Part shown: piece after piece, positions 1-64,000 of the stretch
Position numbering within the stretch: position 1 is the first letter of the stretch
How the letters are laid out: each line of letters opens with the position of its first letter
Assembly (NCBI RefSeq): GCF_013372265.1
Contig: NZ_CP054051.1
Location: 1,438,587 to 1,502,586, forward strand
DNA from: Aliarcobacter cibarius
GTDB lineage: Bacteria; Campylobacterota; Campylobacteria; Campylobacterales; Arcobacteraceae
Length of the DNA stretch: 64,000 nt
Reading direction: 5' to 3'
Made by a program: the position numbers and the translations under genes
The notes under the pieces: generated by a model
What the model was told of the DNA's origin: nothing
Databases searched by the model: none
What the model saw: the letters and a program-made list of their open reading frames with translations, nothing else

Positions 1-174
1 ATGTTTGCAAAAGTAACAGATGCTTCAAAAGTTGCTTTTTATCATTTGTGTCAATGGGCAAAAGAAAATGAAATCGAGCTTATTGATTGTCAAGTATACA
101 ATGACCATTTAGCAAGTTTAGGAGCAACTGAAATAAGTAGAGTTGAGTATTTTAAGATATTGGGTATAAATTAA
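1..174 (+). CDS. aat: Leucyl/phenylalanyl-tRNA--protein transferase, C-terminal part
   Basis: Reading frame 1 is open from the window edge to TAA at 172-174. The 57 visible residues match the end of the Aat family: an ASKVAFYHL segment, then LIDCQVYNDHLASLGA and a final SRVEYF. In this family the enzyme moves Leu or Phe from charged tRNA to the N-terminal Arg or Lys of a protein, marking it for ClpAP degradation in the cytoplasm. The N-terminal part lies outside the window, so the ATG at base 1 is probably an internal Met. The stop overlaps the stop of the convergent rlmF gene by four bases. Confidence 0.85.
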   Translation: MFAKVTDASKVAFYHLCQWAKENEIELIDCQVYNDHLASLGATEISRVEYFKILGIN

Positions 175-1112
175 CTTACCCAATTCTTAGCCCAAGTTTT
201 TTGCTCATCCTTTGATAAAAAGGTCCAAGCTACTATTCTACTTATTTTTTGACCATGTGCCATTTCTATTGTTTTAACTTCAACTGCTTTTATATCTTTT
301 AATGATTTATAAATAAAAGGTAGATTCTCTTTTTTTGATACAAGAGTTGTAAACCATAAACAGTTTTTTGGAAACTTCAAACTCTCTTTTATCATATTCT
401 TAATAAATGCTATTTCTCCACCTTCACACCAAAGTTCATTATTTTTTCCACCAAAATTTAAAGCACTTTTTGTATTTTTTTGTTTTGTAAGATTTTGAAC
501 TTTTCTTTTATTTCCAGCTAATGCTTCGTCTAATGATTTATGAAATGGTGGATTACATAAAGTAAAATCATATTTTTCATCTTTATTTATAATATTTACA
601 AAAATATTTGAAGAATTTTCTTGCTGTTTTACTATAATATTTTCTTTTAAAATTTCATTTGAATTTATGATATTTTGAACTGATTGAATAGAAACTTTTT
701 CTATATCACTTCCTAAAAACTTCCAACCATAAACACTAACTCCAATGATAGGATAAATACAATTTGCTCCAATTCCAACATCTAAACCTTTAATAGTTTT
801 TCCTCTAGGAACTTTTTCGTCATTACAAGAAGCTAATAAATCAGCAATATGATGAATATAATCAGCTCGTCCAGGAATTGGAGGACATAAATATCCCTTT
901 GGAATTTCCCAATTTTTAATTCCATAAAAATGCGATAACAAAGCTTTATTTAGTGCAATAACAGCATTAGAATTTGCAAAATCTATTGATAAATCACCAT
1001 ATTTATTTGGTTTCACAAACTCTTTCAGGTCATTTTGAGATTTTATTAAAGTAGAAAAATCATACCTATCGTTATGAAAATTTCTTGGATGTAATGTTTT
1101 TGTAGTTGACAT
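171..1112 (-). CDS. rlmF: 23S rRNA (adenine(1618)-N6)-methyltransferase
   Basis: The 313-residue protein has the family N-terminus LHPRNFHNDRYDF (residues 7-19), a SAM-binding motif DVGIGANCIYP near 111-121 and the N6-adenine methyltransferase catalytic motif NPPF at 187-190. Known members use SAM to methylate A1618 of 23S rRNA. Length is normal for the family. It is transcribed toward aat and overlaps it by four bases. Its upstream region (1113-1231) is shared with the divergent RraA-like gene. Confidence 0.9.
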   Translation of the reverse strand: MSTTKTLHPRNFHNDRYDFSTLIKSQNDLKEFVKPNKYGDLSIDFANSNAVIALNKALLSHFYGIKNWEIPKGYLCPPIPGRADYIHHIADLLASCNDEKVPRGKTIKGLDVGIGANCIYPIIGVSVYGWKFLGSDIEKVSIQSVQNIINSNEILKENIIVKQQENSSNIFVNIINKDEKYDFTLCNPPFHKSLDEALAGNKRKVQNLTKQKNTKSALNFGGKNNELWCEGGEIAFIKNMIKESLKFPKNCLWFTTLVSKKENLPFIYKSLKDIKAVEVKTIEMAHGQKISRIVAWTFLSKDEQKTWAKNWVS

Positions 1113-1231
1113 ATCTCTTCTTTTTGTAATTTTATCCTATTGATAATGAAAACTGTATTATTCATTTTCTAAGTATTTGGTACTTTTTATTTTAATAGTG
1201 TAATATTTCTAATCAAAAGTAAGGAGAATAT

Positions 1232-1834
1232 GTGGATTATCAAAAATTTAGTGAAATCTCACCTTGTGATTATGCAGGAACTTTAAAAAGAGAAAGTTTT
1301 ATGGATGCTGGAATAAAAGAGCTTTGGTCAAATATTCCTAGAATCTCAGGTCCTGCATTTACTGTAAACATGGTTGCAGGAGAAAATTTAGCACTTCATA
1401 GGGCTATTTATGAAGCACCTGCTGGTTCTATAATCGTAGCACAATCAAATACAATGGATTATGCAGTAATAGGTGGAAATGTAGCCACTATTGCATACAA
1501 TAGAGGAATTGTAGGTTTTGTGATTGATGGTGTTGTTAGAGACATTGCAGAGATTAGAGAAAAAAGAATTCCCATGTTTGGACGAGGTATTTTAGCAATG
1601 CCAGGAACAAAAAAACAAGCTGTTCCTGTAAACACACCAATAATTGCAGGTGGAATAAACGTAAACCCAGGTGATATAATAGTTGCTGATGAAGAAGGAA
1701 TAGCTGTTATTCCAAAAGATAGAGCTGAAGAGATATATCAAGAGTGTAAAGAAAAAATTAAAAAAGAGTCTGCTTTGAGTTTTGAAGAGTGGGCATCTAG
1801 ACACAAAAAGAATATAGATTCTTTTTACGAATAA
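1232..1834 (+). CDS. RraA / HMG-aldolase family protein
   Basis: 200 residues with the family core: GGN at 81-83, RG at 91-92 and DGVVRD at 99-104, which in HMG/CHA aldolases holds the Arg and the metal-binding Asp. Relatives act either as 4-hydroxy-4-methyl-2-oxoglutarate aldolase/oxaloacetate decarboxylase or as RraA, the RNase E inhibitor. The C-terminal tail beyond the core, and the absence of recognisable catabolic neighbours, do not decide between them. The start is GTG at 1232, chosen because AAGGAG sits at 1221-1226; the ATG two bases earlier is out of frame. Confidence 0.8.
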   Translation: MDYQKFSEISPCDYAGTLKRESFMDAGIKELWSNIPRISGPAFTVNMVAGENLALHRAIYEAPAGSIIVAQSNTMDYAVIGGNVATIAYNRGIVGFVIDGVVRDIAEIREKRIPMFGRGILAMPGTKKQAVPVNTPIIAGGINVNPGDIIVADEEGIAVIPKDRAEEIYQECKEKIKKESALSFEEWASRHKKNIDSFYE

Positions 1835-1844
1835 TTTTAAAATC

Positions 1845-1879
1845 TTAAGAAAAGATTAGATTTTGCTATCTTTTCTTAA
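1845..1879. terminator. Convergent hairpin terminator candidate
   Basis: A perfect 12-bp inverted repeat (TTAAGAAAAGAT at 1845-1856, ATCTTTTCTTAA at 1868-1879) with an 11-nt loop. It lies between the convergent RraA-like and DCC-family genes and overlaps the last codons of the latter. T-runs beside it are weak, so termination is inferred. Confidence 0.5.
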
Positions 1880-2227
1880 AACGAAAAGTATAAATTTTCT
1901 CAAAATAAAAAGAATTTTATATAAGAATCTTGAAAAAATATTTTCATAAGCAAAGAAAAAATGCAATTTTCCCAAAACCGTAGTTTTATCAACTGCACTA
2001 TTTAAAAACTCTAAAGCCTTAGCTCCTTGAAAACAGTGATTTTCATAAATAACTATAAACCCGTCATTTATATCCAAGTTTTTACAAATATTTTGTAGTT
2101 CTACTTTATCTTTTCTAGCATCAATTAGTTTTAAATCAAAACCTTTTTTTAACTTTAAAAAGTTTGTATAGTTTTTACAAAAAGGACACTCCTCATCATA
2201 AAATATGATTATTTGATTAGTTTTCAT
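1856..2227 (-). CDS. DCC-family (DUF393) thiol-disulfide oxidoreductase-like protein
   Basis: 123 residues beginning with a thioredoxin-like strand and the family signature YDEECPFC (10-17), containing the CPFC redox pair after the Asp. A GAKALEFL segment in the middle corresponds to the conserved GA-AL motif of DUF393 (YuxK-like) proteins. The C-terminus is hydrophobic and basic. The redox role is inferred from the motif; no substrate is known for the family. It starts 9 bases after the sbcC stop on the same strand and may be cotranscribed with sbcDC. Confidence 0.8.
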   Translation of the reverse strand: MKTNQIIIFYDEECPFCKNYTNFLKLKKGFDLKLIDARKDKVELQNICKNLDINDGFIVIYENHCFQGAKALEFLNSAVDKTTVLGKLHFFFAYENIFSRFLYKILFILRKFILFVLRKDSKI

Positions 2228-2236
2228 TTTTAAATA

Positions 2237-4606
2237 CTAAACCTCAACAACCCGCTCAAACATCTCTTTTATCTCTACTTCATGGCTTATTAAAAATATT
2301 TGTCTATATTGCTCTTTGATTGTATGAAAAGCTTCTAGAATTTCCATACGTCTTGAGTCATCTTGACTTCCAAAAACCTCATCAAAAGCTAAAAACTCTA
2401 CACTATTTGCACCACTTAGTTCACTCAAAGTTTTTGAAATAGCGATTCTTAAAACCAAGTTTGCAAGGTCAATTTCTCCACCACTAAATCGCTCTATTGG
2501 ATATTTTTTACCTTCATCATAGATATAAAAATCAAATTCATTTGAAACTTCTATATGCTGATATTTGCCTTTTGTAATTTGAGCAAACATATTTGAAGCA
2601 ATATCAGAGATTCTTGGAGCCACTTTTGAGTTTAATTTTGTTTTAAACTCTGCTAGATTTATTTTAATTTTTTCATAATCATTTAAATCATCTTTTTTTG
2701 TTTGTACTTTTTTTAGTTGAGTTTCGTTGTTTTGTAAACTCTCTTGTATAGTTTTTATTTGCCCTTGTATAGTTGCTATTTTTACTTTTAAATCATTTAT
2801 AAGAGTCACTAAACTATCTTTTTGTTTTTGTACTTCATCAAACTCTTTTAATTTCTCTTTATGTTTTACCTCATCATAGTTTATAGCTTTATACTCTAAA
2901 TCTTTTTGTAGAAGTTCTAGATTGTACTTATCTTGATTTAAAATTGAAGTTTTTAACTCCTCTTTTATACTATCTACTCTTTTTAACATAGTTTCAAGTG
3001 ATAATATATACTCATACTTACTCTTTAACTCTTTTTGCTTTAAAAGCAATTCTTCATGTAAATTCTTATCATAATTATAAATCTCAAGTTTTGCTAACTC
3101 TTCTTTATTTTTTACTCCCTTTTGTGTTACTTTTTCAAAATGCTCTTTTAAGGCTTGTAAATCTCTTTTTTTATTTTCTATTAGGTTTATCTTTTTAGAG
3201 ATTTCAAAATGCTCTTTTATATTTGCTTTTTGTATTTCTTCTAATTTTTCTTTTTCTTCTTTTATGTTTGCTAATTGTTCTTTTGATATATCAATCTTTT
3301 CATTTTCTACTTTTATTACTATTTGCTCCAAAGAGAATATAACACTATCATACTCATCTAAAAGAGGTCTTGTACATGTTGGACAATTTGACTCTTTCCC
3401 TAATATTGTAATATTTTCAATTTTCTTTTTTATATCTGCTATTAGTTTTTCTTCACCTGCTATTTCTTGTATTAATCTTTTTTCATCTAACCCTTTGTTT
3501 GTTAATAACAGTTTATATTTCTCTATACTATTATCTAACTCTTTTTCTTTTTCTACTAGTTCTAAATGCTCTTTTGTTTCAAACTCTAAGACTTTAATAC
3601 TATCTTTTGCTTTTGTGTATTGTTCTCTTAACTCTTTTTGTTCAAGTAGTAATCCATCTTTTCTTAGACTATATTCTTTTAATTTATCTTGTTCTTTTAG
3701 AGTTTCATGTAAAGTTATATACTCTTGTTTGATAGTTTGTAAACCTTTTAGTTCTTCTTGTTTCGTATATAAGGCATTTAATTCATTCTGTAGCTTTTCT
3801 TGAGTTTTTTGATGAGAGCTAATACTGTTTGTTAGAATTTCACATCTAGCTTTTAAAATTTGTTTTTGCTCTTTTGTTTTTGTTAGTTGTTCTAACTCTT
3901 GTTTTATAATAAAAACTTTTTTATTTAACTCATCTAAAACTAAACTTTGTTTATCTATATCTTTTAAAAACTCCTCTTTTTGAACTGTTTGTTCAACTAT
4001 GTTCTCTTTTTTTATAGTTATATCTTCACTACTTAATAGTACTTCTTTAAAAGCATCAATCTCTCTTTTTAGTTCCCTACTCTTTTCTATTAACTCTTTT
4101 TCTACAAAATCAATCTTTTCAAGACCTAAAAGTTTTCTAATCATCTTCTTTCTATCTTCTGGTTTACTATTACTTAAACTAGTTAACTCTTTTTGACTAG
4201 CAAAGAGTGTATGCATAAAGGCATCTTTACTCATCTTTGTTAAATTTACTATAGCTATTGTTACCTCTTTTGCTCCAGTAGTTATAAGTTCTTCATTTTT
4301 ATATAGTTTTGCATTTGCACTTAGAGTTTTTCCTCTAAACTCTCTAACTATCTTATATATAGTTTCTTCTATTTCAAACTCTAGTTCAACACTTACAATA
4401 TCTTTTTCTAAAGCATTTGCATTTCTTACAACTTCTTTATCACCTTTGTTTTTTAGTTCCCCATATAAGGCAAACAATATAGCTTCAAAGATAGTTGATT
4501 TCCCACTACCGTTTTTACCTATAATTCCAATAAGTCCTAAATCAAAAGAGATTTCAAAAAATCTGTATTTTTTAAAGTTTTCTAGTTTTAATTTAGTTAG
4601 TATCAT
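2237..4606 (-). CDS. sbcC: SbcC/Rad50-type ATPase subunit of the SbcCD nuclease
   Basis: 789 residues in the SMC/Rad50 layout: Walker A GKNGSGKST at 30-38, long coiled coils on both sides of a zinc-hook CPTC at 408-411, ABC signature SGGE near 708-711 and Walker B LAFDEVFG near 739-746. The complex opens hairpins and protein-blocked DNA ends during recombination and repair. It is shorter than E. coli SbcC and closer to Rad50-like forms. The start overlaps the end of sbcD by 14 bases, which indicates translational coupling. Confidence 0.9.
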   Translation of the reverse strand: MILTKLKLENFKKYRFFEISFDLGLIGIIGKNGSGKSTIFEAILFALYGELKNKGDKEVVRNANALEKDIVSVELEFEIEETIYKIVREFRGKTLSANAKLYKNEELITTGAKEVTIAIVNLTKMSKDAFMHTLFASQKELTSLSNSKPEDRKKMIRKLLGLEKIDFVEKELIEKSRELKREIDAFKEVLLSSEDITIKKENIVEQTVQKEEFLKDIDKQSLVLDELNKKVFIIKQELEQLTKTKEQKQILKARCEILTNSISSHQKTQEKLQNELNALYTKQEELKGLQTIKQEYITLHETLKEQDKLKEYSLRKDGLLLEQKELREQYTKAKDSIKVLEFETKEHLELVEKEKELDNSIEKYKLLLTNKGLDEKRLIQEIAGEEKLIADIKKKIENITILGKESNCPTCTRPLLDEYDSVIFSLEQIVIKVENEKIDISKEQLANIKEEKEKLEEIQKANIKEHFEISKKINLIENKKRDLQALKEHFEKVTQKGVKNKEELAKLEIYNYDKNLHEELLLKQKELKSKYEYILSLETMLKRVDSIKEELKTSILNQDKYNLELLQKDLEYKAINYDEVKHKEKLKEFDEVQKQKDSLVTLINDLKVKIATIQGQIKTIQESLQNNETQLKKVQTKKDDLNDYEKIKINLAEFKTKLNSKVAPRISDIASNMFAQITKGKYQHIEVSNEFDFYIYDEGKKYPIERFSGGEIDLANLVLRIAISKTLSELSGANSVEFLAFDEVFGSQDDSRRMEILEAFHTIKEQYRQIFLISHEVEIKEMFERVVEV

Positions 4607-5711
4607 AACTTACCTCTTCATATAAAGAAAATAGTTCTTGAGTTTTTTGTTTTAATCTTTCATACTCCTTGTTTTCACTATTTTGTTTGATATGTTCTAA
4701 GAAATACTCTTCAAGTGAAATAGCTTCAAGATTATCAATATTTGATTGTGTACTCTCTTTTTTAAACTCTCTTTTTATAGTTACAGTTAAAGCATCTGGA
4801 AATAACTCTTTGATTTGTTTGTTTTGAATATCTATTGAAGAAAGTGGTGTAAGATTTGTTAGTTTTACCTCAACTATTGCATTTTGGCAATCACTTGTAT
4901 CTAAAGCTTGGATTGAAGATTCAAAATCTTCACAATCTATCTCTTTTTGTCTTATAGCTCTTATATTTATTTCTTTATATTCTATATTTAAATCATCTTC
5001 AATAGTTGCAACTATAAAACCTTTTGAGTTTCTTTTATCATTTAAACTTGTTCGCTCACTACTCCCACTATAATAAACATTATCATACTTTCCAACATTT
5101 CCAAACCCATGCCAATGTCCAAGAGCTACATAACTCATCTTTTCAAATATATACTCTTTATTTGATGGATAAACCCACTCTCCAAATTCACTCATTAAAT
5201 ACCAAGCACCAACACTACAATGCATCATCATGATATTTTTTTTGTTTTCATCTATATTTGATTCACAAAGGTTTATTTGCTCGATTGCAGTACTTTCATC
5301 ATTCATATGTGGTAAGGTATGAAATATTACATCTTCAAACTCTATTTTTTTGTACTCTTGATTATATGAAACATAAATATTTTTGAAATTTTCAAATATC
5401 TTTAAAATAGGAGAACTAAGATTTGTTCTTGGAGTTGAGTGATTTCCAGCTATTAATATAAATGGAATATCTAAACTATTTATCTCATTGAACTTTTCAA
5501 GTGCAAATGTTATTGCTCTATTACTTGGACTTGCTCTATGAAATAAATCTCCTGTGTGTATTATAAAATCAGGTTTAATTACTTTTATTTGGTCAACAAC
5601 TTGAGAGAAAGCATCATAAAAATCTGCTTCTCGTTGATTTATATTGTTTTCATTTATTACATCTAGGTCATTAAAACCTAGATGCGTATCACTAAAATGT
5701 AAAATTTTCAA
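4593..5711 (-). CDS. sbcD: SbcD/Mre11-type nuclease subunit of the SbcCD nuclease
   Basis: 372 residues with all metallophosphoesterase motifs of Mre11/SbcD: DTHLGF at 8-13, GDLFHR at 54-59, GNH at 89-91, a His in MMHCSVG and the final GHWHGFG. These residues bind two Mn ions for exo- and endonuclease activity. It is the promoter-proximal gene of sbcDC. The C-terminal 150 residues form the capping and SbcC-binding part. Confidence 0.9.
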   Translation of the reverse strand: MKILHFSDTHLGFNDLDVINENNINQREADFYDAFSQVVDQIKVIKPDFIIHTGDLFHRASPSNRAITFALEKFNEINSLDIPFILIAGNHSTPRTNLSSPILKIFENFKNIYVSYNQEYKKIEFEDVIFHTLPHMNDESTAIEQINLCESNIDENKKNIMMMHCSVGAWYLMSEFGEWVYPSNKEYIFEKMSYVALGHWHGFGNVGKYDNVYYSGSSERTSLNDKRNSKGFIVATIEDDLNIEYKEINIRAIRQKEIDCEDFESSIQALDTSDCQNAIVEVKLTNLTPLSSIDIQNKQIKELFPDALTVTIKREFKKESTQSNIDNLEAISLEEYFLEHIKQNSENKEYERLKQKTQELFSLYEEVSYDTN

Positions 5712-5763
5712 TGTTAAAATCTTTCTATTATTAATTTTTAGAAGATTATAACAAATTACTAAA

Positions 5764-7206
5764 TTAGTTTATACTTTTTTGAGTTTCAGTTTTCATTTGA
5801 TGATTTGAATGATTATGTATTACGTTTGCTCCATAAGTTTTAAATACATAAACTTTATAAAAATTTAGACTCATATAAAAAATTATTAAAGCTGAAGCAA
5901 ATGGAAAAGCTATAAGCTTTAAATATCTTTTAGTATTTATTAATTTTAATCTAAAATACATAATTACAAATGCCCAAATGTATCCAAAATGGGTAAAAAT
6001 ATTAAATATATGAACCCATTCATCTTTTCTAGTTGCTAAAGGTTTCATATTTTCAAACCCTAAATTAAAAACTTGGTTAAAACCATTTACAATATTTGAT
6101 GCGTAAGAGTAAAAGAAAAACTCTCCAATATGTGACAATCCCCCAATAATAAATAAAGGTGCAAAAGCATATCCCAAAGTATAAAATGTATTAGAAAAAT
6201 CAACTCTCATAATTTTTGAAGCTATAAATATTCCTCCTACACTTAAAAATATTGAGATTAAAACTGCATATAAAAAAGCAAATAAACCAACAGTATCAAT
6301 TCCCCCAAAATCTATAATATTTTCAAAATATCTAGCTGTTTTTGTCCAAAAAAACTCTTCAAATATTGCACTTCGACTTAAAGCATGATGAAAACTCATA
6401 GTAATACTAATTGCTGCTGTTAATAAAATCAATGCCCAAACCTCAGCTTTTGAAGTTTTAAATTTATTAAACAATGTATTTGATGGTTTTTTAAATTTGA
6501 AAGCTACATTTTCACAACTACTTGCACAATCCATACATAAAGTACAATCTTCCATAGAGTTCTTTTTTTCGAAAGTAAAAGGTTTTAGATCATAGCTACA
6601 AGCTTTTGCACAATCAAAAGTTCTACAACTTTGACACTCACTTTTATATGTTTCTAACTTAGTAAAACCTACTTTTGAAAAAACTTTTGTAACAGTTCCT
6701 ATTGGACAAATATATTTACAATAAGCCATTTTGTCATAAATGTAGTAAAAAATTACTGCAAATACTGTCATTACTAAGAACATCATTGCAGTTGAATATG
6801 GTGTTTTGAAAAATTCTGGGAACATATAGTATACAAACCACCAACCAAAGAATAGTAAAAGAACTCCAATAAGAGGATTCTTTAACATTTTTGGCATATC
6901 TTTTTTTAAACCAAATTTAGTAATATATTTTCCAATAAATCCATGTGGGCAAACTCCACAAAATATTCTTCCAAAAGTAGCCAATGTTGTAACCATAAAA
7001 AATGGCCAAAACAATCCCCAAAAAAGTGCTGTTGTAAACAAATTTTCTTCTTTCGTAGGATTTATGATTCCAAAATATATTGCATAACAAAACAAAAAAA
7101 GAACTATTATTTGAATAAGTCTTTGAAAAAATCTATTTTTAAATATTATGTTAAAAAAAGGAATTCCAAAAATATCATTTTTATCTCGTTTTATGAAATT
7201 TTCCAT
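5764..7206 (-). CDS. Membrane polyferredoxin (NapH/CcoG-like 4Fe-4S protein)
   Basis: About 480 residues with several membrane helices. Two CxxxCP motifs of the NapH/NosR/CcoG type are seen (FCGVCPHG and YCKYICPIG), followed by ferredoxin-type cysteine clusters (CQSCRTFDCAKAC and CTLCMDCASSC) and further membrane helices at the C-terminus. It should carry electrons across or at the inner membrane. It follows the TonB receptor on the same strand by about 10 bases, so a role in reducing an imported metal complex is a reasonable inference. Start: ATG at 7206 lies 7 bases after AGGAA; the ATG at 7212 touches that site and is less likely. Confidence 0.75.
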   Translation of the reverse strand: MENFIKRDKNDIFGIPFFNIIFKNRFFQRLIQIIVLFLFCYAIYFGIINPTKEENLFTTALFWGLFWPFFMVTTLATFGRIFCGVCPHGFIGKYITKFGLKKDMPKMLKNPLIGVLLLFFGWWFVYYMFPEFFKTPYSTAMMFLVMTVFAVIFYYIYDKMAYCKYICPIGTVTKVFSKVGFTKLETYKSECQSCRTFDCAKACSYDLKPFTFEKKNSMEDCTLCMDCASSCENVAFKFKKPSNTLFNKFKTSKAEVWALILLTAAISITMSFHHALSRSAIFEEFFWTKTARYFENIIDFGGIDTVGLFAFLYAVLISIFLSVGGIFIASKIMRVDFSNTFYTLGYAFAPLFIIGGLSHIGEFFFYSYASNIVNGFNQVFNLGFENMKPLATRKDEWVHIFNIFTHFGYIWAFVIMYFRLKLINTKRYLKLIAFPFASALIIFYMSLNFYKVYVFKTYGANVIHNHSNHQMKTETQKSIN

Positions 7207-7215
7207 AGCCATTTC

Positions 7216-9330
7216 CTAAAACTTATAACTATAAGTTAGCATTGCCATTCTAGGACTAGCAGCTTTATATGATTCAACATTATAAACATCTTTTGAAGCT
7301 TCTGAAGCATAATATTTATCAAATAAATTGTTGATGTTTAATTGAATATTATGATTTTTCATCTCATATCCAATCATAAAATCTGTGATTAAATCATAAC
7401 CTTCATATTTTTCAGTATTTGCATTATCCATATAGTAACTTCCATAAGTTCGTGCTGTTAATCTTGTTTTAAATCCATTTAAATTATAAGCAGTAAAAAT
7501 TGAGTATTGATTTTTTGGAATAAATGGTATGTAGTTTCCATCTCTTGAAACTAAATCACCTCTTGCTGATTCGTTAAATTTATCAAATTTAAAATTACTA
7601 TATGCATAAGATCCTCCAATCTCTAAATTTGATGTTAAATTATATGTTATGTTAAATTCTAAACCTTTTTTATCTGTTTTTCCTGCGTTATCATAAATAG
7701 AATTCCCATTTGCATCTTTTATTTGAATAATCTCATCATCAACATAGTTTTGATACAAAGCTAAATCATAAGATAAATCTTCAGTTCTTGTTTTTAATCC
7801 CACTTCATAATTTGTGCTTTGTGATTTATCTAAATCATTATTATCACTTAATTCACTAGTAGTTGGAGCTTGATTAGCATTTGCAATAGAAGCATACACA
7901 TTTGTAAAATCAGTTAAAGCATAAGTTGTTCCAAATTTTGCTGATAAAAGTGTAAATGAGTTATCAATTTCATAATCACCTATACCATCTTTATAACTTT
8001 TTGAAGAGTAATCATATTTAGTAATCTCATTTCCATTTATATCAAACTTTAATTTGTCAACTCTACTACTTACATCAAATCCTAATTTGTCATTTACTTT
8101 GAAGCTTTCCATCAAATATGCTCCATAAAGTAATGTTTCTGAATCTTCTGTGTTTGCTAGGGCACCTTTTTTATTTGATAAAGTTTTTACTATTTGATTT
8201 GCTGTAGTTCTATTTCGTCCCCATCCGGTTGTTACTGATTTTGTTTCAACATCTCCATATTGATATTTTTTTGAATCATCTGTTTTATCTATTTTAAAAG
8301 TTAATCCACCTACAAGCATAGCATCTTGATCGAAAAGTTTATGAGCAGCATTAAACTCTAAATCTATTCCAAATACTTTATTATCATCACTATCATTTAT
8401 TAAACCTGTAACTGGATGAAAATGCTCCCAAGTATTAAAATAAAATCTTGGTTTATATGTAATATCTCCAACTTCTTTTTCATACTTACTACTAAATGCT
8501 AATATTTTTGAATCCCTAGCACTATGTTGCCATTGATTTGAAGTATCATGCTGTTCTCCACTTTTTTTAAACTCTTTAAATTCATCTTTTGTCATAGAAG
8601 CTGGAAGATTTAAATTTGATTCTGTATAAGACAACTCATTCTCAATAATTGAATCATCTTTAAAAATATGACCATATTTTAATGTTGCTTGTGTAGTATC
8701 AAACTCATTATTATCTCTCCAAGAGTTATCTATTTTTCTCTTACTAAAAGTTAAAGATGTAAAGTCATTTTCACTAATTTTACCTCTTACTTTTAAATTA
8801 ACATTTCTTTGTTCTTCGTTTCCAACTCCTAATTTTATACTATTTTTATCTTCATCAAATACAGATTTTGTTATTAATTGAATAACTCCACCTGTTGAAT
8901 TTACAGCATTAATAGAACCTGGTCCTTTTTGAACTTCTATACTTGAAACATCTTGCATATCAATAAAATCAAACCTTGTAAAAGAGTCTGGATCGGTCAT
9001 TGGTACACCATCTTTCATAACCATAATCTCTCTTACTCCAAATCTTGCTTTTAATCCAGCACCTCTAATTATTAGCTTTGGACTTGGTGAATTTGAAGTT
9101 GATTCAGCTATAACCCCTGGAATAGTTTGCAAAGCATCCTGAACATTTAAAATATTTTTATCTTCGATTGTCTTTTGATCAACAACTGCAATACTTTCAC
9201 TAACATCCTTTGTAGCTTTTTCAATCTTAGTTGCAGTTACAGACATTTGTTCAAGAACTGTTGCTTGCTCACTTGCAATTATGTTTATGTTTAATGCTAA
9301 ACAGGCAAATACTGAATACCGTAATTTCAT
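7216..9330 (-). CDS. TonB-dependent outer-membrane receptor
   Basis: 704 residues with a signal peptide (about 1-20), a plug domain (SVTATKIEKATKD to GGVIQLITK) and a 22-strand-type barrel ending in a terminal Phe (MLTYSYKF). It imports a metal chelate using energy from TonB-ExbBD. The substrate cannot be read from sequence. The following polyferredoxin gene and a Fur-like site upstream point to iron, but copper is possible. Confidence 0.85.
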   Translation of the reverse strand: MKLRYSVFACLALNINIIASEQATVLEQMSVTATKIEKATKDVSESIAVVDQKTIEDKNILNVQDALQTIPGVIAESTSNSPSPKLIIRGAGLKARFGVREIMVMKDGVPMTDPDSFTRFDFIDMQDVSSIEVQKGPGSINAVNSTGGVIQLITKSVFDEDKNSIKLGVGNEEQRNVNLKVRGKISENDFTSLTFSKRKIDNSWRDNNEFDTTQATLKYGHIFKDDSIIENELSYTESNLNLPASMTKDEFKEFKKSGEQHDTSNQWQHSARDSKILAFSSKYEKEVGDITYKPRFYFNTWEHFHPVTGLINDSDDNKVFGIDLEFNAAHKLFDQDAMLVGGLTFKIDKTDDSKKYQYGDVETKSVTTGWGRNRTTANQIVKTLSNKKGALANTEDSETLLYGAYLMESFKVNDKLGFDVSSRVDKLKFDINGNEITKYDYSSKSYKDGIGDYEIDNSFTLLSAKFGTTYALTDFTNVYASIANANQAPTTSELSDNNDLDKSQSTNYEVGLKTRTEDLSYDLALYQNYVDDEIIQIKDANGNSIYDNAGKTDKKGLEFNITYNLTSNLEIGGSYAYSNFKFDKFNESARGDLVSRDGNYIPFIPKNQYSIFTAYNLNGFKTRLTARTYGSYYMDNANTEKYEGYDLITDFMIGYEMKNHNIQLNINNLFDKYYASEASKDVYNVESYKAASPRMAMLTYSYKF

Positions 9331-9440
9331 AATTATATACTCCTATAAAAAAATTGATAAAATTATTACTCGGCTTTGTTAATTTGTTGTTAATCTTTTT
9401 AATAGTTAATTATTTTTATTAATATTAGATATGTAAGAAT

Positions 9441-9455
9441 TGATAATTATGAGAA
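9441..9455 (-). promoter_or_regulatory. Possible Fur box upstream of the TonB receptor
   Basis: TGATAAT T ATGAGAA at 9441-9455 matches the 7-1-7 Fur consensus (TGATAAT N ATTATCA) in 11 of 14 defined positions, with a perfect left half. It lies about 110 bases upstream of the receptor start. A second, imperfect TGATAA-AA-TTATTA lies at 9355-9368, close to the start codon. Confidence 0.35.
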
Positions 9456-9485
9456 TTGTGAGACTTTTATTTAGGATTTTTATAT

Positions 9486-9508
9486 AAAAAGAGAGATTAT
9501 CTCTTTTT
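9486..9508 (-). terminator. Hairpin terminator after the NfeD gene
   Basis: AAAAAGAGA (9486-9494) and TCTCTTTTT (9500-9508) form a 9-bp stem with a 5-nt loop. Read on the minus strand the stem ends in a T-run, and it overlaps the NfeD stop codon. Confidence 0.6.
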
Positions 9509-9940
9509 AATTACTGCTTTGTTAGCTTTTATTTCAATTACTTCTACTTTTTCTTCTTCATTGAAATCATCTAAATCAATTGATTCATCAATTTCCCAAT
9601 AAGTAGCTTTATAAAGTAATTTTCTATTTTTTATTATTCCAAAACCTTTTTCATTAAAAAAATTATCTGAAATCTCTTTTTCAGGTTTTGAGAATCGTTT
9701 TAAAAAACTCTTTCTAAAAGATACTAGTAAAAGTAAAGAAATAATACAAACTGTGGCTAATTGCCAATAAAGAGTAGAAAAATTTAGAAATAGAGTTAAT
9801 ACTCCTACAATAATAAACCCAAAGGCAAACCAAATAAGAATAAAAGAGTATATAAAAACCTCAAAAGCAATAAGTGCTATACCTATTGCAATTAAAGTAT
9901 AAAAATCCATAATACTAAGCATTATTAGCCTTTTGATCAC
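9497..9940 (-). CDS. NfeD-like membrane protein
   Basis: About 147 residues: two or three membrane helices in the first 75 residues, then a soluble beta-rich NfeD-type domain (KGFGIIKNRKLLYKATYWEIDES and onward). NfeD proteins are encoded beside SPFH proteins and help organise membrane microdomains; here it follows the stomatin-like gene and overlaps its end. Two starts are plausible: GTG at 9940 with AAAGGG upstream, or ATG at 9922 (overlapping the TAG of the previous gene) with AAAAGG six bases upstream. Confidence 0.75.
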   Translation of the reverse strand: MIKRLIMLSIMDFYTLIAIGIALIAFEVFIYSFILIWFAFGFIIVGVLTLFLNFSTLYWQLATVCIISLLLLVSFRKSFLKRFSKPEKEISDNFFNEKGFGIIKNRKLLYKATYWEIDESIDLDDFNEEEKVEVIEIKANKAVIKKR

Positions 9941-10844
9941 TTATCCCTTTAAAAAAGGCATCTCCTAAAACCGATGTAGAACCAATCATTTGAGTAACAT
10001 CATAAGGTAAAATCATCTTATTTGTACTATTACTTTTTGCTAAAGCTTGAAAAGCTGCAACTCTATCTTTTGCAAGTAAAAATTCTGCTGCTTTTTCATT
10101 TTCCATCATAGAAATATTTATAAGTCTCATAGCTTCTTGTTGTCCGGCTGCAGTTTGTTCTTGTTCGTATCTTTTTGCATCAGCCATTCTTTCTATTGCT
10201 TCTGCTTTTAAAATTTCACTTTGTTTAAAAGCTTCTGCTTCCCTAATTTGAGCCTCTTTTTGAGCTTCTGCTTTTGTTTGAATTGCTCTTTTTTCTCTTT
10301 CTGCTTCCATTTGCATATTCATAGCTTTTTCAATAGTTGGAGGAACTGAAATATCAGCTATTTCAACTCTTGTTACTTTAATTCCCCAATTCGTAGCAGC
10401 ATTTCCAAGTTCAGTTTGAAGTTTTGCATTTAAAGTCTCTCTATTTGATAAAGTATCATCTAAATCCATTCCTCCAATCTCTGCTCTTAAAGTTGTCATT
10501 GCTAAATTTGCAATAGCATTTTTAAAATTTACTACATTATATGTAGCCATTGTTGCATCTTCAACTTTACAAAAAACAATTCCATCAATAGATATGTTTA
10601 CATTATCTTTTGTAATAACAGCTTGTTTTTCAATATCTACAAGTTGTTCTCTTGAGGTTAAAATAGCTCTAACACTATCAATTACTGGGATAATTATATG
10701 AAAACCACCATGTAAAACTTTATGAAATTTTCCAAGTCTCTCCACTACATATAAATCTGATTGAGAAACTATTTTTACACCCTTTGCAATAATTACAATT
10801 GCAAAAAATATTATTGCAATTGCAAATGCCAATGTTGCTTCCAT
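9915..10844 (-). CDS. SPFH/stomatin-like (paraslipin, QmcA-type) protein
   Basis: 309 residues: one N-terminal membrane helix (about 3-22), an SPFH/Band-7 domain (VVERLGKFHKVLHGGFHIIIP onward), the family motif VEIADISVP, and a long Glu/Ala/Lys/Arg-rich coiled coil (EAEREKRAIQTKAEAQKEAQ region). These proteins oligomerise on the inner membrane and often scaffold proteases such as FtsH. AAAGGAG precedes the start. The NfeD partner follows directly. Confidence 0.85.
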   Translation of the reverse strand: MEATLAFAIAIIFFAIVIIAKGVKIVSQSDLYVVERLGKFHKVLHGGFHIIIPVIDSVRAILTSREQLVDIEKQAVITKDNVNISIDGIVFCKVEDATMATYNVVNFKNAIANLAMTTLRAEIGGMDLDDTLSNRETLNAKLQTELGNAATNWGIKVTRVEIADISVPPTIEKAMNMQMEAEREKRAIQTKAEAQKEAQIREAEAFKQSEILKAEAIERMADAKRYEQEQTAAGQQEAMRLINISMMENEKAAEFLLAKDRVAAFQALAKSNSTNKMILPYDVTQMIGSTSVLGDAFFKGISDQKANNA

Positions 10845-10873
10845 CTTGTCTCCTTTGTGAATAATTTTAATTA

Positions 10874-11245
10874 TTATAAGTTTTTAAAAGTTAAAAGAAC
10901 TTTTGCGATTACTCTACAATCTTCAAATTTATAAGTTAAATGTGAATATTTTGGGTTTATAGATACGAAATACCTATTGTTATCGATGAATTTTGATTTT
11001 TTTATCCACATATTATTATCTTTGTAGATTAAATATATAGATTCATCTTCAAACTCTTTTTGACTTAAATCTGCAATAACCAAAGAACCATGTAAAATAT
11101 CTGGTTCCATAGATTGCCCATCGACCATACTAACAAAAAGTGAGTTTAAGTTATATGGCTCTTTTAATAAGTTTTTTGGGAATTCCAAATCTTTTTTTTC
11201 AATTATTCCATTGATATTTTGATGATATTCAAGTTTTATATTCAC
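10874..11245 (-). CDS. S24/LexA-like peptidase-domain protein without DNA-binding domain
   Basis: 123 residues. The middle carries the LexA/UmuD-type motif DGQSMEPDILHGS with the would-be nucleophile Ser, and the IKKSKF strand supplies a candidate catalytic Lys. No helix-turn-helix is present; the first 35 residues are not recognisable. Function is unknown: it could be a self-cleaving switch or a signal-peptidase-fold binding protein. It starts with GTG whose G is the last base of the TAG stop of the histidine kinase gene, so it is probably translationally coupled to the two-component system. Confidence 0.65.
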   Translation of the reverse strand: MNIKLEYHQNINGIIEKKDLEFPKNLLKEPYNLNSLFVSMVDGQSMEPDILHGSLVIADLSQKEFEDESIYLIYKDNNMWIKKSKFIDNNRYFVSINPKYSHLTYKFEDCRVIAKVLLTFKNL

Positions 11246-12108
11246 TATTTATCCTTATTTACAAAAATATTTTTAAGATTTAAATTTATTTTTGTTCCAT
11301 CTTCTAAAGTTTCAATATTTATTAAAATCTTGTGTTTATCACAAAACTCTTTTACTATTGCCAAACCTAAACCAAAACCACTATTTTGCGAATTTTCTTG
11401 AAAATATCTATCAAAAACCAACATAATATTTTTTGTATCTATTTTTTCACCAAAATTAAAAATTGATAAAACTGTATCTTTTAATTCAACTTTTATATAT
11501 GGATTTATCGCTCTATTATATTTTATTGCATTTGAGAAAAGATTATCTAAAACTATTAAAAAACCATTATAATCTGTATAAAGTAAATGGTTTTTTATAT
11601 CTTTTTCTATAGCTGTATCTTTTTTTATATCTTCAAATTTATCTAGAGATGTTTTTATTATATCTTCTAAAAAAAACTGTTCAAGTTCTATTTTATTTAT
11701 CTCTTTTTTAAACTCATATTCTAAATTTTCATACAGTTTCAAAAGATTATCATTTGCTTTACTAATTCGATCTAATCTAGCCAAATCTTTCTCATCTTTT
11801 AAATTTTTTTTTAAAAGTTGAACATTCATTTTTATTGTTGATGCTGGAATATTAAGCTCATGAATAGTATTTTTTATATCTTTTTCTAACTTTTCTTCAC
11901 TTCTAAAAATAGATTTTATAAAAGAGTTTGAAAAAAGAAGAAATATAAAAAGTCCCAAAAGTAGTAAAATTATCAAAAAAACAAAATATTGTTCTTTTGT
12001 AAAACTTAGTTTTGAACTAAAAAGAAAATTCAAATACAAAATTACTGATAAAGTAAATACAAAAACAGTGGAAATAGAGATTAAAAAATCAACTTTTTTA
12101 GAATTCAA
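11245..12108 (-). CDS. Sensor histidine kinase
   Basis: 287 residues: two membrane helices in the first 65 residues with almost no periplasmic loop, an H-box NTIHELNIPAS holding the phospho-accepting His, an N-box (LDNLFSNAIKYN) and a G-box (GFGLGLAIV). The lack of a sensor domain suggests that it senses the membrane or a partner protein. It overlaps the response regulator gene by 11 bases. Confidence 0.85.
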   Translation of the reverse strand: MNSKKVDFLISISTVFVFTLSVILYLNFLFSSKLSFTKEQYFVFLIILLLLGLFIFLLFSNSFIKSIFRSEEKLEKDIKNTIHELNIPASTIKMNVQLLKKNLKDEKDLARLDRISKANDNLLKLYENLEYEFKKEINKIELEQFFLEDIIKTSLDKFEDIKKDTAIEKDIKNHLLYTDYNGFLIVLDNLFSNAIKYNRAINPYIKVELKDTVLSIFNFGEKIDTKNIMLVFDRYFQENSQNSGFGLGLAIVKEFCDKHKILINIETLEDGTKINLNLKNIFVNKDK

Positions 12109-12763
12109 GTTTATATCCTATCCCTTTTACATTTATTATTGCATCTTTATTTTCAAATAATTTTTTAACCTGATTTATATAAACTCTTATTGAACCTTCA
12201 CTATAAGCTTGACTAGCACTCCAAAGCTTTGAAATAATCATATCTTTAGAAACAATTTCATTTTTATTTTCTAAAAACAACTCTAATAACTCTAAAACTT
12301 TTATAGGTAAATTCATATCAACTCCTGATTCAAAAACTCTTTTTGAAACTGGATTAAAAACAATATTCTCAGATAAAACTATTGTTTCAAACTCTTTTTT
12401 ATTTCTTTTTAATACGGCTTTAATTCTAAAAAGTAATTCATCCAAATCTACAGGTTTTCTAATATAATCATCACAACCTTTTAAAAAAGCATCTTTTAAA
12501 GTATCCTTATCTTTATATGAAGTTAAAAAGATAGTTGCTGTCTTGTCATTATTTTGCCTTAGAAGTTTTAAAAGCTCTAATCCATCTATTTTTGGAACAT
12601 TTATATCAAATATATATAAGTCATAATTATGTTCATAGTTTAAACTTAAAGCTTCTTCTCCATCTTTTGCAATATCTACTAAAAACTCTTCAGAAGTTAA
12701 AAAATCTTCTAAACTATTTGCAAAAAGGGTATCATCTTCCAAAATCAAAATTTTATACATCAA
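12098..12763 (-). CDS. OmpR/PhoB-family response regulator
   Basis: 221 residues: receiver domain with acidic pocket (LEDD), phospho-acceptor Asp in YIFDINVPKIDG, switch Thr/Ser (FLTSY) and Lys in IRKPVD, then a winged-helix DNA-binding domain ending in KGIGYKLEF. It is the first gene of a five-gene minus-strand run (regulator, kinase, S24-like, SPFH, NfeD). Confidence 0.88.
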   Translation of the reverse strand: MMYKILILEDDTLFANSLEDFLTSEEFLVDIAKDGEEALSLNYEHNYDLYIFDINVPKIDGLELLKLLRQNNDKTATIFLTSYKDKDTLKDAFLKGCDDYIRKPVDLDELLFRIKAVLKRNKKEFETIVLSENIVFNPVSKRVFESGVDMNLPIKVLELLELFLENKNEIVSKDMIISKLWSASQAYSEGSIRVYINQVKKLFENKDAIINVKGIGYKLEF

Positions 12764-12863
12764 AACCTCATTTTTCTAAGTAAAAATTATTTTATTCTAC
12801 CCAATATCGACTTATTTATAACAAATTAGCTATACTTTAGTTATTTTTTAGACAAGGAAAGAT

Positions 12864-14627
12864 GTGCAAAAAAATATTTTTTGGTTAGTTGGTTTAATAA
12901 TACTTGGATATATTGTTTTAAAATATGAGAACTTTACAGTTATTTTAAGTGGTATTTCAATATTTATCGTTGGTATGTTTTTTATGCAAGATGGATTCAA
13001 GCAACTATCAGGGGGGCTACTTGAAAAACTATTGCAAAAATTTACTAGTAACACTTTGTATGCAATATTAACTGGATTTTTATCAACTTCTATAGTTCAA
13101 AGTTCAACAATTATCACTTTAATCGTAGTATCTTTTTTAAGTGCTGAACTTTTAACTTTAGTTCAAGGTATAGGTATAGTTTTTGGATCAAATATAGGAA
13201 GTACAACAACTGCTTGGATAGTTTCTAGTCTAGGAGTTGATGTAAAAATATCTGCCTATGCATTTCCTATGTTGGTTTTTGGAGTAATTTTAAGATTTGG
13301 TAAAAATAATGCTTCTAAAGGTGGAGGTAATGTTCTTTTAGGATTAGGTTTCATATTCCTTGGAATTTCGTATATGAAAGATGGTTTTGACATAATGAAA
13401 GAGTCAATTGATCTTGCATCATATGCAATTGAAGGATATTTAGGAATAATTGTATACATCCTAATTGGAGCACTAGCAACTGTTATCATTCAATCTAGTG
13501 CTGCAACTTTAGCTATAGTTATTACAGCTTTAAATGCAGATAGTATAACTTATATAAATGCTTTAGCTTTAGCAATTGGAGCGAATGTTGGTACAACGTT
13601 AACAACTATTTTAGCTTCATTCACATCAAATGAAAATGGTAAAAGAGTTGCTCTTATACACTTTTTATTCAATTTAATATCGGCTATCTTTATAACAATT
13701 TTCATATATCAATTCCAAGGTTTAACAGACTTTATAGCGCCTTATTTAGGTGTTAGTGAAAGTAACTATGGTATGAAACTAGCACTATTTCATACTATAT
13801 TTTCTGTAACAGGTGTTATAATTTTAACACCTTTTATACCTCTACTTGTAAAATTATCTGAAAGATTAATACAGAAAAAAGTATCATCTGCTTCAAAACC
13901 AAAATACTTAACACCTTCTGTTTTATCAAACCCTGATGCAGCTTTAATTTCACTTAGAAAAGAGATAATTAATTTATATGAAAATTGCCAAAAAGCTATG
14001 CTTCATGCTTTAAATCTACATACAACAGGTCTTACAAAAGAGACTTTAGCAACTAGATTAAATGATGAAGTTTCTATTATCGATACAAATATTGATGAAA
14101 TTTATCAAAAAAATCTAAAATCTTTATATAGTGAAATTATTCACTACTCTTCATTTGCTCAAGAGCATATGTTTGATTTTCAACACAAAGAAGTTGGAGA
14201 ATTAAAAAGAGCTGCTTCTTTGATTGTTGAAGTTCTAAAAGATACAAGAGATATACAAAAAAATATAAATTACTATTTAAAAAGTAAAAATGATTTCATA
14301 AAAGAAGAGTATAATATTTTAAGAAAAGAGCTAGCAGAAATTTTGATAGATATTAATGCTTTATCAATTTTAGAGAGTGATGTTGAGAAATTAACTCAAT
14401 TTGAACTTATAAAGAGTGAATTAACACAAAACGATTTAGCAAGCTCAGAAGAGATAGATGCATTAATTAGAGAAGATAAAATAAAAGCAACTATGGCAAC
14501 ATCTTATATGAACGATAGTGCTACTGGTTATTCTATTCAAAAAAAGCTTGTTGAAGTGGCAAATATTTTATTTTTAAATAATGATCTATTAAAGAAGATA
14601 GGAGAAAAAAGAGATGAAGCTAAGTAA
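12864..14627 (+). CDS. Na+/phosphate symporter (NptA/PNaS family) with PhoU-like C-terminus
   Basis: 587 residues. The N-terminal half is a membrane domain with the two inverted QSS repeats of the Na/Pi-cotransporter family (QSSTIITLIVVSFLSA and QSSAATLAIVITALNA) and GSNIGSTTTAW / GANVGTTLTTI motifs. From about residue 350 onward it is a soluble helical PhoU-like domain. It probably imports phosphate with sodium. Start is GTG at 12864 with AAGGA upstream; the overlapping ATG at 12862 is out of frame. Confidence 0.85.
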   Translation: MQKNIFWLVGLIILGYIVLKYENFTVILSGISIFIVGMFFMQDGFKQLSGGLLEKLLQKFTSNTLYAILTGFLSTSIVQSSTIITLIVVSFLSAELLTLVQGIGIVFGSNIGSTTTAWIVSSLGVDVKISAYAFPMLVFGVILRFGKNNASKGGGNVLLGLGFIFLGISYMKDGFDIMKESIDLASYAIEGYLGIIVYILIGALATVIIQSSAATLAIVITALNADSITYINALALAIGANVGTTLTTILASFTSNENGKRVALIHFLFNLISAIFITIFIYQFQGLTDFIAPYLGVSESNYGMKLALFHTIFSVTGVIILTPFIPLLVKLSERLIQKKVSSASKPKYLTPSVLSNPDAALISLRKEIINLYENCQKAMLHALNLHTTGLTKETLATRLNDEVSIIDTNIDEIYQKNLKSLYSEIIHYSSFAQEHMFDFQHKEVGELKRAASLIVEVLKDTRDIQKNINYYLKSKNDFIKEEYNILRKELAEILIDINALSILESDVEKLTQFELIKSELTQNDLASSEEIDALIREDKIKATMATSYMNDSATGYSIQKKLVEVANILFLNNDLLKKIGEKRDEAK

Positions 14628-14856
14628 AATCATTGACAAAATATCTAAATATTTTAAAAAAGATAGACTCAAAAATTCTCAAGAAGAGAAAGTTTTAAAA
14701 CTAATTGAAGAATTAAAAGAAAAAAAAGTAGATGTTAAAAAAGAGATCAAAGAACTTAAAAAAGATGACGATAATAAAAGAATTCAATTAAACAAAAAAT
14801 TGTTTGCTATAAATAAACTTATTGAAAGTGCTGAAGAGCTTTTAAAAGATAAATAA
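14614..14856 (+). CDS. Small charged coiled-coil protein
   Basis: 80 residues, very rich in Lys and Glu, predicted to be entirely helical (LKLIEELKEKKVDVKKEIKEL). No known family recognised. The start overlaps the end of the Na/Pi symporter gene by 14 bases in another frame, so it is likely a coupled companion of that transporter. Function unknown. Confidence 0.6.
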   Translation: MKLSKIIDKISKYFKKDRLKNSQEEKVLKLIEELKEKKVDVKKEIKELKKDDDNKRIQLNKKLFAINKLIESAEELLKDK

Positions 14857-14872
14857 TTTAACTTTTAAAAGC
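14838..14872. terminator. Convergent hairpin over two stop codons
   Basis: GCTTTTAAAAG at 14838-14848 pairs perfectly with CTTTTAAAAGC at 14862-14872 (13-nt loop). The loop contains both the stop of the coiled-coil gene and the stop of trmL, so it probably ends transcription from both sides. Confidence 0.5.
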
Positions 14873-15325
14873 AAGGAAGTTTTGTCTTAAGGCTTCATAA
14901 CAAACTATTGAAACACTATTAGCAATATTTAAACTTCTAGCGTTGTTTGTCATAGGAATTGTAATATTTGTATCTAAACTTTTTTCTAAAATCTCTTTAG
15001 GTAAACCAGCATCTTCTCTTCCAAAATAAAAATAATCACCCTCTTTTAATTCTTGTTCAAAATAGACATTTGTTGTTTTTGTCGTAGCAAAAAAATGTCT
15101 AGAACTTAAAGGATGTTTTTGCCAGAAATCTTCTATATTTTCATATTCATATACTTCAAGATTATACCAATAATCTAAACCTGCTCTTCTTACCTCTTTT
15201 TCAGTGATTTCACCAAAACCATAAGGTTTTATTAAATGAAGTTTACAATTTAAAGCAAATGCCAATCTTCCAATTGTTCCAACATTTCCAGGAATTCGTG
15301 GTTCGTGTAATACTATATTAAACAT
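14858..15325 (-). CDS. trmL: tRNA (cytidine(34)-2'-O)-methyltransferase
   Basis: 155 residues, the typical size of this minimal SPOUT enzyme. Motifs: N-terminal EPRIPGNVGTIGRLAFA, the knot segments FGREDAGLPKEIL and IPMTNNARSLNIANSV. It methylates the wobble nucleotide of tRNA-Leu isoacceptors using SAM. Its ATG overlaps the end of purU by one base, so the two are probably one transcript. Confidence 0.9.
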   Translation of the reverse strand: MFNIVLHEPRIPGNVGTIGRLAFALNCKLHLIKPYGFGEITEKEVRRAGLDYWYNLEVYEYENIEDFWQKHPLSSRHFFATTKTTNVYFEQELKEGDYFYFGREDAGLPKEILEKSLDTNITIPMTNNARSLNIANSVSIVCYEALRQNFLAFKS

Positions 15326-16158
15326 TATAAAATCACCGTTTTATTTCTATGAATGAATACTCTATCATTTAAAAGTAATTCAAAAGCATTTGAAAGAACT
15401 ACTTTTTCAACATTTCTTCCTGCGTTTCTCATATCTTCCCAAGAGTATGAGTGATCAACTCTTACAACATCCTGGAAAATAATTGGTCCTTCATCCAAGT
15501 CATTTGTCACATAATGAGCTGTTGCTCCTATAATTTTAACACCTCTTTCATGTGCTTGTTTATAAGGATTTGCTCCAATAAATGCTGGTAGAAATGAGTG
15601 ATGAATATTTAAAACTTTTCCTTTATACTTATCTACAAAGTTTGGTGTTAAAATTCTCATATATTTTGCTAAAACTATAAGTTCTGGATTAAATTCATCT
15701 ATTTTTTTAGAAACTAAATCTTCATGTTGTTCTTTACTTAAATTTTCTGCACTTATACAATAAAATGGTATATCAAATTTTTCTACAAGAGATCTTAAAT
15801 CTTCATGATTTGCAATAACCGCTTTTATATTTGCATTTAACTCATTTGATGTGTATCTTATTAATAAATCTCCCAAAACATGAGACTCTTTTGTAGCAAG
15901 CAAAACAACATCTTTTTTTATTTTTTTGTTTAAAGTTATACTAGAACCTTCAGGTAAAACCTCTTTTAACTCTTTTAGAAGTATATTTTGCATAACTTTT
16001 CCACTAATTATACTTCTCATAAAAAATTCTTTTGTATCAGGATCTACATATTCTGCATTTTGTTCAATATTTAAATTATTTGCAAAAAGAACTTTTGAAA
16101 TATTATAAATCAATCCTTTTGCATCTTCTGTAGAAATTTTAAGTATATACTCTTCCAT
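15325..16158 (-). CDS. purU: Formyltetrahydrofolate deformylase
   Basis: 277 residues: N-terminal ACT domain (about 1-80) followed by a formyltransferase fold with the catalytic region LNIHHSFLPAFIGANPYKQA and the Asp of DLDEGPIIFQD. It hydrolyses 10-formyl-THF to THF and formate, balancing the one-carbon pool. The ACT domain in known PurU proteins responds to Met and Gly. Confidence 0.9.
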   Translation of the reverse strand: MEEYILKISTEDAKGLIYNISKVLFANNLNIEQNAEYVDPDTKEFFMRSIISGKVMQNILLKELKEVLPEGSSITLNKKIKKDVVLLATKESHVLGDLLIRYTSNELNANIKAVIANHEDLRSLVEKFDIPFYCISAENLSKEQHEDLVSKKIDEFNPELIVLAKYMRILTPNFVDKYKGKVLNIHHSFLPAFIGANPYKQAHERGVKIIGATAHYVTNDLDEGPIIFQDVVRVDHSYSWEDMRNAGRNVEKVVLSNAFELLLNDRVFIHRNKTVIL

Positions 16159-16230
16159 ATTTTTCCATTTTTAGGCAATTTTGAGTGAATTCTACCATTT
16201 TATACATTAATGCTTCAAAAATAATAATTA

Positions 16231-16899
16231 TTATTTCAATTCAATTACAGCTGCAAATCTTCCACATTTATTATCATCTCTATATGAAAAATAAGGTTTA
16301 TTACTACATTTTGTACAAACATCTGAAATATAAACATCTTTTATTCCTAAACTATTTAGTTGCATCATATTTATATTCTGTAAATCTATATTTCTATTAT
16401 CAACAAAACTCTTACCAAAAGAATTTTCAACTATTTTTGCCATTTCAGCACTTATTTCATAACAACATTTTTGAATTGACGGACCTAAAATTGCTTTGAT
16501 ATCTTCTGGATTACTAGAAAACTTTTCAATAAAAATTTGTGCAGTTTTTTTTACAATTTCTAAAAATGTTGAATTTCTTCCTGCATGAATTGCTGAAATT
16601 AAACCTACTTTTTCATCAAAAAGTAAAACTGGAATACAATCAGCAACCATAACCATAAGAGGAAGATTTCTAGTTTTTGTGATAATTGCATCACAATCTT
16701 CAATCAATTTAGGACTATTTTCATCAACAATTACAATATTATTACCATGAACTTGATTCATATATACTAATTTATGATTATCATAGCCATATTTGATAGC
16801 CAATTTTTCTCTATTTTTTTCTACATTCTCTTTTTTATCACCAACATGGAAAGCTAAATTTCCATCACTTATATCACTAAAAAAATATTTTATGCCCAT
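16231..16899 (-). CDS. pgeF: YfiH/PgeF family purine nucleoside phosphorylase / peptidoglycan editing factor
   Basis: 222 residues with family motifs MNQVHGN, DCDAIIT, VADCIPVLLFD, HAGRNST and GPSIQKCCYEI; the His and Cys residues form the Zn/Cu site. Homologues are described as editing wrongly incorporated residues in peptidoglycan precursors and as purine phosphorylase or polyphenol oxidase in vitro. It is slightly shorter than usual but complete. Confidence 0.85.
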   Translation of the reverse strand: MGIKYFFSDISDGNLAFHVGDKKENVEKNREKLAIKYGYDNHKLVYMNQVHGNNIVIVDENSPKLIEDCDAIITKTRNLPLMVMVADCIPVLLFDEKVGLISAIHAGRNSTFLEIVKKTAQIFIEKFSSNPEDIKAILGPSIQKCCYEISAEMAKIVENSFGKSFVDNRNIDLQNINMMQLNSLGIKDVYISDVCTKCSNKPYFSYRDDNKCGRFAAVIELK

Positions 16900-16958
16900 T
16901 TTCTCTTCTTAATATGCTTTTGGTATAATCTTGCCTAAAAAACCTTTAAGGAAGAATT

Positions 16959-17570
16959 TTGAGTAGATTTGATGAGAAAGCAAAAGATTGGGATAAAAAG
17001 CAAACAACACTTGATAAAACTGATGCTTGCATAGATAATCTAAAAAAACATCTAGACTTCTCTAAAATAAAAAGTATTTTAGACTATGGTTGTGGAACGG
17101 GACTTGTAGGATTTGCATTAAAAGATGATTCAAATGAAGTTTTAGGTTTAGACAGCTCAAATGGAATGGTTGAAGAATTTAATAAAAAAGCAAAAGATAA
17201 AAATTTAAAAAATATTAAAGCTCAAAAACATGACATTTTACATGATAATTTACCAAAAAACAGTTTTGATTTAATAATATCTTCTATGTCTCTTCATCAT
17301 ATAGAAAATATTGAATTGTTCTTTCAAAAAAGTTTTGAATCTTTAAAAAATGCTGGTTATATCTGCATAAATGATTTGGATAAAGAAGATGGAACATTTC
17401 ATGCAAAATACAATAATGAAGGAGTTTATCATTTTGGTTTTTCAAAAGATGAACTAATAAATGTATGTACAAAAATAGGATTTAGCAATTTTATTTTTGA
17501 AATTGTATACATTTACGAAAGAGAAAATAGAAATTTCCCAATATTTAATTTTATAGCAAAAAAGGCTTAA
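16959..17570 (+). CDS. SAM-dependent methyltransferase
   Basis: 203 residues with a class I methyltransferase fold: motif I ILDYGCGTGLVGF, an acidic residue after strand 2 (GLDSS), and motif MSLHHIEN. The substrate is unknown. The likely start is TTG at 16959, supported by AAGGAAG at 16948-16954. It ends two bases before aroE and is probably cotranscribed with it. Confidence 0.75.
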   Translation: MSRFDEKAKDWDKKQTTLDKTDACIDNLKKHLDFSKIKSILDYGCGTGLVGFALKDDSNEVLGLDSSNGMVEEFNKKAKDKNLKNIKAQKHDILHDNLPKNSFDLIISSMSLHHIENIELFFQKSFESLKNAGYICINDLDKEDGTFHAKYNNEGVYHFGFSKDELINVCTKIGFSNFIFEIVYIYERENRNFPIFNFIAKKA

Positions 17571-17571
17571 T

Positions 17572-18369
17572 ATGAGTAAAAAATTTGTAATATTTGGGGA
17601 CCCAGTAGTTCACTCAAAATCTCCACAAATGCAAAATGCAGGATTTAAACATATAAATTTTGATGCAATTTATGAAAAATTTCATTTAGTTGATGGAAAT
17701 TCACTAAAAAATGAATTTATTAAAAATGAATTTAGTGGAGCAAATATAACAGTTCCTCACAAAGAAAAAGCTTTTTTACAAGCAGATGTTGTGAAAGGAA
17801 TTGCTCAAAAAATAGAAGCTGTAAATACTTATGTTTTACAAAACAATCAAGTTATTGCTTACAATACGGATGCACCTGGATTTCTAAAAGCAATACAAAG
17901 TTTTGGAAAAATAAATAAAGTTTTAATTTTGGGAGCTGGAGGAACTGCAAAAGCTATATCTTTAGCTCTTCAAGAAGAAAATGTTGATGTAACAGTTCTA
18001 AATAGAAGTAAATCTAAACTAGATTTCTTCAAAAATCATGGTATAAAATCTTTTAGTTTTGATGATTTTGTAAATGAAAAATTTGATTTAGTTGTAAATT
18101 CAACAAGTGCTGGTTTAAAAGATGAAGAACTTCCTGCACCAAAAGAGCTACTAGAAAATGTTCTAAAATCTAGTTCTTTTGCTTTTGATTGTATTTATGG
18201 AAGAATAACTCCATTTTTAGTATTAGCAAAGAGTTTTCATAATGAAATTAAAGATGGCGAAGATATGCTTTTGTACCAAGGTGTCTTAGCATTTGAATAT
18301 TTTACTAACACAAAAGCCGATAATAAGCTAGTTGAAGCAATGAGAAAAGGTTTAAAAGGAGAATCTTAA
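17572..18369 (+). CDS. aroE: Shikimate dehydrogenase
   Basis: 265 residues. Shikimate site HSKSPQMQNAGF near the N-terminus, catalytic Lys in NITVPHKE, Asp in NTDAPGF, and NADP-binding GAGGTAKAI followed by NRSKSK. It reduces 3-dehydroshikimate in the aromatic pathway. The last 35 codons are duplicated 6,970 bases downstream (25229-25336): an element has integrated here and supplied a replacement 3' end. The present gene ends GLKGES-stop, while the displaced tail ends GLKGE-stop. Confidence 0.92.
   Translation: MSKKFVIFGDPVVHSKSPQMQNAGFKHINFDAIYEKFHLVDGNSLKNEFIKNEFSGANITVPHKEKAFLQADVVKGIAQKIEAVNTYVLQNNQVIAYNTDAPGFLKAIQSFGKINKVLILGAGGTAKAISLALQEENVDVTVLNRSKSKLDFFKNHGIKSFSFDDFVNEKFDLVVNSTSAGLKDEELPAPKELLENVLKSSSFAFDCIYGRITPFLVLAKSFHNEIKDGEDMLLYQGVLAFEYFTNTKADNKLVEAMRKGLKGES
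18259..18364 (+). repeat. attL: aroE 3' end, left copy
   Basis: Direct repeat of 25229-25334 with mismatches at five positions. The two longest identical blocks, 18286-18320 (35 nt) and 18332-18364 (33 nt), are candidates for the crossover core. Identity stops after GGAGAAT, just before the stop codons. Confidence 0.85.
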
Positions 18370-18377
18370 AAAAGATT
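18362..18377 (+). terminator. Weak hairpin after aroE, inside the element's left end
   Basis: AATCTT (18362-18367), loop AAAA, AAGATT (18372-18377), then TTT. The stem starts in the last codons of aroE and is brought by the element in place of the host terminator now at 25322-25347. Confidence 0.4.
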
Positions 18378-18380
18378 TTT

Positions 18381-18397
18381 CTACCCTATTTCTACCC
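18381..18397 (+). repeat. 17-bp terminal direct repeat, left (possible integrase arm site)
   Basis: CTACCCTATTTCTACCC occurs here and again at 25086-25102, just inside the other end. Each copy contains two CTACCC units. Placement just inside both att repeats fits arm-type binding sites of a tyrosine integrase; this is inferred. Confidence 0.5.
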
Positions 18398-18442
18398 CAA
18401 TAAACGATAGATTCCAAATTTAATACACAAAAGATTCATTAA

Positions 18443-19522
18443 ATGTTAGATTTAAAACCTGAGATAAGAGATATTATTCTATTAGATAAAAAATATAAAA
18501 ATAAAGAAGAAGAGATTGATAATTTAATAATCAAAGTTTATAATTTATATACAGAAATAACGAGTTTTAAGCATATAAATTTTGATACTATAGATGAAAA
18601 TAGGATTCATGATTTAAACTACTTTTTAACTAAAGAACAAATAAATAGTATTCATTCTCTTCATTCTAATAATGATGATTTAGTAAATATCATATTAGGT
18701 ATATTTTCAATAATAAATGATATGCAAACAGTATCTTTAGAATTAGAAGAATATCGTTCAAAAAATCACATTTTAGAATCTATAGAACATGATATACAAA
18801 ATACGGATAAGCAAATAAATACACTAAAAAATGAATTAGAAAAAGCAAAAATATTGGATGATGAAAATCAAATATTAAAAATTGAATATGCTATAGGACT
18901 TTTTGAAGATTTTAAAATAGATAAAACAGATGCCCTTGCAAAATATAAAGGTTTTCTTGATTTGTTAGTACTATATAATTCTTTTAGTGAATCAGAAAAA
19001 GAAAAATCATATAAGCTAAATAAAGAAAAAAGTTATGAATACAACAAAAAAAATAGTGAATTTTTTACTAATAATATAGATTATTTTCATAGTATTTTTT
19101 ATATATTAAATGGATATTTATTAAATAGTAAAAAGATCTATAAATCTAGTGCTTTAAAAATATTTAACCATGTAAATAATAATCTAAAAATAAATAAAAA
19201 ACCTCTAACAGATAAAGTATCACACTTATTTGCAAGATTAGGCATAGATATAAATTTGGATTACAGAAAATCTCATAATGTTAGAAAAATATCAATTTAT
19301 CATGATTATACAATATACGACTATTCAACAAATAAAAAATATACAAATTTGTATATTTCAGAATTTAATTTATTAAATAAGTTATTGCATGGAGTAAAAA
19401 AAGGTTTAGAAGAAACTCCTTTAAAATTCAATAAAACAGAATTGGCTAAAAAAAATTTATATATTTCTAATATTAATAATTTTCAGAATATGTATCATCA
19501 ATTAAAATACGTTATAAACTAG
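18443..19522 (+). CDS. Orphan element protein, helical
   Basis: 359 residues with no family I recognise. It is rich in Asn, Lys, Ile and Leu, mostly helical, with a likely coiled coil around residues 100-150 (ESIEHDIQNTDKQINTLKN region), and no signal peptide or membrane helix. No clear ribosome-binding site precedes the ATG, so the start is uncertain. It is the first gene inside attL and is transcribed in the same direction as the replication genes. Confidence 0.55.
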   Translation: MLDLKPEIRDIILLDKKYKNKEEEIDNLIIKVYNLYTEITSFKHINFDTIDENRIHDLNYFLTKEQINSIHSLHSNNDDLVNIILGIFSIINDMQTVSLELEEYRSKNHILESIEHDIQNTDKQINTLKNELEKAKILDDENQILKIEYAIGLFEDFKIDKTDALAKYKGFLDLLVLYNSFSESEKEKSYKLNKEKSYEYNKKNSEFFTNNIDYFHSIFYILNGYLLNSKKIYKSSALKIFNHVNNNLKINKKPLTDKVSHLFARLGIDINLDYRKSHNVRKISIYHDYTIYDYSTNKKYTNLYISEFNLLNKLLHGVKKGLEETPLKFNKTELAKKNLYISNINNFQNMYHQLKYVIN

Positions 19523-19594
19523 TAATTACTGTACATTCTTAAAAAACTTCGCAAATTTTCCTGAAATTCTGGAAAAAAACTACCAATATTTCAT

Positions 19595-19679
19595 TTACAT
19601 TTTTGTAATAATTCCTTCGTTGCAACATAAAACACTAATCGATTAGTTAGATACGAGATAAGTTGCTGAAATATTTCAG
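19595..19679. promoter_or_regulatory. Cluster of palindromes upstream of the SSB-like gene
   Basis: Four palindromic sites in 85 bases: TTACA-tttt-TGTAA (19595-19608), GTTGCAAC (19619-19626), ACTAATCGATTAGT (19634-19647, perfect) and CTGAAATATTTCAG (19666-19679, perfect). The 191-base gap 19523-19713 has no gene. The cluster may be an operator region or part of a replication origin for the following rep operon. Confidence 0.45.
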
Positions 19680-19713
19680 TCAATCAAATTAAATATATAA
19701 CTAAAGGAAAATT

Positions 19714-19980
19714 ATGAACGTTATAGTACAAGGTCAATTAATAAATATTTTTAAGACTGCAGATTTTACTAATAAAGAAACTGGTGAAACAAAAGAAGGA
19801 AAAGTAAAACTTCAATTAATGTGTCAAACTATTTTAAATAACAATGAAAGAAAAAATGAGTTATTTGACATTACGATTCCTAACAACAAGTTAGTTGATT
19901 TCGAAAATAAAATTGGTGAGCAAGTTGATGTTAAGTGTTCTTTCTTTGCTAGTGGTAATATTACCTTCTTTGGTATTTAG
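19714..19980 (+). CDS. Small SSB-like protein of the element
   Basis: 88 residues, beta-rich (MNVIVQGQLINIF, GKVKLQLMCQT, VDVKCSFFASGNITFF). Size, beginning and position just before a rolling-circle initiator resemble the single-strand-binding proteins of filamentous phages and related elements. This is a fold-level resemblance judged by eye, not a confirmed family. AAAGGA precedes the ATG by 7 bases. Confidence 0.5.
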   Translation: MNVIVQGQLINIFKTADFTNKETGETKEGKVKLQLMCQTILNNNERKNELFDITIPNNKLVDFENKIGEQVDVKCSFFASGNITFFGI

Positions 19981-19989
19981 TACCATTTA

Positions 19990-20034
19990 GGGCTTTGCCC
20001 GTCTAGGTGAAGGGGGTATTTAGTAACACCCCTT
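19990..20034. other. Two GC-rich hairpins between ssb-like and rep genes
   Basis: GGGC-ttt-GCCC (19990-20000) and AAGGGGGT / ACCCCTT (20010-20017 and 20028-20034, one bulged G) stand out in very AT-rich DNA. No T-run follows, so they do not look like simple terminators. Such hairpins are common as single-strand or double-strand origins in rolling-circle replicons; that role is inferred. Confidence 0.4.
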
Positions 20035-20068
20035 TCTAAACGTAAAAATAAAAATATTAGAGGAAAAA

Positions 20069-21418
20069 ATGACTGATACTAAAATACTAAGTGGTATTGA
20101 TTCACTATATTATTTTTGTGAATCAAATCAAAATTATGATGATTTATATCTAGAGGTTTTAGACCAACTAGAAAATCAAAGAGGAAAGTTTTTAAAAAAA
20201 GATATTGCCTTTGAAAACAAAGATTTAATTATTACAATTAATGATACTCCACTAATATTTCTTGGAGTTGCAGAAGGATTTCATTGGTTTAAAGATATGA
20301 ATGATAATTTTAAAATTGGTTTCAAAGATAAATTTAAAAACAGAAGTTTAAATGACATTAGAGTTCAACTTCTAGCATTTAGCATATATACTATTGGAAT
20401 AAAAAGCATTATTGAATTTATAAATAATATTTTACTAAAAGATTATATAACTAGCTACTTTCCAATAACTAGAGCAGATTTAAATGTTTTTATTCAAAGT
20501 GATTTATCATTTATTACTAAAGAGATGTTTGTTACTAGAAAAAGAAAGTATGCAACAATTAGTGAAATTGGAAGTGCAAATACAACTGAAACTATTTACA
20601 TTGGCAAAGAGCCTTTTAAATTAAGGATTTACAATAAAACTTTAGAGTTAAAAAAATCAAGTAAAAAAGATTTAATGAATGAATATTTTTTAAATAATGA
20701 TTTTGACATTACTAAACCAATATTTAATATTGAATTTGAGCTACATAGAACACATTTAAAACAATTTAATATAAGTACTATTGAAGATTTATTTTTAAAT
20801 GCAGAAAACCTATTTAAACAATCAATGGAAGATATTAGATTAGTAGATATTTCAAACATTACAGAGAAAGACATTCAGAACAACACAAAAAACAGAGCAG
20901 AAACTTTACCTATATGGAATTACATAAAAGAGAATTATAAAATAGATTCTTTCTTGCAAAATCAATTACCACTTGAAAGAGTGAAAAGAAATATATTAGT
21001 TTATAGTGAACAAAAATTTGAAATTGAATATATTGGAATAATTAGAAAAGCATATATAAATAATTTACCATTAACAGATGACTATTTAAAAGATTTATAT
21101 TATAAAGCAAAAGATACTTTAACTAAAAAGACAACAATTACACAACTAAAAAAAGATTATATTTTAGTTGATTTTATAGATGAAAATAAAAATGAAAAAG
21201 AAGAATTTAGACTTTTAAATAATGGTGATTTAATAAAACCAATTAGACCAAATAAAATAGTTTCAAATTTAAATGATTATGAATTATTGGTATATCTTGA
21301 CAAAACAGAAACTAGAAAGAATCTTTCAAAAATAGATGAAAGTATCCACTATGTGGCACATAAAGAAGCTCTAAAAAGAGGATTAATAAAAAATTATAAA
21401 GGAGAAGAATTAATATGA
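20069..21418 (+). CDS. Replication initiation protein, Rep_trans/RstA-like
   Basis: 449 residues. The segment ITRADLNVF (133-141) and the strand pair TIYIGKEPFKLRIYNKTLE (175-193), followed by IEFELHRTHL, match the pattern of the Rep_trans (replication initiation factor) family, which includes RstA of CTX phage and plasmid/ICE rolling-circle initiators. It would nick the element's origin and start rolling-circle replication after excision. AGAGGAAAAA precedes the ATG. The last 4 bases overlap the start of the HTH gene. Confidence 0.65.
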   Translation: MTDTKILSGIDSLYYFCESNQNYDDLYLEVLDQLENQRGKFLKKDIAFENKDLIITINDTPLIFLGVAEGFHWFKDMNDNFKIGFKDKFKNRSLNDIRVQLLAFSIYTIGIKSIIEFINNILLKDYITSYFPITRADLNVFIQSDLSFITKEMFVTRKRKYATISEIGSANTTETIYIGKEPFKLRIYNKTLELKKSSKKDLMNEYFLNNDFDITKPIFNIEFELHRTHLKQFNISTIEDLFLNAENLFKQSMEDIRLVDISNITEKDIQNNTKNRAETLPIWNYIKENYKIDSFLQNQLPLERVKRNILVYSEQKFEIEYIGIIRKAYINNLPLTDDYLKDLYYKAKDTLTKKTTITQLKKDYILVDFIDENKNEKEEFRLLNNGDLIKPIRPNKIVSNLNDYELLVYLDKTETRKNLSKIDESIHYVAHKEALKRGLIKNYKGEELI

Positions 21419-21675
21419 ATTTAGACAATAACAAAGAACTTATTTTAACAATGATACAAACACTAATTTCAAAATATGGATTACTACTAAATTCTAATCA
21501 AACTGCCGAAGTATTAGGTATTAGTAGCAGAACACTAGATGAAAGGAGAAAATCTTGCTCTGACTGTCCCAATTATATTGAAGGAAATGGGAAAAAAAGT
21601 TTTATGTTCCCAGTACAAAATATAGTTGAGTATCAATTAAAGAAATCTCAACAATCCGTAAAAACAATATTCTGA
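21415..21675 (+). CDS. Small HTH protein, excisionase/AlpA-like
   Basis: 86 residues. NSNQTAEVLGISSRTLDERRK is a MerR/AlpA-type helix-turn-helix, followed by a wing-like segment (KKSFMFPVQNIVEYQLKK). Such proteins act as excisionases or transcription activators of integrated elements. The ATGA overlap with the rep gene indicates coupled translation. Confidence 0.65.
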   Translation: MNLDNNKELILTMIQTLISKYGLLLNSNQTAEVLGISSRTLDERRKSCSDCPNYIEGNGKKSFMFPVQNIVEYQLKKSQQSVKTIF

Positions 21676-21693
21676 TAGGATTCTTCCTACCAG
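21672..21693 (+). terminator. Hairpin after the rep-HTH operon
   Basis: CTG-a-TAGGA, loop TTCT, TCCTA-c-CAG gives a short imperfect stem right after the HTH stop, followed by A/T-rich sequence. It lies between convergent genes. Confidence 0.4.
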
Positions 21694-21719
21694 AAAAAAC
21701 AATATTTCTTTTAATTTAA

Positions 21720-22664
21720 CTACTTAAAAAGCCCTTTCAAATCACTAAAATTTTTTTGAAATTTAGGCATAACAGAATTTAACTCTTTGATGCAACTATT
21801 CATATCATTAGAAGTGTAACATTTACTATTGTTTTTTAAAGATTTTGATAATTCTTTTATCGTAAAACCCATAATAAATAAATCTTCATTAAGTGCACTA
21901 ATTTCTTTTTTATCAATTAAATCAATTATATTATTGGTTTTTTCTTCAATAACAGCATCAAGTGGTTTACAATTATTTAAAATTGCGCTACCCATAACCA
22001 TAGAAGACTTTTCACAAAATAATTTTATTTTATCTTTTTTTGAAAGCTTTGAAACCCATTCAATATACTCTTTTTCAATATAAGCTTTAGGAGGCATAAA
22101 CTGATTTGTTCCACCTTTTAAATCTAAATAAATAGAATCAAAAGCATCTTTAGAAATTCTTGATACTTCTCCTGAAACTACAATATCTTTATTTTTATAT
22201 TTTAAATCAGCCCCAACTTCATTTTTCTCATAATCTAATTGAATATCATTTGATGTGGCAGCAATGTGAGTTCTTTTTGAATTATAATATTCTTTAAAAA
22301 TTGAGATAGGTTCATTTCCTTGTAAAAAAAATGTTAATTCTTCTTTTATCATAAAATTTAAAATTTTTGTTTCATTATCAGTAAATAAAGATTTATATTT
22401 TTTATCCTCATAATCATTAATAATTTTACAAGATTCTTCATTTCCTAGCTTACAAGCTTTTTTGTGCAATAATATTCCTATAAAAACATTTGCTTTATCA
22501 CTAGATAAGTCAAAATAAATATTTCCTAATGAATTGCATGCTATTGCATCTCCTGAATTACAAGCATTTATTATTTTTTTATCTTCTTCTACCTTCTTTT
22601 TAACTTGCTGATTAGCAAATAATGAATTTATAAATATTAAAATCATCAATAAAAAATATTTCAT
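21720..22664 (-). CDS. Exported element protein with Sel1-like N-terminal region
   Basis: 314 residues with a clear signal peptide (MKYFLLMILIFINSLFAN). Residues 30-75 contain Cys-rich alpha-hairpin units (ACNSLGNIYFD, HKKACKLGNEESC) like Sel1/TPR repeats of periplasmic Campylobacterota proteins. The remainder is unrecognised. It is cargo on the element; a periplasmic effect on host or competing phage is speculation. Confidence 0.6.
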   Translation of the reverse strand: MKYFLLMILIFINSLFANQQVKKKVEEDKKIINACNSGDAIACNSLGNIYFDLSSDKANVFIGILLHKKACKLGNEESCKIINDYEDKKYKSLFTDNETKILNFMIKEELTFFLQGNEPISIFKEYYNSKRTHIAATSNDIQLDYEKNEVGADLKYKNKDIVVSGEVSRISKDAFDSIYLDLKGGTNQFMPPKAYIEKEYIEWVSKLSKKDKIKLFCEKSSMVMGSAILNNCKPLDAVIEEKTNNIIDLIDKKEISALNEDLFIMGFTIKELSKSLKNNSKCYTSNDMNSCIKELNSVMPKFQKNFSDLKGLFK

Positions 22665-22704
22665 CTTAACTTCCTATACATTTTAAATGTTCAATCTAAA
22701 GTTC

Positions 22705-22736
22705 ATCTAGATATTTATTTATCTAGATATTTATTT
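22705..22736. repeat. 16-bp tandem duplication
   Basis: ATCTAGATATTTATTT occurs twice head to tail (22705-22720, 22721-22736) in the gap between the nuclease and exported-protein genes. The second copy overlaps the nuclease stop. Confidence 0.7.
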
Positions 22737-23802
22737 ATATTTTTTCACTATCTAATCTATTTACAATAGCTAAGATTTCATTTTTATATTTATAAATATC
22801 TTCAACTTTATCTAGTGTAAATTTTTCTTCTTTTTTGTCTTCAATATGTAAAGATAGATATTTTTGTCTAGTATTAAACATTAATCTACAAATCCATTTT
22901 CTATTATTATCATCTAATAAAATTCCAAAATAGCTTTTTGTATCTCTTGCAAATATTCTTTCTAATCCTAATTTTTCTGCTATTATTGATTTAACAATAA
23001 AGAATCCTTGTAATTCTTCTTCTGTTGTTTCTATTCCACTATCTTCTACAACTATTTCCGCTTGTTCTTGATTATCATTTATTTCAACAGTTAGTTTACT
23101 TTTCAAAGAATTTATTTTATCGTGAGCCATATCCATAACAATTTCGCTAAATGCTGTTTTTACATAGGCTTTAAATTCATCTAAAATATTTTGTCTTAAA
23201 GCTTTTTCTGTTAATTTTGAAGCAAATATTCTTACAAATTCTTCACTAGGATTTTTTACTTCTTCTTTAAAAATATTTTTAATGGCACTAACATATTTTT
23301 TAGTTTCAGCACTTGTAAGTATTTTATTTATATCCAAATTTGTACTTGTAAATTTTTCAAGTTCTCTTAAATCTCTATCTTTCATATTTAATATATTAAA
23401 TGTAAAAAATGGTGTTGTATCCATTTTATTCGGTTTTTCTAAATCTGTAAAAAATCTATATTCAATACCATTTGTAAGAATTGCAAATCTTGATTCAGTA
23501 ACAGTAAAATATCTTTCTAATTGAGTTGCGTGAATATCTAAATTTTCTGTATGAGATTTTGCTTCAATTAAAATAAGTGGTTGGTTATTGTGCATAATCG
23601 CATAATCAACTTTTTCATTTTTCTTTTTACTTATATCAGCAGTAAATTCAGGTACAACAACAGTTGGATTAAAAATATCATATCCTAACGCACTAATAAA
23701 TGGCATAATAAAAGAGTGTTTTGTTGCTTCTTCGGTTAAAACATTATCTTTTAAACCAATAATTCTTTGAGATAATTCTTGTAATTTTATAGATAGTTCC
23801 AT
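22735..23802 (-). CDS. PD-(D/E)XK nuclease-domain protein (HsdR-N-like)
   Basis: 355 residues. The N-terminal half resembles the type I restriction HsdR N-terminal nuclease domain: VPEFTAD, Asp66 in VDYAIM, Glu80 and Lys82 in LILIEAKS, and Gln94 in HATQLERYF. The C-terminal domain (about 260-350) is a conserved module in these stand-alone proteins. No methyltransferase or specificity subunit lies nearby. It may be a defence nuclease carried by the element, or act in its replication; the activity is inferred from the motif. Confidence 0.7.
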   Translation of the reverse strand: MELSIKLQELSQRIIGLKDNVLTEEATKHSFIMPFISALGYDIFNPTVVVPEFTADISKKKNEKVDYAIMHNNQPLILIEAKSHTENLDIHATQLERYFTVTESRFAILTNGIEYRFFTDLEKPNKMDTTPFFTFNILNMKDRDLRELEKFTSTNLDINKILTSAETKKYVSAIKNIFKEEVKNPSEEFVRIFASKLTEKALRQNILDEFKAYVKTAFSEIVMDMAHDKINSLKSKLTVEINDNQEQAEIVVEDSGIETTEEELQGFFIVKSIIAEKLGLERIFARDTKSYFGILLDDNNRKWICRLMFNTRQKYLSLHIEDKKEEKFTLDKVEDIYKYKNEILAIVNRLDSEKI

Positions 23803-23960
23803 AATTTTCCTTTGTGTATTGAGTATTGTGTATTACTTAAATTATACCTTAAAGAAAAAAATAATCAAATCAAATTTTCTATTTTTATTTATAAAAATAA
23901 TTTATTGACAAAAAAGTAACTCAAATTTATATCATTATTATTTATAATATATACTCTACA

Positions 23961-25067
23961 TTATAAACTAATTAAAGTTTTTGTTAATCTAATAACCTCA
24001 TCTTCTCCATTACTTTTACTTAATTTAGCATATCGCATTGTAGTCTTAATATCACTATGATTCATTAATTTTTTTATTGTTAATATTGGTGTATTGTTAA
24101 TTGCTAAATGTGATGCAAATGTGTGTCTTAGAGTATGAATAACAACTTTATCTTGTGCAGTTAAATTTTTAACTTTATTATTAAATAATTCATCAAATAT
24201 TGGTTGTAGTTGCCTATAATAATATTGATTCATATAATTTTCAATTTTTGTATTTTGGAATATAAAATCATTATCTTTTTTGTTGATAGACTCTATAAAT
24301 AACTTAATTTCTGCATATAAATCTTTATCTATAAATCCATAATATTCACTTTCATTTTTAAAGTCATATAATCTTATTGTTCCATTTTCTTTAAAATCGT
24401 TAACTTTTATATTACATAGTGTTTGGAGTCTTCCTCCTGTTGAAAGTCCAAGTATTACAAAATAGTATAATAGCTTATCATTTTCCAATCTTTTTTTTAA
24501 TATTTTAATTTCTTCAAGTTCTAAATAACGAAGTCTTGTGTTATCTATTTTTATATTTCTTACAAACTTGCAAGGATTTTTATCAAGTAATTCATTTTCT
24601 ATTGCCCAGTTAAATATTGCGTTTAATTGCCCTATAACAAAATTTACTGAAGCTGGTGATAATTTATCTGAAAGCTCTTTTTGAATTTTGTTTATTTGTT
24701 CCTTTGTAATTTTATTTAATGGTATATCCCCTAATGTATTTTGTATATGTTTTTCAACTCTTGCTCTAGTTCCTTTATTTCGTTTATTATGCAAAGCTTT
24801 TTCATCAAAAAAATTTTTAGCTACTTCATTGAGTGTTTCTGCTTTTCTTTTAGCTACTTCTGGTAAATCTTCGCCTAATCTCATTTTAGTATTAATTTCA
24901 TTTCTTTTTTGATGACATAATTGTTCTCTTACTCCTTCACTATGCAATCCAATTTTAAGCCATACTTTCTTATTATTTTCTTTATAAGTTATATAATATG
25001 CTTTATCACTATTTTTTAAAGTTTGATAATAAACACCTAAATATCTTTTAGATTTAAAACGTGCCAT
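23961..25067 (-). CDS. Tyrosine recombinase (integrase) of the aroE element
   Basis: 368 residues. Catalytic residues are visible: Arg213 (TGGRLQTL), a likely Lys237, His311 and Arg314 in HTLRH, His337 and nucleophile Tyr346 (TMRYAKL). The N-terminus (1-60) is an arm-type DNA-binding domain (AYYITYKENNKKVWLKIG) and 75-165 is the core-binding domain. It lies beside attR and reads inward, the usual place for an integrase that targets a gene 3' end. The gap 23803-23960 holds no gene. Confidence 0.92.
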   Translation of the reverse strand: MARFKSKRYLGVYYQTLKNSDKAYYITYKENNKKVWLKIGLHSEGVREQLCHQKRNEINTKMRLGEDLPEVAKRKAETLNEVAKNFFDEKALHNKRNKGTRARVEKHIQNTLGDIPLNKITKEQINKIQKELSDKLSPASVNFVIGQLNAIFNWAIENELLDKNPCKFVRNIKIDNTRLRYLELEEIKILKKRLENDKLLYYFVILGLSTGGRLQTLCNIKVNDFKENGTIRLYDFKNESEYYGFIDKDLYAEIKLFIESINKKDNDFIFQNTKIENYMNQYYYRQLQPIFDELFNNKVKNLTAQDKVVIHTLRHTFASHLAINNTPILTIKKLMNHSDIKTTMRYAKLSKSNGEDEVIRLTKTLISL

Positions 25068-25085
25068 TTTTGCCTCACTTTTTAT

Positions 25086-25102
25086 CTACCCTATTTCTAC
25101 CC
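25086..25102 (+). repeat. 17-bp terminal direct repeat, right (possible integrase arm site)
   Basis: Exact copy of 18381-18397, located just upstream of the integrase start. A related inverted sequence (TAGGGTA then GTAGAAAAAT) lies at 25182-25200, beside CCCTA-aata-TAGGG (25173-25186). They may be integrase binding sites and could also regulate the integrase. Confidence 0.5.
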
Positions 25103-25228
25103 TAATCTAGTATAATTATGTAAAAAAATGTATTTATATGCAAAAATTATACTCGTTATTAACTTTAAAAAGCCCTAAATATAGGGTATTTGTAGAAAAA
25201 TGTAAGTTATTAGAAAATATGCAGTAAA

Positions 25229-25336
25229 GAAGATATGCTTTTATATCAAGGTGTATTAGCATTTGAATATTTTACTAACACAAAAGCCGACAATAAGCTA
25301 ATTGAAGCAATGAGAAAAGGTTTAAAAGGAGAATAA
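25229..25336 (+). pseudogene. aroE: Displaced 3' end of host aroE (attR)
   Basis: Encodes EDMLLYQGVLAFEYF to RKGLKGE-stop, the last 35 codons of shikimate dehydrogenase, with no start or upstream part. It is the host's original gene end cut off by integration. Only one residue in the tail (Leu-Ile versus Leu-Val) and the final Ser differ from the active copy. Confidence 0.9.
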
Positions 25337-25347
25337 TCTCCTTTTAA
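25322..25347. terminator. Original aroE terminator, bidirectional
   Basis: TTAAAAGGAGA (25322-25332), loop ATAA, TCTCCTTTTAA (25337-25347): an 11-bp perfect stem. It serves the displaced aroE end and, on the other strand, the diguanylate cyclase gene ending at 25348. Confidence 0.65.
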
Positions 25348-26895
25348 TTATAATTCTACACTTAGCTTATTTCTACCAGCTTTTTTGGATAGATAAAGGG
25401 CATTATCAGCCTTTCTTATTAAATCATTCATTTCAATATTCTCATTAGGAATAGTACAAGAAATTCCTATACTTATTGTTACAACATTAGAAGTTTTAGA
25501 ATCTTCATGAGAAATTTTCAAGTTCTCAATTTCAACTCTTAATTTCTCACAAATTACCTTTGCATCTTCAATATTCGTATTTGGTAAAATACAAATAAAC
25601 TCCTCTCCTCCATATCTTGCTATAAAATCGTGTGATCTATTCAAATTATCATCTAAAACTCTAGCTACTTTTTTCAAACACTCATCTCCTGCTTGATGTC
25701 CATATCTATCATTGTATAATTTAAAATTATCAATATCAATCAAAACAATACACAAATTCTTTTTATTTCTTTGACAATATCTCCACTCTTTATCTAAAAA
25801 CTGATCAAAATATCTTCTATTTGCAATTTGTGTCATACTATCTATATATGCATATGTTTCGAGAATTTTTCGTTTTTCTTCTTCTTGCTCTATCTCTTTT
25901 ATTCTTGAAAAATATCTTTTTCTTTGAAGAAGATATAAACCAATAATTGAGCTTAAAATTAAAATAATCATCAATGCAACAACTATATAAATTTCAGTTC
26001 TTATATTCACGTATAAAGCATTTAAATCTCTACTAACAGTTATATATAAAGATGAATCAACATCAATATTTTGTGGGTTTACAGTATAAAATGCAACTAG
26101 TCTATTATCATTTGCTATAAAAGTTTTACCTTTATAAATACTATTTAACTTATTACCTAGTTTATGCTTATATAAAAAAGAATTCTCAGTATTAATTTTT
26201 ATACCTAAAACTTCATCTTTTTTTGGAGCCATTAAAAATAAAGTACCATCTCCATGAATAATTGAACTTCTCATATCATTTGCATAAAAAACAGATTCTA
26301 ATGTTTTCATTAACTGTAAAGGTTCAAATACAGCAAAAATAACCCCATTAAAATCTCCTTTTTCATCACTTAACATAAGTGCTAAATTTATAGTCCAAGC
26401 CCCTAATAGCGTTTTATATGGTCTATTTACGTAGAGTTTACCTTTTGAAGGATTATTTTTAATATTTGAAAAATATTCTCTACTTGAATAATTAAATCCT
26501 AAAATATCTTCTCTACTTGTTGCTATAACTTCTCCATTTTTATCAAGTGCAACAAAAGCTCTTAAATATGGTAAAACTTTTACATATGTTTTAAGATGTT
26601 CTTCTACATGATCTTTTGATTTTTTATCACTTAAACCATCTTTTTCTATTATTACTCTTGTAGATAATAATGCCTGCTCTATTGAATTAATTTGATTTAA
26701 TAAATTATCATTTAGAATTTTTGCTTGAGTTAATAATCTATCTTCTTCTCTTTTTAGAATATCTTCATTTTGATGAAATAACATAAAAGATACAAAAATA
26801 GATAAAATAAGAAGAAAAAATATAAGAAATATCCACTCAATAAAAAAGCTTTTTATATTAAAGCTTGAAAGCTGACTATCAGATCTATTATACAA
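25348..26895 (-). CDS. Diguanylate cyclase with extracellular Cache sensor
   Basis: 515 residues: membrane helix at about 17-38, a periplasmic dCache-type sensor (about 40-300), a second helix (about 305-325), then a GGDEF domain with the active signature GGEEF at 429-433 and an inhibitory I-site RxxD at 420-423. It should make cyclic di-GMP in response to an external small molecule, with product feedback inhibition. Confidence 0.88.
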   Translation of the reverse strand: MYNRSDSQLSSFNIKSFFIEWIFLIFFLLILSIFVSFMLFHQNEDILKREEDRLLTQAKILNDNLLNQINSIEQALLSTRVIIEKDGLSDKKSKDHVEEHLKTYVKVLPYLRAFVALDKNGEVIATSREDILGFNYSSREYFSNIKNNPSKGKLYVNRPYKTLLGAWTINLALMLSDEKGDFNGVIFAVFEPLQLMKTLESVFYANDMRSSIIHGDGTLFLMAPKKDEVLGIKINTENSFLYKHKLGNKLNSIYKGKTFIANDNRLVAFYTVNPQNIDVDSSLYITVSRDLNALYVNIRTEIYIVVALMIILILSSIIGLYLLQRKRYFSRIKEIEQEEEKRKILETYAYIDSMTQIANRRYFDQFLDKEWRYCQRNKKNLCIVLIDIDNFKLYNDRYGHQAGDECLKKVARVLDDNLNRSHDFIARYGGEEFICILPNTNIEDAKVICEKLRVEIENLKISHEDSKTSNVVTISIGISCTIPNENIEMNDLIRKADNALYLSKKAGRNKLSVEL

Positions 26896-26979
26896 ATGAT
26901 TACCTTGAATATGTAGTATTTTTCGTATTTTAACTAAAAATAATTAGATTTAAAATAAAGAGTATTTGTTGGATAAAAC

Positions 26980-26995
26980 CTGTCCTAAAGGACAG
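26980..26995 (-). terminator. Terminator of the ddh gene
   Basis: CTGTCC (26980-26985), loop TAAA, GGACAG (26990-26995), just after the ddh stop and followed on the minus strand by GTTTTA. A compact GC-rich stem in AT-rich DNA. Confidence 0.65.
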
Positions 26996-26999
26996 ATTA

Positions 27000-27980
27000 T
27001 TATAAAATTTCAGTTATTAATTCTAAAGAAGTTTTTGGTGAAAGTAAATTTGGTGCTACATCAAAAGCTGTTTTTGCTCCAAAATCACCTTTTTGTGCCA
27101 ATCTATAAGTAGCTCTAGCATACGCAACTAAAACACTTGCAGTAAATTCTGGATTACTATCAAGTTTTAATGAATATTCAATTACTTGATTAACTCCTGT
27201 ACTACTGATTCCACTTCTAATTACAAACCCACCATGAGGCATAGTATTATGGTTTTTATCAAACTCTTCTTGAGATATGAAATTTACAGTAGTATCATAT
27301 GGTTCAAAGTAATTTGGCATAGTTTTTATTTCATTTTCTACTTTTTTAGCGTCTGCTCCATCTTTTAATACTACAAAACACTCTCTTGCATGTTTCTCTT
27401 TTGTAGTTAAAGTTGGTCTACTTCCACTTCTTACTTTTTCTATTGCACTAGTTGATGGAATTGTGTATTGAACACCAGCTTTTACACCTTCAACTCTTCT
27501 AATTGCATCAGAATGTCCTTGACTTAAACCTTTACCCCAGAATGTATAAGTATCTCCGTCTGGTAATAAAGCTTCACCAAATAATCTATTTATAGAAAAC
27601 ATTCCTGGATCCCATCCAATTGAAATCATCCCTACTTTTTTATTTTTTGATGCTACTTTATCAACACTTGCGAAATATTGAGGAATTTCTGCATGGTTAT
27701 CGTAGCTATCAACAACATTGAAATGTTCAGCAAATTGTGGTCCTTGAATAGGTAAATCATCTTTTGAACCACCACATAAAATTAAAACATCGATTTTATC
27801 TTTAAATTCTAAAATGTTATTTATTGAATAAACTGGAGTGTTTATAGTAGTTACACTTTGTGGATCTCTTCTTGAAAAAACAGCCACTAAACTCATATCA
27901 GGATTTTTTGAAATAGAAAGCTCAACACCTCTTCCTAAATTCCCATATCCAACAATCGCAACTTTAATTTGATTATTCAT
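27000..27980 (-). CDS. ddh: meso-Diaminopimelate D-dehydrogenase
   Basis: 326 residues, the normal length. NADP-binding GYGNLGRG near 12-19, VFSRRDP, the substrate loop region SIGWDPGMFS and GKGLSQGHSDAIRR are characteristic. It makes meso-DAP from tetrahydrodipicolinate in one NADPH-dependent step, bypassing the acylated intermediates of the common lysine/cell-wall route. It stands alone between the cyclase and the chemoreceptor. Confidence 0.9.
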   Translation of the reverse strand: MNNQIKVAIVGYGNLGRGVELSISKNPDMSLVAVFSRRDPQSVTTINTPVYSINNILEFKDKIDVLILCGGSKDDLPIQGPQFAEHFNVVDSYDNHAEIPQYFASVDKVASKNKKVGMISIGWDPGMFSINRLFGEALLPDGDTYTFWGKGLSQGHSDAIRRVEGVKAGVQYTIPSTSAIEKVRSGSRPTLTTKEKHARECFVVLKDGADAKKVENEIKTMPNYFEPYDTTVNFISQEEFDKNHNTMPHGGFVIRSGISSTGVNQVIEYSLKLDSNPEFTASVLVAYARATYRLAQKGDFGAKTAFDVAPNLLSPKTSLELITEIL

Positions 27981-28082
27981 GCTAAACGCTCCTTTGAATT
28001 TAATATTTTTTGTAATACATACAAAAAAATCGAGACTTATTTTACAATTGTTTAAATTTTATAGAACTTAAAAAAGATAAAT

Positions 28083-28110
28083 TAAACCATAGAATTTTTT
28101 CTATGGTTTA
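28083..28110 (-). terminator. Hairpin at the chemoreceptor stop
   Basis: TAAACCATAGAA (28083-28094), loop TTTT, TTCTATGGTTTA (28099-28110): a perfect 12-bp stem that includes the chemoreceptor stop codon. Confidence 0.6.
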
Positions 28111-30645
28111 GTTTTGTAAATTTTGACAGTTTATTTCTCTTATTCTATTCAACATATCAAATACAATATCAGTATGTTTTTCTATCTCATTTGTAACTGC
28201 AAAAATATCACTATTTGGTTTTGATTCAGAATATAAAACAATAGTATCTTGCATTAATTTATGAACTAAATTATGAGATTCTATTAATATTTGCCACTCA
28301 TTAGTTTTTGCAAATTCTTCATTTGCATTTGCTGCCATCCATTTTCCTAAGTTACACTCTTTTGAACCTGTAACTGTTGATATTTCACCTTCTTTACAAA
28401 CAGAGAAATTATAATTTTTAAAATTTATATGATCAGATTTTAATTTATTTATTTCAATAATCATACTTCCATCACAAATTCTTTTATGTGCATCTTTATC
28501 AAAACTTGTTTGATGAATTGTTTCATCCAAACTAACTGCTAATTGAGATGTTTTTGCAGCCATATCATTGATTGTTGTTGCTAAGATTGCATTTTTTTGT
28601 GTTGCTTGATCTAAACTATTTACTGTATCATTTATTTGACTCATAGCCTGCTGTTGTTCTTTACTAGCAGTTGCAACATCTTCTATCAACTTAATAGTAG
28701 TATCAATATTTTCTTTTAATTCATTAAAACCTTCAATCATATTTGAAGTTATTGTTTTTCCATTTTTAGCTTTTAAAGTTGCTGCTTCAACTATTTTCTT
28801 AATTTCATTTGCAGCATCAGCACTTCTTGTTGCTAAATTTCTAACCTCACCAGCAACAACAGCAAATCCTTTTCCAGCTTCTCCTGCTGTTGCTGCTTCT
28901 ACTGCTGCATTTAATGAAAGAATATTTGTTTGGAATGCAATATTATCAATAATTGATATAGCTTCATTTATTTGTAAGACTTCTTTATTTATTTCATCCA
29001 TAGAAACTGCTGTTTGTCTAGCTAAATCTATTCCTAAATTTGTAGATTTTGTAACATTTTGAGCATATTTAGCCATATTTGAAGCATTTTCACTGCTTCT
29101 TGAAATTGTCGAACTTATCTCTTCAATAGCAGCAGCTGTTTCTTCAAGGCTTGCTGCTTGAATATTTGAAGATTCACTTAAACTTCTAGAAGCTGTCGCT
29201 AACTCTTTAGAACTCATTGTTAAATCTATAGTTGATTTTTCAATTAAACACATAATCTCATTTATACTAGATTGAGTAACTTTAATTCCACTTAATAATG
29301 ATGCAATAACACCTGTTACATTAGAAATACTAGGAACTTTATGATCAAATTTTGCATGAGAAAGAGCAACTAAAGACTCACTAACTAATGTTAAGTTCCC
29401 TTGAGTTTTTCTAATCATACTATTAATTTCATCAACTAAAGAATTAACTCTTTTTGAATGAGCTTTTCCTTTTATACTATCATTAAATAATCCCGCATTT
29501 ACTTTTTCAATAATATCTTTTGCTTCATCAATTACTTTTTGATCTTGAATTAAACCTTTTTCAATTGAATCTAAATATTGATTAAAGCTTGTAACAACAT
29601 CTCCTATTTCATCATTTGATTTAACTTCTATTCTTGTAGTTTCTGATGAATTATTTTTAATTTCATCAATTGTATTTTTTAAATTTAATATAGGAGTTAA
29701 TATATTTCTTTTCATACTAAGTAGTGTATTTATCATAGTAAATAATAAAGCTAATGTTAAAATAATTAAAGCCGCATAGATAATATTTGATGCTTGAGAA
29801 ATAGATTGTTCAACATTTTGTATAGGCTCTGCAACTAAAGCTATTCCTAATTTTTTACCAGAAAAATCTTTAACATCAATATATGTATAAAAATAATTTG
29901 CTGAAATGAAAAATTTATCGTTTAAAAGTTTAATAAAATCAATAGTTTTTACATCTAGCATAAAATTATCATTTCTAAACTTTTGCGAAATTAAATAATT
30001 ATTTAATTTATCTTCTTCTTTTATTTTAGAAGTAGCTAGATTACTATCCATTAGAAGTAGAAAACCTCTTCCTTCTTTATCAAAATCATTAGCAACAGAA
30101 TTAATTCCTTGCATAAATTCTAAAGAACCCACATAATTTTTATCTTTGAAAATAGGAACAACAGCTCTTAAACTTAATCCATCATTACCAATTTCAAAAC
30201 CATTTATAGCTTTTTTCTCACTATTTACTTTTACAACACTTGGTCTAAATGAACTTAAGTCATCACCAAATTCTGAAGGTTTCCAAGATCTTAAAAATGA
30301 ATGATTATCTGATGTATGAATATGTATTTGAATATTTTTAAAAGGCGTTTGTTCTTTCATTTTTGAACTTAAACTACCAATTGTTTTAATAGCTAAATCT
30401 CTATCTTTTAAATTAAGAGCCTCTTGAATATTTGAATCATTTGCTATTGAAGTTGCATTTGATATACCTACATCAAGCTTTGAACCAATTCTAAGTTCAC
30501 TTAATGAATTCAAATTTACAATTACATCACTGTAAATCTCATCTCTTAGATCATTTTTATATTTATTTAATATAAAAAAACCCACAATTAAAACAATAAC
30601 CGTAACAACTACATTTGTTAAGGTAAATTTTCTCCCTATAGTCAT
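28108..30645 (-). CDS. Methyl-accepting chemotaxis protein with C-terminal CZB domain
   Basis: 845 residues: membrane helix at about 9-27, a periplasmic Cache-like sensor, a second helix near 290-310, HAMP, and a signalling hairpin with the conserved tip ([20 protein letters not shown] to [13 protein letters not shown]). The C-terminus is a CZB module ([31 protein letters not shown]) whose His/Cys residues bind zinc. In relatives CZB senses zinc or hypochlorite and adjusts CheA signalling. Confidence 0.9.
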
Positions 30646-30948
30646 ATTTATAACCCCAATTTCTAAAAAATAATAATCATTTTATTAAAAATACTTATAA
30701 TATTATCTTAAACATAAAACTATTTCTAGCATTTAATAAATTAAATTATATAAAAATTATTATATTTTCAGCATTATCTTTTAATTTTCATAAAATATTA
30801 TTTTTAAATTTATACTTATAACTCTTTATATTTATCTTGCTTTATTAAAAATTAATCTATATAATACTTTTAGAAGATTTAATTTCTTCAAGTGCCTTAA
30901 TAGTGAGTTTGTTAAAGTCTAATTCGAAACTAACAAAAGGGATTTACC
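30646..30948. promoter_or_regulatory. 303-base divergent promoter region
   Basis: No gene is seen. A good sigma-70 promoter for the lipoprotein gene lies on the plus strand: TTGCTT (30837-30842), 17-bp spacer, TATAAT (30860-30865). The predicted leader of about 77 nt holds an inverted repeat TTTGTTA / TAACAAA (30908-30914, 30931-30937) that reaches the edge of the AAAGGG ribosome site. The chemoreceptor promoter on the other strand is not clear. Confidence 0.55.
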
Positions 30949-31197
30949 ATGAAAAAACTAATATTATCTATTTTAACAATAATATTATTTTTAGGTTGTA
31001 CTGATGAAGAAGGCGCTAAAAGTTTTTTGAAGAAAGAAGGATATTCAGATATAAAGACAACTGGATATAATTTTTTTGAATGTTCTCAATCAGATGTTAA
31101 AAGTACTGGTTTTATAGCAAAAAAGAATGGTAAACTTATAGAGGGTACGGTTTGTACAGGAATGTTGCCAAAAAGTTATACTATAAAACTAAAATAA
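30949..31197 (+). CDS. Small lipoprotein, unknown function
   Basis: 82 residues with a lipoprotein signal peptide ending in the lipobox LFLGC (Cys17). The mature part includes GAKSFLKKEGYSDIKTTGYNFFECSQSDV and two further Cys residues that may form a disulfide, similar to small Campylobacterota/Enterobacteria phage-associated lipoproteins of unknown role. AAAAGGG precedes the ATG. Confidence 0.7.
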   Translation: MKKLILSILTIILFLGCTDEEGAKSFLKKEGYSDIKTTGYNFFECSQSDVKSTGFIAKKNGKLIEGTVCTGMLPKSYTIKLK

Positions 31198-31279
31198 CTC
31201 TTATATAAAAGTTCTATTTATTGGTATATCACACTAATTATTGTACAATGCAACTTTAAATTAAGGAAAACAAAACACA

Positions 31280-32158
31280 ATGATAATTTTAGATAAATCT
31301 ATAAAAGAGCAATTTGCTATTTTTTGTAAAACAAATAATATTTCTGATATGCAAATAGCTATAAAATACTTCTCTATATTTGGTGGACTTGATATACAAA
31401 TTGATACTTCAAAACCAATTTTAGAACTAATAGAGACTAACATTTTAAATAATTACAATCATTTAAGAAGTGAAATAAATCATCTAACTGGTGGTTATCA
31501 TGTTGAACATGCAATATTAAGTGGAATTGCTCTTGGTGATAGAAAAACAACAAATGCTTTTAAAAGAGCTCATGTAAGTTTTGAAGAAGGAATGAAATGT
31601 GTAGACTCTTTGTATGAAAAAGAGATTATTGATATAGATTCTTCTGAACACTTTCTAGTAGGAAAAAGAAATGATTCTAAAGTAGCAAAAAAATTGCTTT
31701 TTGCAAATCCATTTCTTAGATTTTGGTTTGCTTTTGTATCTCCTATATACAAAGGAATAAAAGAAGGAAACTATGAAGAGTTTAAAACAAAATTCCAAAA
31801 TAGAGAATCTGATTTTAGTGATTTTATTTTTGAAGAATTAGCACTATCATTTATAAAAAATAACTTTTCTGATGATCCAATAAAACAACATGGTCAATAT
31901 TGGGATGAAAAAATTCAAATACCTTTAGTAGCAAAAACTGTTTCTAATAAAACATTAGTGGGATTTTGTAAACATAGTGATAACAAAGTGAAAAAAAGTG
32001 AGCTAAATAAGTTTTTGGAAGATATTAAAGAAGAAGGTATATCAGCTGATATTATAGTTATTTTCTCAAAAAATGGTTTTAGCACAGAATTAAAAAATAT
32101 GAAAAACGAAAATTTAAAACTCTTTACTATTAAAAGTTTAAAGGCCTTAGTTCAATAG
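31280..32158 (+). CDS. DUF234 (archaeal-ATPase C-terminal-like) protein
   Basis: 292 residues. The middle segment ANPFLRFWFAFVSPIYKGIKEGNYE followed by FEELALSFI matches the DUF234 domain normally found at the C-terminus of DEXX-box/archaeal-type ATPases, and the last 100 residues look like a restriction-endonuclease fold (VAKTVSNKTLVGFCKHSDNKV). The ATPase domain is absent here: the N-terminal 130 residues have no Walker motifs. Function unknown. Confidence 0.65.
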   Translation: MIILDKSIKEQFAIFCKTNNISDMQIAIKYFSIFGGLDIQIDTSKPILELIETNILNNYNHLRSEINHLTGGYHVEHAILSGIALGDRKTTNAFKRAHVSFEEGMKCVDSLYEKEIIDIDSSEHFLVGKRNDSKVAKKLLFANPFLRFWFAFVSPIYKGIKEGNYEEFKTKFQNRESDFSDFIFEELALSFIKNNFSDDPIKQHGQYWDEKIQIPLVAKTVSNKTLVGFCKHSDNKVKKSELNKFLEDIKEEGISADIIVIFSKNGFSTELKNMKNENLKLFTIKSLKALVQ

Positions 32159-32163
32159 GCCTT
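32141..32163. terminator. Convergent hairpin between DUF234 and helicase genes
   Basis: AAGGCCT (32141-32147) pairs with AGGCCTT (32157-32163). It covers the DUF234 stop and touches the stop of the convergent helicase gene. Confidence 0.55.
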
Positions 32164-33394
32164 AAGCATCTTTTTTTGCTAACTCTCTTAATTTGTCTTT
32201 TTTACTCTTTCTTTTCCCTTTAATTGGTGCTAAACCTTTCTCTTTTTTAACTGGACTCCCAATTAGTTCAAAATCTTTTATCTGCTCTTTTTTTATAGAA
32301 ATATTACATCTTTTTTCAATCAAAGAGAAATGTTCAAAATCTTCTAAACCTATAAATGAAATAGCGACACCTGTTTTTCCAGCTCGTGCTGTTCGACCAA
32401 TTCTATGAATATAATCTTCGCTTGCTCTTGGTAAATCAAAATTTATTACACAGGAAATATCTTCAACGTGAATCCCTCTAGAAACAATATCTGTTGCGAA
32501 TAAAATATTGATTTTATTCTCTTTAAAATCTTTTAAAGTATTATTTCTCTCCTCTTGCGTTAAATCAGAATGAAAAGAAATTGCATTTAATCCATTTTTT
32601 CTGAATTTAAAAGCGATATTATCACATGAACGTTTATTTGCAACAAATACTAAAATTTTATCCCACTTATTTTCAGATATTAATTCTCTTAAAAGTAAAC
32701 TTTTTTTTTCTTTATTAACTAATATTACTCTTTGATTTATGTTTTCTACAACTGGTGGCTCTTCTATTGATATATAAACTGGATTTTGTGTAATTCTTGA
32801 AATAATATTTTTAACTTTATCTGGATAAGTTGCAGAAAATAGTAAATTTTGTCTAGTTGAAGGAATTATTTTTAAAAGATTATCTAGTTCTTCTTCAAAT
32901 CCAAAATCTAGCATTTTATCAGCTTCATCTAAAATAAAGAACTCTAAATAATTTAAATTGATCTGCTTCTTCTCTAATATATCAATCAATCTTCCAGTTG
33001 TTGCAACTACTATATCACAACCTTTTTGTACATCTATAAGTTGTTTTGAAATACCTTCTCCACCGATTAAAGATACAATTTTTGGCTTTTTATTTAAATA
33101 TTTAGAAAAAATTTCAAAAGTGTCAGAAATTTGTAGTGCCAATTCTCTAGTAGGAGTTAGTACTAAAGTTTTTATTTTAGCTTTTTTTGAATCATTTTGT
33201 TTTGAAAACAGTTCTAAAATAGGTAAAACAAAACTAGCTGTTTTACCACTTCCTGTTTGAGCTTTTGCAATTACATCAACTTTTTCAAAAACTGCTTTAA
33301 TAACTTTTGACTGAATTAAAGTAGGAGTTTTATAATTATTTTCCTTTAAACTTTGATTTATTTCATCGCAAACTATAAACTCTGAAAATTTCAT
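32162..33394 (-). CDS. DEAD-box RNA helicase (RhlE-type)
   Basis: 410 residues with Q motif (PTLIQSKVI), motif I AQTGSGKT, Ia PTRELALQI, II DEAD (LDEADKML), III SAT, and VI HRIGRTARAG, then a short Lys-rich tail (KGKRKSKKDKLREL). It should remodel RNA, for example in ribosome assembly or mRNA decay at low temperature. A second, divergent DEAD-box gene lies at 51752. Confidence 0.9.
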   Translation of the reverse strand: MKFSEFIVCDEINQSLKENNYKTPTLIQSKVIKAVFEKVDVIAKAQTGSGKTASFVLPILELFSKQNDSKKAKIKTLVLTPTRELALQISDTFEIFSKYLNKKPKIVSLIGGEGISKQLIDVQKGCDIVVATTGRLIDILEKKQINLNYLEFFILDEADKMLDFGFEEELDNLLKIIPSTRQNLLFSATYPDKVKNIISRITQNPVYISIEEPPVVENINQRVILVNKEKKSLLLRELISENKWDKILVFVANKRSCDNIAFKFRKNGLNAISFHSDLTQEERNNTLKDFKENKINILFATDIVSRGIHVEDISCVINFDLPRASEDYIHRIGRTARAGKTGVAISFIGLEDFEHFSLIEKRCNISIKKEQIKDFELIGSPVKKEKGLAPIKGKRKSKKDKLRELAKKDA

Positions 33395-33427
33395 ATAAGA
33401 TACCTACTTTATTTATTTTTATTTAAT

Positions 33428-34447
33428 TTATCCCATAGGATAAAGAATTTCTTTTTGAATATGTTCTATTTTCTTTAATAATTCATCAGAAATTCTAAAA
33501 TCAAAAGCTTTAAAACTATCTTCTAGTTGTTCAAAAACTCTAGCACCAATTATAGTTGAAGCTACAAAATCAAAATGTTTAGAATATGATACAGCCAAAG
33601 TAACTGGTGACACTCCATATTCTTTTGCAAGCTCTAAATATTTTCTTGTAGCTTCTAAAGTTTTAGAATTTACAAATCTATGAGCCATTGCTTGAACTCT
33701 TTTATTTTTCTCTTTTAAATATATTGCAAATCTAACATCATCATGGAAAAAATCATTATTATATTTTCCACTTAAAACTCCCCCTGCCATTGGTGAATAT
33801 GGTAGAAGAGAAATATTTTCATGCCTGCAAACATTTGCTAATTCATCATGAAATCTTGGATTTAAAAGTGAAAAATTATTTTGAATAGATTCAAATCTAG
33901 CAATATTTTTGTATTTACTTATTTCATTTGCTTTTGTAAGTCCATAAGCACTATCATTTGATGTTCCTATATATCTTACTTTTCCCTCTTTTACTAGCTC
34001 GTCAAAAGCTTTTAAACTCTCTTCTATAGGAACTATAGTATCAGGCCAATGCATTTGATAAAGGTCAATATATTCTGTTTGCAATCTTTTAAGACTTCCT
34101 TCAATAGCTTTTTTTATATGAAAACTATCAATTGCTGTAAGTCCATGTCTAATTGGTGGAACAAACCAACCACTAGCAGCTCCAGCAATTTTTGTTGCCA
34201 TAATTACACTATCTCTTGATTTTGTTTTAAGCCATTTACCAACTATTTCTTCAGTTATACCAACTGTTTCTTTTCTAGGAGTTACAGGATAGAGTTCAGC
34301 TGTATCATAAAAATTTATACCTCTATCATATGAAGCATCAAGAATTTTAAAAGCCTCTTTTTCATTTGTAGTTGAACCAAAAGTCATTGTTCCCATACAA
34401 ATAGAACTAACTCTAAGTCCAGTTTTTCCAATATATCTATATTCCAT
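33428..34447 (-). CDS. Aldo/keto reductase
   Basis: 339 residues with the AKR barrel signature: DTAELYP containing the catalytic Asp/Tyr, MATKIAG with the Lys, QMHWPDT with the His, and the NADPH-binding C-terminal strand STIIGARVFEQLEDSFKA. Closest in pattern to the YakC/Tas-like reductases. Substrate unknown. Confidence 0.88.
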   Translation of the reverse strand: MEYRYIGKTGLRVSSICMGTMTFGSTTNEKEAFKILDASYDRGINFYDTAELYPVTPRKETVGITEEIVGKWLKTKSRDSVIMATKIAGAASGWFVPPIRHGLTAIDSFHIKKAIEGSLKRLQTEYIDLYQMHWPDTIVPIEESLKAFDELVKEGKVRYIGTSNDSAYGLTKANEISKYKNIARFESIQNNFSLLNPRFHDELANVCRHENISLLPYSPMAGGVLSGKYNNDFFHDDVRFAIYLKEKNKRVQAMAHRFVNSKTLEATRKYLELAKEYGVSPVTLAVSYSKHFDFVASTIIGARVFEQLEDSFKAFDFRISDELLKKIEHIQKEILYPMG

Positions 34448-34492
34448 AAATAATCCTTCAATAAACAGTTTTAAATAAATAGAGATTATACC

Positions 34493-35467
34493 CTATTCCA
34501 TTATACATATCTCTTTTTTTGCCATATGCTTTATTGTAGCAACTGCAACCAAAGTTACAATTAAAGTTGTAATCATTGCTAAAGTATAAGATAAATACAT
34601 ATAAAAATCTTTTTTTGTCAATTCATAAATTAAAATTGAACTTAAAGTTACAGCTGCTAATGGAAAAGTAAAAGCCCACCATGAAATAAAGAATTTTATT
34701 TTTACAAAATTTTTATACATAAATGCAACTAAAATAGTAAAAAATAGAGCTAAACTAAATAAAATTTGTGCAAAAAAATCTAAATTTCCAGTTAATTTTA
34801 TATATGAGATAAATCCTATTGCAGGAGGTGCTATTAAAATAAACATTGTTGGCATAAATTTTGGAGCAAATGGATTGTGAAAAATTATTCTATTTAAAAT
34901 TATTGAAAATAATATTATCCAGAAAAACATACCAATCGAAAAATAAAAAATTAAAATAGCATTATCTAAAAAACCAACTCCAGCAATAGGAACTATTAAA
35001 TTCCCAACAATAGGAATAAACCAAGCTGGATTAGAATGAACTATTTCTAAATTATTATTTATCCAAAATCGAATAGTATAATATGTGAAAAATATATGTA
35101 GAATTGCTCCAAAATAAAAAAAACTTAATGAAGTTTCTAAATTATACTCTCTAAATGCAGCTGATAAAATTAACATTGATATTGAACTTGCTGCAAAAAA
35201 ATTAATTCTTATAGGATGATTTAACTCTTTTAGTACTTCTTCTTTGTATTTTATAATTTTTAAGAAATAGGTAAAAAGAATTACAAAAAATAAAGTTGTA
35301 GCTATAATTAAAAAAGTTGTAGCAAACATAGAAGAAAATAAAAAAACATGATTTAATCTTTCAAAAACTAAAGTTAAACCTCCAAGCCCCATAACTGTTG
35401 CAAACATCATAACTGGAAAAAACTGCAATCTATTTGAAGGAATTGCTTTTATAACCTCTTGATTCAT
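34493..35467 (-). CDS. TDT-family (TehA/SLAC1-like) transporter
   Basis: 324 residues forming about ten membrane helices with the TehA/SLAC1 pattern, including SNPAWFIPIVGNLIVPIAGV, GIGMFFWIILFSII and a central helix break. Family members are anion channels or exporters (tellurite resistance, sulfite or dicarboxylate efflux). The substrate cannot be called. Confidence 0.8.
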   Translation of the reverse strand: MNQEVIKAIPSNRLQFFPVMMFATVMGLGGLTLVFERLNHVFLFSSMFATTFLIIATTLFFVILFTYFLKIIKYKEEVLKELNHPIRINFFAASSISMLILSAAFREYNLETSLSFFYFGAILHIFFTYYTIRFWINNNLEIVHSNPAWFIPIVGNLIVPIAGVGFLDNAILIFYFSIGMFFWIILFSIILNRIIFHNPFAPKFMPTMFILIAPPAIGFISYIKLTGNLDFFAQILFSLALFFTILVAFMYKNFVKIKFFISWWAFTFPLAAVTLSSILIYELTKKDFYMYLSYTLAMITTLIVTLVAVATIKHMAKKEICIME

Positions 35468-35518
35468 ATTTTTAACCCTATTTTAGTAAAATATTTGAAA
35501 TTTATTTCAGGAACTAAT

Positions 35519-35725
35519 TTGGCAAATAAAAAAATAATAGACTTAAGAAACTCAAATCTACAATTTTTACAAAAAGACGAAACAATAAAACTATTAAATT
35601 TTAATACAGAAAAAATGAATTTAGAAATAGCCATTTTTAAAAACGATTCTTTTGTGAAAAATAGTACGATGGTCTTTGCTCATCTTCCAAAAACTTTAAA
35701 AGCAAAGTTAAATCCTAAAAAATGA
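35519..35725 (+). CDS. Small hypothetical protein
   Basis: About 68 residues beginning LANKKIIDLRNSNLQF and ending KAKLNPKK. TTG at 35519 is the preferred start because CAGGAA lies just upstream; the in-frame ATG at 35459 would overlap the start of the divergent TehA-like gene and its promoter. No family recognised. It reads toward the SixA-like gene. Confidence 0.55.
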   Translation: MANKKIIDLRNSNLQFLQKDETIKLLNFNTEKMNLEIAIFKNDSFVKNSTMVFAHLPKTLKAKLNPKK

Positions 35726-35805
35726 TTATATCAATAAGTGTTTTAAAACATAATTGATATAAAATAAGTCTAAATTATACTTACTAAATAAGGATATATA
35801 ATAAA

Positions 35806-36300
35806 ATGAAAGAGCTAATTTTAATACGACATGCAAAATCCTCATGGAAAGATAGTAGTTTAAAAGATTTCGATAGACCTTTAAACAAAAGAGGAGAAAA
35901 AAATGCTCCAAAAATGGCAAAAATATTGAGAAAGTTAGTAAAAACTCCTGATTTAATAATATCTTCTCCATCTAAAAGAACAAAACAAACTCTTAACTAT
36001 TTTGTAGATGAATTTAATTATAAAAATAAAATAATATTTGAAGATTCAATTTATGAAGCACCTTATTCAAATATACTAAAAATAATTCAAAATATAAATA
36101 AAAAATATAATATAGTTTTTTTGATTGGCCATAATCCTGGATTAAATGATTTAGTAGATTTTTTATTAGAAAATTTTGATGAAAATATTCCTACAAGTGG
36201 TCTTGTTAAAATAAATTTCAATGTAAATTCTTGGGATAAAATAGAAAAAAATAGTGGAAATTTAGAATTTTTCAAATATCCAAAAATGTTAGATATTTGA
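35806..36300 (+). CDS. SixA-like phosphohistidine phosphatase
   Basis: 164 residues of the histidine phosphatase superfamily: RHAKSSW with the nucleophilic His near residue 8, SSPSKRTKQT with the second Arg, and IGHNPGL with the second His. The short size and KSSW motif fit SixA, which removes phosphate from His-containing phosphotransfer proteins. The end overlaps the convergent exonuclease gene by 12 bases. Confidence 0.8.
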   Translation: MKELILIRHAKSSWKDSSLKDFDRPLNKRGEKNAPKMAKILRKLVKTPDLIISSPSKRTKQTLNYFVDEFNYKNKIIFEDSIYEAPYSNILKIIQNINKKYNIVFLIGHNPGLNDLVDFLLENFDENIPTSGLVKINFNVNSWDKIEKNSGNLEFFKYPKMLDI

Positions 36301-37104
36301 TTTAATAATATTATTTGATTTTGAAAATGCTATCAAATCTTCAGTAGTTTTTACTTTTTCTCTATCTATATTTCTTAGACAATTTTCAAAAATAATCTTT
36401 GTTGTAAGTGCATCATAATAAGCTCTATGATGATTTTCAACATCAATATTTAAAAGCTCTTTTAAAGTACTAAGTCCATATTTTGGAGACAATATTGTTC
36501 TTTTTGATAAATCAATAGTACATATTTTTCTATTTAAAAGTTTTCCTAAACTATATTTTTCAAAACTATCAGATATAAAGTTATAATCAAATTTTATATC
36601 ATGTGCAACGAATACATCATCACCTAAAAAGGTTTTAAACTCTTTTAACACTTTTTCTAATCTTGGAGCATTTTGCAACATATCTAAAGTAATATTAGTA
36701 ACTTCTTGAATATATGGTGCAACATCTTTGGCATAAACTAATGATTCAAATTTATCAATAATCTTCCCATTTTTATACTTAACAGCACCTAACTCAATAA
36801 TTTGATATCCTTGCTTTGGACTTCCGCCATTTGTCTCTATATCAACAAAACAAAAACTTTGTTCATCTAAACTTGTTTGAGTTGTTTTTAAATATACAAA
36901 ATTATTTTTAATATCTATTGGTAAGCCATTTATTAAAAGTAACTCAAATTCTAACTCACTATTTTCATAAAATTTATCACTTATTTCTTCTAAAAGCTTT
37001 AAAAATTCATTAAATTCAATAGGTTCTTTTTTTAATCTTCTTAAAATATCTAAAAAAGTTGGTTTTGTAGGTTTTAAAACATATCTTCTTTTAGGCGATT
37101 TCAT
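36289..37104 (-). CDS. DnaQ-like 3'-5' exonuclease (DEDDh)
   Basis: 271 residues. The exonuclease domain starts near residue 85: FVDIETNGG (Exo I, D and E), HDIKFDYNF (Exo II), HHRAYYDAL (Exo III with H and D). An extra 80-residue N-terminal helical region precedes it. It resembles the Pol III epsilon-type proofreading exonuclease annotated as dnaQ in Campylobacterota. The start overlaps trpF by 14 bases. Confidence 0.8.
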   Translation of the reverse strand: MKSPKRRYVLKPTKPTFLDILRRLKKEPIEFNEFLKLLEEISDKFYENSELEFELLLINGLPIDIKNNFVYLKTTQTSLDEQSFCFVDIETNGGSPKQGYQIIELGAVKYKNGKIIDKFESLVYAKDVAPYIQEVTNITLDMLQNAPRLEKVLKEFKTFLGDDVFVAHDIKFDYNFISDSFEKYSLGKLLNRKICTIDLSKRTILSPKYGLSTLKELLNIDVENHHRAYYDALTTKIIFENCLRNIDREKVKTTEDLIAFSKSNNIIKSNI

Positions 37105-37684
37105 GTGCAGCTTTCACGAATTGGGACATCTTATTTTTATCTTTTTTACCTTTTTCTTTTTCTACTGCACTGCTTACATCAACTCCAAAAAAACCAAAAT
37201 TATTTAATTCTTTTAAATTATCTTTATTTAAACCACCTGCTAAAATAAATTTTGAGCAATCTATGTTTTTAAATAAATCTAAAGCTAATCTCTTTCCAGC
37301 CCCACCAAATTCATCAACAAATGCATCTACTAAATAGTATTCATCTTTTAAATTTTGTAAATCTTCTTTATTTCTTACTCTTAAAACTTTAAGATGCTTA
37401 ACTTCTAATTTATCATAATTTACAATATTTTCATCATCAATTATTTGTACTAATTGCATTTTAGATTCTTTAGAAATTTTATTTATGAACTCTGTTGTTT
37501 CATTTACAAAAAGTCCTACACTTTGAATAAAAGGTGGTAATTCTTCAACTATATTTCTTGCATCAATAGGTTTTATATATCTTGGAGATGGCTCATAAAA
37601 AACAAATCCTAAAGCATCTGCTCCCGAATTAATAGCATCTAAAGCATCTTCAAGATTTGTAATACCACAAATTTTTACTCTCAT
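37091..37684 (-). CDS. trpF: Phosphoribosylanthranilate isomerase
   Basis: 197 residues, a TIM barrel with CGITNLEDA (catalytic Cys), FVFYEPSPRY, the Asp in LVDAFVDEFGG and phosphate-binding FILAGGLNKDN / GVDVSSAVE. It acts in tryptophan synthesis. Other trp genes are not here; it lies in a dnaQ-trpF-rpe cluster. Confidence 0.92.
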   Translation of the reverse strand: MRVKICGITNLEDALDAINSGADALGFVFYEPSPRYIKPIDARNIVEELPPFIQSVGLFVNETTEFINKISKESKMQLVQIIDDENIVNYDKLEVKHLKVLRVRNKEDLQNLKDEYYLVDAFVDEFGGAGKRLALDLFKNIDCSKFILAGGLNKDNLKELNNFGFFGVDVSSAVEKEKGKKDKNKMSQFVKAAHEIA

Positions 37685-37695
37685 TTTTTACTCTT

Positions 37696-38337
37696 TTAGA
37701 TTTTTAAACTATCTATAGCTTTTTTATAACTATCACTTCCAAAAACATAACTTCCAGCAACAACAATATCAACTCCAGCATCTTTTAGCTCTTTAATGTT
37801 TTTGTCGCTAACTCCACCATCAACCTCTATTAAACATTTTGGATTTCTTTTATTTATAAGTTCTTTTAATTTTTTAGCTTTTTCAATTACACTTGGAATA
37901 AACTTTTGTCCACCAAATCCAGGGTTTACAGACATTAAAAGTACCATATCCAAATCTTCTAATAGATATTCAATATCTTCAACTCTTGTATGAGGATTTA
38001 GAGTAATTGCAGGACTAATTTCAAGACTTCTAATTTTTTGAATAAGTCTATGAGGATGTTTTTCACTCTCTAAATGAAAAGATAAGTATTTTGGTTTTAA
38101 AGGAGCAAATAAATCAACAAAAAAATTGTTATTTTCAACCATCAAATGTATATCTAAAGGTTTTGTACTAGCTTTTGCAACAGGTTGTACTACAACTGGT
38201 CCAATAGTTAAATTTGGTACAAAATGTCCATCCATTACATCTACATGAACTAAATCACAACCAGCTTCACAAATTGCTTTTATTTCTTTTTCTAAATTTC
38301 CAAAATCAGCCGATAGAATAGATGGTGCTACTAGCAT
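37696..38337 (-). CDS. rpe: Ribulose-phosphate 3-epimerase
   Basis: 213 residues: APSILSADF, HVDVMDGHFVPNLT with metal-binding His and Asp, DIHLMVE, SVNPGFGGQKFIP, EVDGGV and VVAGSYVFG. Interconverts ribulose-5-P and xylulose-5-P in the pentose phosphate pathway. First gene of the rpe-trpF-dnaQ transcript. Confidence 0.94.
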   Translation of the reverse strand: MLVAPSILSADFGNLEKEIKAICEAGCDLVHVDVMDGHFVPNLTIGPVVVQPVAKASTKPLDIHLMVENNNFFVDLFAPLKPKYLSFHLESEKHPHRLIQKIRSLEISPAITLNPHTRVEDIEYLLEDLDMVLLMSVNPGFGGQKFIPSVIEKAKKLKELINKRNPKCLIEVDGGVSDKNIKELKDAGVDIVVAGSYVFGSDSYKKAIDSLKI

Positions 38338-38446
38338 TTAATTACCTTCTTTATAAAAATTAAGGCGGATTATATCACTTTGTGGCTTTTATAAACTATA
38401 AACTAAAATTAAAGTACAATTTCAAAAAAATTATGGAATTATAAAA

Positions 38447-39451
38447 ATGAAGAAACTTTTATCAATTTTGATATCTACAATTTGTTTGGCTTCTAATGAA
38501 AACATTTTAATTGAAGCACAAAAACTCGAGGATGAAGGTAATTTCAAAGAGGCTATGATTTTATACAAAAAAGCTGCTATCATAAACAACAATAAAGAAG
38601 AAAAATATATAGATGAGTTAAATAAAACTCAAAAAACACAAGAAAATAAAACAGATTTTAAAAAAGCATTCTTTGAAAGAAATATAGATAGCGTTGATGA
38701 TGAAGAAACAGAAAAAAGTGTTGAGCAACTTATAACTAAAGATTTTGGAATCTATCCTTACAAAAAAAACTATATTCTTCCTGCTACATATACATTTAAT
38801 GATATTGATGATAGACATGATTTTGAAACAGCATTTCAAATCAGTATAGAAAAACCATTGTCAGAAAATCTTTTAGGTCTAGATGAAAATATTAGTGTTG
38901 GATATACACAAAAATCTTATTGGCAAACAACAAAACACTCTGCTCCTTTTAGAGAAACAAATTATGAACCTGAAGTTTTTATACAAGTACCAGTAAAAGA
39001 AAATGAATATTTCAAAGCAATAAAAGCATCTTTTATGCACTCGTCTAATGGTAAAAAAGATGATTTAAGTAGATCTTTAAATAGAATATATTTAGAAGGG
39101 TATTTTCAACTATCAAATCTATTTATAACTCCTAGAGTTTGGTATAGAATACCTGAATCAAATTCAGATGATGATAATCCTGATTTTTCTCAATATTATG
39201 GTTATGGTGATATAAACTTTTTGTATGCTTATAAACAACATACTTTTGAATTACTCTTAAGAAATAACTTAAGATTTGATAAAACAAATAAAGGTGCGGC
39301 TGAATTCAATTGGACTTTCCCACTTCCTGAATTTATTGCATCAAAAAATACTTTTGGTCTTTTTCAACTTTTTCATGGATATGGACAAAGTTTGATTGAT
39401 TACGATAGAGAAATTACAAATGTAGGTATAGGAGTTGCTTTCTCTAGATAA
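38447..39451 (+). CDS. pldA: Outer-membrane phospholipase A1
   Basis: 334 residues: signal peptide (about 1-17), an extra charged N-terminal region (about 20-95), then the OMPLA barrel. The catalytic motif SFMHSSNGKKDDLSRSLNRIY contains the His, Ser and the Ser/Arg calcium site of the family. It hydrolyses phospholipids in the outer leaflet when the membrane is disturbed. The C-terminal strand (GIGVAFSR) is slightly unusual because it does not end in Phe. Confidence 0.88.
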   Translation: MKKLLSILISTICLASNENILIEAQKLEDEGNFKEAMILYKKAAIINNNKEEKYIDELNKTQKTQENKTDFKKAFFERNIDSVDDEETEKSVEQLITKDFGIYPYKKNYILPATYTFNDIDDRHDFETAFQISIEKPLSENLLGLDENISVGYTQKSYWQTTKHSAPFRETNYEPEVFIQVPVKENEYFKAIKASFMHSSNGKKDDLSRSLNRIYLEGYFQLSNLFITPRVWYRIPESNSDDDNPDFSQYYGYGDINFLYAYKQHTFELLLRNNLRFDKTNKGAAEFNWTFPLPEFIASKNTFGLFQLFHGYGQSLIDYDREITNVGIGVAFSR

Positions 39452-39453
39452 TT

Positions 39454-39909
39454 TTATTTCATATTTTGAATATAGTAATATATTGCTTCTATCTCATCTT
39501 CTACCAAGAAATATGTTGGCATAACGTTAGCTTGGTAGATTAGTTTATCACAAACTTGATCTTTCTCAAATTTTAAATTCTCATTTTTCTTAGAATTCAC
39601 TTTTTTTGAGAAAATTTCATAATCAACATACTTTATATCAGGAGCAACTAAACTACAAATAAACTCTTTTTTATTATTTGTTGTATGTTCGTTTATTGTA
39701 TGCTTAAAATCAACTATTTTTTTCCCTCTTGCATCATCTCCATGGCAATTATTACATCCAATACCTCTTGGATTATTAAATAGCATTTTTCCATACTCAT
39801 ACTTAGTAATAAAAGAGTTATTTATATCTATCTCTTCAGTTGCTGGAGTAATATTTTCTTGAGCAAACAAAGACGATACTATTGCTAAAATTATTATACT
39901 TTTTTTCAT
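39454..39909 (-). CDS. Periplasmic monohaem cytochrome c
   Basis: 151 residues with a signal peptide (to about residue 16) and one haem motif CNNCH in GIGCNNCHGDDARGKK; a Met in NVMPTYFLV is the likely distal ligand. A class I cytochrome c carrying electrons in the periplasm. It follows the Nudix gene on the minus strand by 3 bases. Confidence 0.82.
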   Translation of the reverse strand: MKKSIIILAIVSSLFAQENITPATEEIDINNSFITKYEYGKMLFNNPRGIGCNNCHGDDARGKKIVDFKHTINEHTTNNKKEFICSLVAPDIKYVDYEIFSKKVNSKKNENLKFEKDQVCDKLIYQANVMPTYFLVEDEIEAIYYYIQNMK

Positions 39910-39912
39910 ACT

Positions 39913-40494
39913 TTATAATCCTAATTTATCTTTATTTTTCAAAAACCAATAAAGAGAAAACATTAAACCTGGTGTTTTTGCTTTTGATTCATCAAAGAGT
40001 AAATCATCTATTTTATTCTCATCTAAAAAGAAAAGTTCAATTTGTTCATCATTTATCCCACCACCATTATGAATTTTCTGACTGTCATTCACAATTGTAA
40101 AAAAAAGATGTTGTTTTGCTCCGCTAACTCCAACATTTGTAAAAAATGATGTGATTTTTTTAAGATCTTCAATCTTTACTTTATATCCACACTCTTCATC
40201 AATCTCTTCTACCGCTATCTCTTCAATAGACTTATTCTTATCAACTAATCCTGCACAAAGTTCATATGTATATTTAATACTTTTATCATTTAAATACACA
40301 GGAATTCTAAACTGTTTTACAAGTAAAAAAGCCTTTTTTTCAACATTATAAAGCAATATTGCTACACTATCATGGCTTCTTACTGCTTCCCACGTTTTTT
40401 TAACACCATTCAAAGTAAATTTCACTTTAATAGGCTTTATATAATTTGTCTCTTCTAATTCACCTATTTCTAAATCTTCAATAATATTTATCAT
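39913..40494 (-). CDS. Nudix hydrolase, UDP-sugar/ADP-ribose pyrophosphatase type
   Basis: 193 residues. The Nudix box region reads AGLVDKNKSIEEIAVEEIDEECGY; the catalytic EExxEE core is present, but the usual first Glu and the Arg of the box are Lys and Glu. The AGLVD...EECGY pattern recalls the NUDT14-type UDP-sugar diphosphatases. Likely hydrolyses a nucleoside diphosphate sugar in the cytoplasm. Confidence 0.8.
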   Translation of the reverse strand: MINIIEDLEIGELEETNYIKPIKVKFTLNGVKKTWEAVRSHDSVAILLYNVEKKAFLLVKQFRIPVYLNDKSIKYTYELCAGLVDKNKSIEEIAVEEIDEECGYKVKIEDLKKITSFFTNVGVSGAKQHLFFTIVNDSQKIHNGGGINDEQIELFFLDENKIDDLLFDESKAKTPGLMFSLYWFLKNKDKLGL

Positions 40495-40547
40495 TTTATT
40501 TCTTATCTTTTCTGTTATTTTAACAAATTATAAATTAATATAGTTTT

Positions 40548-41765
40548 CTAAATATTTATACAAACATTTGAGAAATCAATAAAAAATTTACTACCTATCT
40601 TCTCTTTTGATTCTAAATTTAAAACTAAATTATACTCTTGACAAATAGTATTTACAATATCAAGACCAATTCCAAAACCACCTTCACTATTTTGACCTCT
40701 TTTATAACGTAAAAAAATCTCTTTTATCTCATCTTCTTTAATACCTATTCCAAAATCTTCAACCATTAAAATAGAATTATTTAATTCAATATTTATTTTA
40801 GAATCTTTTTTACTATATTTTATTGCATTTGAAATAAGATTATTCAAAACTCTTTGAGCTTTAGTTTTATCCATCTTTACAATACAAGTATCCAATTTTT
40901 GAATAATTTCTATATTTTTCAAAACTGCAATATCTGTAAAAAAATCTATACTTTCAACTAATAAATCTCTTAAATCAAACGTTATAATATGATTATTCTT
41001 AAATTCATTAAATGTTGCAAACTGAATATCATTATATATTTGTGAAATCTGTTTTGAACTACTTGAAATATATTTCATCATTTTTTCAGGATTTTTACCA
41101 TTTTTTAGCATAGAAACAGAACTTAAAAGAACTGTTATAGGAGTATTTAATTCATGTGCAGAATCTTTTATAAATTTATCCATGTCTAAAACTCTTTTTC
41201 TAATAGGTTTTAAAAGTATCAAAGATAGTAAATAACCAATAAATCCTATAAAAATAACACTAAAAACAAGTACACTTATAATTATATATTTTAAATTTAT
41301 AATATTATTGTATTCTTGACAACTTTCCATTACAATATATTTTATTTCTATTTCATCTTCATTTATTGTTGTAATAAAATAGTTATATTTTGAATTTGAG
41401 AAATTTTTCTTTGTAAAATCTATATTAAAATCTTCATCTAAATATGAAAATATGATATTTTTATTTTTATCAAAAAGTGCATATTTTATATCAACATTAT
41501 CAAGCTTAATTGGTTTAAACTTTTCATTTTTAATATATTTATCTACAATTTCACTCTTTATTTTCATAGATGAGTTGTAAAGTTCCATACTACAACTATT
41601 TTTTAGAGATTTTACTTCATTCATATAGTAAATATATATAATTGTACCTAATAAAAAAATAGTAGAAGTTATATAAATAGTTAAAAAACCTAGAAAAGCT
41701 TTCTTCTCTTCTTTATTCAAATTTATAACCAACTCCTCTGATTGTACTAATTCTATTTTTACCAA
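40548..41765 (-). CDS. Sensor histidine kinase
   Basis: About 400 residues: membrane helix near 24-48, a periplasmic sensor of about 110 residues, a second helix near 155-180, H-box DSAHELNTPITVL, N-box LNNLISNAIKYS and G-box GGFGIGLDIV. The ATG at 41765 overlaps the regulator gene by 53 bases; TTG at 41720, overlapping the regulator stop and preceded by AGAGGAG, is an equally likely start. Signal unknown. Confidence 0.85.
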   Translation of the reverse strand: MVKIELVQSEELVINLNKEEKKAFLGFLTIYITSTIFLLGTIIYIYYMNEVKSLKNSCSMELYNSSMKIKSEIVDKYIKNEKFKPIKLDNVDIKYALFDKNKNIIFSYLDEDFNIDFTKKNFSNSKYNYFITTINEDEIEIKYIVMESCQEYNNIINLKYIIISVLVFSVIFIGFIGYLLSLILLKPIRKRVLDMDKFIKDSAHELNTPITVLLSSVSMLKNGKNPEKMMKYISSSSKQISQIYNDIQFATFNEFKNNHIITFDLRDLLVESIDFFTDIAVLKNIEIIQKLDTCIVKMDKTKAQRVLNNLISNAIKYSKKDSKINIELNNSILMVEDFGIGIKEDEIKEIFLRYKRGQNSEGGFGIGLDIVNTICQEYNLVLNLESKEKIGSKFFIDFSNVCINI

Positions 41766-42369
41766 TAATTTCTCTTATAGTTTTTATATAAACTCTTATT
41801 GTAGCATCACTTGGAGCTTCATTATAATTCCAAATATTTTGAAATAACTCATCATTTGAAATAACTCTTGACTTATGGTTTATAAAATATCTTAAAATGT
41901 CTTTCTCTTTTTGTGCAATATTTATAATCTTATCATTTTTAATAATTTGAGAAAGTTCTGGTTTAAAAATAGTGTTATCATCTAAAAAGAAATTATCTTC
42001 TTTTAGCAAAAATTCTCTATTTAATTTTGATATTCTAATTTTTAATTCTTCTAAATCAAAAGGTTTTCTAATATAATCATCAGCTCTATTTTCAAAAGCT
42101 TTTTTAAGATTACTTATATCATGATATGCTGTTATTATGATTATTGGTATATTATTCTTATATCTATTTCTAAGTTCTATCAATACTTCAAGTCCTGATA
42201 AACTTGGAGTATTAATATCTAAAATTGCTAAATCAAATCTATTTTCTATAAGTTTTTCTAGAGCATCTTCACCATTTTCACATGATGTTACTTCGAAATC
42301 ATTATCACTTAAAAAATCACTCAAAATATCATTTAAGGCTATATCATCTTCAAGAAGTAAAATCTTCAT
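41713..42369 (-). CDS. OmpR/PhoB-family response regulator
   Basis: 218 residues: LEDD acidic pocket, phospho-acceptor Asp in LAILDINTPSLSG, IITAY, Lys in IRKPFD, then a winged helix ending RGVGYKFE. Partner of the overlapping kinase. Its ATG overlaps the yajQ stop by one base. Confidence 0.88.
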   Translation of the reverse strand: MKILLLEDDIALNDILSDFLSDNDFEVTSCENGEDALEKLIENRFDLAILDINTPSLSGLEVLIELRNRYKNNIPIIIITAYHDISNLKKAFENRADDYIRKPFDLEELKIRISKLNREFLLKEDNFFLDDNTIFKPELSQIIKNDKIINIAQKEKDILRYFINHKSRVISNDELFQNIWNYNEAPSDATIRVYIKTIREIIGKNRISTIRGVGYKFE

Positions 42370-42869
42370 TATTTAAAGTTATCAAATACTAAAGGAGCTT
42401 TTAAATCTAAAGTTTTTAAATGTTTCATAATAGTCTGTAAATCATCAATATTCTTTCCAGTGACCCTAATAGTATCTCCTTGATTTAAAGCTGTTACTTT
42501 TAATTTAAGATTTTTTATTTCAGTTTGAATTTTTTTTGCTTCATCTTTTTCAATACTATCTATTATTTTATAAGTATATTTTCTATTCCCACCACTACTA
42601 TCTTCTTTTTTTACCTCTTCTAAGGAGTTAATACTTATACCTCTTTTATTCATTTTTGATATCATAATATCTAACATAGCATCAATTTTATTGTCACTAG
42701 CACTCACTAAAGTTAAACTTTTAGCACCAATATTTAAATCTATATCTTTTGAAATACCTTTAAAATCATATCTATTTTCAATCTCTTTTTGTGCTTGAAT
42801 TACTGCATTTTTCATCTCTTGCATATCAAGCTTTGCTGAAATATCTAAAGAATGTTCTTTTACTGCCAT
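42369..42869 (-). CDS. yajQ: YajQ-family nucleotide-binding protein (UPF0234)
   Basis: 166 residues, standard length. Family hallmarks: AKLDMQEMKNAVIQAQKEIENRYDFKG at the start (quoted in part: NRYDFKG) and QGDTIRVTGKNIDDLQ near the end. YajQ proteins bind nucleotides, RNA or cyclic di-GMP; the function in this group is unproven. Confidence 0.9.
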   Translation of the reverse strand: MAVKEHSLDISAKLDMQEMKNAVIQAQKEIENRYDFKGISKDIDLNIGAKSLTLVSASDNKIDAMLDIMISKMNKRGISINSLEEVKKEDSSGGNRKYTYKIIDSIEKDEAKKIQTEIKNLKLKVTALNQGDTIRVTGKNIDDLQTIMKHLKTLDLKAPLVFDNFK

Positions 42870-42882
42870 AATAATTTTCTCC

Positions 42883-43269
42883 TTAATCTTTTAAAATTCC
42901 AAAAAATAATAACAAATAAGCAATTATTTGTAAAGTCCCACCAATTGGTGTTATTGCTCCTAGAATTGGCATATTTAAAATTGTAAGCACATATAATGAA
43001 ACACTAAATATCAAAGTACCTATTACTATTAAATAAAGACTTATTTTTATTTTTCTTGAATTTTCTTTCAAAGAATATATAAATGTTGCAAAAAATAATC
43101 CAAATGTATTATAAAATTGATATTCAACACCCGTATGAAATATCCTTAACATATCTGGATCTAATATTTTTTTTAACCCATGTGCTCCAAAAGCTCCAAA
43201 AGCTATTGCACTTGCCATAAACAAACTTGCAATAGCTAAAAAATTTTTAACACTTTTACTTAGTATCAA
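42883..43269 (-). CDS. DUF423 membrane protein
   Basis: 128 residues, four membrane helices, with the family motif ALAFGAFGAHGLKK-like sequence (AFGAFGAHGLKKIL), HTGVEYQFYNTFGL and the final PIGGTLQIIAY. Function unknown. It overlaps the phosphoribosyltransferase gene by 4 bases. Confidence 0.88.
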   Translation of the reverse strand: MILSKSVKNFLAIASLFMASAIAFGAFGAHGLKKILDPDMLRIFHTGVEYQFYNTFGLFFATFIYSLKENSRKIKISLYLIVIGTLIFSVSLYVLTILNMPILGAITPIGGTLQIIAYLLLFFGILKD

Positions 43270-43727
43270 TTATTATCCTTTATATCTAAATCTACTTCCC
43301 AAAAAAACTCAATCCAAGTATCTGTCTTATTAACTGAATAGTCAGGTTTGATAATAGCTGTATCTTTATAAAACAAAGATGCTACTTTAAATTCAATATT
43401 GGGATAGTGAATTTTTAAAATATTTAAAACCTCTTTTACTGTTTTACCACTATCAATAATATCATCTACAACTAAAACTCTTTTAAAACCTGTTAAATTT
43501 GGAAAATTAAATATCTCAACCATATCCTTTTGAACTTTTCTATCATAAGAAATTGTATTTATAATAAAAACATTCCTTTTATTTAATGCTTGTGACATAA
43601 GATGAGATAGTGTTAATCCACCTCTAGCAATTGCTAAAATTACATCTGCATCAAAATTATTACACATTTGTAACAATTTCATAGTGTCATTTTTAAACAT
43701 ATCGTAACTATAATATAATTTTTTCAA
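43266..43727 (-). CDS. Purine phosphoribosyltransferase (Gpt-like)
   Basis: 153 residues, type I phosphoribosyltransferase with PRPP-binding loop VLVVDDIIDSGKTV and an early RGGLTLSH segment. Size and WIEFFWE near the C-terminus fit xanthine/hypoxanthine-guanine phosphoribosyltransferase (Gpt) used in purine salvage. Exact base preference is not decided. First gene of a four-gene minus-strand run. Confidence 0.78.
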   Translation of the reverse strand: MKKLYYSYDMFKNDTMKLLQMCNNFDADVILAIARGGLTLSHLMSQALNKRNVFIINTISYDRKVQKDMVEIFNFPNLTGFKRVLVVDDIIDSGKTVKEVLNILKIHYPNIEFKVASLFYKDTAIIKPDYSVNKTDTWIEFFWEVDLDIKDNN

Positions 43728-43885
43728 TAAAAATCCTTGACAATTTAAGAATTATTATACAAAAGCTTAGGCAATAAAAAGGTTAAAGTAATAAAAAAGT
43801 GAAATAAAGAAAGTAATAAGATAAAAAAAAGAGATATTTAGGTGCGAAGTAAGATGCATAGGGATAAATAAATATTAGATAAAAA

Positions 43886-43935
43886 AAAAGCTTACCTTCA
43901 AACACCTAGAATCAGATGTAAAAAGATAAGCTTTT
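43886..43935 (-). terminator. rRNA operon terminator
   Basis: On the minus strand AAAAGCTTA (from 43935) pairs with TAAGCTTTT (to 43886) and is followed by a run of T. The 32-nt interior holds a second stem, ACATCT / AGGTGT, so the structure is a long stacked hairpin. It lies 17 bases past the 5S gene. The rest of the gap 43728-43951 has no gene. Confidence 0.75.
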
Positions 43936-43951
43936 GGGAAAAAACTCAAAG

Positions 43952-44067
43952 AGCTGGCAGCGACCTACGTTTCCACAAGGGGACCCTGCAGTATTATCGG
44001 CGATGAAGTGCTTGACTACCAGGTTCGGAATGGGGCTGGGTATTTCCACTTCTCTTTAACCACCAGC
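43952..44067 (-). rRNA. rrf: 5S ribosomal RNA
   Basis: About 116 nt. The minus strand begins GCTGGTGG and ends with the complementary CTGCCAGC, and contains the conserved CCCCATTCCGAACCTGG segment. Ends are estimated from the terminal helix. Confidence 0.92.
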
Positions 44068-44129
44068 AAATTCGAGTGTTAAAAGCTTGAATAAACTCTT
44101 AACACTCAAATTGTGATTTTGAGAATCTA

Positions 44130-44143
44130 ATGTTAAAGTCTTT
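44130..44143 (-). other. 23S processing stem, trailer arm
   Basis: ATGTTAAAGTCTTT is an exact inverted copy of 47388-47401 on the other side of the 23S gene. ATTTCATAT (44150-44158) likewise matches ATATGAAAT (47332-47340). Together they form the RNase III stem of pre-23S RNA. Confidence 0.65.
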
Positions 44144-44239
44144 ATTTGTATTTCATATTTGTATCTATATTAATAAACACTAATTAAACATAATAAATAT
44201 GCTTAATAAGATAGTAAACCAAAGAAAATTGTTTAAAAT

Positions 44240-47147
<2,908 letters not shown>

Positions 47148-47519
47148 ACGGAGCCTAAAAAAATCTTACGATTTTATTCAGGTTCCTTTTTTCTTGCCTA
47201 AAAATTCTAGTTTAACTAAAACTTCTAAATTTGATAATATTCTTTGGCTACTATCTTATTAAACATATTGTTCAATAATATAGTTGTGTTATCTATAGTT
47301 ATATTTAATATCTCTATTAAATTTTTTAGATATGAAATTTTTTTATTTAAATTTAAATATCGCTATTCAAATTTACGAAAAAATTTTAAAGACTTTAACA
47401 TTATATTTTTAAATATCATTTAGAAACCTATTTTATTAAGTTCTAATATAAATCTTATAATCATATTATAAAACTTATATTAAAACTTTAAAAGCTCTTA
47501 CACTCTTAAGTTTAATAGA
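47148..47519 (-). other. tRNA(Ala)-23S spacer (372 bases)
   Basis: Very AT-rich, no gene. It holds the leader arm of the 23S processing stem: AAAGACTTTAACAT at 47388-47401 plus ATATGAAAT at 47332-47340, complementary to 44130-44158. Confidence 0.65.
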
Positions 47520-47595
47520 TGGTGGAGAATAGCGGGATCGAACCGCTGACCTCCTGCGTGCAAAGCAGGCGCTCTCCCAGCTGAGCTAATTCCCC
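47520..47595 (-). tRNA. tRNA-Ala (UGC)
   Basis: 76 nt including encoded CCA. Acceptor GGGGAAT / ATTCTCC, D-arm AGCTCAGCTGGGAGAGC, anticodon TGC in CTTTGCACG, T-arm GGTTCGATCCC. Lies in the 16S-23S spacer as usual. Confidence 0.97.
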
Positions 47596-47605
47596 AGATT
47601 ATTTA

Positions 47606-47682
47606 TGGTGGGCCTATCAGGACTTGAACCTGAGACCTCACGATTATCAGTCGAGCGCTCTAGCCAGCTGAGCTATAGGCCC
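47606..47682 (-). tRNA. tRNA-Ile (GAU)
   Basis: 77 nt including encoded CCA. Acceptor GGGCCTA / TAGGCCC, anticodon GAT in CTGATAATC, T-arm GGTTCAAGTCC. 10 bases upstream of tRNA-Ala in the rRNA operon. Confidence 0.97.
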
Positions 47683-47699
47683 CTTCACCTATTTTTTCA

Positions 47700-47738
47700 A
47701 ATAATCTTTATAAACCGAACATATTATCTTAAATATTC
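47700..47738 (-). other. 16S processing stem, trailer arm
   Basis: Complementary to 49436-49475 over about 39 bp with one bulge and a few G-U pairs. It lies between 16S and tRNA-Ile and would pair with the 16S leader to form the RNase III substrate. Confidence 0.75.
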
Positions 47739-47785
47739 TTTGTTTTTCTGAATAGTTAAGAAACAAATCTTAACTTATTTCTCTG

Positions 47786-49304
<1,519 letters not shown>

Positions 49305-49693
49305 TATTGATTAATCTAATTAATCATTATGTAGTGTATGAAACTGACATTTTTGTTTTTTATTACTAAATTACAAAATTATCACTCAAATTTATAGACA
49401 AGAATTTGACTTCTTGTTCATTATTTTTTTGTATTGAATATTTAAGATTAACATATTCGGTTTACAAAGATTATTATCTTTACAAACTTACTTCATTTTT
49501 TAAAGATCTTAACTTAACCTCTCTCGGTCAAATTGGACGGGAATTATAATAGGATTTTTCTCAGTTGTCAAGAGCTATACGCTTAAATGTCGCTTAAATT
49601 TTGGAAATTGTTCTTATTCACTTAATTCATTTCCTAAAAAGACTGTTTATAAAGACTTTTATAACTCTATATTAATCCTAAAATAAATACAAA
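49305..49693 (-). promoter_or_regulatory. rRNA operon leader and promoter region (389 bases)
   Basis: Contains no gene. A full-consensus sigma-70 promoter on the minus strand: TTGACA (49566-49571), 17-bp spacer, TATAAT (49543-49548). Downstream, 49436-49475 is the leader arm of the 16S processing stem. No other exact consensus promoter was noticed elsewhere in the window. Confidence 0.85.
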
Positions 49694-50365
49694 TTAACTT
49701 TTTTTATAACCTATTCCTGAAATATTTGTTATTAATTCATCATTTAACTTCTTTTTTAATCTTTTTACTAAATTCTTTAAACCATCTAGAGTAGCTACTT
49801 CAGTATAAGATAGTAGTTCATGATAAGAACAAACTTTATTTCTATTCTTTAACAAATATTCAAAAAAAAGTTGCTCTTTTTGAGTTAGGCTTATTTCATT
49901 ACCTTTATATTTCAAAGATTTCTTATTAAATGAATATGTATAAAATTCATTTACTTCTATTTCATCATTAACTATAATATCAAATTTTTCTAATTCAGTA
50001 ATTGCCAAATCCAATGCTTGTTTTAAATCTTTTCTATTAACAGGTTTAAAAAGATATTTAGTAAGTCTAAGACTCATGGCTTCGAGTAAAAAAGATTTTT
50101 CACTATGAGCTGTTAAAATTATTATTTTTGTCATCAAATCTTTTTCTCTAATTTGTCTAGCAACTTCCAAACCACTTACTTTAGGAATATTTATATCAAG
50201 TAATATAATGTGTGGTTTTTCTCTTTTATATACTTCTAGTGCTCTTTCTCCATTACTTGCTTCAAAAACATTTTCATAAAACATTAATAAATACGAAACA
50301 AAATTTTCTCTTGATTGTTCTTCATCTTCTACTACTAATATATTATATGGATATTTATTATTCAT
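49694..50365 (-). CDS. Response regulator with winged-helix output
   Basis: 223 residues: acidic pocket VEDEE, phospho-acceptor Asp in ILLDINIPKVSG, ILTAH, Lys in LFKPVN, then a shorter, less typical winged-helix domain ending NISGIGYKKS. It overlaps the kinase gene by 4 bases. Confidence 0.85.
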   Translation of the reverse strand: MNNKYPYNILVVEDEEQSRENFVSYLLMFYENVFEASNGERALEVYKREKPHIILLDINIPKVSGLEVARQIREKDLMTKIIILTAHSEKSFLLEAMSLRLTKYLFKPVNRKDLKQALDLAITELEKFDIIVNDEIEVNEFYTYSFNKKSLKYKGNEISLTQKEQLFFEYLLKNRNKVCSYHELLSYTEVATLDGLKNLVKRLKKKLNDELITNISGIGYKKS

Positions 50366-51654
50366 AGTACCCCTTCTAATTTTATTTTAAATCTTGCACC
50401 ATCATTTATATTTTCTACACTTAGATCTCCATACAAACTATTTTGTAAAATCATTTTTGCTATGTAAAGACCTACTCCTGTTCCTTTTGATTTATACTTT
50501 GTTGTAAAGTAAGGTTCAAATATTCTTTTTATATTTTCTTCTTTTATTCCTAATGCATTATCTTCTACTATAATTGTTAAAATGTTATTTTCCAATATGT
50601 TACCAAAAACTATTTTTGGATTTGATATTTTGTTTAAAACCAATGCATCAATTGCATTATTTATTAAAACTAAAAGAACTTGTTGTAACTCCTCTTTTTG
50701 TCCATTTATTTCTAAATCTTTATTTATATTATCAACAATTTCTATTTTATGAAAATCTATTTGCCCTTTTACAATATTTAAAGATTTATGCAATGCATCG
50801 GATATCTTGAAAAGTGTTTTATGTTTATTTGGTTTAAAAAAGTTCTGAAAATCATCTATTGTATGGGATAAATAACTTGTAAGTTCTTCTATTTCAGATA
50901 TTTTTTCTTCAACAACATCATTCATACAATTTTTTTTATTCAAGTATACATCTAAAAGCATTAGCGTAGAGTTTATTTGAGAGAGTGGTTGCCTCCATTG
51001 ATGTGCAATATTTTGTATCATTTCTCCCATTTGAACAAGCTTACTCTGTTCCATTATCAATGCTTGTTGTTTTGTACTTTTTTCTATTTCACTTTTTATT
51101 CTTTTTTCCAAACTATTATTTAAAATTTCTAATTCGTTTTTTGCAAATTCTAGAGTTAAAGTATTCTGTTCTAATAATTTTTCATTTTCTTTTTGTTCTG
51201 TAATATCGTATCCCATATGAATTAACTCTCCATTTGGTAATCTTATATTTGCCCATTTTACAACAAGATTTTTACCATCTTTTCTTTTTGGAAACCATAC
51301 TTTATATTCTTTACTCTCTTTCGTTAAATCTTCAAGAACTTGATTTTGTATATTTTCATCATCATAAAATAAAGAAATTGGCTTTTTATGTTCTTGTAAC
51401 TCATTAAGTGTCCAACCAAAAACCTTTTCACACTCTTTATTCCACAAAATAACTTTTCCATTTTCATCAAAAGCATCTAATAAAACTGGTGCAATATCAA
51501 AAAGAACTCTATATTTTTCTTCACTTAATTCAAGTTTTTCTTGTACATCATTTTTCTTCTTAGTTTCATCTTTTAATTTAATTATCCAGCAAATTAAAAT
51601 TATAATAACTATTATAAATATAAAAGTAAATGAAATAAAAAATTCTCTTTCCAT
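50362..51654 (-). CDS. PAS-domain sensor histidine kinase
   Basis: 430 residues: one N-terminal membrane helix (about 4-26), a PAS domain (about 45-155, RVLFDIAPVLLDAFDENGKVILWN), a coiled linker, H-box IAHQWRQPLSQI, N-box and G-box GTGVGLYIAK. The QWRQPL H-box is typical of a kinase class common in Campylobacterota. Probably senses a cytoplasmic ligand or redox state. Confidence 0.85.
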   Translation of the reverse strand: MEREFFISFTFIFIIVIIILICWIIKLKDETKKKNDVQEKLELSEEKYRVLFDIAPVLLDAFDENGKVILWNKECEKVFGWTLNELQEHKKPISLFYDDENIQNQVLEDLTKESKEYKVWFPKRKDGKNLVVKWANIRLPNGELIHMGYDITEQKENEKLLEQNTLTLEFAKNELEILNNSLEKRIKSEIEKSTKQQALIMEQSKLVQMGEMIQNIAHQWRQPLSQINSTLMLLDVYLNKKNCMNDVVEEKISEIEELTSYLSHTIDDFQNFFKPNKHKTLFKISDALHKSLNIVKGQIDFHKIEIVDNINKDLEINGQKEELQQVLLVLINNAIDALVLNKISNPKIVFGNILENNILTIIVEDNALGIKEENIKRIFEPYFTTKYKSKGTGVGLYIAKMILQNSLYGDLSVENINDGARFKIKLEGVL

Positions 51655-51751
51655 AATAAACTTTCTTATAAAATTTTTAACATTATAATGAAATTCAAAT
51701 CTAATTTCAATTTAGATATAATTTAAACATATTTAAACAAAAGGATTTTTC

Positions 51752-53020
51752 ATAAAAACTTTTCAGAACTTAAAATTAGATGAAAATATTTTAAAAGCAA
51801 TTAATGATTTAGGATACGTAAATCCTACACCTATTCAGGAAAAAGCAATACCAATTGCTTTAAAAAGAAGAGACATAATAGGAGTTGCTAAAAGTGGAAC
51901 AGGAAAAAGTTGTGCATTTTTAATTCCTATTCTAGAAGATTTAGTAAAAGAGAAAAATAAAAATAGTGTTTTAAGAGCTTTAATTTTAGTTCCAACAAGA
52001 GAATTAGCAAAACAAATAGTAAATGCCATAGATGATTATTCTAAATATTTAGATATTAAAAGAGTTGCTATATTTGGTGGAATTTCAAGTAAAGAACAAG
52101 AAAAAAAACTAGCAAATGGAGTTGATATCGTTGTTGCTACAACAGGAAGATTATTAGAACATTTAAAAAATAATACTATAAATTTATCGAGTGTTTCAAG
52201 TGTTGTTATTGACGAACTTGATACTATGCTTGATATGGGTTTTCTAGAAGAAGTTGAGAAAATATTACCACATATTGGGAAAAATAGACAAATTTCAATG
52301 TTTAGTGCAACTATAAATTCAACTGTAAAAAAATTAGCTAAAGAATTTTTAACAGATCCTGTTGTTATTGAAGTTACAAATCAAAGAGATCATGTAGAAA
52401 AAATCGAACACCAAATAATACTTGTAGATGAAGATAAAAAAACTGAGCTTTTATCTTTTTTAATTGGTTCAAAAAATATATCTCAAGCCTTAGTTTTTGT
52501 AAATAAAAAATTAGAAGCTGATAGCTTAGTAGAAAACTTGAATCTTGATGGATTAAAAGCTTCTTGTATTCATGGTGACATAAGACAAAGTAGCCGTGCA
52601 TTAGCTTTAAGAAAATTTAAAGAGAAAGAATTAAGAGTTTTAGTTTGTACAGATATTGCAGCTAGAGGAATTGATATAGAAAATCTTCCTTGTGTAATAA
52701 ATTTTGCTTTACCTGAAACAATAAATGATTTTACGCATAGAGTTGGAAGAACAGCTAGAGCTGGAAATGATGGAACTGCTATTACTCTTTTAAGTGTAAA
52801 AGATTATAAATTTATGAGCGAAATTGAAAAAGAATTAATGCTTAAAATTCCAAGAGAAGAATTAAAAGGTTTTGAAACAAAAGAGAAAAAACCAAGAGCA
52901 AAACAACCAAAACCAAAATCGCTTAAAGATAAAAAAATCCTATCAAAAAAAAGACAAACAGAAGATAAACCAAAAGCTTCAAAATCTACTAAAAAAAGAA
53001 AAGTTACAAAAAGAGGTTAA
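51752..53020 (+). CDS. DEAD-box RNA helicase with apparent ATA start codon
   Basis: 422 residues if started at ATA 51752 (reads KTFQNLKLDENIL after the initiator). Q motif NPTPIQEKAI, motif I AKSGTGKS, PTRELAKQI, motif II DELD in place of DEAD, SAT, HRVGRTARAG and a Lys-rich tail. No ATG, GTG or TTG occurs in frame between the upstream stop (51734) and 52226, which lies after motif II. AAAGGA at 51740-51745 sits six bases before the ATA, exactly where a start is expected. Confidence 0.8.
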   Translation: MKTFQNLKLDENILKAINDLGYVNPTPIQEKAIPIALKRRDIIGVAKSGTGKSCAFLIPILEDLVKEKNKNSVLRALILVPTRELAKQIVNAIDDYSKYLDIKRVAIFGGISSKEQEKKLANGVDIVVATTGRLLEHLKNNTINLSSVSSVVIDELDTMLDMGFLEEVEKILPHIGKNRQISMFSATINSTVKKLAKEFLTDPVVIEVTNQRDHVEKIEHQIILVDEDKKTELLSFLIGSKNISQALVFVNKKLEADSLVENLNLDGLKASCIHGDIRQSSRALALRKFKEKELRVLVCTDIAARGIDIENLPCVINFALPETINDFTHRVGRTARAGNDGTAITLLSVKDYKFMSEIEKELMLKIPREELKGFETKEKKPRAKQPKPKSLKDKKILSKKRQTEDKPKASKSTKKRKVTKRG

Positions 53021-53030
53021 ACCTCTTTTT
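53008..53030. terminator. Convergent terminator between helicase and btuC-like genes
   Basis: AAAAAGAGGT (53008-53017) and ACCTCTTTTT (53021-53030) form a 10-bp stem with T-runs on both strands. Both stop codons lie inside it. Confidence 0.75.
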
Positions 53031-53973
53031 TTCTTATCAATAAATAAACAAAAAACGGTGCGCCTATAAAAGAAGTTACAACTCCTATTGGAAGAGCTGA
53101 AGCCGTTGGTAAAATTCTTGAAATCAAATCACAAGCTGCTAAAAATACCCCTCCAAAAAATAGTGTCGGAATAAATAACTTTGTTGCACTCTTTTTATAA
53201 ATTAGTTTTACTATATGAGGTATTACTAACCCTACAAAACCTATAGGACCTGTAAAACTTATACAAATTCCAACACAAATTGTAATAAATATCAAAATAG
53301 TTAAAATTGTTTTATCAACATTCAAACCTTTTAAAAATGCAACATCATTTGAAATAAGAAGTAAATTTATGCTATTTTTAATCCTAAAAATAAATATAAA
53401 CACAAAAAAAACTGTAAATCCAACAATTAAAGTTGGAATAAATCCAACAGTATCCAAGCTTCCTAGAGTAAATCTTACAATACTATAATTTTCTTGTAGA
53501 TTACTAATAAAAAATATTAACATCAAAGCTGAACTGTAAAAATATGATAATGCGATACCTATTAAAAGCATTGAATTTGTAGAATTTATGAGTGATTTCT
53601 TATTTAGCCTCTTTGAAATCAAAAATAATATTAATATTGTTATTAATGAACCTAGAATAGATGAAAAGAAAAGAGGAATAAGAGGAAAAAAAACTATTGA
53701 AATAGCTGAAAAAAGAGTCGTTCCACTTGCAATTCCTAAAGTATAAGGAGTGATTAACTCATTTTTAAAAACTATTTGAAATACCAAACCACTAATTGCT
53801 AAAATTGAACCAACAAAAAAAGCCAAAATAACTCTAGGAACTCTCAAATCCCAAAAAACCATAGACATACTATCATCTAAACTAAATATTTGATTTAAAG
53901 ATATATTTATTTCTCCTAGAAAAGGAGATATAAATATAATTAGAAAAGATAAAATATATATAAATATTTTCAT
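53017..53973 (-). CDS. btuC: FecCD/BtuC-type ABC permease
   Basis: 318 residues, about nine or ten membrane helices, with family segments DLRVPRVILAFFVGSILAISG, TPYTLGIASG and GFVGLVIPHIVK. Inner-membrane channel of a cobalamin- or siderophore-type importer. Last gene of the cluster; its start overlaps the ATPase gene by 4 bases. The btu name is inferred from the receptor and binding protein. Confidence 0.78.
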   Translation of the reverse strand: MKIFIYILSFLIIFISPFLGEINISLNQIFSLDDSMSMVFWDLRVPRVILAFFVGSILAISGLVFQIVFKNELITPYTLGIASGTTLFSAISIVFFPLIPLFFSSILGSLITILILFLISKRLNKKSLINSTNSMLLIGIALSYFYSSALMLIFFISNLQENYSIVRFTLGSLDTVGFIPTLIVGFTVFFVFIFIFRIKNSINLLLISNDVAFLKGLNVDKTILTILIFITICVGICISFTGPIGFVGLVIPHIVKLIYKKSATKLFIPTLFFGGVFLAACDLISRILPTASALPIGVVTSFIGAPFFVYLLIRKKEV

Positions 53974-54671
53974 AAATCAAGTACCAAATGTGAATTTATA
54001 AGTTTTACACTTTCATTGTAGTATTTATTTAAATTTTCTTGAGTAAAAAATTTATCATGAGAATCAAAAAACTTTAAATTACCTTTCTCTAAAAATAGTA
54101 CTTTAAAATCTTTTAAAGCATAAGCAAAATCTAAATTATGAGTGATAATAATTTTTTGTTTTAAAAAGTTTGAATTTAAAATGCCAAAAACCTCTTTTAA
54201 TCTGTTTAAATCTAAATTTGCTGTTAGTTCATCAAATATTGTAATTTGTGCATCATGTAAAATTGCACTAGCCAATTGTAAAAGTTGTTGTTCTCCTGAA
54301 CTAAGATTAGAACAATAACTATCTTTTAAATCTTCAAATTTTAACAAAGATATAATACTTTTTATCTCTTTATTGTTTTTTTCTTCAATACAAGAGAGTT
54401 TCAAAAATTCAAAAACAGTTAAATAATCATCAAAAACTTCAAAACGACTAGGAATATAGTTTATTAATTTTGCTCTTTTAAAAGAATCAAGTTCTTTTAT
54501 ATTCTGTTTTCTAAAAAATAAATTAGAACTATCTATTAAATTTGATAAAACTTTTGCTAATGTAGATTTACCTGCACCATTTTCACCTAAAATAAGCAAA
54601 TTTTCTTTTTCTTCTAAAACAAAAGAAATATCTTTTAAAATAAAATTATTATAATTTTTTAGCTCTAACAT
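53970..54671 (-). CDS. btuD: ABC transporter ATPase (BtuD/FecE-type)
   Basis: 233 residues: Walker A GENGAGKST, signature LSSGEQQLLQLA, Walker B AQITIFDELTANLD and the switch His in IITHNLD. Powers the BtuC-type permease. Its start lies 23 bases inside the binding-protein gene. Confidence 0.82.
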   Translation of the reverse strand: MLELKNYNNFILKDISFVLEEKENLLILGENGAGKSTLAKVLSNLIDSSNLFFRKQNIKELDSFKRAKLINYIPSRFEVFDDYLTVFEFLKLSCIEEKNNKEIKSIISLLKFEDLKDSYCSNLSSGEQQLLQLASAILHDAQITIFDELTANLDLNRLKEVFGILNSNFLKQKIIITHNLDFAYALKDFKVLFLEKGNLKFFDSHDKFFTQENLNKYYNESVKLINSHLVLDL

Positions 54672-55479
54672 CTTCTAAAATACCTTTAAAATCATCTATA
54701 AAATATCTTATTCTATGACTTGGAATACCTGAGTACAGTTTATCTATTATATAAATGTTTTTTTGCTTACTTGCATTTGTTGGAAGTTTTTCCCACATAT
54801 TTATATACTTTTCTTGAGTTATTTTATCATTTTCTAAAAACGGAGCCAATAATATAATAATATCAGGATTTAAAGTAATTAATTTCTCACTATTAATTGA
54901 AGGTTGAGATTTTAAACTTGATTGATATGCATTTATGTTGTTACTAGCTTTTATAATATCTTCAAAATATACAAAATTTCCTGCTACAAAAATCTGATTT
55001 GATAAACTATTTTGTGGACTAATAACTATTAAAACCTTTTTATTTTCTACAATATTTTTTAAAGATTCTAAACTATGTTCTATTTCATTATTTAGTTTTT
55101 TTGCTTCTTCATTTTTATTAAAAACATCACCTAAATCTTCTATTGTGCATTTAATATCTTCTAAACTATTTGTCTTATAAACCAAAGTTTTAAAATTTAA
55201 ATCTTTTAAACTTTGGTTTAATTTTTTATCATAATCTTGATTCAATATAATTGTTGGATTCAAATTTACAACTTTTTCCAAACTAACACTACCATATCCC
55301 CCTACTTTTTGGATATTTTTTGATTCAACAGGAAAATCACAAAACTCTGTATTTGCAATAATTTTATCACCTAGATTAAGAGCAAAAGCTATCTCATTTA
55401 TTGCTGGACTTAAAGTTATAATTCTCTCATTTGCATTTAAAAAATTTATAAAAAGTAGAAAATATAGTAGTTTTTTCAT
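54649..55479 (-). CDS. btuF: Periplasmic substrate-binding protein (BtuF-like)
   Basis: 276 residues: signal peptide (about 1-17), then the helical-backbone fold with RIITLSPAINEIAFAL, VGGYGSVSLEKVVNLNPTIIL and LITLNPDIIILLAPF. BtuF family members deliver cobalamin to BtuCD. Follows the TonB receptor by one base. Confidence 0.8.
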   Translation of the reverse strand: MKKLLYFLLFINFLNANERIITLSPAINEIAFALNLGDKIIANTEFCDFPVESKNIQKVGGYGSVSLEKVVNLNPTIILNQDYDKKLNQSLKDLNFKTLVYKTNSLEDIKCTIEDLGDVFNKNEEAKKLNNEIEHSLESLKNIVENKKVLIVISPQNSLSNQIFVAGNFVYFEDIIKASNNINAYQSSLKSQPSINSEKLITLNPDIIILLAPFLENDKITQEKYINMWEKLPTNASKQKNIYIIDKLYSGIPSHRIRYFIDDFKGILEDVRAKKL

Positions 55480-55480
55480 T

Positions 55481-57280
55481 TTAGAAACTAGCCTTTAAAC
55501 CTAAATATGCAGCTCTTTGACTTGTTGCATAACCATCAACAACTTGATAATCTTTGTCAAAAATATTATCAAGTTTTACATAAGTTGAAAAAGTTTTATT
55601 TATATCATAATCAACAACTGCATTCCATATTGTGTAATTTCCAGTTTTTGCACCTTGTTGATCAATTCTATCATATCTTGTACCTACATATTCACCATTT
55701 ACATTAAAATGGAAATCTTTTAGACCATAATAATCAACTCCAAAACCAACTTTATTTTTAGCTCTTTTTGCTAAATATTCATCTTTATCATTTTTAGCAC
55801 TTAAATTTGTATAATTAAAATTTAGTAGAACATCTTGTGTAATATAGTTTTTATAAGCAATCTCAACACCTTTAATCTTACTTTTTCCTTCTATATTATT
55901 GTAAGCTCCATCCCAAGATTGTGGTATAGTTACCCAGTCTATCATATTTTCAACTTTATTATTGAAATAAGTAATAGATAAACCTTTATACTCAATTCCT
56001 AAATCATAAGATTTTGTTTTTTCTGGATTTAAATCAGGATTAGCACCCCATTGACCAAAAAGTTGACTGATAGTTGGCACATTATAACCTGTTCCATAAT
56101 TTGAACTAACATTTAATTCATCAATAATGTATTGTTTAATTCCTATTTTTCCAGTAGTTTTATTTTCAAAATCACTGTACTTATCATACCTTAAAGCTTG
56201 TGTGAATATAGTATTATCATCAAAAAACTTATTTGTATTTGTTATAAAAATACCTTTGTTATTATATTCATCCAACACATCTTTTTTAGTTTCAAACTTT
56301 TTATAATCTCCACCAATAGTTAAATTTGAAGAGTTTAAATAATCAATACTTGTATTTACTCCATACTCTTCTACATTACCTTCATATTCTCCAAAGGAAT
56401 ATTCTCTTTTTATATCTGTATAATTTGTATAAACTTTTGTAAGGGCTATATCATTTTTATTTTCATAGGTAAGATTTGCTAGATATGTTTTAGTTTTAGC
56501 TTGACTAGCTTTATCATCTGGAAAATTGTCATAATCAACTTTTGTATCAATTATTTCATAAGAAGTTGAAACTCTATTATTTTCATCAAAGTTATATCCT
56601 AATTTAAGATTTGCAGTTGTATTTTCATATCCATCATCTTCATATTTGCTTAACTTCTCATCTTTTGGAACTTTAGCTGAAAAACCATCTGTATCAACTC
56701 TAGTTGCACTTAATTTTGCATCAAAATTTTTATCTTTGTGTGATATATTTGCTTTTGCAGTTTTACTATTATATCTTCCATATTCAACAGTTGCATTTCC
56801 ATGTGTTCCATCTTTTGCAGATTTTGTAATAATATTTATAACACCTGCACTTGCATCTGCTCCCCAAATACTACTTTGAGCTCCTTTTATAACTTCAATT
56901 CTTTCTATATCATTTATCATAAGATGCTCAAAATTTGCAGTTCCATTAGGACTTGTAATATCATTATATCTTACACCATCTATTAAAACTAAAGTTCTAT
57001 GAGAATCCATTCCTCTTAGAAAAAGAGAAGTTTGTTGACCTATTCCACCACTTGGTGATACTTGAATTCCAGGAATTGTCTGTAAAGCTTCAGAAACTGT
57101 CTTAAATTTTCTATCTTCAATTTCTTGAGCAGTTATAACATCAACATTGGCCGTTACATCTCGTAATTTTTGTTCAGATTTTGTAGCACTTGTAATAGAA
57201 ATTTCTTCTAAAGTAGTTTGTGAGTATAAATTTGTTGCTATTAAAAAGCTTGCAACTAAGCTTATTTTTGTTTTTTTCAT
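55481..57280 (-). CDS. btuB: TonB-dependent receptor, BtuB-like
   Basis: 599 residues: signal peptide, plug (SVTSATKSEQKLRDV-like region through GVINIITK), barrel and terminal YLGLKASF. Size and the end NIFDKDYQVVDGYATSQRAAYLGL resemble BtuB, the vitamin B12 receptor. No cobalamin riboswitch is visible upstream, where the gap to the next gene is only 15 bases. Confidence 0.8.
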   Translation of the reverse strand: MKKTKISLVASFLIATNLYSQTTLEEISITSATKSEQKLRDVTANVDVITAQEIEDRKFKTVSEALQTIPGIQVSPSGGIGQQTSLFLRGMDSHRTLVLIDGVRYNDITSPNGTANFEHLMINDIERIEVIKGAQSSIWGADASAGVINIITKSAKDGTHGNATVEYGRYNSKTAKANISHKDKNFDAKLSATRVDTDGFSAKVPKDEKLSKYEDDGYENTTANLKLGYNFDENNRVSTSYEIIDTKVDYDNFPDDKASQAKTKTYLANLTYENKNDIALTKVYTNYTDIKREYSFGEYEGNVEEYGVNTSIDYLNSSNLTIGGDYKKFETKKDVLDEYNNKGIFITNTNKFFDDNTIFTQALRYDKYSDFENKTTGKIGIKQYIIDELNVSSNYGTGYNVPTISQLFGQWGANPDLNPEKTKSYDLGIEYKGLSITYFNNKVENMIDWVTIPQSWDGAYNNIEGKSKIKGVEIAYKNYITQDVLLNFNYTNLSAKNDKDEYLAKRAKNKVGFGVDYYGLKDFHFNVNGEYVGTRYDRIDQQGAKTGNYTIWNAVVDYDINKTFSTYVKLDNIFDKDYQVVDGYATSQRAAYLGLKASF

Positions 57281-57295
57281 TTTTGACCTTATATT

Positions 57296-57466
57296 TTATA
57301 AATTGTTTGTTGAATATTGTTTGATTGGTTTTAGTTCAGTTTTTATTAAACTATTTTTTATATCTGGTAATTTTTCTAAATAGTTCTCAAATTTTGAGTA
57401 AAACATATTAAGTTTTGCATTTGATGTTGCCATTAAAATACCAAAAAAGCTAAAATATCTTTTCAT
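57296..57466 (-). CDS. 56-residue protein upstream of btuB
   Basis: ATG at 57466, TAA at 57296-57298. A strong ribosome site TAAAGGAGGA ends four bases before the ATG. The product starts MKRYFSFFGILMATSNA, like a signal peptide, followed by about 39 polar residues (KLNMFYSKFENYLEKLPDIK). It lies 15 bases ahead of btuB and could be a small exported partner or a translated leader. No family recognised. Confidence 0.6.
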   Translation of the reverse strand: MKRYFSFFGILMATSNAKLNMFYSKFENYLEKLPDIKNSLIKTELKPIKQYSTNNL

Positions 57467-57503
57467 TTTTTCCTCCTTTACAAAATTTAATTAATAATTT
57501 TTA

Positions 57504-58214
57504 TTATATGTGACAATTCAATATTGATTTTGTTGGATCAACTATATATTCATAACCTTGATAAGCTATATATATTCCAAAAATAATCACTAAAATAGAA
57601 GCAATTCTTATAAAAGTATCTCTAAGATTTGATTGTTTGAACAAACCTATAAAAAATCCTAAAAAGAATAGTGCTGGGATTGTACTAATTCCAAAAATAA
57701 ACATAACAACAGCACCCCAAAAAGCACTTCCTGTACTAGCAGCTGTAATTGCAAAAACATACACAAAACCACATGGTAAAAGACCATTTAAAAGTCCCAA
57801 AAGATAAAAACTAAATAAAGAATTACTACCCAAAAGAGCTTTAAAATTTTTTTGATAAAAACTTGATTTTGAACAAGTTTGCTCTAAAAATGATAAAAAT
57901 TTAACTTTTCCCAAAAGAGAAAATCCAACTAGAATCATCATAAGACCAGTAATTAAAAGCATTACACCACTTGTTATATTGGAAAAACTAACAACTCCTC
58001 CAACAAAACCAAATATTGCTCCTAAAAGTGTATAAGTTGTAACTCTCCCAAATGAATATAAAAGATGAGCTACACTTTGTGTAACTTTGTTATATTCACT
58101 TTTTATTTTTGTGCTTGAATACGCTACAACAATTCCTCCACACATTCCTATACAGTGTCCAAAAGAACCTAAAAGCGCAATAGTTATAATTGAAATTACA
58201 CTAATTGCTTCCAC
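57504..58214 (-). CDS. SafE/DsbD_2-like membrane protein (sulfite exporter TauE/SafE annotation)
   Basis: 236 residues, six membrane helices. Signature GSFGHCIGMCGGIV at the start and LNGLLPCGFVYVFA in the middle: each half carries a conserved Cys/Pro segment like DsbD/CcdA relatives. Such proteins are linked to copper handling and cytochrome oxidase assembly. It overlaps the NosL-like gene by one base. Confidence 0.75.
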   Translation of the reverse strand: MEAISVISIITIALLGSFGHCIGMCGGIVVAYSSTKIKSEYNKVTQSVAHLLYSFGRVTTYTLLGAIFGFVGGVVSFSNITSGVMLLITGLMMILVGFSLLGKVKFLSFLEQTCSKSSFYQKNFKALLGSNSLFSFYLLGLLNGLLPCGFVYVFAITAASTGSAFWGAVVMFIFGISTIPALFFLGFFIGLFKQSNLRDTFIRIASILVIIFGIYIAYQGYEYIVDPTKSILNCHI

Positions 58215-58738
58215 TATTTATGCTCACTATGATTATCATGATTGTGTTGTTTAAAATTTGGATTAGCTAAAGTCTCTTTTCTTAAAACTTTTAAAAGCAT
58301 CTCATCAAAACTTATAAAATTTTCACTACTATTTTCATAAGCACCAAACCCGAATTTCATTGGTGTTTCTTCGTTTGTACTAAAAAAAGCATCTTTTGCT
58401 TCAATATATCTTTTACTATCTTTCGTCATAACAAAAATTTTAATACTATTTTTAAATTTATTATCTTTAGAATTTAACCAATTTCCTAGCCCTCCATGAT
58501 CATGAAAAAACCAAGTTTTTCCATCAATAGATACAACTTGTGAAGCAAAAGTTAAATCATTTATAACCATTCCACAATCACTATCTTGATATTTTCCTAA
58601 AACTATTTCTAAAGGTACTTGAGAAATATTTCCTTCTTTAACAACAACCATTTTTTGTTGTTTTGCCATAGATATAAATATTATTAAAATAATTGAAGCT
58701 ATTAAAACTATAGTTAATATTGGTAAAAGTTTTTTCAT
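58214..58738 (-). CDS. NosL-like membrane-anchored metal-binding protein
   Basis: 174 residues: N-terminal membrane anchor (about 4-25), then DSDCGMVINDLTFASQVVSIDGKTWFFHDHGGLGNWL, a pattern (quoted DCGMVI, then FHDHGG) similar to the copper-binding NosL family. A His-rich tail HNHDNHSEHK may bind metal. Together with the SafE-like gene it suggests a copper-related function next to the btu cluster. Confidence 0.65.
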   Translation of the reverse strand: MKKLLPILTIVLIASIILIIFISMAKQQKMVVVKEGNISQVPLEIVLGKYQDSDCGMVINDLTFASQVVSIDGKTWFFHDHGGLGNWLNSKDNKFKNSIKIFVMTKDSKRYIEAKDAFFSTNEETPMKFGFGAYENSSENFISFDEMLLKVLRKETLANPNFKQHNHDNHSEHK

Positions 58739-58782
58739 ATTATATTCTCCAAAATAAAGACAGATTGTATCTTTTTTGGCAT

Positions 58783-58905
58783 AAAAAAAGGCTTTACAGA
58801 GGGAAAAACTGTAAAGCCCGTATAATTAATTTATTTCAAAAAAAGTATAGGATACTATTAAAAATTGTATTTAGTAGTAGGAGGATTCAATACAAATATC
58901 CTATG
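58783..58905 (-). ncRNA. Candidate small RNA or attenuator leader
   Basis: Minus strand: TATAAT at 58917-58912 predicts a start near 58905. The RNA would fold at once: ATAGGATA pairs with TATCCTAT (58897-58904 with 58847-58854), inside it TTGTATT pairs with AATACAA (58889-58895 with 58865-58871), leaving a 17-nt loop that holds UCCUCCU. It ends with a strong terminator. About 120 nt. It may be a trans-acting RNA that targets ribosome sites, or an attenuator for the NosL-like gene starting 45 bases further on. Confidence 0.5.
58790..58818 (-). terminator. Strong intrinsic terminator
   Basis: GGCTTTACAG (58790-58799) and CTGTAAAGCC (58809-58818): a perfect 10-bp stem, 9-nt loop, followed on the minus strand by seven T. 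It has no protein gene upstream on its strand, only the candidate small RNA. Confidence 0.8.
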
Positions 58906-59023
58906 AGTGAAATTATAAATTATCTAACTTTAAAATAAGATAAAATTTGTCTTATTTTAATTAACTTTTTGCTAATTTTAAAATTATATAATTCTAATAT
59001 TAATTTTTTAAAGGCATTTTTTT

Positions 59024-59662
59024 ATGAATATGATTATTTTTGATATGGATGGAACTCTTATAAATAGTGGTTATGCAATAGCAAACACCGTAAATTATGT
59101 AAGAGAAAATTTGGGTTTAGAAACATTAGAGAGAGATTTTATTTTAGAAAATATAAATGACATAAATGTAAACAGTGCAGAATTTTTTTATAATAGAAAA
59201 GTTTTTACTCCTGAAATAAAAGAGTTATTTGAAGATTATTATAGTAAAAATTGTTTGGTAGACTTACATATTTATGATGGTATTAAAAAACTTTTAGATA
59301 ATTTTAAAAGCGATTTTAAATATTGTATTGCAACAAATGCAAACTCTGAATATGCTAGAAAAATGTTAAATCATTTAGAAATTGAAAACTATTTTTCTTC
59401 AATTGTAGGATACAACGATGTTGAAAAACCAAAACCAAATCCTGATATGGTAAATATATTATTAGATAAATATAGTATAAAAAAACAAAATGCTCAACTT
59501 GTAGGTGATTCAAATAAAGATATCATGGCTGCAACAAATGCAGGTATTGAAGGTATTCTAGTAAATTGGGGATTCTCAAATTATAACGATGCTTTAAACA
59601 GTGTTGAAGAATTAGAGAAAAAAATCATCGAAAAGTTTTATAATATAATAGGTAAACAATAA
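59024..59662 (+). CDS. HAD-family phosphatase (phosphoglycolate phosphatase-like)
   Basis: 212 residues: motif I FDMDGTLIN (nucleophile Asp), motif II IATNA, motif III Lys in KPKPNPDM and motif IV VGDSNKDIMAA. Cap type and size fit Gph/PGMB-like enzymes; substrate uncertain. AAAGG precedes the ATG. Its last four codons (GGT AAA CAA TAA) lie in the P1 helix of rnpB, which is encoded on the other strand. Confidence 0.82.
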   Translation: MNMIIFDMDGTLINSGYAIANTVNYVRENLGLETLERDFILENINDINVNSAEFFYNRKVFTPEIKELFEDYYSKNCLVDLHIYDGIKKLLDNFKSDFKYCIATNANSEYARKMLNHLEIENYFSSIVGYNDVEKPKPNPDMVNILLDKYSIKKQNAQLVGDSNKDIMAATNAGIEGILVNWGFSNYNDALNSVEELEKKIIEKFYNIIGKQ

Positions 59663-59967
59663 GCCGCGTTTTGTCAAGGACAATAATTTATCTAGGCGTT
59701 AAATCACTTTAACGCTCTTGCGAAGACCAAAAAATGTGAAGTAAATACCAGATCTTCTTGCTGCAGGTTGGGTTTACAAAGCCAAAAAAGTTACTTTTTT
59801 TGCTGGTGAGCTCTTACCTCACCGTTTCACCATCACCAATAAAATTGGCTGTCTACTCTCTGTTGCACTATCCCTTAGATTACTCTAGCCATTATTTAAA
59901 TGGAACCACACTTCACAGCAGCCCGGACTTTCCTCTTGAAATATCAAGCTATTGTCTTGTTTACCTA
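59650..59967 (-). ncRNA. rnpB: RNase P RNA
   Basis: About 318 nt, class A. P1 is visible as AGGTAAACAA at the 5' end (near 59966) and TTGTTTACCT at the 3' end (59650-59659). Conserved pieces: AGAGGAAAGTCCGGGCT (near 59921-59937), ACAGAGAGTAGACAGCC, GGTAAGAGCTCACC, and AACGCGGCTTA near the 3' end. The catalytic RNA matures tRNA 5' ends. Ends are approximate. Confidence 0.93.
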
Positions 59968-60003
59968 AGCTAAAATTATAGCTACTTTTTCTTAAACTAC
60001 TTT

Positions 60004-60531
60004 TTACTTTCTAATAACATCATAATTGCTAGGAATTATAAATTTAAATATTTCATCAGAAATTTCACCATTTTGAACAATATTTAAGAAATTAATTGCA
60101 ACCTGATTATCTAACTCATCTTTGTATGTAATTTTTGAAACTTTATCAGCACTTGCTTTGATATTATATTTTATTCCATTTATTGTAGAAACATAATTTT
60201 CATTATCAATTTTTTTTGCTTCATTTAAAAGTTTAATAATATTAATTTCATTATCAAGTTTTGTAAAAATAGCTTGCTCTAACTCAGGTTCATCTACAAT
60301 AGCCATATTATTATCAATGTATACATTCTTTTTAATTGGTGTTTCATATTGCCATAATATTTTTCCACTTTTTTTGATAAAAACCTTACCGTTGTACTCA
60401 ATAACGCTTTTTGAATCAGATGTTATAGTCTGTTTAAAATTTCCAAAAAAACTATCCAAATTTTTAATATCACTTGCATTTAATAAAGCTAATGCTAAAA
60501 AACTAAAAACAAAAAAAACTCTATAAAACAT
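60004..60531 (-). CDS. lolA: LolA-like outer-membrane lipoprotein carrier
   Basis: 175 residues: signal peptide (about 1-19), then FGNFKQTITSDSKSVIEYNGKVFIKKSGKILWQYETP, the LolA pattern of a hydrophobic lipid-holding half-barrel (quoted in part: GKILWQYETP). It shuttles lipoproteins across the periplasm. It is divergent from secA, and the lolC/E permease follows secA. Confidence 0.82.
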   Translation of the reverse strand: MFYRVFFVFSFLALALLNASDIKNLDSFFGNFKQTITSDSKSVIEYNGKVFIKKSGKILWQYETPIKKNVYIDNNMAIVDEPELEQAIFTKLDNEINIIKLLNEAKKIDNENYVSTINGIKYNIKASADKVSKITYKDELDNQVAINFLNIVQNGEISDEIFKFIIPSNYDVIRK

Positions 60532-60587
60532 TTTTAACCTTTTTTTCTATATAATCTTTCTCATTATAACGAAAAGGAACTAATTTT

Positions 60588-63206
60588 ATGTTAAATGTTT
60601 TTTCAAAAGTTTTTGGCACAAGAAATGATAGAATAGTAAACAAATATAGAAAAAGAGCAAATGAAATAACTCTTTTAGAGAAAAGGTATCAAGAACTAAG
60701 TGATGATGAACTAAAAAGTGAATTTAATAAATTAAAAACTTCTGTACAAAACAAAGAAAAATCATTAGACGATGTTTTAAATGAATCATTTGCAATTACA
60801 AGAGAAGCTTCAAAAAGAGTTTTAAATATGAGACCATACGATGTTCAGCTTATTGGAGCGATGGTCTTAAATGATGGAAGAATTGCAGAGATGAAAACAG
60901 GTGAAGGAAAAACTCTAGTTGGTTCTATTGCAGTTTGTTTAAATGCACTAACGGGAAAAGGTGTACATGTTGTAACTGTAAATGATTATTTAGCATCTAG
61001 AGATGCAAATGAATTAAAACCTTTATATGAATTTTTAGGTTTCAGCGTTGGTGCTTTAACTGATTCAATCAGAGATGATAAAGAGAGAAGAGAACAATAT
61101 AATTGTGATATAACTTATGCAACAAATAGCTCTTTAGGATTTGATTATCTAAGAGATAACATGGTTTATGATTTAAAAGATAAAGTTCAAAGAGGTCATA
61201 ACTTTGTAATAGTTGATGAAGTTGACTCTATCTTAATTGACGAAGCAAGAACACCACTTATTATTAGTGGTCCAACAAACCACAAAAACTCTAACTATGT
61301 GAAAGCAAATGAAATAGCTTTAAAACTAGTTAGAGGAGAAATGATTGAACCTAAAAATCCTGCTGATAAACCAATAACGACAGGTGATTTTATAGTAGAT
61401 GAGAAAAATAGATCTGTTGTTTTAACTGAGCAAGGACATGAACAAGCTGAACTTTTGTTTGGAGTTGAGAATCTATACTCTATTGAAAATGCAATGCTTT
61501 CTCATTCTCTTGATCAAGCTTTAAAAGCAAACTATATTTTTCAAAAAGATGTTGATTATGTTGTAAAAGATGATCAAATCATTATCGTTGATGAGTTTAC
61601 AGGAAGACTTAGTGAGGGAAGAAGATTTAGTGAAGGTCTACACCAAGCACTTGAAGCAAAAGAAAAAGTTGCTATCCAAGATGAAAGTCAAACTCTAGCA
61701 GATACTACATACCAAAACTATTTTAGAATGTATGAAAAGCTTTCAGGAATGACAGGTACTGCTCAAACTGAAGCAACAGAATTTGCACAAATTTATAATT
61801 TAGATGTTGTATCAATACCTACAAATTTAAAAGTTCAAAGAGTTGATAGAAGTGATTTAATTTATAAAACTGAAAGAGAAAAATTTGAAGCAGTTTGTAA
61901 AAAAATAAAAGAATACCATGAGAAAGGGCAACCTGTTCTAGTAGGAACTGCTAGTATAGAAAAAAGTGAACAACTGCATAAAATTTTAGCTGAAAAAAAA
62001 ATACCTCATACTGTATTAAATGCAAAACAACATGAAAAAGAAGGAAAAATCATTGCTGATGCAGGACAAAAAGGTGCTGTAACAATTGCTACAAATATGG
62101 CAGGAAGAGGTGTTGATATTAAATTAACTCAAGAAATCTTAGCTCTTGGTGGTTTAGCAATTATTGGTACAGAAAGACATGAAAGTAGAAGAATTGATAA
62201 TCAGCTTAGAGGAAGAAGTGGAAGACAAGGAGATGTTGGAGAATCACAATTTTATCTATCTTTAGAAGATAATCTTTTAAGAATTTTTGGAAGTGATAAA
62301 ATAAAAAGAATCATGGAAAGACTTGGTATTAAAGATGGTGAATACATAGAGTCGAAAATGGTTACAAGAGCTGTTGAAAATGCTCAAAAGAAAGTTGAAT
62401 CAATGCACTTTGAAAGTAGAAAACATCTTTTAGAATATGATGATGTAGCAAATGAACAAAGAAAAGTTATTTATGCTTTTAGAAATGATTTATTAAAAGA
62501 AGATTATAACATTGGTTCAAAAATAGATGAAAATAGAGTTGATTATGTACAAAATCTTCTATCTCATGCAAATATTTTCCAAGGAATGAGTGAAGAAGAA
62601 TTTAATTATAAAGAAATTGTTGCAAAATTCAAAGAAGAACTTCACTTTATAATTGAAGAAAAAGATATAAAAAGTGAAGACTATGACTCTTTAGAAAATA
62701 GATTAATTACTATTTTAAAAGATGTTTATGAACAAAAAATGAGTGTAGTTGATACAAAACAAAGAAGTGAAATAGAAAGAATATTATATCTTCAAATTTT
62801 AGACAATGCTTGGAGAGAACACTTATATTCAATGGATACTTTAAAAACTGGTATTGGACTTAGAGGTTACAACCAAAAAGATCCTCTTGTTGAGTATAAA
62901 AAAGAGTCTTACAATATGTTTGTTGAATTAGTTTCTAACATTAAATTAGAAATTATTAAAATACTTTTTGCTGTACAGCTTCAAAGTAAGGAAGATAAAG
63001 AAAAAGAGCAAGAAGCTTTAAATAGAATGAAAGCTTCTATGGAAAAAGCAACAGAACATCAAACAACAAATAAAGCAAGAGAAGCTGTTTTAAACAGTGA
63101 TAAAAAAATTGCAAGAAATGATCCTTGCCCTTGTGGAAGTGGTTTAAAATATAAACAATGTTGTGGAAAAAGTGGTCCAAAAATAGGACTTGCAGCAGGA
63201 AATTAA
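60588..63206 (+). CDS. secA: Preprotein translocase ATPase SecA
   Basis: 872 residues, full length: Walker [11 protein letters not shown] near 103-112, [19 protein letters not shown], the preprotein cross-linking domain, [19 protein letters not shown], and a C-terminal zinc motif [14 protein letters not shown] that binds SecB and lipids. It drives protein export through SecYEG. AAAAGGAAC precedes the ATG. Confidence 0.97.
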
Positions 63207-63207
63207 T

Positions 63208-64000
63208 TTGAATAAAGCTTTAGTAAATTTTATCGTAAAAAAATATTTAAGATTTGATAAAAAAAATCCATTTATCTCTGTAAGTGCTATTCTAGCATTT
63301 ATTGGAGTTGCTATTGGTGTTATGGTTTTAATTTTATCAATGGCGATTATGAATGGTACAGCAAAAGAGTTTGAAAGAAAACTCTTTACTATGAATTATC
63401 CACTTACTATTTACCCAAAAATGGCAAATACTGTAAATGAAGAGTTATTAAATAAACTTACAAAAGAGTATCCAAATCTTAAATTTTCACCTTTTGTATC
63501 AACTCAAGCAATTGTTCAAAATGGTGATAATATGAGCGGTGGTATGATTTTTGGTGTTATTCCACAAAATGAAGCAGAAATCAATCCTATTTACAAAGAA
63601 GCTGTAAAAGATCAGCTAATAAATAAATATGATTTAATTACAGGAATTGGTATAAGTGATAAACTTTTACTAACTTATGATAGCAAAGTAACTTTATACT
63701 TTACAGAACTTAATCCTGCTGGTTTTTCACTTATGCCAAAGATGAAAAGATTTAATTACTTGAGTTCTTTTAGATCAGGTCTAAATGCCTATGATAAAGC
63801 TTACATGTATACATCTATTGAAGCTCTACAGACACTACTTCAAAAAGAACCAAATGTTTATGATGGAATACATATATTATCAGATGATGCTTTTGGAGAT
63901 ATTGAAAAACTAAAAATTACATTAAAAGATGAAGGTGTAGGAATTGTTGGTTGGTGGCAACAAAATGGAAATTTCTTTGCTGCTATGAAAATGGAAAAAA
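63208..64000 (+). CDS. LolC/LolE-type lipoprotein-release ABC permease, N-terminal part
   Basis: Open to the window end, 264 codons visible. TTG at 63208 starts one base after the secA stop, with AGGAAAT at the end of secA as ribosome site. Begins NKALVNFIVKKYLRF, then NPFISVSAILAFIGVAIGVMVLILSMAIMNG, the first membrane helix of LolC/LolE, followed by the large periplasmic domain. Extracts lipoproteins from the inner membrane for LolA. Confidence 0.85.
   Translation, partial: MNKALVNFIVKKYLRFDKKNPFISVSAILAFIGVAIGVMVLILSMAIMNGTAKEFERKLFTMNYPLTIYPKMANTVNEELLNKLTKEYPNLKFSPFVSTQAIVQNGDNMSGGMIFGVIPQNEAEINPIYKEAVKDQLINKYDLITGIGISDKLLLTYDSKVTLYFTELNPAGFSLMPKMKRFNYLSSFRSGLNAYDKAYMYTSIEALQTLLQKEPNVYDGIHILSDDAFGDIEKLKITLKDEGVGIVGWWQQNGNFFAAMKMEK

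Follow-up and report, generated by a model that had tools for sequence, protein, structure and literature searches.

The window analyzed in this work, a 64,000-nt stretch of the Aliarcobacter cibarius genome, contains an intergenic gap bounded by a divergent HAD-type phosphatase gene (59024, plus strand) and a small operon (58738, minus strand). Inspection of this gap revealed a minus-strand unit in which a TATAAT box is followed by a hairpin with a 17-nt UCCUCCU-containing loop and then by an intrinsic terminator (Table 1). A previous sequence-only reading of this DNA had described these parts, including the nested stems, and each of them was found where that reading had placed it. The 5′ end of the predicted RNA (near 58904) was placed from the -10 box and the 3′ end from the T tract. 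The terminator was missed by a simple terminator scan because its 9-nt loop exceeds the limit of 8 used in that scan. The terminator loop UUUUUCCCU (58800-58808) is also C/U-rich, with CC or CCC kept in the genus on a covarying stem, and may represent a second pairing site. Two open reading frames in this region were considered and rejected, namely, a small ORF whose sole start in the own-genome loop region (TTG AAT CCT CCT ...) is TTA in many relatives, and a 72-aa ORF on the opposite strand that we regard as spurious. An RNase P RNA gene (RF00010, 247 bits) is located close upstream (59645-59967, minus strand).

Table 1. Positions of the predicted small RNA, its parts, and the adjacent genes in the window.
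Feature	Position	Strand	Basis or remark
Predicted small RNA, ~122 nt	58783..58904	-	Hairpin and terminator; conserved in 29/31 genus genomes
-10 box TATAAT	58912..58917	-	TA and last T conserved in genus alignment
Conserved upstream box, consensus AAATARGAYAAATTTTATCTTATTTTAA	58930..58957	-	Imperfect inverted repeat
FUR-like 6-1-6 core GAYAAATTTTATC within upstream box	58951-58939	-	
Stem 1 (outer), 5′ arm AUAGGAUA	58897..58904	-	Fold
Stem 1 (outer), 3′ arm UAUCCUAU	58847..58854	-	Fold
Inner stem, 5′ arm UGUAUU	58889..58894	-	Fold
Inner stem, 3′ arm AAUACA	58866..58871	-	Fold
17-nt loop GAAUCCUCCUACUACUA, conserved seed UCCUCCUAC	58872..58888	-	Fold and homolog comparison
UCCUCCU inside loop	58885-58879	-	Sequence
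Intrinsic terminator hairpin GGGCUUUACAG-UUUUUCCCU-CUGUAAAGCC	58790..58819	-	Fold; 6/9 pairs changed on both sides
Terminator T tract	58783..58789	-	Sequence
GATACAAT, candidate -10 box of a separate promoter for the downstream operon	58764..58771	-	Sequence and relatives
174-aa membrane-anchored protein, called NosL-like by the sequence-only reading	58214..58738	-	Outside the RNA
DsbD_2 (PF13386) membrane protein	57504..58214	-	Neighbor

The 145-nt stretch folds at -27.7 kcal/mol, compared with -14.3 ± 2.7 kcal/mol for 200 dinucleotide shuffles, none of which folded as well (z = -4.9); the opposite strand folds more weakly (z = -3.1, 3/200 shuffles as good). In a first search, strong DNA matches to the gap were found in all 24 same-genus genomes examined. 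A covariance search across relatives, which the sequence-only reading had proposed, was conducted with a model built from 25 members under strict filters that can lose weak matches. One copy was found in 29 of the 31 genus genomes (the two misses are draft genomes with completeness of 95% and 54%), and matches were present in 45 of 104 Arcobacteraceae genomes, including 16 from four other genera (g20, g25, g32, and g35). In an order-wide draw of 298 genomes, all 15 genomes with matches belong to Arcobacteraceae. An exact 13-mer scan, from which 15 places were fetched, provided two further homologs recognized by eye: one in G076 (L240) and a second copy in G099 (L247); the other 13 places look like chance or coding sequence. 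This second copy (minus strand, near the 13-mer CTCCTACTACTAA) is diverged, with the loop CUCUCCUACUACUAA and its own terminator. The promoter, judged by sequence alone, and the intrinsic terminator are conserved together as one unit. No gathering-level Rfam match was found in the gap (the best sub-threshold match had 20.4 bits vs. 59); up to an E-value of 10, there were four sub-threshold matches with E-values of 1.3 or more, and the RsaE model that Rfam holds was not among these. A literature search provided no description of such an RNA among the matches listed. Based on this conservation and anatomy, a new, family-wide small RNA is nearly certain; the conserved unit is very probably a structured RNA, and its status as a stand-alone transcript is less certain.

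Among 23 distinct sequences from the genus, standard pairs account for 98.2% of the pair cells. The whole structure contains 23 double-change cells; shuffles contain 6.1 and slid controls 0 to 4. In the terminator, six of the nine pairs have changes on both sides and none is broken. Stem 1 hardly varies, with seven of its 10 pairs invariant within the genus and a single G-U change in its eight-pair arms among these 23 sequences, and therefore provides little covariation information there. Thus, the compensatory changes that the sequence-only reading had expected in the stems are evident for the terminator but not for stem 1 within the genus. In genus g25, the loop reads CCUCCUACUACUAA, or CCUCCUACUACCAA in one member, and is carried by a stem with a different sequence, for example, GAAAAUUAAAA/UUUUAAUUUUC. 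As for the loop that the same reading had described as exposed, minimum-energy folds of the 45 homologs have the UCCUCCU seed wholly or mostly open in 33, consisting of 22 with the motif fully unpaired (18 of them as a simple hairpin loop) and 11 with five or six bases unpaired; in the remaining 12, pairing, usually with the 5′ side, closes part or most of the loop. The AGGAU of the 5′ arm could toggle between pairing with the 3′ arm, which leaves the loop open, and pairing with the loop, which closes it, and this may be a reason for the invariance of the 5′ arm.

The genes downstream bear on whether this RNA acts in cis. The 174-aa NosL-like neighbor has no Pfam match and is missing in some species, and a DsbD_2-like gene (judged by its start and MCGG motif) is found downstream of the main RNA copy in all five genera. 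A functional link between the RNA and this operon is likely, because the same operon lies beside the main copy in five genera and only the second copy in G099, which adjoins a HAD-phosphatase-like gene, differs. This pattern, together with the placement of the terminator between the promoter and the operon, fits the alternative raised in the sequence-only reading, in which the element is a cis-acting leader (i.e., an attenuator or riboswitch) that steers read-through into the NosL-like/DsbD_2 operon. However, a separate TATAAT follows the terminator at a distance of exactly 14 or 36 nt in 15 of 25 genus loci, with a few more loci having one nearby; in the own genome, the corresponding GATACAAT is weaker than TATAAT. 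Such boxes would fit transcription of the downstream operon from a separate promoter. Furthermore, the conserved loop fits the leader of the adjacent gene weakly, with energies of -4.7 to -8.3 kcal/mol over 21 loci (L003, L005, L007, and L012, with mis-picked starts, were omitted), the second copy in G099 precedes a different gene, and no Rfam riboswitch match was found in the gap. By reading, the DsbD_2-like gene is already the first gene behind the terminator in five loci (L005, L007, L009, L010, and L016), and the RNA is still present. Because the operon is kept in five genera, we rated the attenuator slightly higher, and our preferred reading slightly lower, than we did at first. With the evidence on both sides considered, a cis-acting leader appears rather improbable, and the terminator covariation, the conservation, and the loop-site matches best support a stand-alone small RNA whose loop would pair with ribosome sites. 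A TonB-dependent-receptor-like gene is located behind the DsbD_2-like gene in several genera (L061, L062, L072, L074, and L075) and also in the window (55481-57280, minus strand).

For the prediction of targets from the loop, which the sequence-only reading had proposed while naming no targets, we searched the 31 genus genomes for AGTAGGAGG-N1-12-ATG. Among the 83 rows obtained, 23 with a 16S rRNA string (four fetched loci with this string were confirmed as 16S), one duplicate, and 13 without a 60-aa ORF (three of these were judged from a string identical or nearly identical to a fetched one) were removed, leaving 46 gene starts. We found that 37 of these 46 AGUAGGAGG sites precede respiratory metalloenzyme genes: ccoN (17), genes for SoxA/TsdA-like cytochrome c (10), the hydrogenase small subunit (four), nrfA (two), and one each of nosZ, cytochrome b561, hemerythrin, and dihaem cytochrome c. 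The others are a 114-aa protein without a family (three) and six more, namely, two of one family, flgF-like, flgB, and two further genes. Gene names are based on comparisons of one member per metalloprotein family with Pfam/NCBIfam, and the rest were assigned by reading. Iron proteins (haem, Fe-S, or non-haem) account for 36 of the 46 predicted sites and a copper enzyme (nosZ) for one. A control motif, AGAAGGAGG, in which the strong ribosome site is kept and the T-A pair is broken, provided 24 rows with one duplicate and 11 gene starts: norB-like (three), YbaB-like (two), the 114-aa protein (one), and others (five), several of them named by reading. The respiratory share is thus 37/46 for the target sites and 3/11 for the control sites, counts that rest on orthologs; when counted by gene family, the shares are 8/14 and 1/8 in what is a small sample. 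Strong ribosome sites precede the conserved 114-aa protein (MAKVIFMHF...) repeatedly, in L333, L090, L098, and L342; the copy in L333 has no Pfam or NCBIfam match.

The most frequent predicted target is ccoN. This gene is present in all 31 genus genomes and is preceded by GTAGGAGGA in 29 of them (the exceptions are G011 and G004). Among 19 other Campylobacterales (by record title), neither this nine-mer nor GUAGGAGGA was found before ccoN, and the pairing energies between the loop and the ccoN leader range from -7.3 to -13.3 kcal/mol. The site is also absent before ccoN in one Arcobacteraceae contig (L156) and before the second ccoN copies in G021 and G045. Two draft genomes (G042 and G043) have the ccoN site and no RNA match. 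The string AGTAGGAGGAGATTGATG, which is the ccoN string in the genus, has string-level matches in genera g18 and g19 among the matches listed; the covariance search identified no RNA in either genus, although its model may be too narrow for them.

We also compared the loop extensions with the ccoN sites that they face. Most loops with UACUACUAA face UUAGUAGGAGGA before ccoN and form 11 pairs. In G019, the altered loop UACAAAAUU faces AAUUUUGUAGGAGGA and forms 15 pairs with it, and the loops with UACAAUU in G015, G022, and G024 form 11 pairs. In seven other genomes (G000, G002, G006, G012, G046, G008, and G023), the site retains UGUAGG opposite a loop with UACU, such that the sites do not follow the loops. 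The tenth base of the loop is not matched by changes in the ccoN site in one subclade. When the loop flanks around UCCUCCU were shuffled 500 times in each of 22 genomes, the native flanks added to the pairing of the core with ccoN in only 12 (p ≤ 0.05); for the own genome of the window, the p-value is 0.19 (0.15 with 1000 shuffles). Because the sites in those seven genomes do not follow their loops and this p-value level was reached in 12 of 22 genomes, the evidence for coevolution between the loop and ccoN is suggestive only. Conservation of the ccoN leader extends past the bases that would pair.

Within the own genome, the pairing energy of the loop was calculated for 303 ORFs in a 364-kb sample that consists of the window and 20 spaced stretches (mean -6.0, standard deviation 2.6). 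The best match is a chemoreceptor-like gene (-18.7; L363, position 10013, plus strand), which has UUUAGUAGGAGGA before its TTG start. Second is a cytochrome c peroxidase-like gene (-17.9), which also starts with TTG; the names of these two genes come from reading. Third is ccoN (-16.5). The next value is -14.2, and none of the genes ranked fourth to eighth has an evident role in respiration. A value of -18.8 was obtained for the hydrogenase small subunit gene, which the genome-wide pattern identified outside this sample. The top rank of the chemoreceptor-like gene, together with the norB-like genes found by the control motif, could mean that the small RNA is real and its respiratory bias a by-product of strong ribosome sites, with true targets elsewhere, such as this chemoreceptor-like gene. 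We consider this unlikely, though deserving of attention, given the respiratory shares of the target and control gene starts and the lack of GTAGGAGGA in all 19 ccoN leaders from outside the family. It is still less likely that a stand-alone RNA uses its loop as a mimic of the 16S rRNA tail, titrating a protein or acting on ribosomes generally. The seed is the anti-Shine-Dalgarno sequence itself, and genus g25 has ACCUCCU, as such a mimic would have; however, conservation extends in most members to UACUACUAA, an extension that presumably has no counterpart in 16S rRNA, and matching extensions are found before respiratory genes. The preferred reading remains that of a trans-acting RNA with respiratory mRNAs as its predicted targets.

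Regarding the regulation of this RNA, a block with the consensus AAATARGAYAAATTTTATCTTATTTTAA precedes the -10 box and is strongly conserved in the genus. The core of this block, GAYAAATTTTATC, is arranged 6-1-6 like a FUR-family box and differs by two to three letters from GATAATNATTATC. Exact or one-off matches to GATAATNATTATC were found at 12 sites in 512 kb of own-genome loci, some of which overlap; by reading, the gene that follows is Fur-family-like at one of these sites and AhpC-like at another. In the window, a relaxed FUR box has four matches vs. 2.2 expected by chance, which is not above chance. Searching the own genome for GAYAAATTTTATCTTATTTTAA with up to three mismatches provided six sites, compared with three in a reversed control. 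A regulon defined by this box was considered and rejected; two of the six sites fall in the box of the RNA itself, and the remaining sites have no obvious iron gene behind them.

TTAACA direct repeats with 11-bp spacing take the place of the box in G009, in G014, and in the other genera. By count, these repeats are not enriched: with one mismatch allowed, there are 30 sites in the own genome vs. 35 in the reversed control (11 of the 30 outside ORFs), and 33 vs. 40 in 12 genomes. Of the 33 sites in the 12 genomes, 30 were fetched and all of these lie outside ORFs, where 11.5% of the locus bases are found, although the motif is AT-rich and biased to gaps and the position count covers the motif's own sites only. 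Because the counts do not exceed the reversed control, the support for this motif comes from position and recurrence only. The 30 sites precede this RNA (10), nosZ (five), copper-receptor-like (TIGR01778) TonB genes (four), other TonB receptors (two), PCu(A)C genes (two), porins (three), ccoN (one, on the opposite strand and ~110 nt upstream), and three further genes, with several named by reading of the N-terminus. One TonB protein tested against TIGR01778 scored 117 bits, which is below the cut-off of that model. The repeats before nosZ, ccoN, PCu(A)C, and copper-receptor-like TonB genes (L284, L298, L303, L305, and L285) suggest an undescribed copper/respiration regulon in Arcobacteraceae that is marked by TTAACA repeats. 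In the window, an ATTAACA-N4-ATTAACA direct repeat (9377-9394, minus strand) lies upstream of a TonB-dependent-receptor-like gene.

The geometry of these repeats resembles that of the HP1043 motif in H. pylori, published as TTTAAG-N5-TTTAAG at 11 bp (PMC5253667). A CosR/HP1043 homolog is on record in Arcobacter butzleri (PMC3139631). CosR itself was considered; its published 21-bp consensus is unlike the TTAACA repeats. An HP1043-type regulator of this RNA is thus a lead rather than a result, and the promoter boxes as a whole hint at a FUR-family and/or HP1043-type regulator.

Several known RNAs are similar to this one in some aspects. RyhB depends on Hfq and Fur; the phylum studied here is not known to have Hfq. 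As for the iron-sparing RNAs RyhB and PrrF, most of the predicted targets here are haem, Fe-S, or non-haem iron proteins and the upstream box has a FUR-like 6-1-6 geometry; the copper enzyme gene nosZ among the predicted targets is a difference from RyhB. In Bacillus and Staphylococcus, the promoter of RoxS/RsaE is controlled by the response regulator ResD/SrrA, the former of the OmpR type. This control is tied to respiration, and the C-rich regions of RoxS/RsaE are able to bind G-rich ribosome sites belonging to redox genes (PMC4409812). The present RNA would share this mode of C-rich pairing but has one main seed, whereas RoxS has several C-rich regions; it also differs from RoxS/RsaE in having the terminal oxidase, cytochromes, and hydrogenase as predicted targets and no Rfam match. 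Another RNA for comparison is RepG from Helicobacter pylori, which belongs to the same phylum as this organism. RepG uses a C/U-rich loop to pair with a G-rich leader, and its target tlpB encodes a chemoreceptor (PMC8295292). RepG acts through its terminator loop on a homopolymeric G-repeat, whereas the RNA described here would act through a 5′ hairpin loop on the ribosome sites of many genes. The CcsR1-4 RNAs of Rhodobacter sphaeroides, named for their CCUCCUCCC loop motif, likewise have an anti-Shine-Dalgarno loop. However, these RNAs arise by processing of a transcript that also yields ccaF1, and they interact with Hfq and have flhR as a target (PMC8307010), whereas this RNA appears to have its own promoter. 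By analogy, this RNA may work in kind like RoxS/RsaE and RyhB while being a member of neither.

Taken as a whole, we consider it probable that this locus encodes a stand-alone, trans-acting small RNA that blocks the ribosome sites of respiratory metalloenzyme mRNAs. A promoter with regulator boxes would start transcription at the hairpin, and the intrinsic terminator would end the transcript of ~122 nt. In the cell, the open loop, consisting of UCCUCCUAC and a variable extension, would pair with GUAGGAGGA ribosome sites just before start codons, with ccoN of the cbb3 oxidase as the main predicted target among the respiratory metalloenzyme genes. Covering of these sites would lower the translation of respiratory metalloenzymes, and the signal may be metal or redox status as sensed by a FUR-family and/or HP1043-type regulator. 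A more elaborate metal/redox circuit is possible, though we hold it as tentative and on balance doubtful: the FUR box and an HP1043/CosR-type repeat would drive the RNA, the repeat would also lie upstream of ccoN, nosZ, copper-receptor-like TonB genes, and PCu(A)C, and the loop would switch off iron/copper respiratory enzymes. If so, the RNA would be a metal-sparing master RNA and part of a candidate feed-forward loop. If the trans-acting reading is true, an undescribed RNA family would tie the terminal oxidase, hydrogenase, and cytochromes of these bacteria to one post-transcriptional switch. It would also provide concrete RNA-mRNA pairs in a branch with few small-RNA targets known, with a promoter motif that points to the regulator of the RNA.
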